Source of the DNA: Corynebacterium aurimucosum ATCC 700975
Lineage (GTDB): Bacteria > Actinomycetota > Actinomycetes > Mycobacteriales > Mycobacteriaceae
NCBI RefSeq assembly: GCF_000022905.1
Contig: NC_012590.1
Location: 1,240,001 to 1,304,000, forward strand
Length of the DNA: 64,000 nucleotides
Direction: 5' to 3'
Each line of letters begins with the position of its first letter. Position 1 is the stretch's first letter. The translations under genes were made by a program, and so were the position numbers. This document shows positions 1 through 64,000 of this stretch, piece after piece. Under the pieces are notes generated by a model. It made no database searches. It had not been told where the DNA came from and saw only the letters and a program-made list of their open reading frames with translations.

Positions 1-924
1 GATATCCACACCATCCGCAACGAGTGGGGCGAGGCGCACTTTCCGCTGACCGTTGGCCACGAGATCGCCGGCGTGGTCTCCGCCGTGGGGGAGGAGGTCA
101 CTAAGTTCAAGGTGGGGGACCGCGTCGGCGTGGGCTGCCTGGTGAATTCCTGCGGTGAGTGCGAGCAGTGCGAGGCAGGGATGGAGCAGAACTGCCTCAA
201 GGGCGGTGTGGGAACCTATAACTCCACGGATGTCGATGGCACGATTACCCAAGGTGGCTACGCTGAAAAGATCGTGGTGAATCAAGACTTCGTGCTGCGC
301 ATCCCGGATTCCCTTGATTTTGACGTGGCAGCACCCCTTCTCTGCGCTGGCATCACTACGTACTCTCCGCTGGCACGTTGGAACGTCAAGGAAGGACAGA
401 AGGTAGCCGTCGTGGGCTTGGGCGGCTTGGGGCACATGGGCGTGCAGATTGCTGCCGCAAAGGGCGCGGATGTCACGGTCATCTCGCGCACCTCGCGCAA
501 GGCAGAGGAGGCCGCGAAGCTGGGGGCGAGCCGTACCCTGGCCACCACCGAAGAGGAAGACTTCTTCAGGAAGCACCGCGGGGAGTTCGATTTCATCCTT
601 TCGACTATTTCCGCCGAGTACAGCCTCGAGGATTACCTGGGGATGCTGAAGCCGCGCGGCATTATGTCTGTCGTGGGGCTCCCGCCGGAGGCACTGCCGC
701 TGCGCCTCAGCCGCCTGGTCGGCGGCGGCAAGGTGCTCACCGGTAACAATATTGGTGGCATCACGGAAACCCAGGAGATACTGGACTTTTGCGCCGAGCA
801 TGGCTTGGGTGCGGTGATCGAAAAGGTGGGCGTCGATGAGGTGGACGCGGCCTACGAGCGCGTCGTCGCGGGTGATGTGAAATTCCGCTTTGTCATCGAT
901 ACCGCGACGTTTGCTGAGTACTAA
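1..924 (+). CDS. Zinc-dependent alcohol dehydrogenase (cinnamyl-alcohol-dehydrogenase type), 5' end missing
   Basis: The reading frame is open from base 1 (DIHTIRNEWG...), so the N-terminus lies outside the window; the first internal Met is at 73. It belongs to the medium-chain dehydrogenase family, which reduces aldehydes or oxidises alcohols with NAD(P)H. Visible signatures are GHEIAGVV around the catalytic zinc site, the structural-zinc cysteines in CGECEQCEAGMEQNC and the Rossmann motif GLGGLGHMG. The overall pattern resembles YahK/cinnamyl-type NADPH enzymes, which act on a broad range of aldehydes. The true substrate cannot be told from sequence. It ends at a TAA at 922-924, and the next gene starts 185 bases downstream, so the two are probably separate units. 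Confidence 0.9.
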   Translation, partial: DIHTIRNEWGEAHFPLTVGHEIAGVVSAVGEEVTKFKVGDRVGVGCLVNSCGECEQCEAGMEQNCLKGGVGTYNSTDVDGTITQGGYAEKIVVNQDFVLRIPDSLDFDVAAPLLCAGITTYSPLARWNVKEGQKVAVVGLGGLGHMGVQIAAAKGADVTVISRTSRKAEEAAKLGASRTLATTEEEDFFRKHRGEFDFILSTISAEYSLEDYLGMLKPRGIMSVVGLPPEALPLRLSRLVGGGKVLTGNNIGGITETQEILDFCAEHGLGAVIEKVGVDEVDAAYERVVAGDVKFRFVIDTATFAEY

Positions 925-1051
925 GAGGTGAGCCGGCTCATGCTTTAGCGGTTGTTGGAGCAATCTCTCCACGGCCACACACATGTTCTCCTATTAGGTT
1001 GGCGTAAGCTAGTGATTATGTAACGTCATGCTTGGGTCAAAGTATGGCGCG

Positions 1052-1081
1052 TTTTTATGCACTAGCCACTAAGCATAAAAA
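1052..1081. promoter_or_regulatory. AT-rich inverted repeat upstream of the YkvI-like gene
   Basis: A perfect 9-bp inverted repeat (TTTTTATGC / GCATAAAAA) with a 12-base loop ends 28 bases before the GTG start of the transporter gene. It could be a weak terminator for the upstream dehydrogenase or an operator for the transporter. The rest of 925-1109 shows no gene. The arms are seen directly; the role is inference. Confidence 0.35.
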
Positions 1082-1109
1082 GAAGAAACTAGAAAACAGA
1101 TAGGAAAAC

Positions 1110-2534
1110 GTGTCTTATAAAAACGTCGTGGGCATCGCTTTGTCCTTCATTGGCTTGCTCGTGGGTGCGGGCTTTGCCACGGGACAGGAAGTTGTCCAGT
1201 ACTTTACGTCCTTTGGTATTCCTGGCATGTGGGGAATCCTGGTAGCCGGCTTGGTCATGACCCTCGCTGGCACGGTGTTCCTTCAGCTGGGAAGCTACTT
1301 CCACGCCAGCGAACACAACCAAGTGTTCCGGAATATTACTCACCCGATCATTTCGCGCATTCTGGATGTCGCGGTGATCCTCACTCTCTTTGCGGTGGGC
1401 TTTGTCATGCTGGCTGGTGCCGGCTCCAACATGCAGCAGCAGTTCGGCTGGCCAGCCTGGGTGGGCTCTCTGCTCATGCTCGTGATGGTTCTGATCACGG
1501 GCATGTTCGACGTCGATAAGGTCTCCCAGGTCATTGGTCTTCTGACACCGACGATCATTATCGCGGTGCTTTTCGTGGGCATTTACACGCTGCTGCACAT
1601 GCCGGAAAACGTTGATGCGGCCATTACTGCCTCTGCGGCGATTGAGTCCCCGATCCCGAATTGGTTGATCTCCGCGCTGAACTATAACGGTCTGGCCCTC
1701 ATTCTGGCGGTATCGATGTCCCTGGTGATCGGCGGCGATAACATCAGCCCGCGCGAAGCAGGCGTCGGCGGCATCGTGGGTGGCGCGGTCTACGCGGTGC
1801 TCATGGCTATCGCCGGTTTCTCGCTGCTCATGAACGCGGAGAACGTTGGCGATTCCGATATCCCGATGCTGACCTTGGTGGATAACGTCCATCCGACACT
1901 CGGCGTCATCATGGCCATCATTATCTACCTGATGATCTTCAACACGGCCATCGGCATGTTCTATGCCTTGGGCAAGCGTCTGTCTTCTGGTAACGAGTCA
2001 AAGTACCGCATTATCTTTATCGCCGGCTGCCTCGCTGGCTTCGCGGTCTCCTTTGCTGGCTTCAAGTCCCTGATGCAGTACGTCTACCCGGTCTTGGGAT
2101 ACATGGGCATCGTGCTCGTCGCCATCCTGGTTGTTGGGTGGATGCGTTCCTTGGGAAAGATTAAGGATGAGGGCCTGCGCCGTGAGCGCATCCGCGCCTT
2201 GCTGCACCTCAAGCTGCACCCCGACTCGGAATATGACGCGGCGCGTTATGACGATGAGATCGGCCAGCAGATCGCCGATTCCAACATGGATGATGAAGCC
2301 CTCTTCGAGGACCTCGTTTCCGATGTGGTCGAGGAGTTGGACTCGGATGAAGAGCTTGACTTCGACAGGGAAGAGTGGGAGGAAAACCGCAACGACCACT
2401 CCTACTACACTGAACGCGAGGCTGTGGAGCAGGACCGCAGCGACGAAGAAATCAAGGCTTGGGTCGAGGAAACCGGCGCAGTGGGAGACCCCGCCGAAGA
2501 CGAAGAGCTCCCAGAAGAATCAACGAAGAACTAG
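1110..2534 (+). CDS. YkvI-like integral membrane transporter with long acidic C-terminal tail
   Basis: Starts at GTG 1110 after a GGAAAA stretch. The first ~350 residues hold about ten hydrophobic segments and open with a glycine-rich first helix (GLLVGAGFATGQE), typical of the YkvI family, related to the APC-type amino-acid transporters. The last ~115 residues are a soluble, strongly acidic tail rich in Asp/Glu (for example DEELDFDREEWEENRND), likely cytoplasmic. No substrate has been firmly assigned to this family, so a role in amino-acid or other small-solute transport is only an expectation. The stop codon overlaps the 3' end of the convergent exporter gene by four bases. Confidence 0.8.
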   Translation: MSYKNVVGIALSFIGLLVGAGFATGQEVVQYFTSFGIPGMWGILVAGLVMTLAGTVFLQLGSYFHASEHNQVFRNITHPIISRILDVAVILTLFAVGFVMLAGAGSNMQQQFGWPAWVGSLLMLVMVLITGMFDVDKVSQVIGLLTPTIIIAVLFVGIYTLLHMPENVDAAITASAAIESPIPNWLISALNYNGLALILAVSMSLVIGGDNISPREAGVGGIVGGAVYAVLMAIAGFSLLMNAENVGDSDIPMLTLVDNVHPTLGVIMAIIIYLMIFNTAIGMFYALGKRLSSGNESKYRIIFIAGCLAGFAVSFAGFKSLMQYVYPVLGYMGIVLVAILVVGWMRSLGKIKDEGLRRERIRALLHLKLHPDSEYDAARYDDEIGQQIADSNMDDEALFEDLVSDVVEELDSDEELDFDREEWEENRNDHSYYTEREAVEQDRSDEEIKAWVEETGAVGDPAEDEELPEESTKN

Positions 2535-3220
2535 AGGAACAGGAGCTTCGCCGTCAGTGCAAGCATGACGCAGCCGATGACGATGTTGACTACGCGCCAC
2601 GTCGTCGGCTTGGCCAGCACGTGGGAGAGCTTGTAGGCGCCGAAGCCCAGGGAGGGGAACCACACGGCGCTGGCCAGAATCGCACCGCCGGCGAAGACCC
2701 AACGCTGGTCGCCGTACTGGTTTGCGATAGAGCCCAGCATGACTAGCGCGTCGACATAGGCCAAGGGATTGAGCCACGTGAGCGCCAACGCGCCGAGGAC
2801 AGGTTTGACCCAGGATTTCGAGCGCACCCGGGGGCGAATTTTGGTGAGCACGGAGGTTCCCGGTGCTCCCGCATTGCCCGAGTTCTCATCAACCACTTGG
2901 GCCACGGGCGTAGTTTCCTCGATGACCAGTGCGTCCTGTTGCTTCTTGAAGGCATCGCGGAAGCACGTGAAGCCGAAGTAGATGAGATAGGCCGCTCCCA
3001 AGTACTTGACCACGACGAGCGCGGTGGGGAAGCGTTCGACGAGGACGCCGACGCCGGCGGTGCCGCCGGTGATCAGGATGACGTCGGAAAGCAAGCACGC
3101 CAACAGGATGGGGCCGACATGATCGCGCTTAATGCCCATCTTGATGATGTAGGCATTCTGCGGTCCGATGGCGATGATGAGGGACAGGCCCAGCGCAAAT
3201 CCTGCAAGCAATACTGACAT
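2531..3220 (-). CDS. lysE: LysE/ArgO-family basic amino-acid exporter
   Basis: A 229-residue membrane protein with six hydrophobic segments, exporting L-lysine and L-arginine when the cell has an internal excess. The N-terminal family signature is present (SLIIAIGPQNAYIIKMGI), as is the central ALTWLNPLAYVDALV motif. Between helices 3 and 4 lies the ~50-residue hydrophilic loop typical of corynebacterial LysE. A Met six codons upstream (3238) is possible, but the family usually starts directly at the first helix, so Met 3220 is preferred. It diverges from a LysG-type regulator across 70 bases, the classic lysE/lysG arrangement in which LysG with lysine or arginine activates lysE. Confidence 0.93.
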   Translation of the reverse strand: MSVLLAGFALGLSLIIAIGPQNAYIIKMGIKRDHVGPILLACLLSDVILITGGTAGVGVLVERFPTALVVVKYLGAAYLIYFGFTCFRDAFKKQQDALVIEETTPVAQVVDENSGNAGAPGTSVLTKIRPRVRSKSWVKPVLGALALTWLNPLAYVDALVMLGSIANQYGDQRWVFAGGAILASAVWFPSLGFGAYKLSHVLAKPTTWRVVNIVIGCVMLALTAKLLFL

Positions 3221-3290
3221 GGCTTCTAGTCTGCGCATAGCGCCATATGAAGTCCAGTTAAATGTTCTACAGCTGGTTTAATATAGCTTC
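3221..3290. promoter_or_regulatory. Divergent lysE-lysG control region
   Basis: A 70-base, AT-rich spacer between the divergent exporter and LysR-type activator. A TAATAT/TATAGC -10-like element at 3279-3287 ends only a few bases before the lysG ATG, suggesting a leaderless lysG mRNA. By analogy with C. glutamicum the activator should bind here to turn on lysE. The exact operator was not resolved by eye. Confidence 0.5.
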
Positions 3291-4175
3291 ATGAACCCGC
3301 TCCATACTGAAACGCTGCTGGCCATCATCGATGAAGGTTCCTTCGAGGGCGCAGCGACTGTGTTGGGAATCACTCCTTCCGCCGTCAGTCAACGCATCAA
3401 AGCGCTGGAAGTTTCGACCGGCCGCATCCTTCTGCGCCGTGGCACTCCTGTCACCGTGACCGAGGCAGGGGAGATCGTCGCCCAAGCCGCGAGGCGCATG
3501 GCGCTGGTTCAAGCCGAAGCGGATGCGCGGCTTACCGAGCGCCTGTCCCGCGTTCCACTCACCGTTGCGATCAACTCGGATTCCCTGGCCACGTGGTTTC
3601 GCCCTGTCATCCAGCAGACTGCGCAACGCGGTGAGGCGGCGCTGCGCATCCGCATCGAGGATGAGGCCCGCACGTTGGCCATGTTGCGCCGCGGAGATGT
3701 GCTGGGCGCGGTCACGCGCGAGCAAACCCCGGTCTCGGGTTGCGAATCCACATACCTCGGAACTATGCGCTATTTTGCCGTCGCCGCGCCCGCTCTGGCG
3801 GAGACTTTTGAAGACTGGGAGACCCTGCCCATCGTGGGCTTCGGTCCGAACGACGCCACCTTGGATGACGCCATGCGCGAGCGTTTCATTGATTCCCATG
3901 TTCTGCGTGCGCGGGTGTCACAGATTCCTTCTTCGGAGAGCTATGTCGAAGCAGTGCGCTACGGCCTGGGCTGGGGTTTGGTGCCGCGCCTTCAAGCACA
4001 GCCCCTGCTGGAGACGGGGGAGCTGGTGCTTCTCGACGACTTCCCGCTCGACATCGACCTCTATTGGCAACGCTGGCGGCTGGAGTCGGAGGTGCTCGCG
4101 GACCTCACGGCAGATGTCTTAGACGCAGGCCGTGCGGTTTTAGCTACGCGCCGCGCCGATAAAGATGCACCATAA
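3291..4175 (+). CDS. lysG: LysR-type activator of the lysine/arginine exporter (LysG/ArgP)
   Basis: 294 residues, the normal LysR length. The N-terminal winged helix-turn-helix (residues ~1-60) contains GITPSAVSQRIKALEVSTG, the ArgP/LysG-like recognition-helix region. The remainder is a periplasmic-binding-protein-like effector domain, starting near RVPLTVAINSDSLATW, that would sense lysine, arginine or histidine. It sits divergently next to lysE, which supports its role as the lysE activator. The -10-like element only ~5-10 bases before the ATG suggests a leaderless transcript. The assignment rests on both sequence and context. Confidence 0.92.
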   Translation: MNPLHTETLLAIIDEGSFEGAATVLGITPSAVSQRIKALEVSTGRILLRRGTPVTVTEAGEIVAQAARRMALVQAEADARLTERLSRVPLTVAINSDSLATWFRPVIQQTAQRGEAALRIRIEDEARTLAMLRRGDVLGAVTREQTPVSGCESTYLGTMRYFAVAAPALAETFEDWETLPIVGFGPNDATLDDAMRERFIDSHVLRARVSQIPSSESYVEAVRYGLGWGLVPRLQAQPLLETGELVLLDDFPLDIDLYWQRWRLESEVLADLTADVLDAGRAVLATRRADKDAP

Positions 4176-4203
4176 GGGCGCTGTGCTGCCTTAAGTTGGA
4201 GGC

Positions 4204-5199
4204 ATGAGCGATAAAACTCCTGATAAAGCCACCGACTTTGATGACGATATCCCGACCTACACGGGGAAAGACTCCGTGAAGGACAGCACGCCTGAGGCAG
4301 AACCTGTAGAAGCTGCCGATAAGCCGAAGAAGAGCAGCCTCTTCCAGCGCCCAGGGCGCGCCGAGCCGCAGGTGATTAAGCCGAAGAAGGCTGAGGAGCC
4401 TGCTGTTGAGGCAGAGCCTGAAGTCAAAACCGAAACCTTTGAGAGCGCCTCCCGCGACTCCCTGTCTTTCGACAGCGCTGCAGCTGAAACCGAGACCACT
4501 GCCTTCCCGCGCGCGGAGGCCATGGCCGAGCCTGATGCGCAGACAACCGCTATGCCGGTATCGGCAACCGCAACCGAGTCCACAGCAACTGAGACCTACG
4601 AGGAGGTGCCAAGCACGGTCGCTGTTGCCGACCCCGCTGTGGACTCCGAGGTAGCAGCGGTGGAGAAGAAGCCGGAGCCGGCACGCCGCGGCACCATTGA
4701 CTTCGGTTTGCTCTTCGTGCGCTTGGTGCTCAGCGTTTACCTGCTCGTGGCGGGTGCCTCCACCTTCTTCAAGCTCGGCGGCAATGAGGGCCTGTCCGGT
4801 TTGGAGAAGGAGTTCGGCGAGTACACCATGGCAGCGGCACTTGCCATCGGCGTGCCGACCGTCCAGCTCATCGCCGGTGCCTTCCTGCTGCTGGGACTGG
4901 TGACGCCGCTGGCGGCCATGTTCGGTCTTATCGTCACTGGCTTCTCCGCCATCCACGGCCTTAACGCCTCCGGCGCTGGGCTGGATGTCTTCGCGTGGAA
5001 TGAGAGCGTCTGGCTGGGCCTCGTCCTCTTCGTTATCGCGGTGGCCCTGCAGTTCACCGGTCCGGGCTTCATCTCCTTGGACTTCAACCGCTCATGGACC
5101 CGCCGCCCGCTGGCGACGTCCTGGATTTTCATCGTCATCGGCGTGGCCGCGCTCGTGGCTATCTGGTGGTTTGGCGCTGGCGTTAACCCGCTGAGCTAA
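4204..5199 (+). CDS. DoxX-family membrane protein with long acidic/disordered N-terminus
   Basis: 331 residues behind a clear GGAGG ribosome site. Residues 1-160 are low complexity, rich in Glu, Ala, Thr and Pro, and look disordered. Residues ~165-325 form a four-helix DoxX-like membrane domain (FGLLFVRLVLSVYLLVAGAS..., then PTVQLIAGAFLLLGLVTPLAA). DoxX-type proteins have been linked to quinone-related or redox membrane functions, but the actinobacterial members are mostly uncharacterised. The gene stands alone between lysG and the interrupted membrane-protein gene. The disordered head resembles those of other corynebacterial membrane proteins and could be a protein-interaction arm; that is inference. 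Confidence 0.8.
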   Translation: MSDKTPDKATDFDDDIPTYTGKDSVKDSTPEAEPVEAADKPKKSSLFQRPGRAEPQVIKPKKAEEPAVEAEPEVKTETFESASRDSLSFDSAAAETETTAFPRAEAMAEPDAQTTAMPVSATATESTATETYEEVPSTVAVADPAVDSEVAAVEKKPEPARRGTIDFGLLFVRLVLSVYLLVAGASTFFKLGGNEGLSGLEKEFGEYTMAAALAIGVPTVQLIAGAFLLLGLVTPLAAMFGLIVTGFSAIHGLNASGAGLDVFAWNESVWLGLVLFVIAVALQFTGPGFISLDFNRSWTRRPLATSWIFIVIGVAALVAIWWFGAGVNPLS

Positions 5200-5251
5200 G
5201 AGTTTTAGCTTCTACCTAAGCTCCCAGCCTGCAGTTATACACCAACTGTTG

Positions 5252-5298
5252 TTGTTTTCCATTGCGTAAAGTAAGTTGGTTTCCGTGATGGAAAACAA
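5252..5298. promoter_or_regulatory. Perfect 11-bp inverted repeat, candidate operator
   Basis: TTGTTTTCCAT at 5252-5262 and ATGGAAAACAA at 5288-5298 are exact inverted copies separated by 25 bases, just upstream of the small membrane-protein gene whose operon ends in a winged-helix regulator. A TAAAGT -10-like element (5267-5272) lies between the arms. This is a natural place for autoregulation by the regulator at 7447-7761, which the IS insertion has now moved ~1.7 kb away. The arms are visible; the binding partner is inferred. Confidence 0.45.
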
Positions 5299-5331
5299 TG
5301 ACTTTGGTGCCGCAGGAGGGGAGCTTTAGTT

Positions 5332-5547
5332 TTGTCTGAACAGGATGTTCGAGACGCACTCGCATTTGAGGAACAACAGCAGGTGGCCGCAGCGAAGCGG
5401 CCACCTATCTGGCTGAGCCTGTTCGCATCGGCCGCGTACGGCGTGTGGTTTGCCTACATGTGGATCAAGGATGACGTTCACCCAATCGTCCCGATCAGCG
5501 GGCTGGTTCTAGTCTTGGGGGTGTTCCTATATAGGTTGTCAACCTAG
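5332..5547 (+). pseudogene. 5' part of a small membrane-protein gene cut by the IS110 insertion
   Basis: Starts with TTG after AGGAGGGGAG. It encodes a short charged head, a transmembrane helix (PIWLSLFASAAYGVWFAYMW) and the beginning of a second one (GLVLVLGVFLYR), then runs into stop codon TAG at 5545 just inside insertion-element sequence. The continuation (second half of helix 2, then two more helices) is found beyond the element at 7199-7450. Joining the two at the probable junctions gives an uninterrupted four-helix protein of roughly 150 residues followed by the regulator gene. The function of the family is unknown to me. Confidence 0.7.
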
Positions 5548-5618
5548 CGGGTGGAGAAATTGGGGGCGGATTCTCTCTGCGGGGTTGTTTGGTCGTGTTG
5601 TTTTCGGGCATGGCTGCT

Positions 5619-5646
5619 AGCCGACTGGGATTTTACCCGGTCGGCT
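5619..5646 (-). terminator. Hairpin downstream of the transposase gene
   Basis: AGCCGACTGGG (5619-5629) pairs with CCCGGTCGGCT (5636-5646), an 11-bp stem with one G-T pair and a short loop, lying 18 bases beyond the transposase stop. It probably ends transposase transcription or forms part of the element's right-end structure. Confidence 0.5.
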
Positions 5647-5663
5647 ATCTTTACTCTTAGTGT

Positions 5664-6872
5664 CTAGGCTGCTAGGTCTTCCTGTGATGGTGCGGGATCG
5701 TGGTAGTGCTTGTGGTTGCGCATCATGGCGTAGAGGACGTTGAGCCGTCTGCGGGCTAGTGCTACTACTGCGGCGTTGTGTCTCTTGCCTTCACGGCGCT
5801 TTCGTTCATAGAATTGCCGGGAACGCTCATGGAATCTGATGGATGCAAAAGATGATTGCCATAGGGCGTTCTTTAATTTTTTATTGCCAGCTCGGTTCAG
5901 TGAGTTCGACATGATCGAGGTCCCGGACTGGTTTGTCCGAGGTGATAAGCCAGCGTAAGAGGCTAGGTGCCCAGCTGTCGGGAAGTCGGTCATGTCGCCC
6001 GCGGTCATGAGAATTTGTGCTGCCGTCTTTGGTCCGATTCCTGGCATGGATAGCAGGATTTGAGTGTGGGGGATGTCGTTGATGAGCTCGATGACTTCCT
6101 GCTCGATTTGTGTGCGGTGCTCGAGCTTTAAAAGCGCGTCCTTCGCCGACATTGCTACGCCCATTTCGGCATAGTGTGCACCAGCAATGGCAACTGTTTG
6201 CTCAGAGATGGCAGCGAAAATGGCATCGAGGACAGGTTCAGGATTGCGTGCCTTATAGCGTCGAGCGAAGGCAGTTGCCTTGGCCTTTCCGAGGCGTTTT
6301 ATCTTGGTCGGTCCGCCGTAGCGTGCAAGTAGGTGCAGAACCCACTTGCGGTGAATTATCTGACCGCGAAGGGCCTGTTCGAATTGCGGGTAGCAGCCTA
6401 CTAGTGCACTTCGAATCTGATTGATGAGCCTGGTGTAGGAGCGCGCTAAATCTTCGTCGATACCGTTGAGGACCTTCAACTGGAGGAAGGCTTCTTCGAC
6501 GCGGTCGACGCTGCGGAGGGATTCCGGAAGGTTCTTTGCAGCGTGGGCGATGATATAGGCGTCCCGGATATCAGTTTTGGCATTGCCAGCGTGGATGCGC
6601 GAGAGTTGACGCATAGCCAAACCGGGAAGGTAGCGCACGTCGATCCCGAGTTCTTGAGCAACCGCGACAGTTAGTCGACCAATGTTATTGGGCTGGTCCA
6701 CGACGACAAGGACCTTGTGGTCGTGTGCGCTGAACGCTGAAAACAGTGCGCGCAGGGATTTTTCGTTTTGGTTGATGCGCTTAGATAGCACCTGGGTGCC
6801 GTCGATATCTAAGACGCAAGCGTGGTGAAAGTATTTACCGACGTCCATGCCGATGACATAGTCGTAGGTCAT
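5664..6872 (-). CDS. IS110-family transposase (DEDD recombinase)
   Basis: 402 residues, full length for the family, with an AGGAGG ribosome site before the ATG. The N-terminal RuvC-like DEDD domain shows MDVGK (first Asp), VVVDQP (second acidic position) and AKTDIRDAY (the Asp pair). The C-terminal half carries the transposase_20 region with SMPGIGPKTAAQIL and ASYAGLSPRTNQSG, where the conserved serine sits. IS110 enzymes move the element by a DEDD/serine mechanism guided by a bridge RNA. The frame is intact, so the element may be active. It inserted into a host membrane-protein gene. Confidence 0.95.
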   Translation of the reverse strand: MTYDYVIGMDVGKYFHHACVLDIDGTQVLSKRINQNEKSLRALFSAFSAHDHKVLVVVDQPNNIGRLTVAVAQELGIDVRYLPGLAMRQLSRIHAGNAKTDIRDAYIIAHAAKNLPESLRSVDRVEEAFLQLKVLNGIDEDLARSYTRLINQIRSALVGCYPQFEQALRGQIIHRKWVLHLLARYGGPTKIKRLGKAKATAFARRYKARNPEPVLDAIFAAISEQTVAIAGAHYAEMGVAMSAKDALLKLEHRTQIEQEVIELINDIPHTQILLSMPGIGPKTAAQILMTAGDMTDFPTAGHLASYAGLSPRTNQSGTSIMSNSLNRAGNKKLKNALWQSSFASIRFHERSRQFYERKRREGKRHNAAVVALARRRLNVLYAMMRNHKHYHDPAPSQEDLAA

Positions 6873-7195
6873 GCCAGACCTCCTAGCGAATTGAATGAGT
6901 ATGGGACTTATTTCATCGCTGGTGGTCGGACATACTTCACGCTGGCATCCACATTACTTTGAGACCTCGCACATTCTGTGCGGGTCAGGTTCCTATTAGC
7001 AGTCTGGAGTATGCCACTGCCTTCGGCGGCATCACCCCCCGGATCATTTTCAGACAGGGACGAAAACAAGCCATACCGAAGCCAGCGACTAGTTCCACTG
7101 CCCCAAGGCAGAAGGAACGCAGACAAACATAACCTGCCCCAGCATGGGGCTAGGAGTACGAATCCTGAGTTCCTTCAAGCGGAACTGCCAACAAC
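6873..7195 (-). ncRNA. Probable bridge-RNA region of the IS110 element
   Basis: About 320 bases of non-coding DNA upstream of the recombinase start, on the side where IS110-group elements encode the structured bridge RNA that pairs with target and donor DNA. Visible structure includes a tight hairpin CGCACA-TTC-TGTGCG at 6968-6982 and a second possible stem near 7012-7031 (TGCC...GGCA with a GC-rich core). Exact RNA ends and guide loops cannot be set by eye. The location argument comes from knowledge of the family; the hairpins are seen. Confidence 0.4.
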
Positions 7196-7198
7196 GTA

Positions 7199-7450
7199 AT
7201 GGGATTGGTGGCACTGGCGCTCTATTACCGCAAGGGGGTACGGGATTCGATGCGTCAAAAGGTGGATCCGCATGCGTCACGGAGTATCACCTGGCGGTAT
7301 TTTGCGGGCTTGGGATTCATGATCCTGCCGGCACTGTTCAATCCCTTTGTTGAAGGGCACATTGTTGCTTCGTGCGTCGCGGGCGTGCTGTGCAGCCTAG
7401 CGGCTTTCTGGATGCTGCACACCGGTGCGCTGAATAGGATGTCGCGATGA
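7199..7450 (+). pseudogene. 3' part of the IS-interrupted membrane-protein gene
   Basis: The frame continues the gene begun at 5332: the end of a helix (GLVALALYYRKG), a basic loop, then two more hydrophobic segments (YFAGLGFMILPALFNPF and IVASCVAGVLCSLAAFWML). Its TGA overlaps the ATG of the downstream regulator (ATGA), so the two were translationally coupled. There is no good ribosome site before the internal ATG at 7199. Expression of this half is doubtful and so, perhaps, is coupled translation of the regulator. Confidence 0.65.
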
Positions 7451-7761
7451 GTGACCTCGATCCGATAATCCACCCGCTCAACCGCTTTAAAATCTGCGCC
7501 ACGCTCAATGCCTTTGGCGCCACGCAGGGTGGGGAGGTAAACCGTGAGATGAAATTCGCTATGTTGCGCGATCGCACGGAGCTTTCCGACGCCACCCTGT
7601 CCAAGCAGCTCGGAGCGCTAGAACAAGCCGGCTACGTGACTCGCTTCCGCGAATACGGCACCAGCCGCGCTAAGGACTCGGTGTGGGTCGCATTGACTGA
7701 GCAAGGCAAGATCGCCTTCGACGGTCACTTGGCAGCACTCAAGGCTTTAGCCGAGGGCTGA
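7447..7761 (+). CDS. Small winged-helix transcriptional regulator
   Basis: 104 residues, essentially a single winged helix-turn-helix of the PF13601/MarR-like type. It contains LSDATLSKQLGALEQAGYVTR (helix and recognition helix), a wing with EYGTSRAKDSVWVALTEQGK, and a short C-terminal dimer helix. It overlaps the preceding membrane-protein fragment by four bases, an arrangement common for membrane protein plus cognate repressor pairs. A clear paralogue lies at 38493-38822, sharing LDPVIHP, DTLSKQL and the SRAKD/TRAKD wing. The inverted repeat at 5252-5298 is its most likely operator. The ligand is unknown. Confidence 0.85.
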   Translation: MSDLDPIIHPLNRFKICATLNAFGATQGGEVNREMKFAMLRDRTELSDATLSKQLGALEQAGYVTRFREYGTSRAKDSVWVALTEQGKIAFDGHLAALKALAEG

Positions 7762-7802
7762 GATGCGCGCATAGTACGGCGTCGCTGAGGTGCCCTTATT
7801 GA

Positions 7803-7843
7803 CAAAGTTATCCCTCGCGCCGCAATGGCGGCGCATAACTTTG
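7803..7843. terminator. Bidirectional terminator between the regulator and the glycosyltransferase gene
   Basis: Two nested stems: outer CAAAGTTAT/ATAACTTTG (7803-7811 with 7835-7843) and inner GCGCCGC/GCGGCGC (7817-7823 with 7828-7834), with a five-base bulge on the left. It lies between two convergent genes, so it can serve both strands. Confidence 0.6.
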
Positions 7844-7871
7844 GCAGAACGGGCAGTTTGCGTTTCGGGGC

Positions 7872-9140
7872 TTAGCTGGCTGGGGCTGTAGCGAGCTCGG
7901 TTTGTGGCTTGTCTGTTGGAATGCCCTGAACCTTGAGGCAGATGGCGTAGAGAATCCAGCTGAGAAGCGCCAGCCACACGAAGTCATCGACCAAGAACTT
8001 CTGATACAGCGGCATCACGTGGACATCGATGCTGTCACCAAACCACCACTTCGGCGGAACGGTGAGCAGCATGCCCGCCCAGGCAGCCAGCACAGCCAGC
8101 AAGCTGCCGGCGACCCAGGTGGAATTGCGCCAGGACCAGGCGCGGTAGACCAGAACGGGGACGATGAGGGACAGCCATACCCAGTGGTGCGACCACGAAA
8201 CGGGGGAGATGAGCAGCATGGTGGTGGCGGTGGTGAGGTGGGCGTCGACAAGCAAGCCGCGCCGCATCTGCACCAAGATGAGGGCTGAGCCAAGACCGAT
8301 GACGGTGAGCGCTGCGACCAGCCACAGCATGTTGATGAGCGTGCCGTGGTTGTCCATGGCCTCTTGGGAGGTGAAGAGTCGCTGGATGACACCCTTGAGC
8401 GAGGAATTGGACTGATAGTCCGTGGCCACACCGAAGTCTGCGCCCTTGCCCATATCGAGAAGCTTCGAGGTGAAGAATTCGACAAAGGCCTCCCAGCGGT
8501 AAACCGCGGCCAACAGGGTAGCCAGGACGGCGGAGGCGAAGGCTGTGAGGATTGGCTTCCATTCGCGGCGCAGCAGGAAGTAGAGCAGCATGGCCAAGGG
8601 GGTGATCTTGATGGCTGCCGCGAGTCCTATCAGCCAGCCTTGCGGAAGCTTGCGCTTGCGCGGGATCAGATCGAAGATGACCAGCGCCATGATGACGATG
8701 TTGATCTGTGCAAAACCGTTGTTGAGGCGGATGGGTTCAAAGAACATGGCCGCGGCCCACGCGATCGCCACGGTGGGCCACAGGTGCGGCACCTTGAGGG
8801 CGCGGAAGATCGCGTAGAGACAGGCAAAGACCAGGCCGTCTGAGAGGACGATCATGATATCGCCGGCGAGCGAATCGCTCATCCAGTCAAAGGCAGTCAG
8901 CGGCACCATAACCAGCGCCCCGAAGGGTGGGTAGATAAAGGGGAGCGCCAAATCCCCGGCGTACATGGGCTCCGAATAGACTGAGCGGCCCTCCATGAAG
9001 GCGCGGACGCCCTCACGGTAAATGATCATGTCGACCGGAAAGTCCGTATGGAGGACGTGGCGGATGACGCCCACCAGGCCAACGATGAGCCCGGCGGCGG
9101 TCAGGAGTGTGCGCCTTGCGGCGTTAGTGGCGAAATTCAT
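7872..9140 (-). CDS. GT87-family (DUF2029) polyprenyl-phosphate-mannose-type glycosyltransferase
   Basis: A 422-residue integral membrane protein with about ten helices. It matches the DUF2029/GT87 pattern: an early extracytoplasmic loop with an acidic residue (DFPVDMIIYREGVRAFMEG, then FIYPPFGALV), FAQINIVIMALV, and the ISPVSWSHHWVW motif near helix 8. Actinobacterial members transfer mannose from polyprenyl-phosphate-mannose onto phosphatidylinositol mannosides or lipomannan in the cell envelope. Which acceptor this one uses cannot be told. It lies 11 bases downstream of ilvD on the same strand and may be co-transcribed with it. Confidence 0.85.
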   Translation of the reverse strand: MNFATNAARRTLLTAAGLIVGLVGVIRHVLHTDFPVDMIIYREGVRAFMEGRSVYSEPMYAGDLALPFIYPPFGALVMVPLTAFDWMSDSLAGDIMIVLSDGLVFACLYAIFRALKVPHLWPTVAIAWAAAMFFEPIRLNNGFAQINIVIMALVIFDLIPRKRKLPQGWLIGLAAAIKITPLAMLLYFLLRREWKPILTAFASAVLATLLAAVYRWEAFVEFFTSKLLDMGKGADFGVATDYQSNSSLKGVIQRLFTSQEAMDNHGTLINMLWLVAALTVIGLGSALILVQMRRGLLVDAHLTTATTMLLISPVSWSHHWVWLSLIVPVLVYRAWSWRNSTWVAGSLLAVLAAWAGMLLTVPPKWWFGDSIDVHVMPLYQKFLVDDFVWLALLSWILYAICLKVQGIPTDKPQTELATAPAS

Positions 9141-9151
9141 CGCCCCATACT

Positions 9152-11005
9152 CTAATTGACGTAGCCATCCACCACGCGCACCGCACCACGGTCAGCGGAC
9201 GTGGCCATGTTGGCATAGGCGCGCAGTGCCTTGGTGACCGGGCGGTTGCGCTCCTTTGGGGTCCAGGGCTTCTCGCGCTGCTCCTCGGTGGCGCGGCGGC
9301 GCTCCAAGACTTCTTCGTCAACGTCGAGGGTGAGCTGGCGCTCGCGGATGTTGATGGTGATGGGGTCACCGTTCTCCACGAGACCGATAAGCCCGCCGTG
9401 AGCAGCCTCGGGGGAGATGTGGCCAATCGAGAGGCCAGAGGTGCCACCGGAGAAGCGGCCGTCGGTAATCAAGGCGCAGGCCTTGCCCAAGCCGGAGCCC
9501 TTGAGGAAGGAGGTCGGGTGCAGCATCTCCTGCATACCGGGGCCACCAGCGGGGCCCTCGTAGCGGATGACGATGACATCGCCAGGCTGGACTTCCTTCT
9601 TCAGGATGATGGACACGGCCTCTTCCTGGGATTCCACCACGCGGGCCGGGCCGGTAAAGGTCCATAGCTCTTCCTCCACGCCGGCGGCCTTGACAATGGC
9701 TCCGTTGGGGGCGAGGTTACCGCGCAGGACAACCAGGCCGCCGTCAGAGGAAAAGGCGCGCTCGGCGTCGTGGATGCAGCCATTGGCAGCATCAGTATCC
9801 AGCTCATCCCAGCGGTTGGACTGGCTGAAGGGCTCGGTGGTGCGCACACCGCCGGGTGCGGCGTGGAAAAGCTCGAGAGCGGCTTCCGTGGCCTTGCCGC
9901 CGCGGATATCCCAATCATCGAGCCACTCCTCGGCGTTGTCGTAGAGCGCGGTGTGGACCTTGAGGTTCAAGTGGCCGGCGCGGCGCAGCTCACCCAAGAT
10001 GGCGGGGATACCGCCGGCGCGGTGCACATCCTCGATGTGGTAGGTGCCGTTGGGCGCCACCTTGGACAGGCAGGGCACGCGGTAGGAGATCTCGTTGATG
10101 TCCTCGAGGGTGAAGTCCACCTCGCCCTCCTGCGCGGCGGCCAGCGTGTGGAGGATGGTGTTGGTGGAACCGCCCATGGCCATGTCCAGTGCCATGGCGT
10201 TGCTGAAGGCTTCCTTGGTGGCGATAGAGCGGGGGAGAACGGCGTCGTCTTCTTCGCCGTAGTAGCGTCGGCACAGGTCCACGATGGTGCGGCCAGCCTG
10301 CTCGAAGAGATCGCGGCGGGCGCTGTGGGTAGCCAGCGTGGTGCCGTTTCCCGGCAGGGCGAGGCCGAGCGCCTCAGTGAGGCAGTTCATGGAATTGGCG
10401 GTGAACATGCCGGAGCAGGAACCACAGGTGGGGCAGGCGGATTCCTCCACCCGGGTCAAGCCCTCGTCGGAGACGGCATCGCTTGCCGACGCCGTGATGG
10501 CCGTAATCAGATCCGTCGGTGCGTGTGCCACGCCGTCAACGACAACGGCCTTGCCGGCTTCCATCGGGCCACCAGACACAAAGATGGTGGGGATGTTAAG
10601 GCGCAGCGCGGCATTCAGCATGCCCGGGGTGATCTTGTCGCAGTTGGAGATGCACACCAGCGCGTCGGCAGTGTGGGCATTGACCATGTACTCGATGGAA
10701 TCGGAGATGATCTCTCGCGAGGGCAGGGAGTAAAGCATGCCGCTGTGGCCCATGGCGATGCCATCGTCAACAGCAATGGTGTTGAATTCCTTCGGTACGC
10801 CGCCGGCTTCGCGGACGGCATCGGCCACGATGTCGCCGACGTTTTTGAGGTGAACGTGGCCGGGAACGAACTGGGTAAAGGAATTGGCGATGGCAACGAT
10901 CGGCTTGCCAAAGTCACTCTCCTTGGAGCCTGTAGCGCGCCACAGTGCGCGCGCACCGGACGCCTGGCGGCCAACGGTGGTGACTTTAGAGCGGAGAGGG
11001 TACAT
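9152..11005 (-). CDS. ilvD: Dihydroxy-acid dehydratase
   Basis: 617 residues, full length. It dehydrates dihydroxy-isovalerate and dihydroxy-methylvalerate to the 2-keto acids in valine and isoleucine synthesis. Iron-sulphur ligand regions are visible at [13 protein letters not shown] and [18 protein letters not shown], and the C-terminal signature at [16 protein letters not shown]. The start ATG lies 2 bases after the stop of the PH-domain gene, so the two form one minus-strand unit that diverges from the ilvBNC leader region. This gene order (ilvD, PH-domain protein, ilvB) is conserved in corynebacteria. Confidence 0.98.
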
Positions 11006-11007
11006 GG

Positions 11008-11541
11008 TTAATCCTTCAGTTCGGGGTGTTTCTCGAGGTACTCGGCGTATTCCTCCTTGGTGAGGAGGATCTGTTGGCCATCGCGGTGGACGATGACCAC
11101 CTTGTCATCGGCGGCGTCACGGCCAGCGCTCAGGGCGTCGGGGATGCGCCCATTGGAAGCGGCAGCGAGGCGGGGGAGGGAGTTGAAAGTCACTCCCGGC
11201 AGGTTGAAGTTATCGCCCTTCGTCGTGCGGGCATAGGCTTTCGAGCGCTGGAAACCGATTCCTTGGAAGTCTTTCCACTCGATGTGCTTGGGGCCGCGGA
11301 AGCCATAGGTGATGTGGATGCCCGTGCTGTCCACGGTGGTGCGGGCCCGCAGGACCCACCAGATGGCCAGCACGGGGAAGATGAGAATCCAGAAGAGGTA
11401 CTTCGGGGCCCAGCCAATGCTGAGGAAAGCGATGGCGGCGAGGATGCCGATGCCGAGGAGGTGTTCGCGAGTGGGCTTGAACGTTTCGGCCGTGGGGTGT
11501 TCGGCGCGAGAAGATGCGTTCTGCGGGTGTGAGGACGTCAT
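11008..11541 (-). CDS. PH-domain-containing membrane protein
   Basis: 177 residues: a polar head, two adjacent transmembrane helices ([17 protein letters not shown] and [17 protein letters not shown]), then a short bacterial PH-like domain containing [26 protein letters not shown], and a charged tail. This architecture matches the low-molecular-weight PH-domain proteins found beside ilvD in corynebacteria. The function is not known; PH-like domains usually bind lipids or proteins. It is translated just ahead of ilvD with a 2-base gap, suggesting coupling. Confidence 0.8.
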
Positions 11542-11676
11542 AGTGGGTCATCGTAATTGACAATATGGCGCGGTGGCGAACCGCCCCACCTGTGGAATCT
11601 CGCTAAATGAGAAATAGATCCCAAAAATGGGGGTAAAGGCCTGCGGTGGCGTTTCTATCAGTGTACAGTTTATCCC

Positions 11677-11730
11677 ATGATCATTATTCGACTTCACCTC
11701 GTAGTAGTACCCGGGCGGCGCGAGCCGTAG
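11677..11730 (+). CDS. ilvBNC leader peptide
   Basis: A 17-codon frame reading MIIIRLHLVVVPGRREP, ending at TAG 11728. It contains three consecutive Ile, two Leu and three consecutive Val codons, exactly the control codons expected for a branched-chain amino-acid attenuator. It resembles the known C. glutamicum ilvB leader peptide in composition. A terminator hairpin follows ~30 bases downstream, ahead of ilvB. Ribosome stalling at the Ile or Val codons when charged tRNA is scarce should favour the antiterminated structure. Confidence 0.88.
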   Translation: MIIIRLHLVVVPGRREP

Positions 11731-11760
11731 CGAGTCCGCTAGTGACGTCGACCAGCATGC

Positions 11761-11800
11761 GCCCCCGTTACCTTCACACCCAGGAAGGAAAGACGGGGGC
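11761..11800 (+). terminator. Attenuator hairpin ahead of ilvB
   Basis: GCCCCCGT (11761-11768) pairs with ACGGGGGC (11793-11800), with a second inner stem CCTTC/GAAGG in the loop, followed by a T-containing stretch (GTTATTCGTT). It lies between the leader peptide stop and ilvB, as an attenuator terminator should. The competing antiterminator would have to pair upstream sequence in 11711-11760 with the first arm; I did not resolve it fully. Confidence 0.75.
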
Positions 11801-11856
11801 GTTATTCGTTGGATGATCTCTCCGATATCCACCCCCACTAAAGGAGCACACCAACC

Positions 11857-13677
11857 GTGACAGCTTCCACACCGCCACAGCGGGCGCCCGAGCGCATCAC
11901 GGGCGCACACGCCATTGTCCGTACCCTCGAAGATTTGGGCACCGAGCTGGTCTTCGGCATTCCGGGCGGCGCCGTGCTTCCGCTGTACGACGCCCTGTTT
12001 GAATCCACGAAGCTGCGCCACGTGCTCACCCGCCACGAGCAGGGAGCTGGCCATGCAGCAGAAGGCTATGCGCAGGCATCCGGAAAGGTCGGCGTCATGA
12101 TTGCCACCTCCGGCCCGGGTGCCACCAACCTTGTGACCCCGCTGGCGGATGCCAACCTAGACTCCGTGCCCGTCGTGGCTATTACCGGACAGGTCGGCAG
12201 TTCATTGCTGGGCACCGACGCCTTCCAGGAGGCTGATATCCGCGGCGTGACGATGCCGATTACGAAGCACAACTTCATCGTCACCAAGGCCGAGGATATC
12301 CCCAGTGCGATTGCAGCAGCTTTCCATTTGGCCTCCAGTGGCCGTCCAGGACCGGTCCTCGTGGATATTCCGAAGGACGTGCAGAACGCGCTGATGGAGT
12401 ACTCGGGTCCGGTCATGCCGGATTTGCCTGGCTACAAGCCCACTACGACCCCGCACCCGCGCCAGATTACCCAAGCTGTCCAGCGTATTGCTCGCGCCGA
12501 GCGCCCTGTGCTCTATGTTGGCGGCGGTGTCATCAAGGCCGAGGCTTCCCGCGAGCTGCGCGAATTCGCTGAGCTGACCGGAATCCCGGTGGTGACCACG
12601 CTTATGGCTCTCGGTGCCTTCCCGGATAAGCATCCGCAGCACATGGGTATGCCCGGTATGCACGGCACGGTGCCGGCGGTGGCGGCGCTGCAGCGCGCGG
12701 ACCTCATTATTGCGGTGGGCGCACGCTTCGATGATCGTGTGACTGGTGATACCGATACTTTCGCTCCCCATGCCGAGGTTATCCACGCCGACATCGATCC
12801 GGCGGAGATTGGCAAGATCCGTGAGGTAGCGGTTCCCATCGTGGGTGATGCCCGCGAGGTGCTTCTGCGCCTGACCAAGGCTTATGCCAATGACGCGGAG
12901 CTGGATGCCCCGCGCATTGGGCCGTGGATGGAGTACTTGGGGGATCTGCAGAGCCGCTTCCCGCGCGGTTTCGAGCCGACAGCAGACGGTCTGCTCAACC
13001 CGCAAGAGGTCATTCAGCAGCTCAGCGCAATTGTGGGCCCGGAGGCCATTTACTGCGCGGGCGTGGGCCAGCACCAGATGTGGTCGGCGCAGTTCCTTGA
13101 CTTCGAGCAGCCGCGCAGCTGGATCAACTCCGGTGGCGCCGGCACGATGGGCTACGCGGTGCCCGCAGCGCTCGGAGCAAAGGCTGCCTGCCCGGAGCGA
13201 GAGGTCTGGGCAATCGACGGAGATGGCTGTTTCCAGATGACCAACCAGGAGCTCACCACCGCCGCGGTGGAAGGGTTCCCCGTCAAAGTCGCTGTCATTA
13301 ATAACGGCAACCTGGGCATGGTGCGCCAGTGGCAGACGCTGTTCTATGAGAACAAGTACTCCCATACCAAGCTGCGTGAGCACGATGAGTACGTCCCGGA
13401 CTTCGTCAAGCTCAGCGAGGCCCTGGGCTGCGAATCCATTCGCGTCACCACGGCAGAGGAGATTGGCCCGGCGATTGAACGTGCGCGCTCAATCAATGAC
13501 AGGCCTGTGGTCATTGACTTCATCGTGGGCCAGGACGCCCAGGTGTGGCCGATGATTGGCGGCGGTGCCTCCAATGAGGAAATCCAGTACGCCCTGGGTC
13601 TGCGCCCGCTGTTTGATGAAAATGAGTCCGCGGCCGAGGAACCGGCCGATATCCACGAATCCCTCGAGGAGGCCTAA
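11857..13677 (+). CDS. ilvB: Acetohydroxyacid synthase, large catalytic subunit
   Basis: 606 residues from GTG 11857, preceded by AAAGGAG. It condenses pyruvate with pyruvate or 2-ketobutyrate in the first common step of valine, leucine and isoleucine synthesis. ThDP-enzyme features: [13 protein letters not shown] with the catalytic Glu in the N-terminal Pyr domain, and [17 protein letters not shown] followed by VINNGNLGM (the GDG...NN ThDP-binding motif) in the C-terminal domain. The regulatory subunit gene follows after 5 bases. The operon is headed by a leader-peptide attenuator. Confidence 0.98.
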
Positions 13678-13682
13678 GAGCA

Positions 13683-14198
13683 ATGGCTAAAGACGACATC
13701 ACTCGCCACATCCTGTCTGTGCGCGTCCAAGATATTGAGGGCATCATTTCCCGCGTGACCGGTATGTTCACCCGCCGCGGTTATAACCTCATCTCGCTCG
13801 TTTCCGCCCGTACCGAAACCGAGGGGATCAACCGCTTAACCATCGTTGTGGACGCCTCCGAGGTTGTTATCGAACAGGTGACGAAGCAGCTCAACAAGAT
13901 CGTTCCGGTGCTTAAGGTGGTGGAGCTGGAGGAAGAAAACACCATTGCTCGCGCCATCATGCTGGTCAAGGTGGCTGCGGATAACTCGAACCGCCCCCAG
14001 GTGGTGGACGCGGTGAACATCTTCCGCGCTCGCATCGTGGATGTATCGCCGGAGTCCGTGGTGGTGGAGGCCACCGGAACGCCCGGCAAGCTGCAGGCGC
14101 TTCTCGACGTCCTTGAGCCCTTCGGCATCCGCGAACTGGTGCAGTCCGGAAATGTCGCGCTGGGTCGTGGCCCAAAGGCGATGGCACCAAGCAAATAA
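13683..14198 (+). CDS. ilvN: Acetohydroxyacid synthase, regulatory subunit
   Basis: 171 residues. The N-terminal ACT domain begins HILSVRVQDIEGIISRVTGM, and a C-terminal domain follows. It activates the large subunit and confers feedback inhibition by branched-chain amino acids. Residues Gly20-Ile21-Ile22, in the segment known from C. glutamicum IlvN to be needed for valine inhibition, are intact, so the enzyme should be feedback-sensitive. It is translated 5 bases after ilvB. A 111-base gap separates it from ilvC, which often has an extra promoter of its own in corynebacteria. Confidence 0.97.
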   Translation: MAKDDITRHILSVRVQDIEGIISRVTGMFTRRGYNLISLVSARTETEGINRLTIVVDASEVVIEQVTKQLNKIVPVLKVVELEEENTIARAIMLVKVAADNSNRPQVVDAVNIFRARIVDVSPESVVVEATGTPGKLQALLDVLEPFGIRELVQSGNVALGRGPKAMAPSK

Positions 14199-15323
<1,125 letters not shown>

Positions 15324-15337
15324 ACTGCGCTACGCCT

Positions 15338-15376
15338 AAAGGATCCCGTTGGCCATTGGTCAGCGGGATTCTTTAG
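15338..15376 (+). terminator. Rho-independent terminator of ilvBNC
   Basis: AAAGGATCCCG pairs with CGGGATTCTTT (one G-T pair) around a short loop, starting 14 bases after the ilvC stop and followed by TAGTTTT. Confidence 0.8.
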
Positions 15377-15435
15377 TTTTGTGATGTTCGCGCATAAACG
15401 GGCACGTTCCCACATTTGGCGGTAGGCTCGAAGCC

Positions 15436-17229
15436 ATGGGTTTCTCTACGCCAAGCTATGACCTTAATGACCTCTTCGCACGCATCGATCGCGGTGATAT
15501 TCAGCTTCCAGACTTTCAGCGCTCCTATGCCTGGGATGAGGACCGCATCAGATCGCTGATCGTCACTGTGCTGCGCGGCTACCCACTCGGCGCGTTCATG
15601 GCCTTGGATACCCGCAACGAGGCCATGCGCTTTCGGCCGCGGCCGCTCGCGGGTGCGCCCAACACCGGGGTAAACCCGGGCTTGCTGTTGCTCGATGGCC
15701 AGCAGAGGCTGACCACTCTGTACCACTGCTTCCGTGGTGAGGGTTTTGTTGATACCACAGACTTCCGCTCCAAGAAGGTCTCCCGCAAGTACTTTGTGGA
15801 CCTGCACAAAGCCACTTCTGAAGACATCATGCCGGATGAAGCAGTCTTCGCCATCAATCAGCACGGCGAGCTGCGCTCTCACTTCGCGCCGGACCTCGAC
15901 GATTCTCTGAACAGCCGCGAGGCCGCGGTTCAAGCATGCTGCATTCCCGTCTCCGCGCTGCTGAGCGAGGAGGGCACCAGCATGCTCTTCGAGCTCGCCG
16001 CTGCCAACGATGGCGCCAACCGCGATGTCGTCGCCGCTTTCAATAACCGCATCCTGCGCCCGCTGTCCGGCTACACTGTGCCGATGATTCGCCTTTCCCG
16101 CGAGACGGCCAGCGCTGGTATCGGCTCCATCTTTGCCCAGGTGAACTCGGCCGGATTACAGATGGATGTCTTCGACCTCCTCACGGCAGTCTTTGCCTCC
16201 GAGGACCCGGACTTCCACTTGGCGGAGGACTGGGCAGGCGTCGAGAAGCAGCTACGTGCCTTCCCAGCGCTCGACGGCATTGGCCGAAATGAATTCCTCT
16301 CGGCAGTATCGCTGTTGGTGTCGGGGGAGAAGGGCAATGCCGGCGGCCAGCGCGAAGACATCCTGCAGCTCTCGCTCGCCGAATACCGCAAGGCTTCGCA
16401 GACCCTGGTGATTACTTTCCGCGAAGTCGCAGAGTTCCTGGCTGAGCGTTGCATACTATCCCTTGAGCAGGTTCCTTATTCCGAGCAGATCATTCCGCTG
16501 GCGGTTATTCTGGCGCGTCTGGCTGAGAAGAAGGGCGTGCTGTCGAGTCAGGATGCCTGGGACCGACTTAATCAGTGGTTCTGGAGCGGCGTCTTTGGTG
16601 AGCTTTACGGCTCCTCCGCCGTGAAGCTACGCGCAGCGCGCGATGTTGACGAGGTCACCGCATGGGTCGCTGGCGACACCGAGGATGTTCCGAAGACCGT
16701 CCGTGATGCCTCCTTCCGCGAGTCCCGCCTGTTTTCGGTAGGGGAGCACGACGGGGTGTGGCATGGTCTGTATGCCCTGCTCATGGCTCGTGGCGCGAAG
16801 GACTGGCGTACGGGCCGTCCGTTTAACCGCCATAGCTTTGAGGAGCTGCAGCCGGGCTTCTTCCCCGTCTTCCCGCTTCGCTGGTGCGAGCGCCACGGCG
16901 TCAGCGGCGTCCTGGCAAACTCCGTGCTGAACCGCACTCCGATGGGCAAGCGCACCGAGGTTGTCATCGATGGGCATTCGCCCGAGCGCTACCTTCCGCG
17001 TGTGCAGTCGAAATCGATCATGGAGGATGCTGAGTTTGATAGCGTGCTGGCCTCCCACGAACTGGAGCCGGAGCTGTTGACGGCGAAGACTGTGCACCAG
17101 TTCTTTGCTGACCGCCGCGAGCGCTTTGTCGGCATCGTTGAATACGCGCTCAACAAACAGGTAGTGCGTGACGTGGACGAGGCGAACCTCTCTGGTGGCG
17201 AGGAGGGGCCGCAGGCCTTTGCTCGTTAA
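15436..17229 (+). CDS. Stand-alone DUF262 (GmrS-type, ParB-like) protein
   Basis: 597 residues. The N-terminal DUF262 fold is shown by QLPDFQRSYAWDEDRIRSLI and LLLDGQQRLTTLYHCF; DGQQR is the nucleotide-binding/hydrolysis motif of the GmrS and DndB-like ParB superfamily. The C-terminal half is helical with no HNH (DUF1524) nuclease motif that I can find, so it is not a classic GmrSD fusion. Related proteins act in type IV restriction and phage defence, but many solitary ones are unassigned. It sits alone between ilvC and serA, and its 3' end overlaps the next lipoprotein gene, which suggests co-expression. Confidence 0.8.
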   Translation: MGFSTPSYDLNDLFARIDRGDIQLPDFQRSYAWDEDRIRSLIVTVLRGYPLGAFMALDTRNEAMRFRPRPLAGAPNTGVNPGLLLLDGQQRLTTLYHCFRGEGFVDTTDFRSKKVSRKYFVDLHKATSEDIMPDEAVFAINQHGELRSHFAPDLDDSLNSREAAVQACCIPVSALLSEEGTSMLFELAAANDGANRDVVAAFNNRILRPLSGYTVPMIRLSRETASAGIGSIFAQVNSAGLQMDVFDLLTAVFASEDPDFHLAEDWAGVEKQLRAFPALDGIGRNEFLSAVSLLVSGEKGNAGGQREDILQLSLAEYRKASQTLVITFREVAEFLAERCILSLEQVPYSEQIIPLAVILARLAEKKGVLSSQDAWDRLNQWFWSGVFGELYGSSAVKLRAARDVDEVTAWVAGDTEDVPKTVRDASFRESRLFSVGEHDGVWHGLYALLMARGAKDWRTGRPFNRHSFEELQPGFFPVFPLRWCERHGVSGVLANSVLNRTPMGKRTEVVIDGHSPERYLPRVQSKSIMEDAEFDSVLASHELEPELLTAKTVHQFFADRRERFVGIVEYALNKQVVRDVDEANLSGGEEGPQAFAR

Positions 17230-18142
17230 GGTTCCATCTCCACGTGGGCTAAAGGTCGTGTCCACGGTGCTGCTGCTGGGCATGACCGCGCTGGGGGTTG
17301 TGGGGTGCTCATCGCTGGGACGCGGTGAGCCCGTCTTAACGCAAGACATCACCGCCCTCCCTGAGTCAGAAATTGACCTGGCCCGGGCGAGCGAGGAAAA
17401 CCGCCTGCGGCTCATTGATCCGCAATTCGCCAATGAAGTCACCGTTGTTGGGGACCGCTGGGGAATAGACTCGGCACGCTTATTCTTCAAGGAGAGCAAT
17501 ACGCTGATCCTCGCCGAGGAGACAGATGCTGCGGCCTTGCGGGCGGCGACGTTGAGCGTGTCGCAGCGCGTTCCCATGGTGACCTACGATGCCTCGATCC
17601 GCCCACAAATTTCACAACTGCTCAATGACCTTGATGTGGACCAAATTCTGGTTATCGGCAACGTCCCGTGGGCTAGGCAGAACGGGCAACGCGAGGTCAT
17701 CCACGACCCAGGAAACACCAAGGCGTTGGGGGAGTACACGGCTTTTCGTTTTGATTCCAAAGTGGTGATGAACCGTGAGCGCATGGTTGATAACATCGCG
17801 CGCTTGGATTCCTCCACGAAAACGGAGCTCAAGGCCGCGTGGGAGCCGCTGCCGCAGCACCTCACTAAGGAAAAGATGCCGGCGATTCCCGCGCAAGCGC
17901 GCCGTGATGCGCAAATGGCACCGGTTATCGTGGCGACGAAAGATAGTCCCTTGGCCAATGTGGTGAATGCCACCGCATATGGCGGTACGGTGTTCGTGAT
18001 GGAGGACCCGGATCCGACGGCGACGAAGGCTGGCGCGGCGATTACAGCGGGGCTATCAGACGGGCCGATCGTGGCCCTTGGGCCGGAATTCGGTTCGGTG
18101 ACAGAATTCACGCATAAAATCACTCAGGGCTGGAAAGAATAA
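17219..18142 (+). CDS. Secreted lipoprotein, possibly CWB2-like fold
   Basis: From the chosen TTG at 17219 the protein is 307 residues. It has a short basic head, a hydrophobic signal segment (VVSTVLLLGMTALGVVGC) and a lipobox Cys, so it is probably anchored to the outer face of the membrane. A longer GTG start at 17168 is possible but would add an unlikely Arg-rich extension. The mature part has a pattern like cell-wall-binding repeat 2 proteins: an alpha/beta unit with TLILAEETDAAALRAATLSV, then LLNDLDVDQILVIGN. That resemblance is by eye only. It overlaps the DUF262 gene by 11 bases. The function is unknown. Confidence 0.65.
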   Translation: MLVKVPSPRGLKVVSTVLLLGMTALGVVGCSSLGRGEPVLTQDITALPESEIDLARASEENRLRLIDPQFANEVTVVGDRWGIDSARLFFKESNTLILAEETDAAALRAATLSVSQRVPMVTYDASIRPQISQLLNDLDVDQILVIGNVPWARQNGQREVIHDPGNTKALGEYTAFRFDSKVVMNRERMVDNIARLDSSTKTELKAAWEPLPQHLTKEKMPAIPAQARRDAQMAPVIVATKDSPLANVVNATAYGGTVFVMEDPDPTATKAGAAITAGLSDGPIVALGPEFGSVTEFTHKITQGWKE

Positions 18143-18186
18143 ACTACACTTCTCGGCATCTCCAATTCTGACTAGTAAAGGAAGTT

Positions 18187-19773
18187 ATGTCGAAGCCGGT
18201 CGTTCTTATCGCCGATAAGCTTGCAGAATCCACCGTCGATGCTCTCGGGGACACCGTCGAGGTCCGCTGGGTAGATGGTCCAAATCGCGCGGAGCTGCTC
18301 GCCGCGGTGCCGGAGGCTGACGCCCTCCTCGTCCGCTCTGCCACGACCGTGGATGCGGAGGTGCTGGCCGCCGCAGAGAACCTGAAGATCGTGGGCCGCG
18401 CTGGTGTCGGTTTGGATAATGTTGATATCCCCGCTGCCACCGAGCGAGGCGTCATGGTTGTTAACGCGCCGACCTCCAACATTCACTCCGCTTGTGAGCA
18501 GGCCATCGCGCTGCTTCTAGCCACCGCCCGCCAGGTGCCGGCAGCAGATCAGTCCCTGCGCCAGGGCGAGTGGAAGCGTTCCTCCTTCAAGGGCGTCGAG
18601 ATCTATGGCAAGACCATCGGCATCGTGGGCTTCGGCCACATCGGCCAGCTCTTCGCACAGCGCTTGCTGGCTTTTGAGACCACCGTCATCGCCCACGATC
18701 CTTATGCCAACCCGGCTCGCGCAGCGGCGCTGGGCGTGGAGCTAGTGAGCCTTGAAGAGCTCATGTCGCGCTCTGATTTCGTGACCATTCACCTGCCCAA
18801 GACGCCGGAGACCGCCGGCATGTTTGATGCTGAACTCCTGGCTAAGGCTAAGAAGGGGCAGATCATCATCAACGCCGCCCGCGGCGGCCTCGTGGATGAG
18901 GCTGCGCTGGCTGAGTCCATCAAGTCGGGGCACCACCGCGGCGCCGGTTTCGATGTTTATGCTTCCGAGCCGTGCACGGATTCCCCGCTCTTCGAACTCC
19001 CACAGGTCACCGTGTCACCGCACCTGGGTGCTTCCACGGTAGAAGCGCAGGACCGTGCAGGTACCGACGTAGCCGCGTCGGTCTTGAAGGCGCTGGCCGG
19101 TGAGTTTGTGGCCGACGCCGTCAACGTTGAGGGCGGCAAGGTTGGCGAGGAAGTATCCGGCTGGCTGGATCTGACGCGCAAGCTGGGTCTCGTTGCAGGA
19201 AACCTCCTGGGTGCTGCGCCCGTCGCCATCGAGGTGGAGGCTTGTGGCGAGCTAGCCAATGAAGAAGTCTCTGCGCTTGGTTTGTCTGCCGTTCGCGGTG
19301 TGTTCTCCGGCGTGGTTTCGGAGACCGTTACTTTCGTCAACGCCATGAAGATCGCCGCAAGCCGCGGCGTGACCGTAGATGTCAAGACCAACGTGGAGTC
19401 GAAGGGTCACCGTTCTTCGGTGCGGGTCAAGGTCATTGGCCCCAACGGCAAGGTATCGCAGTTGACTGGCGCTCTGACCGGAATCGATGGGGTGGAGAAG
19501 ATCATCCGCATCAATGGCCGCGGCGTCGACATGCGCGCTACCGGCCGCAACCTCTTCTTCTCCTACAAGGATGCCCCGGGCGCACTGGGTACCGTGGGCA
19601 CCAAGCTGGGTGCTGCTGGCATCAACATCGTGGCTGCCGCCCTGACCCAGGGCAAGGATGCCTCCGATGCTGTGCTCATCCTGCGCGTCGAACGTGAGGT
19701 GCCGGAGGAGCTGGTCGACGAAATCAACGCGGCGCTGGGTGCTACCTGCCGCCAGCTCGTCCTGAATGCATAG
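18187..19773 (+). CDS. serA: D-3-phosphoglycerate dehydrogenase, long (ASB+ACT) type
   Basis: 528 residues behind AAAGGAAG. It oxidises 3-phosphoglycerate with NAD+ in the first step of serine synthesis. The substrate domain includes VGRAGVGLDNVDI. The nucleotide domain has GIVGFGHIGQLFAQRL, and the catalytic Arg/Glu/His appear in NAARGGLVDE and the SPHLGASTVEAQ region. The C-terminal ~200 residues form the allosteric-substrate-binding and ACT domains (SYKDAPGALGTVGTKLGAAG) typical of actinobacterial, serine-inhibited enzymes. A strong terminator follows. Confidence 0.98.
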   Translation: MSKPVVLIADKLAESTVDALGDTVEVRWVDGPNRAELLAAVPEADALLVRSATTVDAEVLAAAENLKIVGRAGVGLDNVDIPAATERGVMVVNAPTSNIHSACEQAIALLLATARQVPAADQSLRQGEWKRSSFKGVEIYGKTIGIVGFGHIGQLFAQRLLAFETTVIAHDPYANPARAAALGVELVSLEELMSRSDFVTIHLPKTPETAGMFDAELLAKAKKGQIIINAARGGLVDEAALAESIKSGHHRGAGFDVYASEPCTDSPLFELPQVTVSPHLGASTVEAQDRAGTDVAASVLKALAGEFVADAVNVEGGKVGEEVSGWLDLTRKLGLVAGNLLGAAPVAIEVEACGELANEEVSALGLSAVRGVFSGVVSETVTFVNAMKIAASRGVTVDVKTNVESKGHRSSVRVKVIGPNGKVSQLTGALTGIDGVEKIIRINGRGVDMRATGRNLFFSYKDAPGALGTVGTKLGAAGINIVAAALTQGKDASDAVLILRVEREVPEELVDEINAALGATCRQLVLNA

Positions 19774-19800
19774 CCCACAGCGTTAAGCCTTTCGCAGCAG

Positions 19801-19842
19801 CCCCCGTGAAGGATCGTCCGCGGTTCTTCACGGGGGTTTTGC
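19801..19842 (+). terminator. Rho-independent terminator after serA
   Basis: A perfect 10-bp stem CCCCCGTGAA / TTCACGGGGG (19801-19810 with 19827-19836) followed by TTTT, 28 bases past the serA stop. Confidence 0.9.
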
Positions 19843-19869
19843 CGTCGCCGGAGTCGAGAGGGTGGTACC

Positions 19870-19892
19870 CTCACAAGTATCCAATATGTGAG
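19870..19892. promoter_or_regulatory. Inverted repeat upstream of leuB
   Basis: CTCACA (19870-19875) and TGTGAG (19887-19892) are separated by 11 bases, which include a further TAT/ATA pair, immediately before the leuB ribosome site. Its position fits an operator for a leucine-related repressor such as the IclR protein encoded at 41816-42529, but no consensus match was tested. Confidence 0.35.
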
Positions 19893-19908
19893 AAAGGAAT
19901 CCCACAAA

Positions 19909-20928
19909 ATGAAACTGGCAGTGATTGGCGGCGACGGCATTGGTCCCGAGGTAACCGCGGAGGCATTGAAGGTCCTGCGTGCGGTTCGCCAGGATGTCGA
20001 GGTTACTGATTATGACCTCGGTGCGAGGCGCTACCTGCGCAACGGGGAGCTGCTTAGCGACGCCGACTTTGCCTCCCTGCGCGAGCACGACGCAATCCTG
20101 CTCGGCGCGATCGGTGCGCCCGGTGAGGTTCCACCCGGCGTGCTGGAGCGCGGCCTGCTGCTAAAGATGCGTTTTGCCTTGGATCACCACGTCAACCTGC
20201 GCCCCTCCAAGCTGTATCCGACGTCCACCTCGCCGCTGGCAAACCCGGGCGATATCGACTTCGTCGTCGTCCGTGAAGGCACTGAGGGATTGTACTGTGG
20301 AAACGGCGGCACGCTGCGCGAAGGCACCGAACATGAGGTGGCCTCGGAAGTTTCCCAGAACACGCGTTTCGGAGTAGAACGTGTGGTGCGCGATGCATTC
20401 CAGCGTGCAATGGGACGCCGCAAGCACGTGACACTGGTGCACAAGACCAATGTCCTGGTGAACGCCGGTGGGCTCTGGCAGCGCACCGTGAACGAGGTGG
20501 CTCAGGAATTCCCGGAGGTTACCGTCGATTACAACCACATCGACGCCGCAACCATCTACATGGTCACCGATCCCGCGCGCTATGACGTCATCGTGACCGA
20601 TAACCTCTTTGGCGACATCCTGACTGACTTGGCAGGTGCTGTGACCGGCGGTATTGGCTTGGCCGCCTCCGGAAACATTGACGCCTCCGGCGCTAACCCC
20701 TCCATGTTTGAACCGGTTCACGGTTCCGCACCGGATATCGCGGGCAAGGGCATCGCGGATCCCACCGCGGCGATCCTGTCGGCGGCGATGCTGCTGCGCC
20801 ACCTTGGTGATGAGGAAAACGCCGTGCGCATCGAAGAGGCCGTGGCGGCCGATGTTTCCGCCCGCGGTGATGCACAGGCGCGCACCACTGAAATTGGTGA
20901 TCGAATCGCCGCCGCGCTCAGTGCTTAG
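19909..20928 (+). CDS. leuB: 3-Isopropylmalate dehydrogenase
   Basis: 339 residues from ATG 19909 (the GAAAGGAAT site and the conserved start [15 protein letters not shown] favour it over the upstream GTG). It oxidatively decarboxylates 3-isopropylmalate in leucine synthesis. The family motifs are [17 protein letters not shown], the metal/substrate-binding [12 protein letters not shown] and [20 protein letters not shown]. LeuC and LeuD are encoded elsewhere in the window (42578-44627). It stands alone after the serA terminator with its own upstream inverted repeat. Confidence 0.98.
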
Positions 20929-20945
20929 CGCTGTATGGTTGGCGC

Positions 20946-22814
20946 ATGAGCGTCGAAATAGACGAAGTCACTAGCTTCCTCGCACAGCATGAGCCCTTCT
21001 CCCGTCTGCCGGAGGAAGAGCTCACCGCACTCTCTTCACAGCTGAGCATGATCTACCTGCGTCGTGGGGATATTCCCATAAAGATGGGGGAAGAGAATGC
21101 TCATCTCCACATCATCCGCACCGGTGCGATTGATGTGGTGGGAGAGGATAACGTGTTGCTGGATCGCCGCGAATCTGGCCTTACTTTTGGCTACTCCACA
21201 TTGCAGGGAGAGCCGGTCTCCGCCTATGAGATGGTCGCGGTGGAGGATAGCCTCGTCTTTACTCTTGAGCAGGAGGCCTTTAGCCAACTCGCTGAACGCA
21301 ACCCTGACATCGCGCGTTTCTTTTCAGCGCAGTCCCGTCAGATCCGAGCGGCAGCGCGGGAGCTTACCGATTCCGCACCAACAGACGTGCTCCGCACGCC
21401 GCTGCGGGAGCTCATTCGGACCGACGTGTTGACGGCGCCAGCCGCAACCACCATCCGCGAAGCTGCTCTGCTGATGACAGAACATGGCGTTTCTTCATTA
21501 CTCGTCGTGGAATCGGGCGAGGAGACAGACAAGCGACTCACGGGAATCCTGACCGACCGCGATCTGCGAACTCGGGTGCTCGCCGCCCAGCGCGACCCTG
21601 CCGCGCCGGTGGGGGAGATCATGACGCCTCAGCCCCTCACGGTATCGGCGGATGCCCCAGCCATGGAAGCACTCTTGCACATGGCCGAGCGCGGAATCCA
21701 CCATTTGCCGGTGGTCAAAGAAGGCGCCCTGCAGGGGATTGTTACGCAGTCGGACGTTACCCGGCTGCTGCACAATGATCCGGTCTACCTTGCGGCGGAT
21801 CTTTCACGGCGCTCCAGTGTTGCAGAGCTGAATGGTGCCTTCAACGAAGCCACGCGCTTGGCTGGGCGCTTCGTGGAGCGCGGCTCGACACCGGCGGAAG
21901 CCTCGAGCTTGGTCACGCTTGCCGCCGATGCTGTGGCACGGCGCCTGTGCACGCTCGCGGAGGAGGAACTTGGTCCTCCGCCTGTGGAGTATGCCTTTGT
22001 GGCCGTGGGCTCGCAGGGAAGGCGAGAGATGGCGCTGGCCTCAGACCAAGATAATGCGCTAGTCCTCGCGGATGATTTCGATGCCGCTGAGTATGGAGAG
22101 TATTTCGCGCGGCTTAGTTCCTTTGTGTGCCAGGGCTTAGCCGACGCCGGGCAGGTCCTGTGTCCTGGGGACATGATGGCCATGACTGCTCAGTGGCGGA
22201 TGACGCGCTCCCAATGGATCGATACCTTCCGTCGGTGGATTCGAGACCCTCAACCGAAGGCGCTGCTCAACGCGCAGATTTTCTTCGACTTCCGGGTGCT
22301 CTATGGAAGCGAGGCGCTGGGCCGGGACGTTCACACTGCTGCCGTAGAGATGGGTCAAGGGGCAACGCGCTTGCACGCCCACCTGGCTAGCTTGGCCGCG
22401 CGCCGTGAGCCGCCGCTGACTTTGTTTCGGGGGCTCGTGGTGGAGCGCGATGGTGACTACGCAAACACTCTCGATATCAAGAAGGGAGGAACAGCGGGCA
22501 TCGTGCAGATGGCCCGTCTCTTCGCACTGGCTTCCGGATCCACTGTGGTGGACACGCGCCAGCGGCTCAGGGAAGCGGCCGGTAATGCGGTGAGCCGACA
22601 GGGCGCGCAGGAGCTTCTCGACGCCTTCGACTACCTGCGGTCCCTGTCCTTCCAGCATCAAGCCCGCCAGCTGCGGGAAGGCCAGCAGCCGGATTATCAC
22701 ATCGACCCCAAGGGTCTCGGCCGCATGGAGCGAGAACACCTGCGCGATGCTTTCCGTGCCATCAAGTCGATGCAGAATGCCTTGGCCACGAAGTATCCGG
22801 TGAGGAATATTTAG
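20946..22814 (+). CDS. cNMP-binding/CBS/DUF294 nucleotidyltransferase-like protein
   Basis: 622 residues with three recognisable modules: an N-terminal cyclic-nucleotide-binding-like domain (~1-140, LRRGDIPIKMGEENAHLHIIRTG), a pair of CBS domains (~155-280, MTEHGVSSLLVVE and MAERGIHHLPVVKEG), and a DUF294 nucleotidyltransferase-like domain with VGSQGRREMALASDQDNALV, matching the GS...SDxD metal-site pattern, plus the DUF294 C-terminal domain. It probably senses a nucleotide and modifies or regulates a partner; the target is unknown. An exonuclease gene follows with zero gap, a pairing also seen in other bacteria. Confidence 0.85.
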   Translation: MSVEIDEVTSFLAQHEPFSRLPEEELTALSSQLSMIYLRRGDIPIKMGEENAHLHIIRTGAIDVVGEDNVLLDRRESGLTFGYSTLQGEPVSAYEMVAVEDSLVFTLEQEAFSQLAERNPDIARFFSAQSRQIRAAARELTDSAPTDVLRTPLRELIRTDVLTAPAATTIREAALLMTEHGVSSLLVVESGEETDKRLTGILTDRDLRTRVLAAQRDPAAPVGEIMTPQPLTVSADAPAMEALLHMAERGIHHLPVVKEGALQGIVTQSDVTRLLHNDPVYLAADLSRRSSVAELNGAFNEATRLAGRFVERGSTPAEASSLVTLAADAVARRLCTLAEEELGPPPVEYAFVAVGSQGRREMALASDQDNALVLADDFDAAEYGEYFARLSSFVCQGLADAGQVLCPGDMMAMTAQWRMTRSQWIDTFRRWIRDPQPKALLNAQIFFDFRVLYGSEALGRDVHTAAVEMGQGATRLHAHLASLAARREPPLTLFRGLVVERDGDYANTLDIKKGGTAGIVQMARLFALASGSTVVDTRQRLREAAGNAVSRQGAQELLDAFDYLRSLSFQHQARQLREGQQPDYHIDPKGLGRMEREHLRDAFRAIKSMQNALATKYPVRNI

Positions 22815-23432
22815 ATGTGGAGCCCCTGGAGTCGGCGCGCGGACTGGGGTGCGCCAGGGTTAAGCACCCCGCTCGATGATCTGAATTTGCTTGCCGTAGA
22901 CATGGAGACCACGAGTCTAGACCCGCGAAGAGGAAAGATTGTCTCCATTGGCTGGGTGCCGGTTAACGGGGGAGTCATCGACTTATCCGGTGCCGGTTAT
23001 ACCGTGGTGCGCGGCGCGCAGGTGGCCGAGGATGCACATGTCCACTTGCTGACGCAGGAGGTCATTGATGCCGGTGAGGAGCTAGATAGCGCGGTGGCGC
23101 AATTGCGCCAGGCTCTGCAGGGACGCGCGCTACTCGCGCATTTCGCGGCCTTGGAGGTGGGGTTCATTGAAGCTGCCTCCCGTGAGGTCTTTGGGCAGCG
23201 CCCGCGCCTGAGCGTGGTTGATACCTTTGCACTCGAGCGGCGCCACATGGAGCGCATGGGAACTTATCCGCGCGGCGAGGATCTACGCCTGCCCCGCGTG
23301 CGCGCGCGTTATGGCCTACCGCGTTATGGAAGCCACAATGCGCTCAGTGATGCCTTGGCCTGTGCTGAGTTATATCTTGCGCAGCGGGGACGCACGCGGG
23401 CGGTGACTTTAGGGGACGTCGCCCAGCGCTAG
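22815..23432 (+). CDS. DnaQ-like 3'-5' exonuclease (DEDDh)
   Basis: 205 residues. The ATG directly follows the stop of the DUF294 gene (TAGATG), so translation is coupled. Exo I motif DMETTSLD supplies the first Asp and Glu, Exo II is near LLAHFAALEVGFIEAA (His in place of the usual Asn, then Glu/Asp positions less clear), and Exo III is HNALSDALACAEL with the His/Asp pair. It resembles stand-alone DnaQ-family exonucleases rather than the polymerase III epsilon subunit. The conserved pairing with a CBS/DUF294 protein suggests a shared function. The stop codon falls in a 16-bp tandem duplication. Confidence 0.82.
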   Translation: MWSPWSRRADWGAPGLSTPLDDLNLLAVDMETTSLDPRRGKIVSIGWVPVNGGVIDLSGAGYTVVRGAQVAEDAHVHLLTQEVIDAGEELDSAVAQLRQALQGRALLAHFAALEVGFIEAASREVFGQRPRLSVVDTFALERRHMERMGTYPRGEDLRLPRVRARYGLPRYGSHNALSDALACAELYLAQRGRTRAVTLGDVAQR

Positions 23433-23452
23433 GTCTGCCCAGCGCTAGGTCT
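23421..23452. repeat. 16-bp tandem duplication across the exonuclease stop codon
   Basis: GCCCAGCGCTAGGTCT occurs twice head to tail (23421-23436 and 23437-23452). The first copy contains the TAG of the exonuclease gene. Probably a replication-slippage duplication without effect. Confidence 0.85.
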
Positions 23453-23566
23453 GCGCGAAGGGGCTCGTCGTGGAGCTTGATGACCGCAGAAGCATTGAAA
23501 TCTTTGCAACCTTTACTTAAGACCCCTGAACGCTAGTTAAAAATCCTTGCGAGTAGTATGGCCGTT

Positions 23567-24376
23567 ATGCGTTTAGGACGAATTGCTCACACCGAAGGTA
23601 TCTGTTTCGCCATCATTGATGGCCCAGCCGACGCCCCGCTTGACCAGCTGGTGGCTAAGGAAATTTCCGGCACGCCGTTTACCCCACCGGAGCCGACTGG
23701 CCGCGAGTGGCCGCTGAGTGAGGTGCGCTTGTTGGCGCCGACCCTGCCCACCAAGGTCGTGGCTCTGGGCCGCAACTACGCCGACCACGTGGCGGAGGTC
23801 TTCAAGGAATCCGCGGAGCACCTGCCGCCGACGATCTTTATCAAGCCCTCCACCGCAGTCATTGGCCCCGGTGCACCCATCAAGATTCCGGAGTTCGCTA
23901 CCAACGTTGAGTTCGAGGGGGAGCTCGCCGTGGTGATCTCCAAGGTGTCAAAGAATATTGATCCAGAGAAGTGGCGCGATCACGTCGTTGGCTACACGAT
24001 CTGTAACGATGTTTCTTCGCGTGACCTGCAGTTCCAGGATGGCCAGTGGGCACGTGCGAAGGGCATCGACACCTTCTGCCCGCTGGGCCCGTGGATTGAG
24101 ACGGACTTGGACTGCATCAATCTCGATGACCAGAAGATTAACGCCTACCTCACGCACGATGGCAAGCGTGAGCAGAAGCAGGATTCCAATACGGATCAGA
24201 TGATTGTGAAGATGGGCCACATCATCGCTGAGATCTCGCAGTCCTACACGCTTCTGCCGGGCGATGTCATCACTACGGGTTCCCCGGCTGGCACGGCACC
24301 GATGGTGCCGGGCGATACCATCGAAATTGAGATCCCCGGCGTGGGCAGCCTGGCCAACCCGATTGAGCGCGCTTAG
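23567..24376 (+). CDS. odx: FAH-fold oxaloacetate decarboxylase
   Basis: 269 residues from ATG 23567 (MRLGRIAHTEG), chosen because the close C. glutamicum homologue Cg1458 starts at the equivalent Met and a TAGTAT -10-like element at 23554-23559 would give a leaderless message. The fumarylacetoacetase fold shows GRNYADHVAEVFK, the metal-binding EFEGELAVVI and ICNDVSSRDLQFQDGQWARAKG, and LLPGDVITTGSPAGT. Cg1458 was shown to be a soluble divalent-cation-dependent oxaloacetate decarboxylase, so many databases' label of hydratase/isomerase is probably wrong here. The neighbours (leuB on one side, gltX on the other) match the C. glutamicum locus. Confidence 0.85.
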   Translation: MRLGRIAHTEGICFAIIDGPADAPLDQLVAKEISGTPFTPPEPTGREWPLSEVRLLAPTLPTKVVALGRNYADHVAEVFKESAEHLPPTIFIKPSTAVIGPGAPIKIPEFATNVEFEGELAVVISKVSKNIDPEKWRDHVVGYTICNDVSSRDLQFQDGQWARAKGIDTFCPLGPWIETDLDCINLDDQKINAYLTHDGKREQKQDSNTDQMIVKMGHIIAEISQSYTLLPGDVITTGSPAGTAPMVPGDTIEIEIPGVGSLANPIERA

Positions 24377-24384
24377 ATGCTGCT

Positions 24385-25488
24385 CTAAAGGTTGAGCGCG
24401 CGCAAGATGGTGCGCAGCTTAGCCGTGGTTTCCTGAAGTTCGGCCGTCGGGTCGGAGTCCACGACGATTCCTCCGCCTGCCCACGCGCGGGCGGAGAGGC
24501 CATCGCCGGCCACCTCGGCGCACCGGATGGCTACCATGTATTCGCCGTCGCCGGAATCATCGCACCAGCCCACCGCGCCGGCGTAGAAGCCGCGATCGGT
24601 TTCAGCGGTTTCGATCAGCGCTTGTGCGGCCTCAGTGGGGGTGCCACAAATAGCAGGGGTGGGGTAGACTAACTCGGCCAACTCGAGCGCAGTGATGTCA
24701 GAATCCTTGAGGGTTCCCGCAATCGGGGTGCCCAGATGCCACATCTCATTGGTGGAGGTGAGCTGCGGGGCCGTGGGAGCATCGAGGGTCTCGCACAAAG
24801 GCTGCAGAATACGGCGGATGTGATCTACCACGAAAGCATGTTCGCGCAGGTCCTTTGCGGAGTTGTGGAGGTCTTGGCCCGCTTTGATATCGCGTGCCTT
24901 ATCGGCCTGTCGGGGGGCGGAGCCGGCCAAAGGGAAGGCCGTGACCGTCGAACCTTGTTTCTTGATCAACACTTCCGGCGAGGAGCCCACGAACATCGCT
25001 CCGGGGCGCCCTGCCGGGGTGAGATCTGCGATGAAGCCATCGCGGTGGGAAGATAAATCAATCAGCCGCGCGGCAACGAGGAGTGGATCCACCGGGGCAT
25101 TGAACTCAATGTCGACGGCGCGTGCAAGCACCACCTTATCCAGCTTGGAGGCCTCGATCGTGGCAATGGCCGCCTCGATGCGACGCAGGTGCTCCTCCGG
25201 CTCTGGGTCAAACCCAGTCACGCGCGCGTTGAGCGTGCCGCTGCGGTAATAGGCGTGTGGTTCGAGGGGGCCCTCCTCGCGGATGATGCTGCGCGGCACG
25301 GTTAGTGCCGCGGGGTCACCCTTGTGGAAGGGAAGCGCGCCGACAACCATGGGTGCCGTGCCGGAACGCAGAGCAGATACGGCGGCGTTGACGTCGCTGA
25401 AGGTGGCCACTGAGCCTTGGGTACGCACAGACCCCGTCGCGCGGGACAGGAGGAAGTCAGGGGCGGTAGAGGGTCTGTTTTCACACAT
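24385..25488 (-). CDS. Isochorismate synthase
   Basis: 367 residues of the chorismate-binding (anthranilate/isochorismate synthase) fold. It converts chorismate to isochorismate. Signature segments are LDKVVLARAVDIEF, PEVLIKKQGSTVTAFPLAGSAPRQ, the Glu-rich active-site area HLGTPIAGTL, and GWCDDSGDGEYMVAIRCAEV near the C-terminus. The most likely role is menaquinone synthesis (MenF type), since corynebacteria respire with menaquinone; a siderophore role would need partner genes not seen here. It converges with odx across 8 bases and lies just downstream of the P-repeat ABC cluster on the same strand. Confidence 0.85.
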   Translation of the reverse strand: MCENRPSTAPDFLLSRATGSVRTQGSVATFSDVNAAVSALRSGTAPMVVGALPFHKGDPAALTVPRSIIREEGPLEPHAYYRSGTLNARVTGFDPEPEEHLRRIEAAIATIEASKLDKVVLARAVDIEFNAPVDPLLVAARLIDLSSHRDGFIADLTPAGRPGAMFVGSSPEVLIKKQGSTVTAFPLAGSAPRQADKARDIKAGQDLHNSAKDLREHAFVVDHIRRILQPLCETLDAPTAPQLTSTNEMWHLGTPIAGTLKDSDITALELAELVYPTPAICGTPTEAAQALIETAETDRGFYAGAVGWCDDSGDGEYMVAIRCAEVAGDGLSARAWAGGGIVVDSDPTAELQETTAKLRTILRALNL

Positions 25489-25568
25489 AAGGAATAACTC
25501 TAGTTGTTTGCTGCGCTAGCGCCGAAACCAGATCCCCCTCCTTGCAGGCTGTGCGCATGGCCATAGTG

Positions 25569-26912
25569 CTAGTCGCGCTTGCGCGGACGGAAGAATTGCA
25601 CGGCGATGAAAAGCCCAATTCCGAGCAGTAGGGCCAGGGATCCCATGCCCGCCAGAAAGCCCGCCCAGAAGCCCACCATCGGGGCTCCATAGCTCATAGC
25701 CTGGATGTTTTCGCCGTCAGCATACTGTTCCGGCGCATCAGATGTCGGGCGTTGTGCCGCTGCTTCTTTCCTGGCATTCCTTTCGCGATTGGACGCGGCG
25801 CTGCGCGTTGAGTCCTTGGCGTCGGCGGCAGACGAGCTGCGCGGCGTCCCACGCTGTGCTGAATCTCTCTGTCCTTGTGCAGTGTGGGCTGTAGCGTTGG
25901 GCGCCGGACTACGGCCTTGTGCGGTCGCAGAGTTGGCAGCGGTTGGCTCTTTCGACCCTGTTTCTTTCTGCGGCTTCGTTTCCTTCCGCGCGCTGGCCCG
26001 CGTGGAGCGCTCTGTGTTCTTTTCCTCCTTCGCATTCTTCGCATCGGAGGGTTTTCCGCCTTTGAAGAAGGTATCGGCCTCTTTGAAGGTCTTGTCCATT
26101 GTCTTATCTAACTGTGCAATGGCCTTGGATGTATCGTTGATGTCCTTAGCCAGCTGCTGGGGGCGGTTCTTCGGGCTTCCCGAGCCACCGCTGCCACCTT
26201 CGCCCGAGCCCCACTTCAGCTGGCAAAGCTCTGAGGTATCCGCGCCACCGACTAGGAAAGGCACATCAATAGAGTGCTCGGAACCATCGTTGAGGGTGAA
26301 GGTAAAAGTGGCAGCATAAGCACCCGGCTCGCTAAAGATGATCCCGGTGTGGCTGTGGAAGTGATCAGGGTAGTCCCACGTGATATCTGGGTTTTCGGAG
26401 TCAAAGAGCACGGTGGGGTCAGCACCCAAGGAGTTCTGAAAGCCCACCATGCGTCCGCCTTCTGGGCCGCTGTGTAGCGTCAAGGATAAAGTGGCATCGG
26501 CCGCAGTGGCCTCATCGAGGTAGCTGGTGTTGAAGCCCAACCAAGGGATATTCGGATCTTGGGTTTGGGGGATTTGCCAACCGCTCGATGGAATATCGCT
26601 CCCCGCTGATTCATCGAAAGCGGCGTTGCTACCCACTTCTACGTAGAACTCCCCGGAGGCATAGTCCTTACCGGATTCATCATCGCGGGCTATGAAGGAC
26701 AGGGCCCCGGAGTCACCGACCAAAGCGAGGTCTTGGTGCCCGCGGCTGAAGGCGTGTAGGGAGTCAGCATCACAGGAAGTGTCGCTCGCCTGCTCGGCGG
26801 CGATGGCGGGCGGTGCAGTGAGAATCAGCGTCGGGGAGCTGAGCGCTAGAGCAGCGGCTGCAGTCAAGGCGAGGGGACGGTAGTTTATGCGTGTCATTGA
26901 GAGAATGTTCAT
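25569..26912 (-). CDS. Surface-anchored P-repeat protein of the ABC cluster (distal gene)
   Basis: 447 residues. The start ATG overlaps the permease stop (ATGA). Layout: signal peptide ending near PPAIAA, one actinobacterial P-repeat (TIGR03769-like) with GHQDLALV, IPQTQDPNIPWLGFNTSY and the HxH unit HFHSHTGIIFSEPGAYAATF, then a ~170-residue charged, low-complexity stalk rich in Lys, Glu, Ser, Ala, and a C-terminal helix (FWAGFLAGMGSLALLLGIGLF) with basic tail RPRKRD. There is no LPxTG, so anchoring is by the membrane helix. It is the last gene of the importer block, presumably displaying the repeat at the cell surface. The substrate is unknown. Confidence 0.82.
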   Translation of the reverse strand: MNILSMTRINYRPLALTAAAALALSSPTLILTAPPAIAAEQASDTSCDADSLHAFSRGHQDLALVGDSGALSFIARDDESGKDYASGEFYVEVGSNAAFDESAGSDIPSSGWQIPQTQDPNIPWLGFNTSYLDEATAADATLSLTLHSGPEGGRMVGFQNSLGADPTVLFDSENPDITWDYPDHFHSHTGIIFSEPGAYAATFTFTLNDGSEHSIDVPFLVGGADTSELCQLKWGSGEGGSGGSGSPKNRPQQLAKDINDTSKAIAQLDKTMDKTFKEADTFFKGGKPSDAKNAKEEKNTERSTRASARKETKPQKETGSKEPTAANSATAQGRSPAPNATAHTAQGQRDSAQRGTPRSSSAADAKDSTRSAASNRERNARKEAAAQRPTSDAPEQYADGENIQAMSYGAPMVGFWAGFLAGMGSLALLLGIGLFIAVQFFRPRKRD

Positions 26913-27805
26913 GCGGACAAGGTCTCCTTTGGGGTGTGTGATGTTGAGGTGGATGCGGAAGCGCGGCGGGAGTGCACAAGAGGGGAGAGCACCCACGCCA
27001 CGAGGAAGCAGGCGGTGAGGAGCAGAACGATGGTGGCACCGGCGGGCAGGTCGATGGCCCATGCCAGGTAGATTCCGAAGAAGCTACCCATGGAGCCAAT
27101 CGCCGCAGCTGCGATCATCATCGAGCCCAGCGAGTCACAGAGCAGGCGGGCAGTCGCGGCCGGGGTGATAAGCAGAGCGAGGACGAGAACGTTGCCGATG
27201 GTGCCCACGGAGATAACTACTGCGCCCGTAACACAGAGGTAGAGCACGATGTCCAGAGCAAAGACGGGAAGACCCATCGCGCGGGCGGTTTCCTTGTCCA
27301 AGCACGTAGCGGTGAGCTGGGGGCCAAGGAGAAGAACTGTGGCCACGATGAGCACCGTGACGGTGAACGCGGTGTAGAGGTCCGCGCGGGAGACACCCGT
27401 GAGCGAGCCGAAGAGAAAGCTGGTGAGCGAGGCTGTATAGCCGTCTACCCGGGAGATGATCACCATGCCGAGGGCGAAGGCGGCGGCGAAGAAGATTCCG
27501 ATAACGGAATCCTCGCGCACCGTGCGCCGCTGTGAGAAGCACGCGATGAGCACCGCCACGGTGCAGCCCGCCACGGCGCCGCCCAGTAACACTGAGCCCT
27601 GGAGCACGAAGGCAATGGCCAGCCCGGGGAAGACCGCGTGGGAAACAGCATCACCGATGAAAGACATGCCGCGCAGCACGACGTAGCATCCCACCACGCC
27701 GCACACGATGGCAGCGAGGATGGAAATTCCCACCGCGCGCGCCAGGAAGTCCAAGTGTGGGTTGGTGAGATCCTGGAAAAACTCGATGAGTGAAATGTCG
27801 ATCAT
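26909..27805 (-). CDS. ABC-3 family permease of the P-repeat-linked metal-type importer
   Basis: 298 residues with about eight hydrophobic segments, of the ZnuB/MntB-like ABC-3 permease family and specifically like the anchored-repeat permease subtype (TIGR03770). Motifs include YVVLRGMSFIGDAVSHAVFPGLA near the N-terminus, the coupling region facing the ATPase, and TIGNVLVLALLITPAATARLL. It overlaps the ATPase gene by four bases and the downstream surface-protein gene by four bases, so all three are translationally coupled. Relatives import manganese, zinc or iron. Confidence 0.92.
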   Translation of the reverse strand: MIDISLIEFFQDLTNPHLDFLARAVGISILAAIVCGVVGCYVVLRGMSFIGDAVSHAVFPGLAIAFVLQGSVLLGGAVAGCTVAVLIACFSQRRTVREDSVIGIFFAAAFALGMVIISRVDGYTASLTSFLFGSLTGVSRADLYTAFTVTVLIVATVLLLGPQLTATCLDKETARAMGLPVFALDIVLYLCVTGAVVISVGTIGNVLVLALLITPAATARLLCDSLGSMMIAAAAIGSMGSFFGIYLAWAIDLPAGATIVLLLTACFLVAWVLSPLVHSRRASASTSTSHTPKETLSA

Positions 27806-28530
27806 GCTGCCACCCCAATCGCAGAAAGCAGCGGAGAAGAAGCTGAGACCCCGAACGTGTCGCTCCAGGGCTGCGAGTTCATACGCAGCGTTTCCGCTGG
27901 ACCATCTGCGATGATTCCCCGGTTAAATAGCACGAGCCGCGAGCAGGAATGTGCGGCCTCTGAGAGATTGTGCGTGGACATGACAACACTCGTGCCATCG
28001 GCGGTGAGCTTGTCAAAAAGAAGCAGGAGCTCTTCGGTGTTGGGGGCGTCGAGGCCGGTGAATGGTTCGTCGAGAAGCAGCACCTCAGGCTCGCAGGCTA
28101 AGGCCCGAGCAATGAGTACACGCTGACGTTGGCCACCCGAAAGTTGTGCGATGGGACGCCGTGCGAATTCTTCTAGGTTGGTCAGTTCGATGGCGCGGCG
28201 GGCGGCCTCCTTATCGGCACGTCCCGCACGGCGGAACCAGCCCACAAGCCCGGTGCGTCCGCTGAGCACAGCCTTGGACACGCTGATGGGGAAGTCCCAC
28301 TCCACGTCGTGACGCTGTGGAACATAACCCAGGGAAGTGGTGACATCGATGCTCCCGGTGAAGGGGATAAGCCCCAAGATCGCACGCATCAGCGTGGTTT
28401 TGCCCGCCCCGTTCGGTCCTAGCAGCCCGATGAACTCGCCAGGGCGAACAGTCAGGTTAGCAGCGTCGATGACGCGACGGCCGGAGAGGGAAACGGAGAG
28501 GTCTGTGACTGAAATGAAAGGACTAGTCAC
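27802..28530 (-). CDS. ABC transporter ATP-binding protein of the P-repeat-linked importer
   Basis: 242 residues from GTG 28530, which lies 8 bases inside the preceding surface-protein gene; a longer start would add a run with no family similarity. Walker A is LLGPNGAGKTTL, the signature IAQLSGGQRQRVLIARAL, Walker B EVLLLDEPFTGLD and the H-loop VVMSTHNLSEA. It belongs to the metal-type (ZnuC-like) group, subtype TIGR03771, and powers import through the adjacent permease. Confidence 0.93.
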   Translation of the reverse strand: MTSPFISVTDLSVSLSGRRVIDAANLTVRPGEFIGLLGPNGAGKTTLMRAILGLIPFTGSIDVTTSLGYVPQRHDVEWDFPISVSKAVLSGRTGLVGWFRRAGRADKEAARRAIELTNLEEFARRPIAQLSGGQRQRVLIARALACEPEVLLLDEPFTGLDAPNTEELLLLFDKLTADGTSVVMSTHNLSEAAHSCSRLVLFNRGIIADGPAETLRMNSQPWSDTFGVSASSPLLSAIGVAA

Positions 28531-29422
28531 GCTGGCCACCTTTCGCACGCACGACGGCGATGATGGCACCGATAAGGACTAGGACGCCCACGCCGGCCAG
28601 CGCCCAGATCCATACCGGCACGGATGCCGATGCAGAAGCTGAATCGGCAGAGGAATCAGCGTTCGGATCCCATTCTGTTGCCTGAGCTTGTGCGACATCC
28701 GTGTCATCGCCTACAGCAAAGGTCAACGTAGCCTCAGCGGCGACCTCGGTTCCGGCGCTGTCACCCGCACCTTCACCGCTCATGCGGACCCGCACCTGGT
28801 GGATGCCGGGCTCGGTGAACACCCAATTGGCGTGGGTATGCGTGCCCAAGTCGACCCAGAAGCCTTCTGAGTCCCCGGTGGCGGTGGACCATAGCAACTG
28901 GGGTTCTTCGAAGCCGCCGTTCTGCAGGAAGAGGGAGAATTCACCCGGGCCTTGGTGTCCCAGGAACTCCATAGTTACTCCTCTCTCAACGTTCTCCTCG
29001 AGGGAAGGAGCCTGGGTATTCCAACCTAGCCACGGCACATCAGCCTGTTCCGTTTGTGGAACGACCCATACTTGCGAACCGGGCTCGGCACCGACGAAGG
29101 AGAAGGCCTTGTCCTCAGGCAGGGTTAACAGGGCGTTGTCGCCCACCTGGAATACCACATCGTCGGGTTGACGCCACACGGGGGTTTCAGCTGAATCATC
29201 ACGAGCGAGGAATTCTGCTTGCCCTTCATTAAGCAGCAGGCCCAGGTCGACGTGACCGTGATCGATAGCGGCAGCAGTGCCTGGTGCCGCCACTTCTTCG
29301 TCAGAGCTGACAACCTGTGCCAGATCCCCGGCCCAGGCGGCAGAGGGTGCAAAGGCCAGCGCCGCGGCGCTCAGTGCTGCCGCAAGCGGCATAGTGAAAA
29401 TTCGGAGGGTGCGATTAGACAT
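28523..29422 (-). CDS. Surface-anchored P-repeat protein (middle gene)
   Basis: 299 residues from ATG 29422, which overlaps the end of the substrate-binding-protein gene by 8 bases. Signal peptide with cleavage near AAWAGD; one P-repeat with HGHVDLGLLLNEGQAEFLARDD, FSFVGAEPGSQVWVVPQTEQ, VPWLGWNTQ and THTHANWVFTEPGIHQVRV; a short Ser/Ala/Asp spacer; a C-terminal helix (VWIWALAGVGVLVLIGAIIAVV) and basic tail. There is no LPxTG. It is the smallest and cleanest example of the repeat in the cluster, so a good reference copy. It probably tethers the repeat near the importer. Confidence 0.85.
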   Translation of the reverse strand: MSNRTLRIFTMPLAAALSAAALAFAPSAAWAGDLAQVVSSDEEVAAPGTAAAIDHGHVDLGLLLNEGQAEFLARDDSAETPVWRQPDDVVFQVGDNALLTLPEDKAFSFVGAEPGSQVWVVPQTEQADVPWLGWNTQAPSLEENVERGVTMEFLGHQGPGEFSLFLQNGGFEEPQLLWSTATGDSEGFWVDLGTHTHANWVFTEPGIHQVRVRMSGEGAGDSAGTEVAAEATLTFAVGDDTDVAQAQATEWDPNADSSADSASASASVPVWIWALAGVGVLVLIGAIIAVVRAKGGQRD

Positions 29423-30914
29423 GAGATTCCTTTGTTGTGCTGCCAAGGCAGCGGTTGAGTGAGTGTGCGTTGAAACGCATGAGACCGAGATACGTCGGTA
29501 CGGCGTCATCGAGGGTGTCGCCGTAAATGGGACAGACCGCCACCCCGAGGGAATCGGCGGCTTCCCTAATGACGTCTGCGCTGGCTTGTTGGGTCGGTTC
29601 CACGAACACCGCGGGAAGCTGGAGGTTCTCCAAGGTGCGACGCAGCGCGATGACATCGCGCGGCGAGGGCTCGATGGCCGGGTTGGGGCTAACGAAGCCC
29701 GCGATATCAATGCCATAGCCTTGCTCCAGGTAGGCGTAGCCGTGGTGAGGTGTAACGAGGTGGCGGTTGCGCTCAGGAATGGCAGAGATGAGCTGACGAA
29801 CCTCTGCATCGACGTCCCGCAGTTGTGCGATGTAGTCCTGTGCGCGGGCACGGTAGGCCGCGCCGTGCGAGGGATCTGTTTGCGCAAGTTGCTCAGCGAT
29901 GACCTCAGTAAAGCTGATGACATTGGCGGCGTTATGCCACAGGTGTGGGTCTACTTCGCCGTGAATGTGCTTGCCCAAGACAGCTTGGGGCAGGAGATAG
30001 GTCTCATCACCGGGCCGGCCCAAGAAACGGTAGGAGGGATCCGGCGGTATCTGCTGCAGAGCGGAATTCGGGATACTGAGCACCGTGGTGTTTGGATCAA
30101 AACTCTCGCCCTGATCCTCCAAGTCGAGTTTTCCTGTAGCCATATCCGCGGTGATGTCTACGTGACCTGCATCGAGCGCGCGCATTCCCGCGGGGGTGCT
30201 AACGCCCACCGCCACCGTGAATTCCTGCGGGGAGCTGTCGGTAGCACCAAAGCTCAGCCGATAAATGCCGGGCTTGTTGAAAGTCCAGGAGACGTGCGTG
30301 TGGGCATTAGCCGGCAGCGTCGTGGAATCGTTGTGCTGGTCAATCCCGTCTGCGCTGTTAAAGAGCGGCTCAGGCGTACCGAACGTTGAGACCACGTAGG
30401 CCGCGACATCGCCGGGTCCTTCCACATCGAGCAGGCGCATGTCGACGCTCGTGGTACCTGGGGCTGCGTTGCGCACACGCAATCCCAACCACACTGCATC
30501 GAGGGCAACGTTTTCTACCAAAGGGACGAGCTTCGCGCCGCGTGTGGATGCTTGGTCCGCCACTTCGGTGACGGGCACATCCGAGGACTCCCGCAAGGAC
30601 TTCAGCAGGTTCTGCGGCTCGAGGAGAAAACCATTAGACAGCAATACGTCGGCGTTGGCGATATCGCGTACCGAGCGCAGGCTCGGCTCAAAGGTATGTG
30701 GATCCTTTCCCGCAGGAATCAGCGTGGTCACTGTGGCATCCTCACCGGCTACGTGCTTGGCGACGTCCCCCAGTATCGGCGTCGTCGCCACCACCTTCAC
30801 CTTCCCATCGTCTCCGCTGGCGGAGCTTGCGCAGCCACTCAACATGGATGCGCCGAGAAAGATGGCGGAAAGGAGCGCGGTGTACTGCGTCCGAGTGCGA
30901 ACCTTCCGTGGCAT
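29415..30914 (-). CDS. Metal-type ABC substrate-binding lipoprotein with inserted, permuted P-repeat
   Basis: 499 residues from ATG 30914, overlapping the previous stop by one base. Lipobox LSGC puts the lipidated Cys at 28. Residues 38-120 are the ZnuA/MntA-like N-lobe (VVATTPILGDVAKHV, with a ligand His in PAGKDPHTFEPS). Residues ~122-313 are an insertion made of P-repeat sequence. From ~314 the ZnuA-like fold resumes with GKHIHGEVDPHLWH, then TPHHGYAYLEQGYGI and CPIYGDTLDDAVPTYLGLM with the C-lobe ligands. In the insert the repeat's second half (VWLGLRVRN...AHTHVSWTFNKPGIYRL) precedes its first half (GHVDITADM...YLLPQ). It matches the anchored-repeat substrate-binding subtype (TIGR03772). 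The likely cargo is a metal or metal complex. Confidence 0.88.
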   Translation of the reverse strand: MPRKVRTRTQYTALLSAIFLGASMLSGCASSASGDDGKVKVVATTPILGDVAKHVAGEDATVTTLIPAGKDPHTFEPSLRSVRDIANADVLLSNGFLLEPQNLLKSLRESSDVPVTEVADQASTRGAKLVPLVENVALDAVWLGLRVRNAAPGTTSVDMRLLDVEGPGDVAAYVVSTFGTPEPLFNSADGIDQHNDSTTLPANAHTHVSWTFNKPGIYRLSFGATDSSPQEFTVAVGVSTPAGMRALDAGHVDITADMATGKLDLEDQGESFDPNTTVLSIPNSALQQIPPDPSYRFLGRPGDETYLLPQAVLGKHIHGEVDPHLWHNAANVISFTEVIAEQLAQTDPSHGAAYRARAQDYIAQLRDVDAEVRQLISAIPERNRHLVTPHHGYAYLEQGYGIDIAGFVSPNPAIEPSPRDVIALRRTLENLQLPAVFVEPTQQASADVIREAADSLGVAVCPIYGDTLDDAVPTYLGLMRFNAHSLNRCLGSTTKESHV

Positions 30915-32017
30915 TAGTCGCGGCCCTTCATGAGCGCGAGGCGTGCTAGCGCCAACCCCAGAACGAGCATGCCCAGGCCGAGGATTCCGATTCCCCACGG
31001 CAGCAGGTTTTGCCCGCTGTCGTAGTAGCCGGCCGCAGCGACGGTGTCCACATTCTCCCCGTCCGCGGCCCCGGTGGAGCGGTGAGAAGGCTTGCGCTCT
31101 TTCCTTTCTCCGCGCTCTTTACGCTCCTTGCTGCTTGCCTGTTGCTTCGCGTTCCTGGTTCCGGCTGCGCGGGTACCCCCGCCAGCGTTTCCACCTCCCG
31201 AACGTGTTCCCGAGGCCGAGGATGCCGGTTGCTCAGGGGAGGCGTCGCCCAGCTCTGCCTCGTGGTGCTCTTCGGTACCGTCATCACCATTATCGGTGGC
31301 GGGTTCCTCGTCCCCGGACTCCTGCGGCGCGGCGTCACCATCTCCGACATCCCAGGTATAGGTGACCTGATTACTCGTATCGCCGTTGGATTCCGCCTGG
31401 ACAGTCATGGTGTAGATACCCGGTTCACTAAAAGCCCAGTTGACGTGGCGATGCGCCGGGTAAGCCTGGTTGATGACATCACCAGAAACGAGGTCGAGCT
31501 CACCAGCATTGGTAACCGGTTGGATATCGCCGAAGCCTGCCGTTTCAAAGATAAAGATGTCACCAGGGCCGGTGACCTCGACGAATTCGAAGTTGACGTC
31601 TTTGTAGCCAGCCGATTGTGCCGCTTGGGTATCCCAACCCGGCCAGAGCAGCGAGCTGTCCTGGGTTTGGGGAAGGTAATACGTGGGCATAGCAATGCCG
31701 TCGATGCGCTCGGTCGCCTCGCTCCAAGCTTTTTCTGCGACTTTGAGGATGACATCGTTGCCGGGCCGGACGACGCCACTGCCGGTGACGTCCTCCTTCA
31801 TCGACAAAGTCAGCTGACCGCCCGGTGCGGAGACATAAAAAGCATCAACGTGTCCGGATTCGATGAGCTCGCTATCCGCTCGCGCCGCAGCCGGCGAGCC
31901 AAGGACGGCCACAAACAATGCCGCGACAATGGTGAACACGGCGGCGCTGGCTTTTAGCAGTGCACTGTTCTGGCGCACGTTCAGGCCCTGAGCAGCGCGT
32001 GATGGTGTGGAGTGCAA
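30914..32017 (-). CDS. Surface-anchored P-repeat protein with charged stalk
   Basis: 367 residues from TTG 32017 with AGAAAGGA upstream. Signal peptide ending near AAARAD; one P-repeat: ESGHVDAFYVSAPGG, YYLPQTQDSSLLWPGWDTQ, VTGPGDIFIFETAGFG and AHRHVNWAFSEPGIYTMTV. Then follows an acidic stretch, a Gly/Arg/Lys-rich stalk (KERKERGERKERKPSHR) and a terminal helix (WGIGILGLGMLVLGLAL) with tail MKGRD. No sortase motif. It overlaps the substrate-binding-protein gene by one base, so the two are made together. It is one of four membrane-anchored repeat proteins in the cluster. Confidence 0.82.
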   Translation of the reverse strand: MHSTPSRAAQGLNVRQNSALLKASAAVFTIVAALFVAVLGSPAAARADSELIESGHVDAFYVSAPGGQLTLSMKEDVTGSGVVRPGNDVILKVAEKAWSEATERIDGIAMPTYYLPQTQDSSLLWPGWDTQAAQSAGYKDVNFEFVEVTGPGDIFIFETAGFGDIQPVTNAGELDLVSGDVINQAYPAHRHVNWAFSEPGIYTMTVQAESNGDTSNQVTYTWDVGDGDAAPQESGDEEPATDNGDDGTEEHHEAELGDASPEQPASSASGTRSGGGNAGGGTRAAGTRNAKQQASSKERKERGERKERKPSHRSTGAADGENVDTVAAAGYYDSGQNLLPWGIGILGLGMLVLGLALARLALMKGRD

Positions 32018-32032
32018 TCCAGTGTGTCCTTT

Positions 32033-34402
32033 CTAGCGGGGAAGCAGGCCAGTGAACCGCGCAGCGATTTGGTCGCGGTGATCGTTGTAGAAGTTGAGGA
32101 AACCTTGGAAGATGATGGCCAAGACAACCGGGAGTACGAGCCCCCACAGGCCCTCGAGTTTGGGCAGAGAGGACGTCTTGTCCTTCTGGCCACCAGGCTG
32201 GTTATCGCCTGGTTTCTTATCGCCTGGCTTATCTCCGGGCTTTTCATTACCTGGCTTGGGGGTGTCTTCGCCTTCCTTTCCTTCCTTTGATTTCACACAG
32301 TCTTTGATTGCTGCATCGCCCGCTGCGACGGTGAGCGTTTGGGGCGCAGAGGAGATGTCCTTGCCCTCTGTGGTGGTGGCCGAATAGGTGACTTCGAGCT
32401 TGTAGATGCCCGGCTTGGTAAACGCCCAATTGGTGTGGGTGTGCGAAGCAAAAGTGGTCTCGATGGAGTAGTCACCCTCGGCGGAATTGATCAACTGGGT
32501 GAAAACGTTGCCAAAGCCTTCGGTAGTAAAAAGGCCTACCTGCGCACCCTCTGGCATCTCCACGGGCTTGATGTTGAGCGTGACTTTGCCGTCTTTATAG
32601 TCCTTGTAGTTGAGGGCCTGGGTGTTATAGCCCGGCCAGATGATGCTTTGCTCCTGGGTCTGCGGGAGGAGGAAGAACTTTTCCTTGCCTAGGTAATCGA
32701 AGTCCTTGCCCTTAAGCGCGGCGGGGCGGGAGCGCAGGGCGTTGTCGTGCACCGCGAGGACGACGTCATCGAGCGGGCGCTCGACGGTCTTCTTGTCCAC
32801 GAGGGCCGTTTCATCCTTCAAGCGGGTGAGGAACTCATCGCCGTCACGGGTAACCGCAATGTCGACGTGGCCGCGGTCAAGCACTACCTTGTCAGCACAG
32901 GTACCAGTGTGTTCTCCCGCGTCTGGTTTGGGAGGGTTATCTGGGGCTGGCGCAGGAGCCTGGGCCCCAGCGCCAAGTTTGCCCACACCCTCGTATTTTT
33001 GGCCGAAGGCGAAATTGTCGGTCAGCGTGATGCTGCCGGACTCTTGCGTGATGCTCGGGTGCGGAAGAATATCCAGGCGCACGGTATTGCCGTTGAAGTT
33101 TGCATCGGCGCCGACGACAAATTCGGCGCGGCCGCGGGTGATCGTTCCGTCGAATCCGATGTCCGGAAGCGAGCTTCCCTTGCTAAAGAAGCCGCCATGC
33201 ACGTAGCCTTCCAGGTTCTTATCGGCTGCCTCCAGGATGATGCGGGTGGCGTCTTCGCCCTCCGGAACAACACGCGCGGACAGTCCCGTGTCAGATAGCG
33301 AAACCTCTTCTCCGGAGAAGAGCTGGCGGGGGTTTGTGGTCTCGGTCCAGGACTCCGCGGAGGTCTTCGAGGTGGTGGAAAGCTCAGCGTTCTCAGAGTA
33401 GGCAAGCTCCTCGCTCACCCAGCGCGGGCTGCCGTCCTCCGGGGTGTACACAGCTTGGATTGTTGAGTCCTCGGGCCCTAAGAATTCATCGAAGTGTGCC
33501 TTGCCATTTTTCACGGCTAGATCGGTGAGGAAGTAGCCGTCGATCAGCAGCGTAAGCGTGCCGTCGCTGCCGCCGGAGAAATCGATGGAGGAAAGGCGCT
33601 CATCCCCGTCCTTGTCTCCGGTTTTCTTGGGCGTGATGCTCAGGCGGTAATCCTTCTGGCTGGCATCGCCCGTGGAGGCCTGGTCAAAGCGCTCTTTGAG
33701 GGAAGGCGTTTTCTCATCAGCGGGACGCTGCCCGCCGACTTGGATCGAGGTGGTCGTGGGCTTGGAGGTAATCAACGAGCCATCCTTGCCCCGCGCGCTC
33801 GTTTGATAGGTGAGCTCATAGCGTCCAGGCTTGGAAAAGACGGTGTAGTTGTGGGTATGCGTGCCGCTGGTCAGCCATGCGGAATGCGGAGCGCCCTCGG
33901 TGGTTCCGAAGAAACGCTGCAGGCCGCCGGGTCCGGGGTAATAGCCAAACATCTCGACATCGCCGGGGCCGTCAACGCTTAAGAGGTCCAGGGAAGCGAT
34001 GTTGTCGCGGAAGTCGTCGACAGGCAGCTCTGTGTCCGCGCCGAAGCCCATCCACACCGGGTCCAAGCTGCCTTGGACACTGGCAGGCGCCATGTAATAC
34101 GTCTCGCCCGGCTTTCCCACAAAAGCGAGCGCGGGGTCCTCAGGCACTGTGAACTGGTATTGGTTGGTGCCGTTCTGGTTCCAGCCTTTACCTACCCAGG
34201 TGACTGTATCGGCTAGGTCGTGGTCGGAGCTTGCAGAATGGCTCTTGAGGTTGAGAGCATTGCCCTCCCAGAAAGCCTTGGGGGAATCAATATGTGTCTG
34301 AGTGGCTACGTGTTTGCCGTCGTCAGGACCAGCGACGGCGGTAGCGGGGGAGAAGAGAAGCGTGGCGCAGGTTAAAAGCGCCACATAGCGAGTTCGAGCC
34401 AC
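32033..34402 (-). CDS. Large two-repeat surface-anchored protein, first gene of the importer block
   Basis: 789 residues from GTG 34402 behind GAAAGGT. Signal peptide (VALLTCATLLFSPATAVAG); an N-terminal P-repeat with LAFVGKPGETYYMAP, PVWMGFGAD and THTHNYTVFSKPGRYELTY; a ~250-residue middle region of beta-type sequence including a VHGGFFSKGSSLPDIGFDG segment; a second P-repeat with RGHVDIAVTRDGD, FFLLPQTQEQSIIWPGYNTQ and THTHTNWAFTKPGIYKLEV; a Lys/Pro/Gly spacer and a terminal helix. It resembles TIGR03773-type ABC-associated wall proteins. As the largest repeat protein and first in the block, it may be the outermost receptor. The substrate is unknown. Confidence 0.83.
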   Translation of the reverse strand: MARTRYVALLTCATLLFSPATAVAGPDDGKHVATQTHIDSPKAFWEGNALNLKSHSASSDHDLADTVTWVGKGWNQNGTNQYQFTVPEDPALAFVGKPGETYYMAPASVQGSLDPVWMGFGADTELPVDDFRDNIASLDLLSVDGPGDVEMFGYYPGPGGLQRFFGTTEGAPHSAWLTSGTHTHNYTVFSKPGRYELTYQTSARGKDGSLITSKPTTTSIQVGGQRPADEKTPSLKERFDQASTGDASQKDYRLSITPKKTGDKDGDERLSSIDFSGGSDGTLTLLIDGYFLTDLAVKNGKAHFDEFLGPEDSTIQAVYTPEDGSPRWVSEELAYSENAELSTTSKTSAESWTETTNPRQLFSGEEVSLSDTGLSARVVPEGEDATRIILEAADKNLEGYVHGGFFSKGSSLPDIGFDGTITRGRAEFVVGADANFNGNTVRLDILPHPSITQESGSITLTDNFAFGQKYEGVGKLGAGAQAPAPAPDNPPKPDAGEHTGTCADKVVLDRGHVDIAVTRDGDEFLTRLKDETALVDKKTVERPLDDVVLAVHDNALRSRPAALKGKDFDYLGKEKFFLLPQTQEQSIIWPGYNTQALNYKDYKDGKVTLNIKPVEMPEGAQVGLFTTEGFGNVFTQLINSAEGDYSIETTFASHTHTNWAFTKPGIYKLEVTYSATTTEGKDISSAPQTLTVAAGDAAIKDCVKSKEGKEGEDTPKPGNEKPGDKPGDKKPGDNQPGGQKDKTSSLPKLEGLWGLVLPVVLAIIFQGFLNFYNDHRDQIAARFTGLLPR

Positions 34403-34440
34403 AGTCTGGGACCTTTCTTCAGTTCTTTGGCGAGAGTTTC

Positions 34441-34468
34441 ACTATAGGTAATGGAATTCAGTCCCGTT
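34441..34468 (-). promoter_or_regulatory. Candidate promoter of the P-repeat ABC cluster
   Basis: On the minus strand a TATAGT -10 element (34446 to 34441) lies ~40 bases before the GTG of the first gene, with a weak TTAACG-like -35 about 18 bases further upstream. I saw no certain DtxR, Zur or MntR box in 34403-34560, so the regulator remains open. Confidence 0.35.
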
Positions 34469-34573
34469 AAGCTTGAATAGAAAGCCCAGTTCACGCGTAG
34501 TGGAAACAGGGTTCAATTACCCCCAAGTGGGGCGGGCGGTGCGGCGATGCCGCGCTGAACTACGATGGGGGAC

Positions 34574-36064
34574 ATGACTAAACCGACATCCGACGTCCGC
34601 GTCCGTTTCTGCCCCTCGCCTACCGGCACGCCCCATGTGGGCATGGTCCGCACGGCTTTGTTCAACTGGGCCTATGCCCGTCACACTGGCGGTACGCTCA
34701 TCTTCCGTATCGAGGACACCGATGCTGCCCGTGATTCTGAGGAGTCCTACCAGGCCATCATTGACTCCCTGAACTGGCTCGGGCTGGGCTGGGATGAAGG
34801 AGTTAACGTCGGCGGCCCGGATGAGCCTTACCGTCAGTCGCAGCGCATGGATATCTACGCAGATGTCCTGCAGAAGCTCAAGGATGGCGGCTATGTCTAT
34901 CCGGCTTACTCCACCAACGAAGAGGTTCAGGAGCGCCACAAGGCAGCTGGCCGCGACCCGCAGCTGGGCTACGACAACTTCGACCGCGACCTCACCCAGG
35001 AGCAGATAGACGCTTTCGAGGCGGAAGGCCGCAAGCCGGTCTGGCGCCTGCGCATGCCGGACAAGGATTGGTCCTGGACCGACCTGGTGCGCGGCGAGAT
35101 GACCTTCAAGTCGGAGACCCAGCCGGACTACGTCGTGGCGCGCTCGAACGGTGCGCCGCTCTACACCCTGGTTAACCCGGTCGACGATGCCCTCATGGGA
35201 GTTACTCACGTCCTGCGTGGTGAAGACCTCCTGTCTTCCACGCCGCGCCAGCTGGCCCTTTATGAGGTGCTCGTGGAGCTCGGTATTGCCAAGAAGACGC
35301 CTGAGTTTGGTCACCTGCCCTTCGTGATGGGTGAGGGGAACAAGAAGCTGTCCAAGCGTGACCCGCAGTCCAACCTGTTCAATCACCGCGACAACGGCAT
35401 CATCCCGGAGGGAATGCTCAACTACCTGTCGCTGTTGGGCTGGTCCCTGTCCGCGGACCAGGACGTCTTCTCCGTTGACGAGCTCATCGCTAACTTCGAT
35501 GTCCACGACGTGTTGGGCAACCCGGCTCGCTTCGACCAGAAGAAGCTCGAGGCCATCAATGCCGACCACATCCGCCTGCTTAAGCCAGAGGACTTTGCTC
35601 AGCGCCTGCGCGACTACCTCACCGAGTACACCGACTTCCCGGCTGACTATCCGGAAGAGAAGTTCGCTTTCGCCGCAGATCTGGTGCAGACCCGCATTAA
35701 GACGCTGTCCGACGCCTACGGACTTATGTCCTTCTTGACCACGCCGGACGCTGAGCTGGAGCTGGACGAGAAGGCGGCCCGGAAGAACCTCAAGGAGGAG
35801 GCGGTGCAGCCTCTGGAGGTTTCCATTGCCAAGCTGGAAGAGCTGGGAGAGTGGAAGACCGACGAGATTGAGAAGGTTCTCTCCGCCGCGCTTATCGACG
35901 ACCTCGGCCTCAAGCCCCGCAAGGCCTACGGCGCCCTGCGTGTAGCTATCTCTGGTCAGCAGGTTTCCCCGCCGCTGTTTGAGTCCATGGAGCTGCTGGG
36001 CAAGGAGTCCACGCTGACCCGACTCAAGGCTGCGCAGGCGCTCACGCCGTGGAGCGCTGAGTAG
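34574..36064 (+). CDS. gltX: Glutamyl-tRNA synthetase
   Basis: 496 residues from ATG 34574 (GGGGG just upstream; an in-frame ATG at 34565 is less likely). It charges tRNA-Glu. Class I signature motifs: [19 protein letters not shown], with PHVG in the HIGH position, and KKLSKRD (KMSKS position). Actinobacteria usually also use this enzyme to mischarge tRNA-Gln, later fixed by GatCAB. It lies right before tRNA-Gln and tRNA-Glu genes, a fitting neighbourhood. A strong terminator follows the stop. Confidence 0.97.
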
Positions 36065-36094
36065 ATCCATTATGTAGTCTCACATGGCTGTCAT

Positions 36095-36129
36095 TTCGGG
36101 GCGTTAGGCTTCATTCCTAACGCCCCGAA
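36095..36129 (+). terminator. Rho-independent terminator after gltX
   Basis: A perfect 14-bp stem: TTCGGGGCGTTAGG (36095-36108) with CCTAACGCCCCGAA (36116-36129), loop CTTCATT, followed by AAATATAT. Confidence 0.9.
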
Positions 36130-36238
36130 AATATATCCTGACCTGGCGATTTGTGTGTATCGGTAGCGCTGGATATAGTAATAAACCGTTGCAGCGAGCG
36201 GCGAGGAGTTAAAGCCCCGAGCTAGTTCGAAGCGATAA

Positions 36239-36310
36239 TGGCCTATGGTGTAATTGGCAACACAACGGTTTCTGGTACCGTCATTCTAGGTTCGAGTCCT
36301 GGTAGGCCAG
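36239..36310 (+). tRNA. tRNA-Gln (CTG anticodon)
   Basis: 72 bases. Acceptor TGGCCTA pairs with TAGGCCA, discriminator G at 36310. The anticodon stem ACGGT/ACCGT encloses TTCTGGT with anticodon CTG at 36272-36274. The T-arm carries GGTTCGAGTCC. CCA is not encoded. Confidence 0.93.
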
Positions 36311-36366
36311 CAGTGATAACTGCGCAAAGCATTCCGGTGCGTTGCGGTCAGTGGTCACAGTTCTAA

Positions 36367-36439
36367 GCCCCGTTCGTCTAGCGGCCTAGGACGCCGGCCT
36401 CTCACGCCGGTAACACGGGTTCAAATCCCGTACGGGGTA
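36367..36439 (+). tRNA. tRNA-Glu (CTC anticodon), copy 1
   Basis: 73 bases from GCCCCGT to ACGGGGT plus discriminator A. The anticodon stem CCGGC/GCCGG encloses CTC at 36401-36403, with a T-loop GGTTCAAATCC. The three bases that follow are CCA. It is identical to the copy at 39533-39605. Confidence 0.94.
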
Positions 36440-36446
36440 CCACTTT

Positions 36447-36482
36447 AAGAGCGGCAGCACGATGAGCTTGCCACTCTTTTTT
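36447..36482 (+). terminator. Terminator after tRNA-Glu copy 1
   Basis: AAGAGCGGCAGC (36447-36458) pairs imperfectly with GCTTGCCACTCTT (36466-36478), followed by TTTTT. It looks like a degenerate version of the perfect terminator after the second tRNA-Glu copy. Confidence 0.65.
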
Positions 36483-36686
36483 CGTTTGATTGGCGATTCA
36501 CATTCGGGGGTTAAGCCACATTCGCAGCAAAAAACGTTGAAATACGATTCACGCAATCATGACTGCAACTCCGGTGCCTAGTCATATCGTTTACCTCGAA
36601 AGGGGTACCGGTTTGGTGTTCCTGCTTAGTAATGAGCCTCCTCGAATCAGGATACTCGAGAAGGCTCTGCCACTCGGATCGGACCA

Positions 36687-36908
36687 TCAGAGGTATTTGT
36701 GCAACCAATCTGGCATATCTGGATCATCCTTTGCCCAGGATTCCACCTCTTTCTCTTCTGTCTCCCAAACGCTTTCATCGCCGTCGAAGTACTTGAATCG
36801 GTTGCACTTGATCTTGTGGACGGTATCTCCATCAAGACGATATTCATTCCAGTAGTAGTTTTGTTTACCGTAACCCTTCCACTGGTTTGTTTTATAGATA
36901 GTTTTCAT
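36687..36908 (-). CDS. Small protein of unknown function
   Basis: 73 residues from ATG 36908 (MKTIYKTNQWKG), chosen because AAGGA sits six bases upstream; the frame is open further to 36953. It is rich in Tyr, Trp, Lys and Asp, with no signal peptide or helix (for example YGKQNYYWNEYRLDGD and WETEEKEVESW). AT-rich codon use differs from neighbouring housekeeping genes, in keeping with the island setting. I do not recognise a family. Confidence 0.5.
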   Translation of the reverse strand: MKTIYKTNQWKGYGKQNYYWNEYRLDGDTVHKIKCNRFKYFDGDESVWETEEKEVESWAKDDPDMPDWLHKYL

Positions 36909-37162
36909 GATCATTCCTTCAAAATCAGTAACGAAGAGTCGAACATTAACCATTCTATCGGAGGCACGGCACGGCTATGGACTAGAAGAACCCTCTCCTA
37001 CGCGCGGTTTGTTCTACTGTTAGAAGGCCTGAAATCTTCAACTCACCTGGAGAAAGGTCATACAGAGCTGCTAGATAATGAATTCCAATCCTTTAACTTA
37101 GGTTCTGTTGCTGGGTTAGCTCATAATAGAAGCACCATATTCCCTATCAGGAAAGGAACATT

Positions 37163-37798
37163 ATGCCGTTGCAACAAACTGCTCTCTTGATACCTGACGT
37201 GATTGCTACCGGCCTGAAAACAGGTGAACTTATTCGTAGTGGCAGCGTAGTTCGCAACACCGCCGGACAAATTGTGAAACACCTTGCCGAAGTTCCGATA
37301 GAACCCAATACCGCCGTGAAAGCAGTAGAGGCGGTACGCGTCGCAGCAGGGCATGGCGCTGAGCTGACGCGGAAATACCCGGTTGTTGCGGGCACGATTG
37401 GCCTAACTGCTCTCGCTGCAGGGGTTACAGTGGCCGCATTGTCCGTCAGGGCCAATCGTGCCAGGAAGGCCAAGATCCAAGAGCGTGTGAACGTAGAGGA
37501 TAGATTTGCGGCGGTGTCGACCGCGTGGATTAAAGCCGCTGAGGCGGGAGCGGTGACCTCTGAAATTGTTTCAGAGGTCCAAGCGGCATGGGAAGAATAC
37601 GACGCATCGAATAAGGAGTGGCATACTCAGCCAAACGAACTAGCGGTGAGTCTCATGCAACTGGTCAGGACTTGGAACATCCAGAACGGTCTGAGAAAGA
37701 ACTTGCCCGCTACAACCGATAGTTCCACGGACGATGTTGTTGTGGATTTTAGCGCGCATCTAGCGGCACAGCGAGAATTCCTCACCGCGACTGCGTAG
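37163..37798 (+). CDS. Unknown 211-residue protein with one membrane helix
   Basis: Starts at ATG 37163 after AGGAAAGGAAC. Residues 1-75 are a helical, mildly charged region. Residues ~76-95 form a hydrophobic helix (VVAGTIGLTALAAGVTVAAL) followed by a basic RANRARKAK stop-transfer. The rest is soluble and helical with several Trp. I do not recognise it. It could be a membrane-associated accessory or toxin-immunity type protein, but nothing in the neighbourhood supports a particular role. The setting between tRNA-Glu copies suggests horizontal origin. Confidence 0.6.
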   Translation: MPLQQTALLIPDVIATGLKTGELIRSGSVVRNTAGQIVKHLAEVPIEPNTAVKAVEAVRVAAGHGAELTRKYPVVAGTIGLTALAAGVTVAALSVRANRARKAKIQERVNVEDRFAAVSTAWIKAAEAGAVTSEIVSEVQAAWEEYDASNKEWHTQPNELAVSLMQLVRTWNIQNGLRKNLPATTDSSTDDVVVDFSAHLAAQREFLTATA

Positions 37799-38492
37799 AT
37801 TTATGCAATGAGGCCCCACCCGAAGGACCGCCGGGGGTGTCTCGTTATATTCGTCGTGCCTTCGTTCGAGAGACAAACCGCAGCTACAGGCCATCTTCGG
37901 TCCATGCGTGCTACCAGTCGAGGCAATGAAAGGGGTCGGATTCGGACGCTACTGTGGCTTCCTTGGCTGGATCGATACACTTTGCGGTAGCCTGCGGGGC
38001 TTTGCGAAGCCCGTGAAAATTATAAGCTCGCTATCCTTGCTCTCCCCAGGTGGCTGTTCTAGGTTTCCCTCTCGCCGCGCGGGGTGGCACCAAGCTCTTG
38101 CGGTCGCGAGTACTCTGGCGCGACGCGGTTGCAGGAGCCTAACTCTAGGTTCCATGCAGGCTTGTAGTTAGGGGGTGGGCAAAGCTGCACTCCCTGCCGC
38201 GGTTTGCACAACGGACGTGGTGGCCGTGTCACGTAACTGAATCCAGCTGTCGGTCGAGGTGGAAAGTTGACGGAGAAACGGCATATAGCCCCTTTGCTTT
38301 GTGCCGACGTGGGCACCGGAGTTCTTCTATTCCGTCGATGATGTCCTTGTGGACCCGGTTCTTGCGCAGCCGCTTGGCGGCGCCCTCGTAGCGACACGGA
38401 TCACAGTCCACGGCGGTGGAGATTCGCCGTATGGCGATGGCTACACGTAGTTTGCGGTCCTGTTTGAGCGCATTTCTACGTGGCGTGGCGGC
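37799..38492. other. 694-base stretch without a convincing gene
   Basis: Short frames on both strands lack ribosome sites and family features. One minus-strand frame (38229-38480) is the in-phase continuation beyond the stop of the regulator at 38493, reading LKQDRKLRVAIAIRRISTA and then KNRVHKDIIDGIEELR; it might be remnant coding sequence but I could not identify it. Confidence 0.4.
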
Positions 38493-38822
38493 CTATAGGC
38501 CTTCTACCATGGCTTTAAGCGTTTGAACGTGCTGCACGTAAGCCTGTGTGCCCGCCTCGGTAAGCGCGACCCACACGGCGTCCTTGGCGCGTGTAGAACC
38601 ATACTCTCGGGTGCGGCTAATGAAGTCGTGACCTTCGAGGTGCTTTAGCTGTTTGGACAGCGTATCGGCGGGAAGCTCGCTGAATTCGGCGAGCTTGCTG
38701 TGCTTCATTTGCCGGCCTGCGGTGGCGCCGGTGGAGTAGAGCGCAGCGCAGATTCTGAGGCAGTTAATCGGGTGGATAACAGGATCCAGATCGGGGGATT
38801 GGTTGGGTGTTTCCTTAGACAT
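38493..38822 (-). CDS. Small winged-helix regulator, paralogue of the one at 7447-7761
   Basis: 109 residues. It shares with the 7447-7761 protein the pattern LDPVIHPINCLRICAALY, the recognition region LPADTLSKQLKHLEGHDF, the wing EYGSTRAKDAVWVALTEAG and a C-terminal helix. The ATG overlaps the stop of a decayed upstream membrane-protein remnant (ATGTCTAA), the same gene arrangement as the other copy. It is probably an autoregulator whose partner gene is lost, so it may be vestigial. The ligand is unknown. Confidence 0.78.
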   Translation of the reverse strand: MSKETPNQSPDLDPVIHPINCLRICAALYSTGATAGRQMKHSKLAEFSELPADTLSKQLKHLEGHDFISRTREYGSTRAKDAVWVALTEAGTQAYVQHVQTLKAMVEGL

Positions 38823-38990
38823 TGGCGCCCTTTATGGCCGCGTTGCAGTCCTCGTAGAGCATCAAGGCGATCGTTGCTCGGTCTCATGTTGGTTAGTGTA
38901 AGACTGCTACCGATGCTGACCGCTACAAGTGCTACCGCCCACCAGCTCTGCGTCCAGGAGGTGGGTCGCTCGCACGATCTGAGTGGTCTG
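38815..38990 (-). pseudogene. Decayed membrane-protein gene upstream of the second winged-helix regulator
   Basis: One minus-strand frame reads WWAVALVAVSIGSSLTLTNM, helix-like, then shifts into another frame reading ATIALMLYEDCNAAIKGANV and a TAA inside the regulator's start. Stops lie between the two, so a frameshifted relic of a partner membrane protein is the simplest reading. The N-terminal portion could not be traced past ~39000. Identification rests on position and helix-like composition only. Confidence 0.4.
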
Positions 38991-39472
38991 GTTCTACCCC
39001 ATACCGGCTTGCATCTTCGGCGAGGTAACCGGGACGGCCGCAGGAGTACCAGGGGGTGAACCAGAGTCCAATTGGTCTAACTCCTACCGGTATGCCTTTT
39101 CTGGTCATACACTGCAGGTACAACGCATTCCCGACAGAAAGGAGAGCGGATGGCGGAAGCTGAAAATCATCACTATCGCCGACGCGACTCTAGCAGATAG
39201 TACTAGGCGGCATCGCCATAATCCACAACTTCTTAAAGCCAACACTCGAGCGAAGTAGGAGCCTTGCACCACATACTGTTAGCGCACGTGTCCTCCCGAA
39301 CCTCTAGCGATGACTAACAAGTGCTCCGGCCCCAGCAGCCCACGGCACGCCAGCGGAATAACCACTGATTCGATCCGCGCCCAGGCCTTGAGAGCCAATG
39401 TTTCCATCGCAGCCGAAAGCGGCAACGAGGTTCGGGATTTTATCTGTGTAAAAGGTGCTTCTACGTGCCGAT
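38991..39472. other. Stretch before tRNA-Glu copy 2 without a supported gene
   Basis: Several frames of 60-90 codons exist on both strands, but none has a good ribosome site, membrane or family pattern. I see nothing to annotate beyond the promoter that follows. Confidence 0.5.
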
Positions 39473-39500
39473 TTGTGCAACCTTTTGGGGATCCTATAGT
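39473..39500 (+). promoter_or_regulatory. Promoter of tRNA-Glu copy 2
   Basis: TTGTGC (39473-39478) and TATAGT (39495-39500) with 16-base spacing, about 33 bases before the tRNA. Strong sigma-70-type elements suit a tRNA gene. Confidence 0.6.
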
Positions 39501-39532
39501 GTTTAGCAAGTCCGCAACGGACAGCTAAGCGA

Positions 39533-39605
39533 GCCCCGTTCGTCTAGCGGCCTAGGACGCCGGCCTCTCACGCCGGTAACACGGGTTCAAATCCCGTACG
39601 GGGTA
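39533..39605 (+). tRNA. tRNA-Glu (CTC anticodon), copy 2
   Basis: Identical over 73 bases to copy 1; anticodon CTC at 39567-39569. It is followed by CAA rather than CCA. Upstream flanks of the two copies are unrelated; downstream both have a similar hairpin terminator. Confidence 0.94.
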
Positions 39606-39610
39606 CAAAT

Positions 39611-39652
39611 AAAGAGGGCGGCAAGCAACATAGCTTGCCGCCCTCTTTCGTG
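39611..39652 (+). terminator. Terminator after tRNA-Glu copy 2
   Basis: A perfect 16-bp stem AAAGAGGGCGGCAAGC (39611-39626) with GCTTGCCGCCCTCTTT (39633-39648), loop AACATA. It may also serve the convergent lipoprotein gene. Confidence 0.92.
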
Positions 39653-39680
39653 ATCGGGTTACGGGTTAGCGGTCTAGGGG

Positions 39681-40388
39681 CTAGACAATTAGGACTTCAG
39701 CGTTATTACCGCCCGTGCAGCGAATGACCTCGTGCTCATCGATGTTGCACGCCAATGAGTAGTTCTGCTGTGTGACCGAGCTGTTGACGGTTACCTGTGC
39801 GGGGATGTAGGCGCGGAGGTCGTCCTGGGAGCTTGGGGCTAAAGTCATCAAGCGGCCGGCTGTGGAGCGCGCGAAATCGCAACTAGTGTTTGCGCCGGCC
39901 ATGACGAAGGCAATGTTATAGCCATCGCCCATCTGGCACACCGTGGCGGGCGTGCCGTGAACGTTGACTGCTGCACCGTTGGCCTCGCCTTGGGGAAGCT
40001 GTCCGGAAAGGCTGTTGTAGGTGGCCATCTTTGAATCCTGCGCGGTCTGGTGTTGGCCTGCGCCTGGTTGGGCTCCTTGCACTCCCTGCGCTTGAGTATC
40101 CGGCTGTTGAGCCTGGCCCGCAGGCTGATCGGTTGCGGTGTCCGGCAAAGTTGGCTCGGGGCCGGCCGGGGCTCCTTCGTCGGCGGAGTCGGGAACGTGA
40201 AGTTCAGCGTCATCATTGAGCGGCTGAAAAGCCGGGTATGTGTTCTCGAAAGTTGGTTCACCCGATACTTCGCCCGGGGTTGACGGTGCTGCCATGTCGG
40301 CCGACGTGGAGCATCCAACCGTTAAAAAACCAACGGCGGCTATGGCTGCAAAAGCTGCGACGGGACGGAGGGAGCGCGTGGAAGTCAT
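39681..40388 (-). CDS. Secreted lipoprotein of unknown function
   Basis: 235 residues from ATG 40388 (MTSTRSLRPVAAFAAIAAVG), with lipobox LTVGC. A ~90-residue low-complexity linker rich in Pro, Gln, Ala, Gly and Asp follows (DTQAQGVQGAQPGAGQHQ). The C-terminal ~110 residues form a compact domain with four conserved-looking cysteines (TVCQMG, TSCDFA, LACNID, IRCTGG) that could make two disulfides. The family is not recognised. It is probably displayed on the outer face of the membrane. The terminator at 39611-39652 ends it. Confidence 0.72.
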   Translation of the reverse strand: MTSTRSLRPVAAFAAIAAVGFLTVGCSTSADMAAPSTPGEVSGEPTFENTYPAFQPLNDDAELHVPDSADEGAPAGPEPTLPDTATDQPAGQAQQPDTQAQGVQGAQPGAGQHQTAQDSKMATYNSLSGQLPQGEANGAAVNVHGTPATVCQMGDGYNIAFVMAGANTSCDFARSTAGRLMTLAPSSQDDLRAYIPAQVTVNSSVTQQNYSLACNIDEHEVIRCTGGNNAEVLIV

Positions 40389-40501
40389 AAGACCCACCCT
40401 AACGGGATGTGCCGAGATGCGCTGGGGAAAACGGGGAGAGCTGCCCAGGCCGGCATCGTAGACGCGGGCTAGGCAGCTCACAAACGGAATCCGGAGCGCT
40501 C

Positions 40502-40792
40502 TTAGTGGCAATCCCAGTGGCCATCATGCGCTGCGTGGCGGTGGCCATCGTGCAGGTAGTCCACGTGATCGCCGTGAGGGATAGCTACGTGGCCGCAGCC
40601 CTCGCCGTGCTCGTGATCGTGGTCCTCGTGAACGGTGTGCTCGGATGCCTCGCACTCGTCCCAGTGGCCTTCATGCTCGCGGTGGATGTGGCCATCGTGG
40701 ACGTAGTCAGTGTGATCGCCGTGCGGGAATGCGACGTGGCCGCAGCCTTCGCCGTGGGTGTGCGTGTGCTCGTCGTGAATTGAGTGGGTCAT
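40502..40792 (-). CDS. Histidine-rich metal-binding protein with internal duplication
   Basis: 96 residues with a strong AAGGAGGA ribosome site. It consists of two ~43-residue copies of one unit: HTHGEGCGHVAFPHGDHTDY...HDGHIH...GHWDEC and HEHGEGCGHVAIPHGDHVDY...HDGHRH...GHWDCH. About a quarter of the residues are His, plus Cys, Asp and Glu, and there is no signal peptide or membrane segment, so it is a cytosolic metal buffer or chaperone candidate, most likely for zinc or another divalent metal. Database entries for such proteins are often mislabelled as transporters. Paired direct repeats upstream may be its operator. Confidence 0.82.
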   Translation of the reverse strand: MTHSIHDEHTHTHGEGCGHVAFPHGDHTDYVHDGHIHREHEGHWDECEASEHTVHEDHDHEHGEGCGHVAIPHGDHVDYLHDGHRHAAHDGHWDCH

Positions 40793-40801
40793 GATTCCTC
40801 C

Positions 40802-40880
40802 TTGAAAGTCCGGGGATTTTCAATCAATTTTCAGTAGCTGACACTGCCAGTAAAGCGTGTTTTCAATTTAGTTTCAATAG
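40802..40880. promoter_or_regulatory. Paired TTTTCAA direct repeats upstream of the His-rich gene
   Basis: TTTTCA at 40817 and 40828, and TTTTCA/TTTCAA at 40860 and 40872, make two direct-repeat pairs with 11-12 base periods, about one helix turn. TTGAAA at 40802 adds an inverted half-site. Spacing like this is typical of OmpR-type response regulators, though a Zur-like site is also possible. The repeats are seen; the regulator is inferred. Confidence 0.4.
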
Positions 40881-40959
40881 TGGGGGTACGTGGGGGTGTT
40901 AGCAGAGTGACGTGTGAGGCGCGAGGTGCATGTGGGGTGAAAAAGGCTAAAGTGAAAGC

Positions 40960-41763
40960 ATGATGAAAAAGTCTCCTCAGCGTCTCCTCTCGCGTTTTGT
41001 TTCCGGTTTTGGTTCCGTGGTTGGCGCGTGCTCGCTAGCTATTGCTCTTGCTACCCCTGCAACGGCTGTCGAGGGCGTGCCGGTGAGGCAAGGGCAGAAG
41101 GTTGCTGCTGCTGATGGCACCTTGTGCAGTGTCGGTTATGTTGAGGCTAGTCGGGCCTGGACCTCGGCCCACTGCGGTCTCAATGGGGAGCAGATGTACA
41201 ACGAAGCGGGCCAGCACGTAGGGACCTTGCGTTGGTTCAAGCCTTCCGGGGCGGCAGGACATGACTTGGCCTATATACAGTTCGCCGGCGGAACGTACTC
41301 GGCGGGAAACCCCCTCACTGGGGATGGCATGGCGCCGGTTCCGGGTGAAGGCGCAACTGTGTGTTTCGACGGGCAGTCTGCGTCCCGGCAGTGTGGTACT
41401 GCTGTCCGTGGGCCGGGCATCTTCCCGGGGATGAACTATGCGGTCGACGTGTCGCTGGCTCCGGGGGATAGTGGCGGGGCGGTCTCTGTTCCGGATCAGC
41501 CGGGCGTGGTGGGCATTTACCAGGGGATTACCCAGACCAACCGGGAAGGCCGGACTGTGACTTTCTCAAACTATGCACGGATGCCACATGCGGATGAACT
41601 GGCGCGCCTGCCGCACCAAGGTTGGGTACCGCGACGTCCCAACCGGGAACCAGGCAACCCAGTCCGGGTGGTGCAGGAAAAGGGTGAGGCGTTGTCCTCC
41701 ACAAGTAGCGCGGGTCCAGAAGGGCTGCGTGGCCTCGCAATGTATTTTGGTTTGAGTATTTAG
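40960..41763 (+). CDS. Secreted trypsin-like serine protease (S1)
   Basis: 267 residues. The N-terminal signal peptide (MMKKSPQRLLSRFV..., cleaved near TPATAVEG) leads to a chymotrypsin-fold domain. The catalytic triad is visible: His in TSAHC, Asp in AGHDLAYIQF, Ser in LAPGDSGGAV. Two pairs of cysteines would form family disulfides (LCSVGY/AHCG; VCFDG/QCGT). The last ~45 residues after the protease fold are Pro/Arg-rich and then end in GLAMYFGLSI. The substrate is unknown. It runs opposite to the His-rich gene and converges with ltbR. Confidence 0.85.
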   Translation: MMKKSPQRLLSRFVSGFGSVVGACSLAIALATPATAVEGVPVRQGQKVAAADGTLCSVGYVEASRAWTSAHCGLNGEQMYNEAGQHVGTLRWFKPSGAAGHDLAYIQFAGGTYSAGNPLTGDGMAPVPGEGATVCFDGQSASRQCGTAVRGPGIFPGMNYAVDVSLAPGDSGGAVSVPDQPGVVGIYQGITQTNREGRTVTFSNYARMPHADELARLPHQGWVPRRPNREPGNPVRVVQEKGEALSSTSSAGPEGLRGLAMYFGLSI

Positions 41764-41815
41764 AGGTATCTAGGGTACCTAGGGTTGGAATTGGCCGGCC
41801 TAGCCGCCGGCGTTC

Positions 41816-42529
41816 TTAGCGGTTGCCGTTGTTCGGTGCGCCGTTGGAAAGGGCCGCACTCAAACGGTGAGAAGCGCTAACCAGTACGTCAGCAAATTTT
41901 TCTGCCGGGGAGGGGCGGAAGCGCTCGGCCGAACCGGAGATGGATAGTACGGCGATGAAGTTTCCGGCGCCATCGAAGACAGGCGCGGAGACGGAGGCGA
42001 GGTTGGACTCGCGCTCTTCGATGGATTCGGAGTAGCCGTTGGTGCGTGCGAGCTCGACATCGTGCGCGCTGAAGATAGCATCCTCAACGTGTACATCCGC
42101 AAAAGCTGCGAAGATTCTAGCGGCGGAACCGGAGGTGAGCGGGAGCTGGCGGCCTACAGGGACCACGTTGTGTAGTCCAATTTCTGGCTCGCGCGTGGCA
42201 ATGCAGGTGCGCGTGGTTCCCGAGAGTTCGTATAGCTGGACGGATTCGCCAGTGGCGTCGAGAAGCTCCTCCATGATGGGGCCTGCGGTCTCGATGATTC
42301 GATCCCGGTTGCCGGGAAGCGCAGGGCCCGCGCCCCACTTACCGTCGGGGGTGCGGGTAAGGATTCGGTGTGCCTCGAGCGCTGTGGCGAGACGGTGTGC
42401 GGTTGCCCGGGGCAGGCCGGTTGTCTCACACAGCTCATTGAGCGTGGAGGGGCGGTTGGTCGCGGCCATCATGATGGCTACTGCGCGATCCAATACCTTA
42501 ATTCCTGATACTGCGCTATACTCTCCCAT
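41816..42529 (-). CDS. ltbR: IclR-family repressor of leuCD (LtbR-like)
   Basis: 237 residues from ATG 42529 (MGEYSAVSGIKVLDRAV). The N-terminal IclR winged helix (RPSTLNELCETTGLPRATAHRL) is followed by a C-terminal effector domain. It is divergent from leuC across 48 bases, exactly the position of LtbR in C. glutamicum, which represses leuB, leuCD and trp genes. An 8-bp inverted repeat (42534-42564) fills the shared region and is the obvious operator. The gene symbol rests on strong synteny plus family. Confidence 0.88.
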   Translation of the reverse strand: MGEYSAVSGIKVLDRAVAIMMAATNRPSTLNELCETTGLPRATAHRLATALEAHRILTRTPDGKWGAGPALPGNRDRIIETAGPIMEELLDATGESVQLYELSGTTRTCIATREPEIGLHNVVPVGRQLPLTSGSAARIFAAFADVHVEDAIFSAHDVELARTNGYSESIEERESNLASVSAPVFDGAGNFIAVLSISGSAERFRPSPAEKFADVLVSASHRLSAALSNGAPNNGNR

Positions 42530-42533
42530 ATAA

Positions 42534-42564
42534 TGAAATCTACGTCCCATTAATTGAGATTTCA
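42534..42564. promoter_or_regulatory. Candidate LtbR operator between ltbR and leuC
   Basis: TGAAATCT (42534-42541) and AGATTTCA (42557-42564) are exact inverted repeats 15 bases apart in the 48-base divergent space, overlapping both transcription starts. Confidence 0.5.
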
Positions 42565-42577
42565 AGTGGAGAGATAC

Positions 42578-44020
42578 ATGACTGAGAAACTGACACTCGC
42601 AGAGAAGGTATGGCGCGACCACGTTGTGCGCAAAGGCGAGGGCGGCGAGCCCGATCTTATCTACATCGACTTCCAGCTCCTGCACGAAGTTACCAGCCCC
42701 CAGGCTTTCGACGGCCTTCGCTTGGCCGGTCGCACTATGCGACACCCTGAGCTGCACCTGGCCACTGAAGACCATAACGTGCCCACCGTCGGTATTAAGA
42801 CCGGCAACCTATTAGAAATCAAAGACGAGGTCTCCCGCACGCAGGTATCTACCCTGCGCAAGAACTGTGAAGAGTTCGGTGTGCGCCTGCATTCGATGGG
42901 TGATGCTCAGCAAGGCATCGTTCACACCGTAGGCCCGCAGCTGGGAATTACCCAGCCCGGCATGACCATTGTGTGTGGTGACTCGCACACCTCGACGCAC
43001 GGCGCCTTCGGTTCCATCGCCATGGGCATTGGTACCTCCGAGGTTGAGCACGTCATGGCCACCCAGACGCTTTCGCTCAAGCCTTTCAAGACCATGGCCA
43101 TCGAGGTCAGCGGCGAGCTGGCGGAGGGCGTATCTGCCAAGGATTTGATTCTGGCTATTATCGCCAAGATTGGCACCGGCGGCGGCCAGGGGCACATCAT
43201 CGAGTATCGCGGCGAGGCCATTCGCAAGATGTCGATGGAAGCGCGTATGACGATCTGCAACATGTCCATCGAGGCTGGTGCCCGCGCTGGCATGGTGGCT
43301 CCGGATGAAACCACCTTTGAGTACGTCAAGGGCCGCGAGTTCGCCCCGCAGGGTGAAGACTGGGACGCGGCAGTTGAATACTGGAGGACGCTGCCGACTG
43401 ACGAAGGCGCCGAGTTCGATACCGTCGTAGAGATCGATGGTTCCGCCCTCACCCCGTTTGTCACGTGGGGTACTAACCCGGGACAGGGCCTGCCGCTGAG
43501 CGCTGTGGTGCCCGACCCGGAGGAGTGTGGTGACGACGGCGAGAAGGCCGCAGTCGAGAAGGCCCTGGCGTACATGGACCTTACGCCGGGCACGCCGTTG
43601 CGCGATATCCAGATCGATACTGTCTTCTTGGGTTCGTGCACGAACGCTCGTATTGAGGACCTGCGCGCAGCCGCTGAGGTAGTCAAGGGGCGCAGTATTG
43701 CGGCTGATACCCGCATGATGGTGGTCCCGTCATCGGCCGTGGTCAAGGCGCAGGCTGAGGAAGAAGGGCTGGATAAGATTTTCACCGATTTTGGTGCTGA
43801 ATGGCGGACCGCCGGTTGCTCGATGTGCTTGGGTATGAACCCGGATCAGTTGAAGCCGGGGGAGAGGTCGGCGTCGACAAGCAACCGCAACTTTGAGGGC
43901 CGCCAGGGACCAGGCGGCCGTACCCACCTAGTGTCCCCGGCTGTTGCTGCGGCGACAGCAGTCCTGGGCCACTTGGCCGCACCAGCAGATATCGTCGATG
44001 CCGCAGTTGCCGGCGCTTAA
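42578..44020 (+). CDS. leuC: 3-Isopropylmalate dehydratase, large subunit
   Basis: 480 residues from ATG 42578 ([12 protein letters not shown]), preceded by GTGGAGAG. An aconitase-family enzyme that isomerises 2- to 3-isopropylmalate with a 4Fe-4S cluster. Cluster cysteines appear in [13 protein letters not shown] and [13 protein letters not shown], and active-site motifs in [13 protein letters not shown]. The small subunit gene follows after 16 bases. It is divergent from ltbR. Confidence 0.97.
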
Positions 44021-44036
44021 GGAAAGGGAGAAGACA

Positions 44037-44627
44037 ATGGAGAAGTTCGTTACTCATACTGGCGTCGGCGTTCCGCTGCGAGTATCCAATGTGGATACCG
44101 ACCAGATCATTCCTGCGCGCTACCTGAAGTCCGTTAAGCGCACCGGCTTCGCCGATGGTCTGTTTTCCAACTGGCGCAGCGATGAGAACTTCATTCTCAA
44201 CCAGGAACCGTTCAAGGAAGGCTCTGTGCTTTTCGCGGGTCCAGACTTTGGTACCGGTTCCTCTCGTGAGCACGCGGTGTGGGCGCTTGCTGAGTATGGA
44301 TTCAAGGCGGTGTTTTCGTCCCGCTTCGCCGATATCTTCCGCGGCAACTCTGGCAAGGCCGGACTGCTGACGGGGCTCATGGAACAAGAAGACATCGAGC
44401 TCATCTGGAAGCAGCTGGAGTCCGGTGAAACCGAAACCACCGTTGATTTGGAAGCGCGCACGGTTACCGTCGGCGGTAACAGCTACACCTTTGAGATCGA
44501 TGACTACACCCGCTGGCGCCTTATGGAGGGGCTCGATGATATCGGCCTGACCCTGCGCAATGAGGGCGATATTGAGGCTTTCGAATCCACACGCCCGGGA
44601 TTCAAGCCCCGCGTCGTAGCGTCTTAA
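44037..44627 (+). CDS. leuD: 3-Isopropylmalate dehydratase, small subunit
   Basis: 196 residues from ATG 44037 with AAAGGGAGAAG upstream; the longer frame from 43944 overlaps leuC and is not used. The swivelling domain carries [14 protein letters not shown] and the substrate-binding [21 protein letters not shown]. It pairs with LeuC. It is followed by two short hairpins. Confidence 0.97.
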
Positions 44628-44637
44628 CGTAGACAAT

Positions 44638-44682
44638 GGAGGTGTGGGAGCATTCCCCACCTCCTGTGGCGCCGGCCACATA
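44638..44682 (+). terminator. Hairpins downstream of leuD
   Basis: GGAGGTGTGGGA pairs with TCCCCACCTCC (one bulge) starting at 44638, and TGTGGC/GCCACA follows at 44665-44680. No T-run, so termination efficiency is uncertain. Confidence 0.45.
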
Positions 44683-44702
44683 CCGGCGTTAACATCCTCG
44701 GC

Positions 44703-45587
44703 ATGAGCAATCCTTATCAAGGCTTTAGCGGAGAGAGCGGCAATCAGTTCGGCGGCGTAGGCGGGTATGGCGGCTATGACTATCGCGACGCCGCGGGTTA
44801 TGGCCATCAACTACCAGGCAGCTACGGCTACCAGCAGTCCGGCAGCTACGGTGAGCACCAGCCTGGCGCCTGGTCTGGAAATCCACCAGGCGGGGCGCCC
44901 GCCCAGCCCATCGACGCCATGGATATCGTGGGCCAATCATTCAAGGGTTACCTGAAGCAGCCTGTGTCAGGGATGCTAGCCATGCTGGTGCATTTGATTA
45001 TCTCTTTTGCTCTTCTTTTTGTGCCGGGAACCGTTTTAGGCGGCGTCTTCGCAGCAATGGAAGAAAGCGGCACGGACATTGAACCCTTGGTGCCTACCGT
45101 GGGGATTCCTCTCATGGTTGTCATGGGGCTAGCCGCCTTCGCTTATCTTTTCTGGCTGATGGCGAACCTCTTTAATGGTTCCCGGAAGATCGCCGATGGG
45201 GAGAAGGTCACCTTCCGCGACTACTTTAGGTTTGGCCAGCTGAATGGTTGCGCCGGTGTCTATGCCTGCTTCTTTATTGTGGTAATGCTCGGGTCTATTG
45301 CGGGTGGCTTCCCCGGTCTGATTCTCTATGGGCTCCTGTGGCCGGCGCCCGTGATCAAGGCTGATAACCCCGATAAGCCTCTCATGGACTGCTTCCGAGA
45401 GGCCCTCGACCTAATCATGGAGAACCTAGGGCAGTCGCTACTCTTTATCTTGGTCTGTTCCCTCATCTCGAGTCTGCTTGTCTTTATTCCCATCGTCGGC
45501 TTCCTTGCTGCCTATCCGATCTGGGCGCTCGGGATGGTCCTTTTCACCCGCGCTATGCAGCGCCGCCCTGCGGCGCGGTGGGAATAA
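44703..45587 (+). CDS. Integral membrane protein with Gly/Tyr/Gln-rich head
   Basis: 294 residues. The first ~65 are low complexity, with repeated units like GGYGGYDYRD, SYGYQQSG and SYGEHQPG, probably disordered and cytoplasmic. The rest carries about five to six hydrophobic helices (for example MLAMLVHLIISFALLFVPG and QSLLFILVCSLISSLLVFI). Similar head-plus-helices proteins are frequent in corynebacteria and lack a known function. It could belong to the broad DUF975/YciC-like group, but I cannot fix this by eye. It stands alone after leuCD. Confidence 0.65.
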   Translation: MSNPYQGFSGESGNQFGGVGGYGGYDYRDAAGYGHQLPGSYGYQQSGSYGEHQPGAWSGNPPGGAPAQPIDAMDIVGQSFKGYLKQPVSGMLAMLVHLIISFALLFVPGTVLGGVFAAMEESGTDIEPLVPTVGIPLMVVMGLAAFAYLFWLMANLFNGSRKIADGEKVTFRDYFRFGQLNGCAGVYACFFIVVMLGSIAGGFPGLILYGLLWPAPVIKADNPDKPLMDCFREALDLIMENLGQSLLFILVCSLISSLLVFIPIVGFLAAYPIWALGMVLFTRAMQRRPAARWE

Positions 45588-45636
45588 GGCAGCAGGGCGA
45601 GGTAGAAACTCCTGAACGACGTGGGCGATGCCGTAC

Positions 45637-46635
45637 TTAGCGCACGGGAAGCGGGCTAGCCAGATAGTCCGCCCCGGTAAGCTCTCCGTCGTTGAAGGAC
45701 AGAACCCACACCGAAGCCTTCTTGAACTTGAGCTCGTCTATTGACTTTTTAAGGAACTTCGGCGCGTAGGACTCGAGAATCCCCGGAATAGTCAGGCCTT
45801 GGCTCACGATGACCGGAACGCCGCCGCCGTCGACAACGCGTTGGAAGGCAGCGCGTGCGTCCTCAGGCGAATCAGCAAAGACATCATCGCCGAATGCTTT
45901 GTTCACGGCGATGTCCATGCCGAGCTCATCCGCCAGCGGGGCAGCGGTGTGCTGGCAGCGCTGTGGTGGGGCGCTATAAATGGCGGTCGGGTGGAATGGT
46001 GTGAGCATCGGCACGAGCATCTCCGCTTGGCGGCGGCCCTTCTTATCCAGAGGACGCAGGTCATCATCGCCCTCCCAGGAGCGGCGCTGATGTGCGCGTG
46101 CATGGCGCACATAAAGTACGCGGGTCGTTGGTGCAAGGCGCAGACGCTTTTGTGCCTTCCCTAGCACCTGGGCATCAACGTCGTAGGAGAGCAATGAGCT
46201 GGCTTCGTCGATCTTCATCCACCGCAGCTCATCGGTCTCTTCATTCGGGGTGTACTCACCGTCGAGTACACGGGCCAGCCAGTAGTAGACCACCTTCGTG
46301 CGGCCTTGCACCGGGTAGGCCACCTTGCCGATCAGCTTGCCCAGACGCACGGAGTAACCGGTTTCCTCGAAGATCTCGCGCGCGGCGGTCGTGGGGAGGG
46401 ATTCACCCGGATCGACCTTGCCCTTGGGCAGCGACCAATCGTCATAGTGGGGGCGGTGGATAAGTGCAACCTCCGGATCGTGCGGGTCGCCACGCCAGAG
46501 AACCGCTCCGGCGGCAAGCGTCGTGCGCTTGAACTCATCCGCCGGATCGACGGGGATCTCCTGGTGGCGTCCGGAAATGAAGACTTCCGAGCGAATGTCT
46601 TTGTCCGTCTCATGCATGTTCTTTGCCTTGGGCAT
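45637..46635 (-). CDS. mutT1: Nudix hydrolase fused to histidine phosphatase (MutT1-like)
   Basis: 332 residues from ATG 46635, with AAAAGGAG upstream. The N-terminal Nudix domain has an exact Nudix box (GKVDPGESLPTTAAREIFEE...TGY). The C-terminal histidine-phosphatase domain has LYVRHARAHQRRSW as its RHG-type catalytic motif and DELRPLDKKG-like RxAxxT surroundings. Mycobacterial MutT1 with the same fusion degrades 8-oxo-dGTP and diadenosine polyphosphates to protect against oxidised nucleotides. It is divergent from gpsA. Confidence 0.88.
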   Translation of the reverse strand: MPKAKNMHETDKDIRSEVFISGRHQEIPVDPADEFKRTTLAAGAVLWRGDPHDPEVALIHRPHYDDWSLPKGKVDPGESLPTTAAREIFEETGYSVRLGKLIGKVAYPVQGRTKVVYYWLARVLDGEYTPNEETDELRWMKIDEASSLLSYDVDAQVLGKAQKRLRLAPTTRVLYVRHARAHQRRSWEGDDDLRPLDKKGRRQAEMLVPMLTPFHPTAIYSAPPQRCQHTAAPLADELGMDIAVNKAFGDDVFADSPEDARAAFQRVVDGGGVPVIVSQGLTIPGILESYAPKFLKKSIDELKFKKASVWVLSFNDGELTGADYLASPLPVR

Positions 46636-46783
46636 GCTGCTCCTTTTGCGCCGGTAGCTTTCAACCTTCTCCATCTTCCTCCACTCACCGCCGCGATGCA
46701 GTCTTACGCGCCGAGCGTGCAGGATTGCCAGGCGTGCTTTAATGGGAAAAGCCGATGCAGAGGAATCTAGAGTGAGGTGGCAC

Positions 46784-47782
46784 ATGGCAAACGTGGCAGT
46801 AATGGGGGCGGGCTCGTGGGGAACCACGCTGGCGAAAGTCTTTGCTGACGCCGGTAACGATGTCCGCTTGTGGGCGCGCCGCGAGGAATTGGCGGAAGCC
46901 ATCAACACGCGCCACGAGAATCCGGATTACCTCCCAGAACTCCCGCTCCCTGAGTCGATTAAGGCCTCCACAGATCCGGCAACAGCGCTGCAGTCCGCGG
47001 ACATTGTCATCTTCGGTGTTCCTTCCCAGACGCTGCGCGGAAACCTGGAAAAGTGGGCGCCGCTCTTGCCGGAAGAAGCGACTTTGGTATCGATCTCTAA
47101 AGGCGTGGAGAAGGCCACTCTCAACTTGATGAGCGAAGTTATCGCGGACGCCGCCGGCGTCTCCTCCGACCGCATCGCGGTCCTCTCTGGGCCCAACCTG
47201 GCCAAGGAGGTGGCTCAGGAACAACCAGCAGCCACGGTGATTGCCTGCAGCGATGCTGCCCGTGCCGAGGCCGTGCAACATGCCGCCGCAGCACCGTATT
47301 TTCGCCCCTATACAAACACCGATGTCATCGGCGCGGAGATCGGCGGCGCCTGCAAAAACGTGATTGCGCTTGCCTGCGGCATGGCGGCGGGTAAGGGTTT
47401 GGGCAACAACACCATGGCCACCATCATCACGCGCGGGCTCGCGGAGATTACCCGCCTAGGGGTGAAGCTGGGAGCGGACCCGTTCACCTTCTCGGGCCTT
47501 GCCGGCATGGGAGACCTCGTGGCGACGTGCAGCTCGACGTTGTCACGTAACCGCACCTTTGGGTATCGCCTCGGCCAGGGTGGCACGCTGGAAGAAGCAA
47601 CTGCCGCCACCAACGGCCAGGTCGCGGAAGGCGTTATCTCATCTGATTCAATCTTCCGGTTGGCGCAGCGCGCAGACGTAGAGATGCCGATTACCCAAGC
47701 GGTCTACGGTGTGTGCCATCGCGGGGTGACTGTCGACGACATGATTGTTGCTCTGATGGGTCGCACCAAGAAAGCTGAGTAA
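46784..47782 (+). CDS. gpsA: Glycerol-3-phosphate dehydrogenase [NAD(P)+]
   Basis: 332 residues from ATG 46784 ([19 protein letters not shown]), with GTGAGGTG upstream. It makes sn-glycerol-3-phosphate for phospholipids. Motifs: the GAGSWGTT nucleotide loop, [12 protein letters not shown], and the catalytic Lys area [15 protein letters not shown]. Twenty-one bases separate it from ddl, so the two are likely co-transcribed, as in other corynebacteria. Confidence 0.96.
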
Positions 47783-47803
47783 AGCCGAGTAAAGTTGCTC
47801 GGT

Positions 47804-48874
47804 ATGACTGAAGCGAAACCTGTGCGCGTTGCCGTTGTATACGGCGGTCGCAGCTCCGAGCATTCGGTGTCGTGCATTTCCGCCGGCGCCATCATGGAGC
47901 ACCTTGATCCGGAAAAATATGAAGTCGTGCCCATCGGCATTACGCGGGAAGGCACCTGGACGCAGGGCAACCGCGCGGGGCTCAACATTGTTGACGGGCG
48001 CCTGCCCGAAGTAGAACTCCACGATGAGCTGGCGTTATCCCTCAACCCTGCCACGCGTGGGCGTATCCACAATGTCACCCGCCACGAGCACTACACAGAG
48101 GTCGATGTCATCGTCCCAGTGCTGCACGGCCCCTATGGGGAAGACGGCACAGTGCAGGGCCTCTTTGAGCTTTCCGGAATTCCCTACGTCGGCGCAGGCG
48201 TATTGGCTTCGGCTGTGGGAATGGACAAGGAGTTCACCAAGAAGCTTCTGGTCGCGGAAGGCCTTCCGGTAGCGCCGCAAGAAGTACTCACTGGGGAAGC
48301 CACGCTTGACGACCTCCAAAAGGAACGCCTTGGTCTGCCCGTCTTTGTGAAGCCGGCGCGGGGCGGATCCTCCATTGGCGTGTCCAAGGTCTCCGCGTGG
48401 GAAGACCTTGAAGCAGCACTAACCCTGGCCTATGAATCCGATGACAAGGTTCTCATCGAGCCAGAAATCAGCGGCGCCGAGGTGGAGGTGGGAGTTCTCG
48501 AACGCCCAGACGGCAGCCTCCAGGCCTCTGTCCCTGCCAAGATCCTGGGCACCACGGAGTCTGAGGAAGGCTTTTATGATTTCGATGCCAAGTACATCGA
48601 CGAGGGCGTCTCGGCAGCAATTCCCGCCCCGTTGAGTGAGGAGCTGACTGCCGAACTTCGACAGCGCGCTATTGAGGCTTTCCGGGCGCTGGGTGCCTCG
48701 GGCCTATCGCGCGTGGATTTCTTCGTCAGTGATTATTCCTACTGCATCAACGAGGTGAATACCTTCCCCGGCTTCACCCCGATTTCTATGTACCCCCAGG
48801 TCTTTGCTGCGGTAGGGGTAGGTTATGCCGAGTTGCTCGACACCCTTATTCAGACCGCCCTCGCGCGTTCCTAG
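47804..48874 (+). CDS. ddl: D-alanine--D-alanine ligase
   Basis: 356 residues from ATG 47804 (MTEAKPVRVAVVYGG); the TTG at 47795 is less likely. It joins two D-Ala for peptidoglycan. ATP-grasp motifs: GGRSSEHSVSCISAG, LHGPYGEDGTVQGLFEL, VKPARGGSSIGVSKV and the metal-binding CINEVNTFPGFTPIS. The neighbour gpsA upstream suggests an envelope-supply operon. Confidence 0.96.
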   Translation: MTEAKPVRVAVVYGGRSSEHSVSCISAGAIMEHLDPEKYEVVPIGITREGTWTQGNRAGLNIVDGRLPEVELHDELALSLNPATRGRIHNVTRHEHYTEVDVIVPVLHGPYGEDGTVQGLFELSGIPYVGAGVLASAVGMDKEFTKKLLVAEGLPVAPQEVLTGEATLDDLQKERLGLPVFVKPARGGSSIGVSKVSAWEDLEAALTLAYESDDKVLIEPEISGAEVEVGVLERPDGSLQASVPAKILGTTESEEGFYDFDAKYIDEGVSAAIPAPLSEELTAELRQRAIEAFRALGASGLSRVDFFVSDYSYCINEVNTFPGFTPISMYPQVFAAVGVGYAELLDTLIQTALARS

Positions 48875-48903
48875 GGTGACGATGTAGGCCGCGCTTCCGA
48901 CTC

Positions 48904-49818
48904 CTACTGGGAGGGGGTGGCTGCCACGAGGGCGTCGCTAAGCCGCACCAGCGCGGAATTCGCAGCATCCTGCGGGGCAGACAACGCGAGGTCCTCCGCC
49001 CGGCCGAGCGCGAACCATGTGCCGGCCGTGGTGCCCTCCGCGAGCGTGGTGTCCTCGAACCACGGCACGTCATTAACCTGCTGGAGCTGAACACCTGCGC
49101 GGTAGTTCTCCGGAGAGGCCACGCCGCAGCGCACAACAATCTCTTCCTGACCCGGCGCGCTATACACCCAGGTGTTCTTATCGCCCACATCCGTGCGGCG
49201 CTCATAGCCCTCCGCAAGTGTTTCCGGCAGCGCCTTTTCTAGCGCGGGACACATGGAATCCGGCCCTGCCTGTAGCTGCGATAGCGGCGCTGGATTGGCC
49301 TTCTGAGACTTCTTTTCTAGTTGCTTGAAGGCTTCTTTTAGCCCCTCCGGAGCGTCATCTTGGGCGTCCTCCGAGGAGGTTGTCACTGCGATGGCGGGGG
49401 TGTGCTTCGTGCTGTACCACGTTGTGAGGTTGGAGCCGGGGGTGGCGTCGATGACCTGTAGCCACGATTCGCCGTCGGACTCGACGGTGCGCGAGTAGTC
49501 GGTAAACTGCTGCGGCAGGTCAACACCACAGCGCAGCGTCACTTTGTCCTCCGAGCTTTGTGCCCACGCGGCGGCGCCCGCCGGGGCAGGATCAACTAGG
49601 TCGACGCGCGGGTAGCCCATGAGCTTGTCTGGCAGCGCATCGACGACAGCGGCGCACTCGGGGGAGTCCGCCGCTTCGGAGGGAGTGGGAGGCAGCGCCA
49701 CCGGTTGTTGCGCGGCGCTGGTGAATACGTATTTGGCCCCAAAAATCACCGCGAAGACCATCGCGATGGAGATCCCGAGTGAGATGTAAATAGCGGTGCG
49801 GTTAAATTGGGTATCCAT
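48904..49818 (-). CDS. DUF3515-family membrane-anchored protein with two tandem domain copies
   Basis: 304 residues. The N-terminal helix (AIYISLGISIAMVFAVIFGA) anchors it, with the rest outside. Two copies of the DUF3515 pattern follow: CAAVVDALPDKL...VTLRCGVDLPQQFTDYS...WLQVID...TTWYS, and CPALEKALPETL...IVVRCGVASPENYRAGV...WFED...GTWFA, joined by a charged linker. The function is unknown; DUF3515 genes often sit near ddl and thiL in actinobacteria, as here. It converges with ddl. Confidence 0.82.
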   Translation of the reverse strand: MDTQFNRTAIYISLGISIAMVFAVIFGAKYVFTSAAQQPVALPPTPSEAADSPECAAVVDALPDKLMGYPRVDLVDPAPAGAAAWAQSSEDKVTLRCGVDLPQQFTDYSRTVESDGESWLQVIDATPGSNLTTWYSTKHTPAIAVTTSSEDAQDDAPEGLKEAFKQLEKKSQKANPAPLSQLQAGPDSMCPALEKALPETLAEGYERRTDVGDKNTWVYSAPGQEEIVVRCGVASPENYRAGVQLQQVNDVPWFEDTTLAEGTTAGTWFALGRAEDLALSAPQDAANSALVRLSDALVAATPSQ

Positions 49819-49910
49819 AGGGGCTTATCCTATCGCTGATAGCCCGAGAAGAACGAACGTGGACTACGCGCGCACGAGTGGCGTGTGGCCCGCGCAAGGA
49901 AAAGGAGTCC

Positions 49911-50876
49911 GTGACGGTGGGTTTGTCCCATACCCTCGATCAAGCCGGTGAACGGCACGTTATCCATGAGATTGTCACCGCAGCCCCGAGCGCGCTCAAC
50001 GGCGACGATGCGGCGGTGCTGTACCCGGCGGCACCCAATTCCCGCACGGTGGCGGCCACGGACATGATGGTCGAAGGCCGACACTTTAGACGGGACTGGT
50101 CTACCGCCGCCGAGATCGGGCAGAAAGCCATCGTGCGCAATTTCGCGGATATTGAGGCAATGGGCGCGCGCCCCACAGCGGCACTGCTGGCGATTGCCGC
50201 CCCGGGTGATACCCCGGTGGACTTCGTGCGGGGGATTGCACAGGGCATCGCTGAGCGCTGCGCGGTATATAACGCGGAGCTCGTAGGCGGTGATCTGACC
50301 CGCAGCGAGAGCTTGATCATCAATGTTACGGCGTTAGGTTCCCTAGGCGGAAGTGGTGCAGCGCTGACCTTGGATGGTGCGCGGGCGGGCCAGAAGCTGG
50401 TAGCACACGGCAAGATTGGGTATTCCGGGGCGGGCCTGGCCCTATTGCAACGTTATGGCCGCGCATTGCCGCCGGAGTTAGAGGAATTCTGGCCTTTGGT
50501 CGACGCCCATTGCGCTCCCTCCCTCACTCCGGGGCGTGGTGTCATCGCGCGGGCAACTGGTTCGACGTCGATGACGGATAATTCGGATGGCTTAGTGCGT
50601 GATGTGGGGCATTTGGCACAACGCTCCGGGGTGCACATCGACCTCGACCGCGGAGCGATTGCTCCTGACCCGCTCCTGGCTGCCGCCGGTGCGTTGCTGG
50701 ATATCGATCCTTGGGAATGGGTCCTGACAGGCGGCGAGGACCACACGCTGTTGGCTACCACGTACAAGTCCGCTCCCTCTGGTTTCCGGGAAATTGGCCG
50801 GGTGATGCGCGGTACCGGCGTGACCATTGACGGAGAGGAACCTCGCTATAACGGGGGCTGGGAGGGATTCGCGTGA
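49911..50876 (+). CDS. thiL: Thiamine-monophosphate kinase
   Basis: 321 residues from GTG 49911; a start at GTG 49917 fits the AAAAGGAG spacing nearly as well. It phosphorylates thiamine monophosphate to the active diphosphate. PurM-like motifs: [50 protein letters not shown] and [12 protein letters not shown]. It overlaps ung by four bases (GTGA), giving coupled translation. Confidence 0.9.
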
Positions 50877-51520
50877 GCCACATCGATACCTCCCACATTC
50901 ACTACTCGTGGATGCCCCACATCCGGCAGGCACTGGAGGACAACCTCCCACGCATTGAGCGCGAGATCGGCGCAGAGTTCTTGCCGCCCGCCGAGGATGT
51001 ATTCGCCGCCCTGTCGATGCCGCTCGAGGACGTGCGGGTGCTCATCGTGGGCCAGGATCCCTATCCCACGCCGGGGCATGCCATGGGCTTGTCTTTCTCC
51101 ACTCGCTCGGGCGTGCCGGCCCCGCGTTCGCTGAAGAATATTTACGCCGAGCTTGGCGACGACCTCGGTATCCCCGGCCGTGCAGATGGTGATCTACGGG
51201 CCTGGTTTGAGCAAGGAGTGCTGCTGCTCAACCGAGTGCTCACCGTGGCCCCGGGCCAGGCGGGTTCGCACCGCAGGCTCGGGTGGGAAGCGATTACTGA
51301 GGCCGCGATCAGAGCACTGGCGGGGCGCGATATCGTGGCCATCCTATGGGGCCGCGATGCCCAAGCCTGCCAAGCCTTCCTGCCGGGTACGGAGTGCATC
51401 ACCTCCCCGCATCCTTCGCCGCTGTCAGCCCGGCGTGGATTCTTTGGCTCGCATCCTTTTTCCCGGGCAAACGCTGCTTTAGAGGCCCGTGGCGTCCCCG
51501 CGGTGGACTGGCGCTTGTAG
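50873..51520 (+). CDS. ung: Uracil-DNA glycosylase
   Basis: 215 residues from GTG 50873. It removes uracil from DNA. Family 1 motifs: [18 protein letters not shown] with the catalytic Asp, LLLNRVLTV, and the [21 protein letters not shown] loop with the catalytic His. It overlaps thiL and is followed by a DAK2 gene after 10 bases. Confidence 0.96.
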
Positions 51521-51530
51521 ACTAGCCAAC

Positions 51531-52949
51531 ATGTCTTATCCCGCTGAGTTGGATGCTCGTGGCCTCCACGAGTGGGCCGCCCGAACCGTGGAGGAGCTGC
51601 AGCGCCGCCGCGTTGAAATCAATGCCCTCAACGTTTTCCCAGTGCCCGATTCCGACACGGGATCCAACATGGCGCACACGATGGAGTCCGCGTTGGCGGA
51701 GGCCAATAAGGGCGAGGTGGACGTGGCCGAGGCCCTGGCCATCGGCTCGGTGCGCGGTGCGCGCGGCAATTCGGGGATGGTGCTCTCCCAGGTGCTGCGG
51801 GGGGTTGCCGATGCCACGACGGATTCGCGCGTGGACGGTGCAGTACTCGCAGATGCTTTGACCTTGGCCGTCACTTTGGTGGACCGCGCGCTTGCCGCAC
51901 CGGTGGAAGGAACGATTATTACCGTGCTGCGAGCCGCGGCTACCGCCGCCAGTCAGGCCGCCGGGGAATCTGGGGCCGAGCTCCACGGCATCCTGCTCGC
52001 GGCGGTCGAGGCCGCAAGTAAGGCTCTTGCTGAGACCCCTTCTCAACTGCCAGCTCTGCGCGAAGCCGGCGTTGTGGATGCCGGCGGAACCGGCTTCGTA
52101 ATTTTGCTCGAGTGCTTGCTCGCTCAGGTCACAGGGCACGCCCCCGTCAGCCAACCGCTGACGAGGTCGGTGCCTCTTCGCTCCGAGGAGTCTGCGGCGC
52201 GGGAGCCGCAGGCAGGAGAAGTGCTCGCAGAGATTGAAGCTCTTTTCTTCTTTGAGGGCAGCCTGAGCGACATCGAAGAGGCCTTGGCTCCGCTGGGCAA
52301 TAGTCTCGTCATTGCGCGGGCGACGGAAACCTCCGCCAGCGTGCACATCCATAGCGCTGAGGCGGGGGCCGTGATCGAAAAGGCCTATGCCCTGGGAAAG
52401 GTCAGCAACCTTCGGCTTGAAGCGCTACCGCAGGCGGGTCAGGCGGCCAGCTGCGAAGATTCTGCTGGTGGCGGGGGCACGCATCGGCGTATCTTTGCTG
52501 CGGTGCCTGAAGGGGCCGCGCGGGAGCTTTTTGAGAAGGCGGGGGCGGACGTCGTCAAGCCCGGCGAGGAACTGCAGAGCGCCGGGGAGGAAGATCTTTT
52601 TTTGCCCAATGGCTGCGGTGGTGACCCGGGTAAGGCTACTGTCATTCCGACCGATTCCCTGGTGGCCGGGCTCGCGGCGCTTTCGGTTTATGCGCCGAGT
52701 TCTGCGCAGACCGACGACGTGCTCGCCGCTATGAAGGATGCTGCCGGCTCCATGCGGGTGGCCTACCCAGATAGAGAAAGCGTGGCTGGGATTCTAGAGG
52801 CATGCCGTACTCAGCTGGGCTATGGCGGCGAGCAGATCACGGTGCTGACTGGCCTTGAGATAGAGGAAGAGGAGTTAGCCCGTGAACTGGGGGTTGATGT
52901 CGTCGTTCTGCACGTGCCTGGACTGCGCACAGAGATTGGGGTGGAGTAG
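51531..52949 (+). CDS. DAK2-domain kinase-like protein (FakA/YloV type)
   Basis: 472 residues from ATG 51531. The N-terminal DAK2 (DhaL) domain has NVFPVPDSDTGSNMAHTM and GARGNSGMVLSQVLRG, binding Mg-ATP as in fatty-acid kinase FakA. The C-terminal half has the FakA-type DUF1949/EDD-like arrangement. In firmicutes FakA works with FakB to phosphorylate exogenous fatty acids; the actinobacterial counterparts near recG are conserved but poorly tested. It precedes recG by 3 bases. Confidence 0.88.
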   Translation: MSYPAELDARGLHEWAARTVEELQRRRVEINALNVFPVPDSDTGSNMAHTMESALAEANKGEVDVAEALAIGSVRGARGNSGMVLSQVLRGVADATTDSRVDGAVLADALTLAVTLVDRALAAPVEGTIITVLRAAATAASQAAGESGAELHGILLAAVEAASKALAETPSQLPALREAGVVDAGGTGFVILLECLLAQVTGHAPVSQPLTRSVPLRSEESAAREPQAGEVLAEIEALFFFEGSLSDIEEALAPLGNSLVIARATETSASVHIHSAEAGAVIEKAYALGKVSNLRLEALPQAGQAASCEDSAGGGGTHRRIFAAVPEGAARELFEKAGADVVKPGEELQSAGEEDLFLPNGCGGDPGKATVIPTDSLVAGLAALSVYAPSSAQTDDVLAAMKDAAGSMRVAYPDRESVAGILEACRTQLGYGGEQITVLTGLEIEEEELARELGVDVVVLHVPGLRTEIGVE

Positions 52950-52952
52950 GCC

Positions 52953-55049
52953 ATGTTGGGCTGGCAGGATGACCGCGCACTGACGGAAATCTTGGCAAAG
53001 AAGGATGCCGCGGCTTTCAAGCGCGCCTTCGGATACACCACGTGCGGGGAGCTGCTCAGCCACTATCCGCGTGATTACATCCGCCACAATAAGGACGTGG
53101 GCCTCGGCGGTGCTGAGGATGGTGATCACGTCACCATCACTGGCGTTATCGAAGATCTCCGCGTTAAGCACACCTCTAAAGCCATGGTGTTTATCCTCTA
53201 CATGGATAGCGGAGTCCAAGCCTCCTTTTTCAATGCACACTACGTGCAGCGCGTGCTGGGGCGCGGCATGCGCGTCATGCTCTCCGGCAAGCTGAAATAC
53301 TTCCGGGGATACCCCAGCTTGCAGCACCCCGATTTTCTCATCCTCGATCCCGGCCGCTACCAGGAGTCCCTGCTGGATAGCACGACTGGGCAGGGGACAG
53401 GTTCGCTGAAGAAGCTCTCTCAGTTCGGCTCGTTGGAGACCTTCCTACAGCGCGAATGGATTCCCGTGTACCCGGCTAGCGGAAAGGTGACGTCGTGGTA
53501 CATCATGGGCGCTATCCACAAAGTGCTCGAGCACACCCCGCCGATCCCGGAGCCGCTGGACTACCGGATGATGGTGACGCTGGATCAAGCCGTGCGTGAG
53601 ATCCACGAACCGGGGGACAATGGTCCGGAGCGCGCCATCCAGCGGCTTAAGTACAACGAAGCCTTATCGGTTGGCCTAGTTATGGCCTTGCGGCAGCGCG
53701 ATGTGAAGGCGCGCACGGCAACCCCAATGCCGGCGATTCTGGAAGGCTACCGCGATGAGCTGCTCAGTGGGCTACCCTTCGCGCTGACCGACGGTCAACG
53801 ACGAGTCATCGGCGAGATCGACGCAGATCTGTGCGGCACCGCGCCCATGATGCGGCTGTTACAAGGCGAGGTCGGTTCGGGCAAGACGCTCGTTGCCACG
53901 TGCGCCATGCTGCAAGCGGTAGACGCCGGCAAGCAGGCCGCGCTCTTGGCACCGACGGAGGTTCTGGCGGCGCAGCATGGAGCGTCGATAAGCGCCAGCG
54001 TTCCGGATGGTGTCACCGTCACGGTCCTAACGGGTTCGATGAAGACAGCGGAGAAACGCAAAGCTCTGTTGGAGATTGTCTCTGGCGAGGCCGATATCGT
54101 GATTGGCACCCACGCCATCATCCAGGACAGCGTTGAATTCTTCGATTTGGGCCTGGTCATCGTGGATGAGCAACACCGCTTTGGCGTTGAACAGCGCGAT
54201 AGCCTGCGCACCAAAACTCGGGAGGGAACCAGCCCACACCTGTTGGTGATGACTGCGACACCTATCCCGCGCACGATTGCCATGACGGTGTTCGGTGATT
54301 TGGCTGTCTCGACACTCAAGGAACTTCCCGGTGGGCGCAAGCCCATCTTGTCCGCGGTGGTTCCCGAATGGAAGCCGGAGTGGGTACGCCGCGCCATCGA
54401 GCGCATCCGGGAAGAGGTGGACAAGGGGCACCAAGCCTATATCGTCTGCCCACGGATTGAAGGAGAGGGCGGCGTGGAAACCATGTCGCTCCAACTGCGC
54501 AACCTTCCCTTGCGCGGACTGCGGGTGGAAATGCTCCACGGCAAGATGCCCGATAAGGACCAAGTAATGGAGAGCTTCGCGCGCGGGGAGATTGACGTCC
54601 TTGTAGCCACCACAGTCATTGAGGTCGGCGTCGATGTTCCCAATGCCACCGTCATGCTGATCCGAGAATCGGAGAACTTCGGAGTCTCGCAGCTGCACCA
54701 GTTGCGCGGGCGCGTGGGGCGCGGCGGCAATGAATCGGTGTGTTTGCTGCACACGACGGCTGAGCCTGATAGCAAGTCTTTCCGGCGCATCAAAGCTATC
54801 GCGGATACGCCATCTGGTTTTGACCTAGCTGAGCTCGACCTTCAGCAGCGCCACGAAGGCGATATCCTGGGAACACTGCAATCCGGCACGAAACGCACGC
54901 TGAAGTTGCTGGACCTCATCAATGATCGGGACATCGTCGAGCGCACGCATTCTGATGCCGCCGCGTTGGTCGAGCGCAATCCCGAATTAGCGGAGGAGCT
55001 GACGCACAACCTGAGCGCAGATGAACAGGGATTTTTGGAGAAAAACTAG
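52953..55049 (+). CDS. recG: ATP-dependent DNA helicase RecG
   Basis: 698 residues. It remodels stalled replication forks. An N-terminal wedge/OB domain (~1-200) precedes a superfamily 2 helicase: LLQGEVGSGKTLVA (Walker A), VIVDEQHRFGVEQR (DEQH box), VMTATPIPRTIAMT, VATTVIEVGVDVPNATVM and QLHQLRGRVGRG (motifs IV-VI). Coupled to the DAK2 gene and followed by rsmD-coaD, a common actinobacterial order. Confidence 0.96.
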   Translation: MLGWQDDRALTEILAKKDAAAFKRAFGYTTCGELLSHYPRDYIRHNKDVGLGGAEDGDHVTITGVIEDLRVKHTSKAMVFILYMDSGVQASFFNAHYVQRVLGRGMRVMLSGKLKYFRGYPSLQHPDFLILDPGRYQESLLDSTTGQGTGSLKKLSQFGSLETFLQREWIPVYPASGKVTSWYIMGAIHKVLEHTPPIPEPLDYRMMVTLDQAVREIHEPGDNGPERAIQRLKYNEALSVGLVMALRQRDVKARTATPMPAILEGYRDELLSGLPFALTDGQRRVIGEIDADLCGTAPMMRLLQGEVGSGKTLVATCAMLQAVDAGKQAALLAPTEVLAAQHGASISASVPDGVTVTVLTGSMKTAEKRKALLEIVSGEADIVIGTHAIIQDSVEFFDLGLVIVDEQHRFGVEQRDSLRTKTREGTSPHLLVMTATPIPRTIAMTVFGDLAVSTLKELPGGRKPILSAVVPEWKPEWVRRAIERIREEVDKGHQAYIVCPRIEGEGGVETMSLQLRNLPLRGLRVEMLHGKMPDKDQVMESFARGEIDVLVATTVIEVGVDVPNATVMLIRESENFGVSQLHQLRGRVGRGGNESVCLLHTTAEPDSKSFRRIKAIADTPSGFDLAELDLQQRHEGDILGTLQSGTKRTLKLLDLINDRDIVERTHSDAAALVERNPELAEELTHNLSADEQGFLEKN

Positions 55050-55091
55050 GGTAGTCGCCCCGGGAAACTGAGGGGAGATAGGGTAGAAGCC

Positions 55092-55694
55092 ATGACCAGA
55101 ATCATCGCCGGAGAAGCTCGTGGGCGCACCATCAAGGTGCCCGAAGCAGGGACGAGGCCCACGTCTGACCGTGCCCGCGAGGGCCTGTTCTCATCGTTGA
55201 ATGTGCGCTGGGGGTTCATTGATTCCCGCGTGTTGGATCTCTTTGCTGGCTCCGGCGCTTTGGGCCTGGAGGCAGCAAGCCGCGGCGCTGAGGAAGTCGT
55301 CCTCGTGGAGAATAATGCCGCGGCCGTGAAGGTCATTCGCCACAATATTGGGGTGGTGAAGCACCCGCGCGTCGAGGTGCGTGAGATGAAAGCTTCGTCC
55401 TACCTGGCCACCGCACCGCGCGGCTACTTCGACATGGTGCTCGCGGATCCACCCTATGAGTTCGATGATGTTGATGGGCTTCTCGCCGCCATCGAGCCGG
55501 CGCTGGATGATGACGCGATAGTTGTCATTGAGCGCCACGTGGATTCGCCGCACACGCAGTGGCCAGAAGGCTTTGAGCCCACCGGTCAGAAACTTAAGAA
55601 GCGGACCTTTGGCATCGCGCGTTTTGATATGGCGATTTATCACCGCAGTGCGGATAGCTCGAAGACCGATACCACCGGAACCCAGGAGGACTAG
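55092..55694 (+). CDS. rsmD: 16S rRNA (guanine-966-N2)-methyltransferase
   Basis: 200 residues. Rossmann-type methyltransferase with RIIAGEARGRTIKVP at the N-terminus, VLDLFAGSGALGLEAASRGA (SAM site) and the catalytic motif MVLADPPYEFDD for amino-methylation of guanine. The coaD ATG follows its stop after 2 bases. Confidence 0.95.
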   Translation: MTRIIAGEARGRTIKVPEAGTRPTSDRAREGLFSSLNVRWGFIDSRVLDLFAGSGALGLEAASRGAEEVVLVENNAAAVKVIRHNIGVVKHPRVEVREMKASSYLATAPRGYFDMVLADPPYEFDDVDGLLAAIEPALDDDAIVVIERHVDSPHTQWPEGFEPTGQKLKKRTFGIARFDMAIYHRSADSSKTDTTGTQED

Positions 55695-55696
55695 CC

Positions 55697-56173
55697 ATGC
55701 CGACCCACGCCGTATGCCCCGGCTCTTTCGATCCCATCACGCTGGGACACGTCGACGTTTTTAATCGCGCCAGCGAACTTTTTGACAAGGTCACGGTGCT
55801 GGTGACGGGAAACCCCGACAAGCCTTCCGGGCTGTTTAGCGTGGAGGAGCGCGTGGACCTCATTCGCCGTACCGTCTCCCCAGAGATCGAGGTGGATTGG
55901 TGGGGCGGATTACTGGTGGATTACACCAGTGCCCATGGCATAGACACGATTGTGAAGGGCTTGCGCTCCTCCTTGGACTATGAGTATGAGCTGCCGATGG
56001 CGCAGATGAACCGGCGCCTTTCCGGAATCGATACGGTCTTCTTGCTGACGGATGAGAAATACGGCTATATCTCCTCCTCGCTGTGCAAGCAGGTGGCGCA
56101 GTACGGCGGCGATGTCACGGGTATGTTCCCAGACCACGTGGCAGCCGCGGTCATGGAACGCTTCCGAGGCTAA
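55697..56173 (+). CDS. coaD: Pantetheine-phosphate adenylyltransferase
   Basis: 158 residues, normal length. It adenylates 4'-phosphopantetheine in coenzyme A synthesis. Motifs: CPGSFDPITLGHVDVFNRA (with the nucleotidyltransferase His), VKGLRSSLDYEYELPMAQMN, and SSSLCKQVAQYGGDV. The rsmD-coaD pair is widely conserved. Confidence 0.96.
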   Translation: MPTHAVCPGSFDPITLGHVDVFNRASELFDKVTVLVTGNPDKPSGLFSVEERVDLIRRTVSPEIEVDWWGGLLVDYTSAHGIDTIVKGLRSSLDYEYELPMAQMNRRLSGIDTVFLLTDEKYGYISSSLCKQVAQYGGDVTGMFPDHVAAAVMERFRG

Positions 56174-56179
56174 GGGGAC

Positions 56180-56935
56180 ATGTCTGTACTGGCAATACCC
56201 CTCGTTGTCCTCCTTACCGTCATCGCTGGCTCCTGCCTGCAGCGAGTCTCCGGCATGGGGCTGGGCCTCATTGGTGGGCCCATCCTGACGCTCTTCCTCG
56301 GGCCAGTCGAAGGCATCATGGTCATCAACGTCTTGGCCTGCCTCAATGCCATCCTCACGACCTATTCGATGCGTGAGAATGTGGACTGGGGAAAGTGGCT
56401 GCGCATCGGCCCTTTCATGGTTCTCGGCTCAATCCCGGCGGCGCTGCTTATTGCGCGCATTGATACCGCGGCATTGTTGGTTCTGGTCGGCGCCGCCCTG
56501 TTGATTGCGCTGGCCGTGGTGGTCTTTGGGCGCAAGTTCGTCCCGCAGATGAGCGGCACGGGCCCGGCCATCTCCGCGGGTATCGTGGGTGGGTTCACTA
56601 ACACGCTCGCGGGCGTAGCCGGCCCGGTCATCACGGTCTATGCGCAGGCCGCGCGGTGGCCCAAAGAGGTACTCGCGCCAACCCTGCAGCCCTGCTTCTT
56701 CATTGGCGGTTTGTCGTCGGTATTGACCAAGTTCTTCCTGGGCTCCGGCGGTTTCGAGGGTTTGCACTGGCTGGTGTGGCCCTGCGGGGTGGTTGGCATG
56801 TGCGTTGGCATTCTCCTAGGAAAGAAGATTGCCGGGCGCGTCTCTCGGGACAAGGCCCATAAGCTATCACTGTGGCTGGCCAGCCTAGGAGCGCTCAGCG
56901 CATTGCTGCGAGGCCTTTTCACCCTGGGTGCTTAA
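56180..56935 (+). CDS. TauE/SafE-family (TSUP) membrane exporter
   Basis: 251 residues with about eight hydrophobic helices. It carries the family repeats, including an early RVSGMGLGLIGGPILTLFLGP and the second-half counterpart GIVGGFTNTLAGVAGPVITVYAQA. Members export sulfite, sulfoacetate or other small anions; the substrate here is unknown. It follows coaD by 6 bases, and its end overlaps the annotated leader of the PPK2 gene. Confidence 0.85.
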   Translation: MSVLAIPLVVLLTVIAGSCLQRVSGMGLGLIGGPILTLFLGPVEGIMVINVLACLNAILTTYSMRENVDWGKWLRIGPFMVLGSIPAALLIARIDTAALLVLVGAALLIALAVVVFGRKFVPQMSGTGPAISAGIVGGFTNTLAGVAGPVITVYAQAARWPKEVLAPTLQPCFFIGGLSSVLTKFFLGSGGFEGLHWLVWPCGVVGMCVGILLGKKIAGRVSRDKAHKLSLWLASLGALSALLRGLFTLGA

Positions 56936-56960
56936 ACAGCGTCTCGGTATGGTGGAGTCC

Positions 56961-57815
56961 ATGGCGAAATTCAAGATTGAGGACGCGCTCGCGCTGCGCG
57001 CTGGCAAGAATTTTCAGATTGACTCGGTTGATGCTTCGGCAACGCCGGGCTTCGACGGCGATAAGGCGGCGCTCGACGCCCGCTTCTCCAAGTACGATGA
57101 TGAGCTCTATGAGCTGCAGGAGCGACTTTTTGCCAACGGCCGCAGCTATGGTGAGGACGCCCCAGCGGTGCTCATCATCCTGCAGGGCATGGATACCTCG
57201 GGCAAAGGCGGGGCTATCCGCCACGTATTGAGCACCTTCGACCCGCAAGGAACCACGACTGTGGGCTTCGGTAAACCTACCGAAGAGGAGCTAGAGCATG
57301 ACTTCCTGTGGCGTATCCGCAAACACGACCCGCAGCCGGGACAAATCGTGGCCTTCGACCGCTCCCACTATGAGGATGTCCTCATTCAGCGCGTGCACGA
57401 GTGGGTGGATGAAGAAGAGGTGGATCGGCGCATCGAGGCCATCCGCGACTATGAGCTGGAACTAACAGCCAAGGGAGTCAAGGTCATCAAAATCTTCCTG
57501 CACCTGTCCAAGGAGGCCCAGAATGAGAATCTGCTGGAGCGCACGGAGCGGGAAGACAAGTTCTGGAAATACGACCCAGCTGATGTGGAGGAGCGCGCCT
57601 ATTGGGATGAATACATGGCGGCATACCAGGATGCTATTCGGCGCACGGATGAAAACTACGCACCCTGGTACGTCATTCCTACCGATAACAAGAAGTATGC
57701 CCGGATGGCGCTGAAGTTTCTCATCGTGGATCTCTTGCGCCACCTCGACCTGGAATGGCCGGCGCCCGACTTTGATCCGGAAGTCGAGCGCCAGCGCATT
57801 AAGGACGCTGACTAA
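56961..57815 (+). CDS. ppk2: Polyphosphate kinase 2 family protein
   Basis: 284 residues from ATG 56961 (MAKFKIEDALALRAG), with GGTGGAG upstream. PPK2 uses polyphosphate to phosphorylate nucleotides. Walker A is LQGMDTSGKGGAIRHVLSTF, Walker B-like VAFDRSHYEDVLIQRV, and a lid region RTEREDKFWKYDPAD. Single-domain length suggests a class I or III enzyme phosphorylating nucleoside diphosphates or monophosphates; the class is not decided. It converges with the YbjN operon across 3 bases. Confidence 0.88.
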   Translation: MAKFKIEDALALRAGKNFQIDSVDASATPGFDGDKAALDARFSKYDDELYELQERLFANGRSYGEDAPAVLIILQGMDTSGKGGAIRHVLSTFDPQGTTTVGFGKPTEEELEHDFLWRIRKHDPQPGQIVAFDRSHYEDVLIQRVHEWVDEEEVDRRIEAIRDYELELTAKGVKVIKIFLHLSKEAQNENLLERTEREDKFWKYDPADVEERAYWDEYMAAYQDAIRRTDENYAPWYVIPTDNKKYARMALKFLIVDLLRHLDLEWPAPDFDPEVERQRIKDAD

Positions 57816-57818
57816 GAG

Positions 57819-58349
57819 CTAGTCGCTCTCTGTACCATCGACGTCGCTGGCCAGCTCACGGGCGGCGGCGTTAAACGCGTCCAGAACAGACAGCAACGCT
57901 TCTTGCGCATTGATGATGCCGAGGTTGAGTGCGTGAAAGAGCTGGTCCTCATTCAGGCCAGCAGTGGTGACGAAGCACGCATCACCGCGCAGCTCAACCT
58001 CATCCTCAACCAGCCCGACGAGCGCGCGCCCATCGAAAGCACCGGAATTGAACTCGTTGCAGAGGACATGGAAGATGGGGAGCATGTCCGCGTCTAGCTG
58101 TGTGGACAGCACGCTTTCGATGCGCACGAGGCCCTCTTCCACTGTGATGACCCAGTCAAGGTCGTTGAGGCGGGCAACTGCGGTTGTCGCATCCTCGGGG
58201 TGCGCGGTGGCTGCCATATCCAGCTCGGCGCCGTTGAGCACGCTCAACACGCGGTCCCGGCCGACGGTGGCCAGCGGTGATCCGGAGAGAATGTCGAAAG
58301 GATCGGAACTGGCGGATGCATTTTGGTTCTGGTTCGAGTCCTGACTCAT
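57819..58349 (-). CDS. YbjN-domain protein 4 of 4 (last in operon)
   Basis: 176 residues. After a disordered, Asn/Ser-rich head, a YbjN fold of the type III secretion chaperone-like superfamily: VEEGLVRIESVLSTQLDADM, FNSGAFDGRALVGLV, and FVTTAGLNEDQLFHALNLGI, with the usual C-terminal helix. YbjN proteins in E. coli affect motility and stress responses, but the actinobacterial group is uncharacterised. It overlaps the previous copy by four bases and is the end of the run of four. Confidence 0.82.
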   Translation of the reverse strand: MSQDSNQNQNASASSDPFDILSGSPLATVGRDRVLSVLNGAELDMAATAHPEDATTAVARLNDLDWVITVEEGLVRIESVLSTQLDADMLPIFHVLCNEFNSGAFDGRALVGLVEDEVELRGDACFVTTAGLNEDQLFHALNLGIINAQEALLSVLDAFNAAARELASDVDGTESD

Positions 58350-58870
58350 GCTTGCTCCTCCTTATCCCAGGTGACGGCCTGCGGGAAGCGTTGTGCCACG
58401 ACGTCGAAGAACTCAGCGAAGCTGGCCAGTGAACTCAGCAGGAAATGGCCGAGCTGGGCCAAGGAAAGGCCTTCGCCCACGCCCATGGCGCGGTTGGCAC
58501 CTAGGTGGATTTCCGTGTTACCCTTCGCGTCCTCTTCTACGAGGAAGCTCAAGGTGGGCGCTACGCTAGCCCAGTTCAGCTCCGCCACCACGGCGGCCAC
58601 CTCCGGCTCGAGGTGTGCAGGAAGAGTGCCCTCCCACGAGGCGAAGGCACTGAGTACCTCGCCTTCAGCGTCGAGCTCACAGTGCACCGCGATATGGGGA
58701 ACGCCGGTCTGCAGCACGCGGCGCGCGGATTCGGCGCTGTCGGCGGCAGCGTCAGCATCGGCTTCTGGCTCAGGGGATGCCTCGATGAGCGCATAGTCGG
58801 CGTCGATAAGCTCGCACAACTGCACCAACCTGTCTATGGTGACCGGCTCAACCACGTGGAGATCGGTCAC
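58346..58870 (-). CDS. YbjN-domain protein 3 of 4
   Basis: 174 residues. YbjN fold with LVQLCELIDADYALIE, IAVHCELDAEGEVLSAFASW, APTLSFLVEEDAKGNTEIH and LAQLGHFLLSSLASFAEFF, then VAQRFPQAVTW. This C-terminal pattern (HFLLSSLASFAEFF...FPQAVTW) matches copy 1 (AFVMSTLDAVLQSF...YPQLVTW). Overlaps its neighbours by four bases each side. Unknown function. Confidence 0.82.
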   Translation of the reverse strand: MTDLHVVEPVTIDRLVQLCELIDADYALIEASPEPEADADAAADSAESARRVLQTGVPHIAVHCELDAEGEVLSAFASWEGTLPAHLEPEVAAVVAELNWASVAPTLSFLVEEDAKGNTEIHLGANRAMGVGEGLSLAQLGHFLLSSLASFAEFFDVVAQRFPQAVTWDKEEQA

Positions 58871-59388
58871 TGCTGCTCACCCTGAGCGCCCTCGGCACCC
58901 TCGCCCGCCTGCGCGGCAGACTCGGAACCGAGCTTAGCCATTTCTTCGGCAGCGGCGACCATGGCGTTTTGGGCGTTGATGACGCCGTCCACGGAGGCGC
59001 GCAGTGCGGCCGCGAGTTGTTCATCGGTCATACCGGCCGCGCAAGGAATGTCAGCCTCGGTGCGTACGAGCAGCATGCCATCGAAGTCAGCAATGACGGC
59101 GCGTGCCCCCATAGCCACGGAGTTGATCTGGTTGGCTGCGAGGAAGAGTCCCGCATCAGCCTTGGCATAGTTGACGTCCGTCGGTACATCGCAACGCACG
59201 ATGGCAACGCTCTCCAGGACGGCGAACATGCACGGCAGACCGTTGAGATTGGCGGTAGCGGCGTCGTCCCGACCGGAGACCGGTTCGAGTTCGATGTCGA
59301 AGGTCCTCATCGCCTCGATGATGCGGTCGAGGGTGACCTCCGGCAATGCGTGCGGATCCTCGGCGGTAGGCGTTGTCGGATTAGTCAT
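58867..59388 (-). CDS. YbjN-domain protein 2 of 4
   Basis: 173 residues from ATG 59388, eight bases inside copy 1. YbjN fold with VTLDRIIEAMRTFDIELEP, LPCMFAVLESVAIVRCDVPT, FDGMLLVRTEADIPCAAGMT and DEQLAAALRASVDGVINAQN. It resembles copy 4 (DEQLFHALNLGIINAQE), so the run looks like two alternating pair types, 1/3 and 2/4. The C-terminus is Ala/Glu/Gly-rich. Unknown function. Confidence 0.82.
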   Translation of the reverse strand: MTNPTTPTAEDPHALPEVTLDRIIEAMRTFDIELEPVSGRDDAATANLNGLPCMFAVLESVAIVRCDVPTDVNYAKADAGLFLAANQINSVAMGARAVIADFDGMLLVRTEADIPCAAGMTDEQLAAALRASVDGVINAQNAMVAAAEEMAKLGSESAAQAGEGAEGAQGEQQ

Positions 59389-59896
59389 GGTTGTGCTCCT
59401 TCCAGGTGACGAGCTGCGGGTACTGCTGTTCAATCCACTCGAAGGACTGCAACACGGCATCCAGGGTGGACATTACGAACGCGCCGAGCTGGTTGCGGGA
59501 TGCACCATGGGCCACGTCCAGATCACGCGCACCGGAGACCGCCAAAGCGTTGTCTGGCGCTTCGAAGAAGCGGAACGTCGGCGTGAAGTGGTCCTGGTTC
59601 CAGGCATTGATGTGCATGAGCAGCGCAGGGCCTTCGGAGGCGGGGACAGAGCCGCGCCATACGGAATCGACGATGAGGGAGGAACCAACCAGCTGGAAGG
59701 CGATGGCGGCGTTGGAGAAGCCGGTGCGCAAAAGGTTGACCGTCTGGCCGTCCTGGGTCTTCTGCTCTTCGATGCGGTATTCCAAGCCCTCTGACTCAAA
59801 GATTTCCGCAATGCGCTCGAGGCTGACTTCGTCGATGGGTGTGTCAGGCTCCAGCTGGCGCTGCTGCGCGTCATCATGATTAGTGGTGTCAGTCAA
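59381..59896 (-). CDS. YbjN-domain protein 1 of 4 (first in operon)
   Basis: 171 residues. YbjN fold with VSLERIAEIFESEGLEYRI, FQLVGSSLIVDSVWRGSVPA, HFTPTFRFFEAPDNALAVSG and AFVMSTLDAVLQSFEWIEQQ, then YPQLVTW. It heads a four-gene, fully overlapping run read from 59896 to 57819. A promoter should lie in the 28-base gap to the upstream oxidoreductase or earlier. Unknown function. Confidence 0.84.
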   Translation of the reverse strand: MTDTTNHDDAQQRQLEPDTPIDEVSLERIAEIFESEGLEYRIEEQKTQDGQTVNLLRTGFSNAAIAFQLVGSSLIVDSVWRGSVPASEGPALLMHINAWNQDHFTPTFRFFEAPDNALAVSGARDLDVAHGASRNQLGAFVMSTLDAVLQSFEWIEQQYPQLVTWKEHNHD

Positions 59897-59924
59897 TTCT
59901 TCTACTCACTTCGCTACACTTTTC

Positions 59925-61322
59925 TTAATCTTTTCCGGCCCCGACACTACCGGAGCCGTCTGCCTCGGGTGCGCAGGTGGGGGCCTCGACGAGTTTTTCA
60001 CCGCCGAGCTCATGGGCGAGCGCTGGAGCGATGTCGGGGTAGCGGAAGGTGTGGCCTAGTGCTTCCGCGCGCGTGGGTAGGACCTTTTGGTTGGCTAGAG
60101 CCAGCTCACGCGCACCTTCCTTACCCAGCAGCAGCGCCGGACCGACGCTGGGGATGGGGATGACGGTCGGCCTATGAAGGAGTGAGCCGAGGGCATCCAC
60201 ATAATCGCGATTGAGCACCGGGTTGGGAGAGACTGCGTTGATGGCACCACTCCAGGCAGGGTCGAGTGCGGCGCGGACGAACATATCTGAGAGATCATCT
60301 TGCCCAACCCAGCTATTCCACATGTTGCCCTTGCCAAATGAGCCGCCCAGTCCGGTAGAAAACAGTGCGCGCAGCAGCGGCAGAATTCCCGCGTTGGCAG
60401 ATTGCACGATGCCGGTGCGCAGGTTTACCACTCGCTTTCCGGCCTCACGTGCTGGCGCGCAGGCATCCTCCCACGCCGTCACGACATCGGCCAGAAAGCC
60501 CTCACCGCGCTCCGAGTCTTCGGTCAGTTCTTCATCGCCTCGGTCCGGACCGTAAATACCGATAGCGGAGGCGCAGACCATCGCGGTCACAGATGGTGTT
60601 TCGGCCGCTAGCTGCGCTAGCAGGTGAGTAGGGCCTACACGTGAATCCCGAATAGCTTCTTTGTGCGCGGTATTAAAACGCCCGAAAATCGGCTCGCCGG
60701 CCAGGTGGATGAGGATATCAACGCCGTCCAGCAAGTCTTTGGCGGGCAAGGTAGGCCGCCACAAGCGCTCGCCGGCTCCCGGGTTAGAGCGCACGAGCGG
60801 AATGACGGTGTGGCCCAACGTGCCGAGCTGTGCGGCAACGGCGGTTCCTATCGTGCCGTGCGTACCGGTTATTGCGATTGTGCGGGGCTCGACGTTGAGA
60901 GCGCCCAGCCGCTGAGCAAAGCGAAAGTCCTCAATAAGCTGTTGCTGCCGATACGCAAAAATCGATTCCACTGGCCCCGTGGGGATGCGGGTGTCCACTT
61001 TGTCGGTGATGAGCGTGCCCTCTGGGTGGTCCTCAAAGAAGTGTTCGTGGCGCCAATTGGCCAGCGAACGGAAGGGGGCGTTGATGCAGACATCAGCGAA
61101 GGAACGCCGCGGTTGGTATCTGCTCAAATCATGCCGGGCGACCCATTTCAGGCCGCCAGGAAACCCCAAGATAGAAGTCCCATCAGCTAATGACTCGGCC
61201 TGCTGCAGGGGAGTCATGAAACCGAAAGGCGCGGTGAGGCGCGCGAGCGCTCCCGGGCGGGTGTGCCATTGCCAAACCTCTTCGCGCGGGGCTGGAACAA
61301 CGTGCTGGGTAGTAAAACTCAC
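59925..61322 (-). CDS. TIGR01777-family epimerase with N-terminal SRPBCC domain
   Basis: 465 residues. Residues ~1-145 form an SRPBCC-like ligand-binding domain (FTTQHVVPAPREEVWQWHTRPGALARL). Then comes an extended SDR/epimerase domain: AITGTHGTIGTAVAAQLGTLGHTV, ILIHLAGEPIFGRFNTAHK and VCASAIGIYG in the YxxxK-less pattern of the family, and a DUF1731-type C-terminus (RPTVIPIPSVGPALLLGKEG). The substrate is unknown. This fusion is common in corynebacteria. It lies 28 bases upstream of the YbjN run and could be co-transcribed. Confidence 0.85.
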   Translation of the reverse strand: MSFTTQHVVPAPREEVWQWHTRPGALARLTAPFGFMTPLQQAESLADGTSILGFPGGLKWVARHDLSRYQPRRSFADVCINAPFRSLANWRHEHFFEDHPEGTLITDKVDTRIPTGPVESIFAYRQQQLIEDFRFAQRLGALNVEPRTIAITGTHGTIGTAVAAQLGTLGHTVIPLVRSNPGAGERLWRPTLPAKDLLDGVDILIHLAGEPIFGRFNTAHKEAIRDSRVGPTHLLAQLAAETPSVTAMVCASAIGIYGPDRGDEELTEDSERGEGFLADVVTAWEDACAPAREAGKRVVNLRTGIVQSANAGILPLLRALFSTGLGGSFGKGNMWNSWVGQDDLSDMFVRAALDPAWSGAINAVSPNPVLNRDYVDALGSLLHRPTVIPIPSVGPALLLGKEGARELALANQKVLPTRAEALGHTFRYPDIAPALAHELGGEKLVEAPTCAPEADGSGSVGAGKD

Positions 61323-61453
61323 TGTCTAGGGACCTGCCTCAAAAGATTCGGGGGTGCGAGGGCGTACACAGCACGCCTGAAGAGTGCTATGGTTAGTGCT
61401 GGCTTTCAAGCATAGACAAGTCCTTTTAACCATTGTCCGACATCCTTTAAAGA

Positions 61454-61469
61454 CCGCACCGTGAGGCGG
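61454..61469 (+). promoter_or_regulatory. Candidate PyrR-binding hairpin over the pyrR ribosome site
   Basis: CCGC (61454-61457) pairs with GCGG (61466-61469) around ACCGTGAG. The loop and flank match the bacillar PyrR-binding core CCnGnGAGG. It ends directly before GAAGGAGG, so PyrR-UMP binding could block translation, as shown in mycobacteria. 61323-61453 has no gene. Confidence 0.5.
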
Positions 61470-61483
61470 GGAAGGAGGTCACG

Positions 61484-62074
61484 ATGAGTGAAACCGGCAC
61501 CCACGCGGAGTCCAACGAACTACTGAGCTCGAAAGACGTCGCGCGCACTGTCGCACGCATCGCGCACCAGATTATTGAAAAGACGGCGCTTGATTCGAGT
61601 GATTCCCCTCGAGTCCTGCTCTTAGGCATTCCCTCTGGTGGCGTGCCTTTGGCACAGCGCCTTGCCGAAAAAATTGAGGAATTCTCCGGGGTGGAGGTTC
61701 CTTGGGGCTCCCTAGACATCACGTTGTACCGCGATGATCTCTATGCCCGCCCGCACCGTGCATTGCAGCCTACGACGGTGCCTGACGGCGGCATTAACGG
61801 CGCCACCGTCATCCTTGTCGACGACGTCCTGTACTCCGGACGCACCATCCGCGCCGCACTCGATGCCCTCGCGGACATCGGCCGTCCTGACATCATCCAG
61901 CTCGCAGTCCTCGTGGACCGTGGACACCGCCAGGTTCCCATCCGTGCGGATTACGTGGGCAAGAACATCCCCACCGCACGCGACGAGGACGTCACCGTGT
62001 ACAACGCCGATATCGATGGCCGCGATGCCGTCGTTCTTACCCGCTTCACTGCACAGCCCGGCAAGGAGGCATAA
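61484..62074 (+). CDS. pyrR: Bifunctional pyr regulator / uracil phosphoribosyltransferase
   Basis: 196 residues with a strong GGAGG site. Phosphoribosyltransferase fold with the PRPP loop [21 protein letters not shown] and [17 protein letters not shown]. It binds pyr mRNA in the presence of UMP and also makes UMP from uracil. It heads pyrR-pyrB-pyrC; pyrB starts at the next base after its stop. The candidate binding hairpin is just upstream. Confidence 0.96.
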
Positions 62075-63046
62075 ATGAAGCACCTCATTAATATCGCCGA
62101 CCACAGCGCCGAGGAGATCCTCGGGCTGATGGATGAGGCCGACCGTTTCCGGGAAGCCCTCGAAGGCCGCGAAGTCAAGAAACTGCCCACGCTGCGCGGG
62201 CGCACTGTTTTCACCCTGTTCTATGAAAACTCCACCCGCACCCGTTCTTCTTTCGAAACGGCGGGAAAGTGGATGTCGGCAGATGTTATCAACCTCTCTG
62301 CGTCGACGTCCTCGGTCAAGAAGGGCGAGTCTCTCAAGGACACCGGGTTGACCTTGGCTTCCATCGGTGCCGACGCCATCATCATGCGTCACCCTTCTTC
62401 GGGCGCGGCGCAGCAGCTCGCCGGCTGGGTGGCACCCGAAGGGCAGGGGCCGAGCGTCATCAACGCCGGCGATGGCTCTCACCAGCACCCCACGCAGGCG
62501 CTTCTCGACGCCGTCACGATGCGCCAGCGCCTGCACCTGGGCGCGGATCGTTCCGCCGCAGGCACCGGTTTCGAGGGACTGAAAGTCACCATCGTTGGTG
62601 ATTGCCTGCACTCCCGCGTCGTGCGCTCCAACGTGGACCTGTTGTCCACCCTGGGAGCCGAAGTCACGCTCGTCGCTCCGCCGACGTTGTTGCCCTTCGG
62701 CGTCGACACCTGGCCGGTGCGGGTCTCCCATGACTTCGACGCCGAGGTGCCCGAGGCGGACGTCGTCATGATGCTGCGCGTTCAGGCAGAGCGCATGAAC
62801 GGCGGCTTTTTCCCTTCGCACCGCGAATATGCCTCCCTTTACGGGCTGTCCAAGGACCGTGCCGCGGCCATGAAGAAGGATGCCATCATCATGCACCCAG
62901 GCCCCATGGTTCGTGGCATGGAGATCAACTATGCCGTGGCCGACTATGACAACACCGCAGTGCTCCAGCAGGTCAACAACGGCGTCCATGTGCGCATGGC
63001 CACCCTCTTTACGCTGCTCACGAACGGCGAGAACGCCGGTATCTAA
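62075..63046 (+). CDS. pyrB: Aspartate carbamoyltransferase, catalytic subunit
   Basis: 323 residues. It condenses carbamoyl phosphate with aspartate, the committed step of pyrimidine synthesis. Motifs: [13 protein letters not shown] (carbamoyl-phosphate site), [33 protein letters not shown]. The ATG follows the pyrR stop with no gap (TAAATG), so they are coupled. Confidence 0.97.
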
Positions 63047-63090
63047 ATCGAGTTATCTCACATACCAACGAGGAGAGCTTTTCAGAAACC

Positions 63091-64000
63091 ATGACTACTT
63101 ATCCAGACACCGGCGTGCTCTCGGCTCCTGCGGCGGGCACCTTGCTCATCACCAACGTCCGCCCTTATGGCGAAGGCGAGCCCACTAGCCTCCTGATCAA
63201 GGATGGCGTTATCGAGGCCATCAGCGCTGCCGCCGACGCCGGGGGCGTGACCCCGGCAGTTGAGGCGGACCGCACTATCGACGGTGGCGGCAACGTGCTG
63301 CTGCCGGGGTTGGTGGACATGCACGTTCACCTGCGTGAGCCGGGCCGCGAAGACACTGAGACCATCGAAACCGGCTCGCGCGCTGCCGCCAAGGGCGGCT
63401 TTACCGCCGTGTTCACCATGGCAAACACCTCCCCGGTGACGGACCAGCCAATCATCGCTGAGTCCGTCTGGGCTAAGGGCCAGGCACGTGGACTGTGCGA
63501 TGTCCACCCGGTTGGATCTATCACGAAGGGCCTCGAGGGCAAGACCCTGACCGAGTTTGGCATGATGGCCCGCTCGGACGCCAAGGTGCGCATGTTCTCC
63601 GACGACGGCAAGTGCGTCCAGGACCCGCAGCTCATGCGCCGTGCCTTGGAATACGCGAAGGGGCTTGATGTCCTGCTGGCCCAGCACGCAGAAGACCACC
63701 GCATGACCGAAGGCGCGAGCGCCCACGAGGGCGAGGTTGCAGCACGCCTAGGCTTGCGCGGCTGGCCGCGCGTGGCCGAGGAATCCATCGTCGCCCGCGA
63801 CGCACTGCTCGCGCGTGACTACGGCAACCGCATGCACATTTGCCACGCTTCGACGAAGGGCACTGTCGAGCTGCTCAAGTGGGCCAAGGAACAGGACATC
63901 CCGCTGACTGCCGAGGTGACCCCGCACCACCTGCTGCTGACCGATGACAAGCTGGTGACCTACGACGGCGTCTTCCGCGTCAACCCACCGCTGCGCGAGG
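63091..64000 (+). CDS. pyrC: Dihydroorotase, 3' end beyond the window
   Basis: The first 303 codons are present from ATG 63091 ([18 protein letters not shown]); the frame runs off the window. It closes carbamoyl-aspartate to dihydroorotate. The zinc-binding [16 protein letters not shown] motif, [11 protein letters not shown], the second-metal area [20 protein letters not shown] and [14 protein letters not shown] are all visible and intact. It lies 44 bases after pyrB in the pyr operon. Confidence 0.96.

Follow-up and report, generated by a model that had tools for sequence, protein, structure and literature searches.

The window, by which we mean the whole 64-kb stretch of DNA that was analysed, contains seven consecutive open reading frames (ORFs) on the minus strand between 25569 and 34402, in the order g7, g6, g5, g4, g3, g2, g1. 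Their starts were picked by position and upstream sequence: g7, GTG at 34402 (789 amino acids); g6, TTG at 32017 (367); g5, ATG at 30914 (499); g4, ATG at 29422 (299); g3, GTG at 28530 (242); g2, ATG at 27805 (298); and g1, ATG at 26912 (447). The longer versions of g5, g4, g3, and g1 in the ORF list would start within the preceding gene. With the chosen likely starts, five of the six junctions are overlaps (g6/g5, 1 bp; g5/g4, 8; g4/g3, 8; g3/g2, 4; g2/g1, 4) and g7/g6 is a gap of 15 bp, which agrees with an earlier sequence-only reading of seven minus-strand genes, mostly overlapping by 1 to 8 bases. The features are as follows, with "M" standing for the NF038134 (choice_anch_M) domain.

34498..34518, no strand assigned: candidate Zur operator 2, second-best Zur-matrix site of the 64 kb (14.4 bits), upstream; a sequence match
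34449..34469, no strand assigned: candidate Zur operator 1, best Zur-matrix site of the 64 kb (14.6 bits), within 34470-34441; likewise a match
34441..34470, minus strand: promoter-like pair, hexamers 18 nt apart, by match to consensus
32033..34402, minus strand: g7, secreted, two M domains, C-terminal membrane helix, without a sortase-like motif (signal and helix being sequence-based assignments)
33737..34309, minus strand: g7 M domain 1 (NF038134 1-184, 8.8e-44)
32324..32884, minus strand: g7 M domain 2 (NF038134 1-183, 3.8e-49)
30914..32017, minus strand: g6, secreted, single M domain (31346-31864), C-terminal helix, without a sortase motif
29415..30914, minus strand: g5, ZnuA-type lipoprotein, the importer's binding protein (SBP; TIGR03772), with an inserted circularly permuted M domain
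30225..30515, minus strand: g5 insert, C-terminal half of M, first in order (NF038134 72-169), bears HxH
29982..30176, minus strand: g5 insert, N-terminal half of M, second in order (NF038134 2-73), bears HxD
28523..29422, minus strand: g4, ZnuE-type, membrane anchored, one M domain (28712-29266)
27802..28530, minus strand: g3, ATPase, ZnuC (TIGR03771)
26909..27805, minus strand: g2, permease, ZnuB (TIGR03770, PF00950)
25569..26912, minus strand: g1, secreted, one divergent M domain (26274-26747), glycine-rich C-terminal helix, without a sortase-like motif

The three importer families all score above their cut-offs (TIGR03770, 397 bits against 296.8; TIGR03771, 301.3 against 268.8; TIGR03772, 590.3 against 350.45), and g1, g4, g5, g6, and g7 pass the NF038134 cut-off of 55. 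TIGR03769 is above its cut-off in g4, g5, g6, and g7 and below it in g1 (21.3 against 30.9). All five of the NCBIfam families TIGR03769-TIGR03773 proposed by the sequence-only reading pass somewhere in the block, covering the permease, the ATPase, the SBP, and one surface protein, but TIGR03773 does so only in g7 (203.8 against 190.3) and falls short in g1, g4, and g6. The family matches likewise confirm the ZnuABC-like importer and four helix-anchored repeat proteins of that reading, which missed a fifth host of the repeat, the SBP g5. The block is more than a chance assembly, because its best family E-values reach 2.5e-177 and similar blocks, with gene order and surface genes partly changed, lie at 62 examined related loci. 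Every one of the seven M-domain matches in the genome falls inside g1-g7, and two further ZnuA-like proteins lie outside the block. By g5, the nearest named relatives are Corynebacterium sp. HMSC036D02 (96%) and C. aurimucosum (90%). An Rfam search over 22000-45000 found three tRNAs and nothing else.

The M domain of g5 is split and reversed, with the ZnuA motif KHxHGExDPHLW after its N-terminal half, which alone scores 32.2 bits and is under the NF038134 cut-off. We aligned the window with 63 relatives (alignment A1: 9 of 22 Corynebacterium loci, 30 loci given for 116 genomes of the genus, and 24 further class loci, L101-L124, with the distant Pirellulales match L029 left out) and compared them with 302 stand-alone M domains that cover at least 85% of the M model and lie outside strong SBP ORFs. 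Circular permutation was found in 64 of the 64 SBP homologues tested versus 0 of the 302 stand-alone domains. A single-profile test detected swapped halves in 61 of the 64. With a doubled profile, 15 of the 302 gave a match across the joint; these were rejected as permutations, since they skip the greater part of one copy without outscoring the single profile. None of the 302 gained more than 5 bits with the doubled profile. In mature numbering, H179 and H181 (the HxH motif) and H225, D227, H290, H292, and H298 of g5 are invariant in 64/64. The four HxH/HxD motif residues of the insert are retained in all 64 SBPs and occur together in 262 of 302 stand-alone domains, where the exceptions at the HxD columns are mostly alignment gaps.

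AztC is the top Foldseek match of g5 and is also among its best VIA-align matches, and the M insert occupies the position of the AztC D-loop. What looks new here is this arrangement, in which the importer's own binding protein holds a circularly permuted M domain at the D-loop position. We found no mention of a permuted M domain in ZnuA in the open-licence literature searched; a search there for permutation together with zinc ABC SBPs returned only an unrelated glucose-binding protein, and the main text of PMC12445094, on the Corynebacterium diphtheriae system discussed below, has no match for "permut," "AztC," or "insertion." The AztABCD system of Paracoccus denitrificans differs in that g5 scores 184.5 bits against the AztC family NF040870, under its cut-off of 350, and in that a domain replaces the loop in g5. 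The D-loop of AztC is required to receive zinc from the donor AztD; its deletion in P. denitrificans is reported to have caused only a minor growth defect.

The insert could instead serve for docking to ZnuE, the permease, or the wall, or for shielding, and not itself carry zinc. Its two linkers are of low confidence in the structure model and probably flexible, and the presumed cleft ligands of g5, three His and one Asp (H47, H298, H364, and D440 in mature numbering), are complete without it. Yet a plain spacer would not need the HxH and HxD residues kept throughout the 64 SBPs, and flexible loops at this position in P. denitrificans SBPs are reportedly dispensable for permease contact. We consider this explanation somewhat unlikely.

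TIGR03772 is above its cut-off in 116 of 242 Corynebacterium genomes, in 27 of 394 genomes of the class (13 of 137 genera), and in 3 of 396 genomes of the phylum, where weaker matches occur in 254 of 396, those listed lying mainly over the ZnuA part. Named carriers of the block include C. minutissimum, C. striatum, and C. tuberculostearicum. In the class sample the M domain occurs in exactly the same 27 genomes as the importer, and each has at least three matches, so the stand-alone matches are not a mere echo of the SBP insert. In Corynebacterium it occurs in 124 of the 242 genomes, comprising all 116 with the SBP and 8 of the 126 that lack a TIGR03772 match (E 1e-90); the assembly of one of them (G442) is 82% complete. 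All 63 of the 63 loci compared, the window among them, have an M protein between SBP and permease, and 61 have an additional same-strand M protein, the number and order of surface genes varying. The M domains at the ZnuE position form no clade in a tree of 274 of 366 rows (rows at least 90% identical and short ones having been dropped), where roles were assigned only roughly by position, so that individual rows may be misplaced; the ZnuE alignment itself (A2) comprises 47 of 59 available rows.

This kind of system is already known, having been published as znuAECB-znuFG (dip0438-dip0443) in C. diphtheriae (PMC6711530, PMC12445094). According to these papers, zinc and Zur control, the need for ZnuE and its motif histidines, the thermal shifts, and the location of the proteins are established there. 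Zinc represses dip0438-dip0444 through Zur (PMC6711530), and znuAECB and znuF-445 are two zinc-regulated operons (PMC12445094). Growth in low zinc is supported by znuAECB and needs ZnuE, including its HxD/HxH histidines, and zinc induced thermal shifts of ZnuE, ZnuF, and ZnuG in vitro, the ZnuG result being unclear (PMC12445094). Because of that result, and because zinc still shifted a ZnuE whose motif histidines had been replaced by alanine (PMC12445094), the HxD/HxH motif is unproven as a zinc site. Deletion of znuA had only a modest effect (PMC12445094); this and the zinc response of the altered ZnuE sit uneasily with the mechanism that we propose below.

Compared by the papers' descriptions, the two systems share a ZnuA with reversed HxH/HxD (in C. 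diphtheriae ZnuA the motifs are in reverse order with 45 residues between them; PMC12445094), surface HxD/HxH proteins, and the order znuA-znuE-znuC-znuB with M-domain proteins alongside. They differ in that here two surface genes come before znuA and one after znuB. A search of the open-licence literature by family and gene names (titles and abstract starts) found no other study of this system. Taken together with the Zur-type sites described next, the zinc and Zur data from C. diphtheriae mean that two statements of the sequence-only reading, that these families have "no established substrate" and that the block is an "undescribed uptake system in corynebacteria," do not hold. Its broader proposal of metal uptake is borne out, the metal most likely being zinc. 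Its idea of a relay from anchored repeats to the lipidated binding protein has arguments on both sides, which are set out below.

Zur-type sites were sought with a matrix of four C. glutamicum motifs bound by Zur in vitro plus the Streptomyces consensus (both from PMC2823685). The 162-bp gap upstream of g7 holds the two best sites of the whole window; among 1000 column-shuffled matrices, both top sites fell in that gap 0 times and at least one did so 18 times. Candidate operator 2 lies where the gap is shared with a divergent gene at 34565. The promoter-like pair is the only minus-strand one found in 25300-34700, a scan whose two pairs on both strands are no excess over the shuffle mean of 2.0. 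Upstream of related blocks, a Zur-type site of at least 12 bits is present in 48 of 60, with p ≤ 0.05 against shuffled matrices in 49 of 60 (of the 62 loci, L020 and L146 were omitted because the stretch was too short). Twelve of the 60 score below 12 bits, several of them because the block start was misestimated (e.g., L159, which has a 29.5-bit site), and the best site of the window is weaker than that of 45 of the 60 relatives.

In C. diphtheriae, Zur control is published; here the candidate sites lie at the putative promoter, and the permease/g1 region (25569-27805), whose counterpart there has another Zur-controlled promoter within the permease gene, has none of the window's ten best sites, a weaker one being possible. 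Most surface genes lie upstream of the importer here, unlike the C. diphtheriae order. Locus L126 served as a positive check: its genes are arranged as in C. diphtheriae and end with an LPDTG protein, and it has one Zur-type site just 5' of the SBP ORF and another within the permease ORF, where the following M gene probably starts ~64 bases further on; zinc-repressed promoter activity is reported at the same two places in C. diphtheriae (PMC6711530). Because the two best sites lie in the promoter gap, one over the promoter-like pair, Zur regulation probably carries over to this block.

We consider it very improbable that the substrate is another metal or metal complex (manganese, iron, or haem) with the zinc effects being indirect. 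This reading could draw on the score of g5 with the manganese SBP family NF053842 (142.9 bits, below the cut-off of 400) and on its presumed site of three His and one Asp, a type usual for manganese and iron proteins (PMC7731109), although AztC, of the same group, binds zinc. Against it stand the Zur-type sites upstream of g7, the zinc phenotypes of the C. diphtheriae counterpart, and AztC itself, the top Foldseek match, whose zinc family scores higher for g5. The block g1-g7 very probably encodes a zinc ABC importer that is repressed by Zur and belongs to the ZnuAECB-ZnuFG type of C. diphtheriae, and the importer, its predicted regulation, and its likely substrate are well supported by kinship and sequence.

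Unlike ZnuG, which has LPDTG (PMC12445094), the M proteins g1, g4, g6, and g7 have no LPxTG-like motif (L[PA]xT[GA], last 75 amino acids). Of the 58 proteins compared at the position of g6, the window's own among them, 41 have a sortase motif, often LANTG; among the 17 without one are that of the window and those of seven close relatives (L007-L010, L018, L023, L025), and yet their membrane helix resembles the one found in corynebacteria with LANTG. Four sortase-domain matches occur in the genome. Proteins of the g1 class have a glycine-rich helix in common and a sortase motif in only 3 of 43. The glycine-rich tail pattern, drawn up after the tails had been inspected and therefore descriptive only, occurs in 36 of 43 g1-class, 27 of 58 g6-class, 1 of 64 ZnuE-class, and 2 of 36 g7-class proteins.

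The genes and domains, the permutation and its insertion point, the invariant residues, the Zur-type sites, and the co-occurrence are observed here, and a mechanism can be proposed on them. Zinc shortage would switch on the block from the promoter near 34441-34470. The wall- or membrane-held g7, g6, g1, and ZnuE would then expose their M domains, in which HxD and HxH, as a pair, may hold zinc. From these, the permuted M domain of g5, in place of the flexible donor loop, would pass zinc to the ZnuA cleft, and ZnuB and ZnuC would import it. We regard the explanation up to the transfer step, zinc holding by the paired motifs included, as likely. We infer the zinc transfer between M domains, its direction, and the role of the permuted domain as a docking or transfer module; hand-off through that domain is a tentative proposal, somewhat short of an even chance. 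The co-occurrence in the class and the presence of the SBP's own M domain at the donor-loop position speak for such a relay. Against the explanation as a whole weigh the presumed ligand set of g5, the best Zur-type site being weaker than in most relatives, the relatives scoring below 12 bits, the M domains of the eight genomes lacking a TIGR03772 match, and the minor defect of the D-loop deletion. Streptococcal Pht and AdcAII are comparable in that, as PMC12445094 discusses, zinc-binding proteins at the surface have been suggested to supply a zinc SBP, Pht differing in its motif (His-x-x-His-x-His) and its distinct sequence according to that paper.

Alternatively, the surface M proteins may store or buffer zinc in competition with the importer, import being the work of ZnuA, ZnuE, ZnuC, and ZnuB only and the shared domain a matter of common descent. 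The C. diphtheriae deletions described in PMC12445094 speak against the relay and for storage: loss of either znuF or znuG alone leaves growth unaffected when znuAECB is present, and where znuAECB is missing, growth is reduced by ZnuF and ZnuG, the effect to be expected of a zinc sink. The authors themselves name sequestration and storage as possibilities (PMC12445094), and the published mutants support zinc and ZnuE, not a donor role of the wall proteins. Stores would, however, hardly be expected solely in importer genomes, as M domains are in the class sample, nor would they account for the dependence of the growth role of ZnuE on its motif histidines, for an SBP bearing the same module with its motif residues kept, or for the longer lag phase after znuF-445 deletion (PMC12445094). 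Storage is a serious possibility that we nevertheless think less than probable. Should the relay hold, one speculative scenario, which we offer with comparable reserve, is that the loop with which an actinobacterial zinc SBP receives from its donor was replaced, once, by a permuted copy of the surface M domain, such that donors and acceptor meet via like domains and form a wall-to-membrane zinc wire across a thick envelope.

These results point to zinc as the likely substrate of a locus that had not been studied, and the assignment extends to this gene block in the 116 sampled Corynebacterium genomes. The glycine-rich helix of the g1 class is a lead for the so far unexplained anchoring of C. 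diphtheriae ZnuF, which reaches the wall without any of six known sortases (PMC12445094). A permuted domain sitting where AztC has its loop would explain in concrete terms why C. diphtheriae ZnuA has its motif in "reverse order," and it makes the role of the surface proteins a simple question for a transfer assay.

The gap between the importer block and the divergent gene that starts at 34565 (34403-34564) holds candidate Zur-type sites, recognized by sequence match. The divergent gene looks, from its sequence, like one for a glutamyl-tRNA synthetase, and because the gap is common to both, zinc could affect that gene as well. One further candidate ranks third in the window by the Zur matrix:

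40816-40836, candidate Zur-type site, 12.9 bits

This site lies about 120 bases before the gene at 40960, whose predicted product resembles, by its sequence, a secreted trypsin-like protein.

A sortase motif is missing from the tail of the secreted M-domain protein g6 (30914-32017) in the window and in near relatives; LANTG or a similar motif is present at the g6 counterparts of many other corynebacteria. Wall anchoring may have been lost in the group formed by the window and its near relatives. In L026, a related locus from a MAG of Candidatus C. faecipullorum, the block's surface genes and the gene for its substrate-binding protein are split over several short frames, which reflect either decay or sequencing error.

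Another secreted M-domain protein, g1 (25569-26912), has a glycine-rich membrane helix at its C-terminus, and its positional counterparts have a similar one; a pattern devised post hoc matches 36 of the 43 g1-class proteins. This helix is possibly tied to a sortase-independent wall location.
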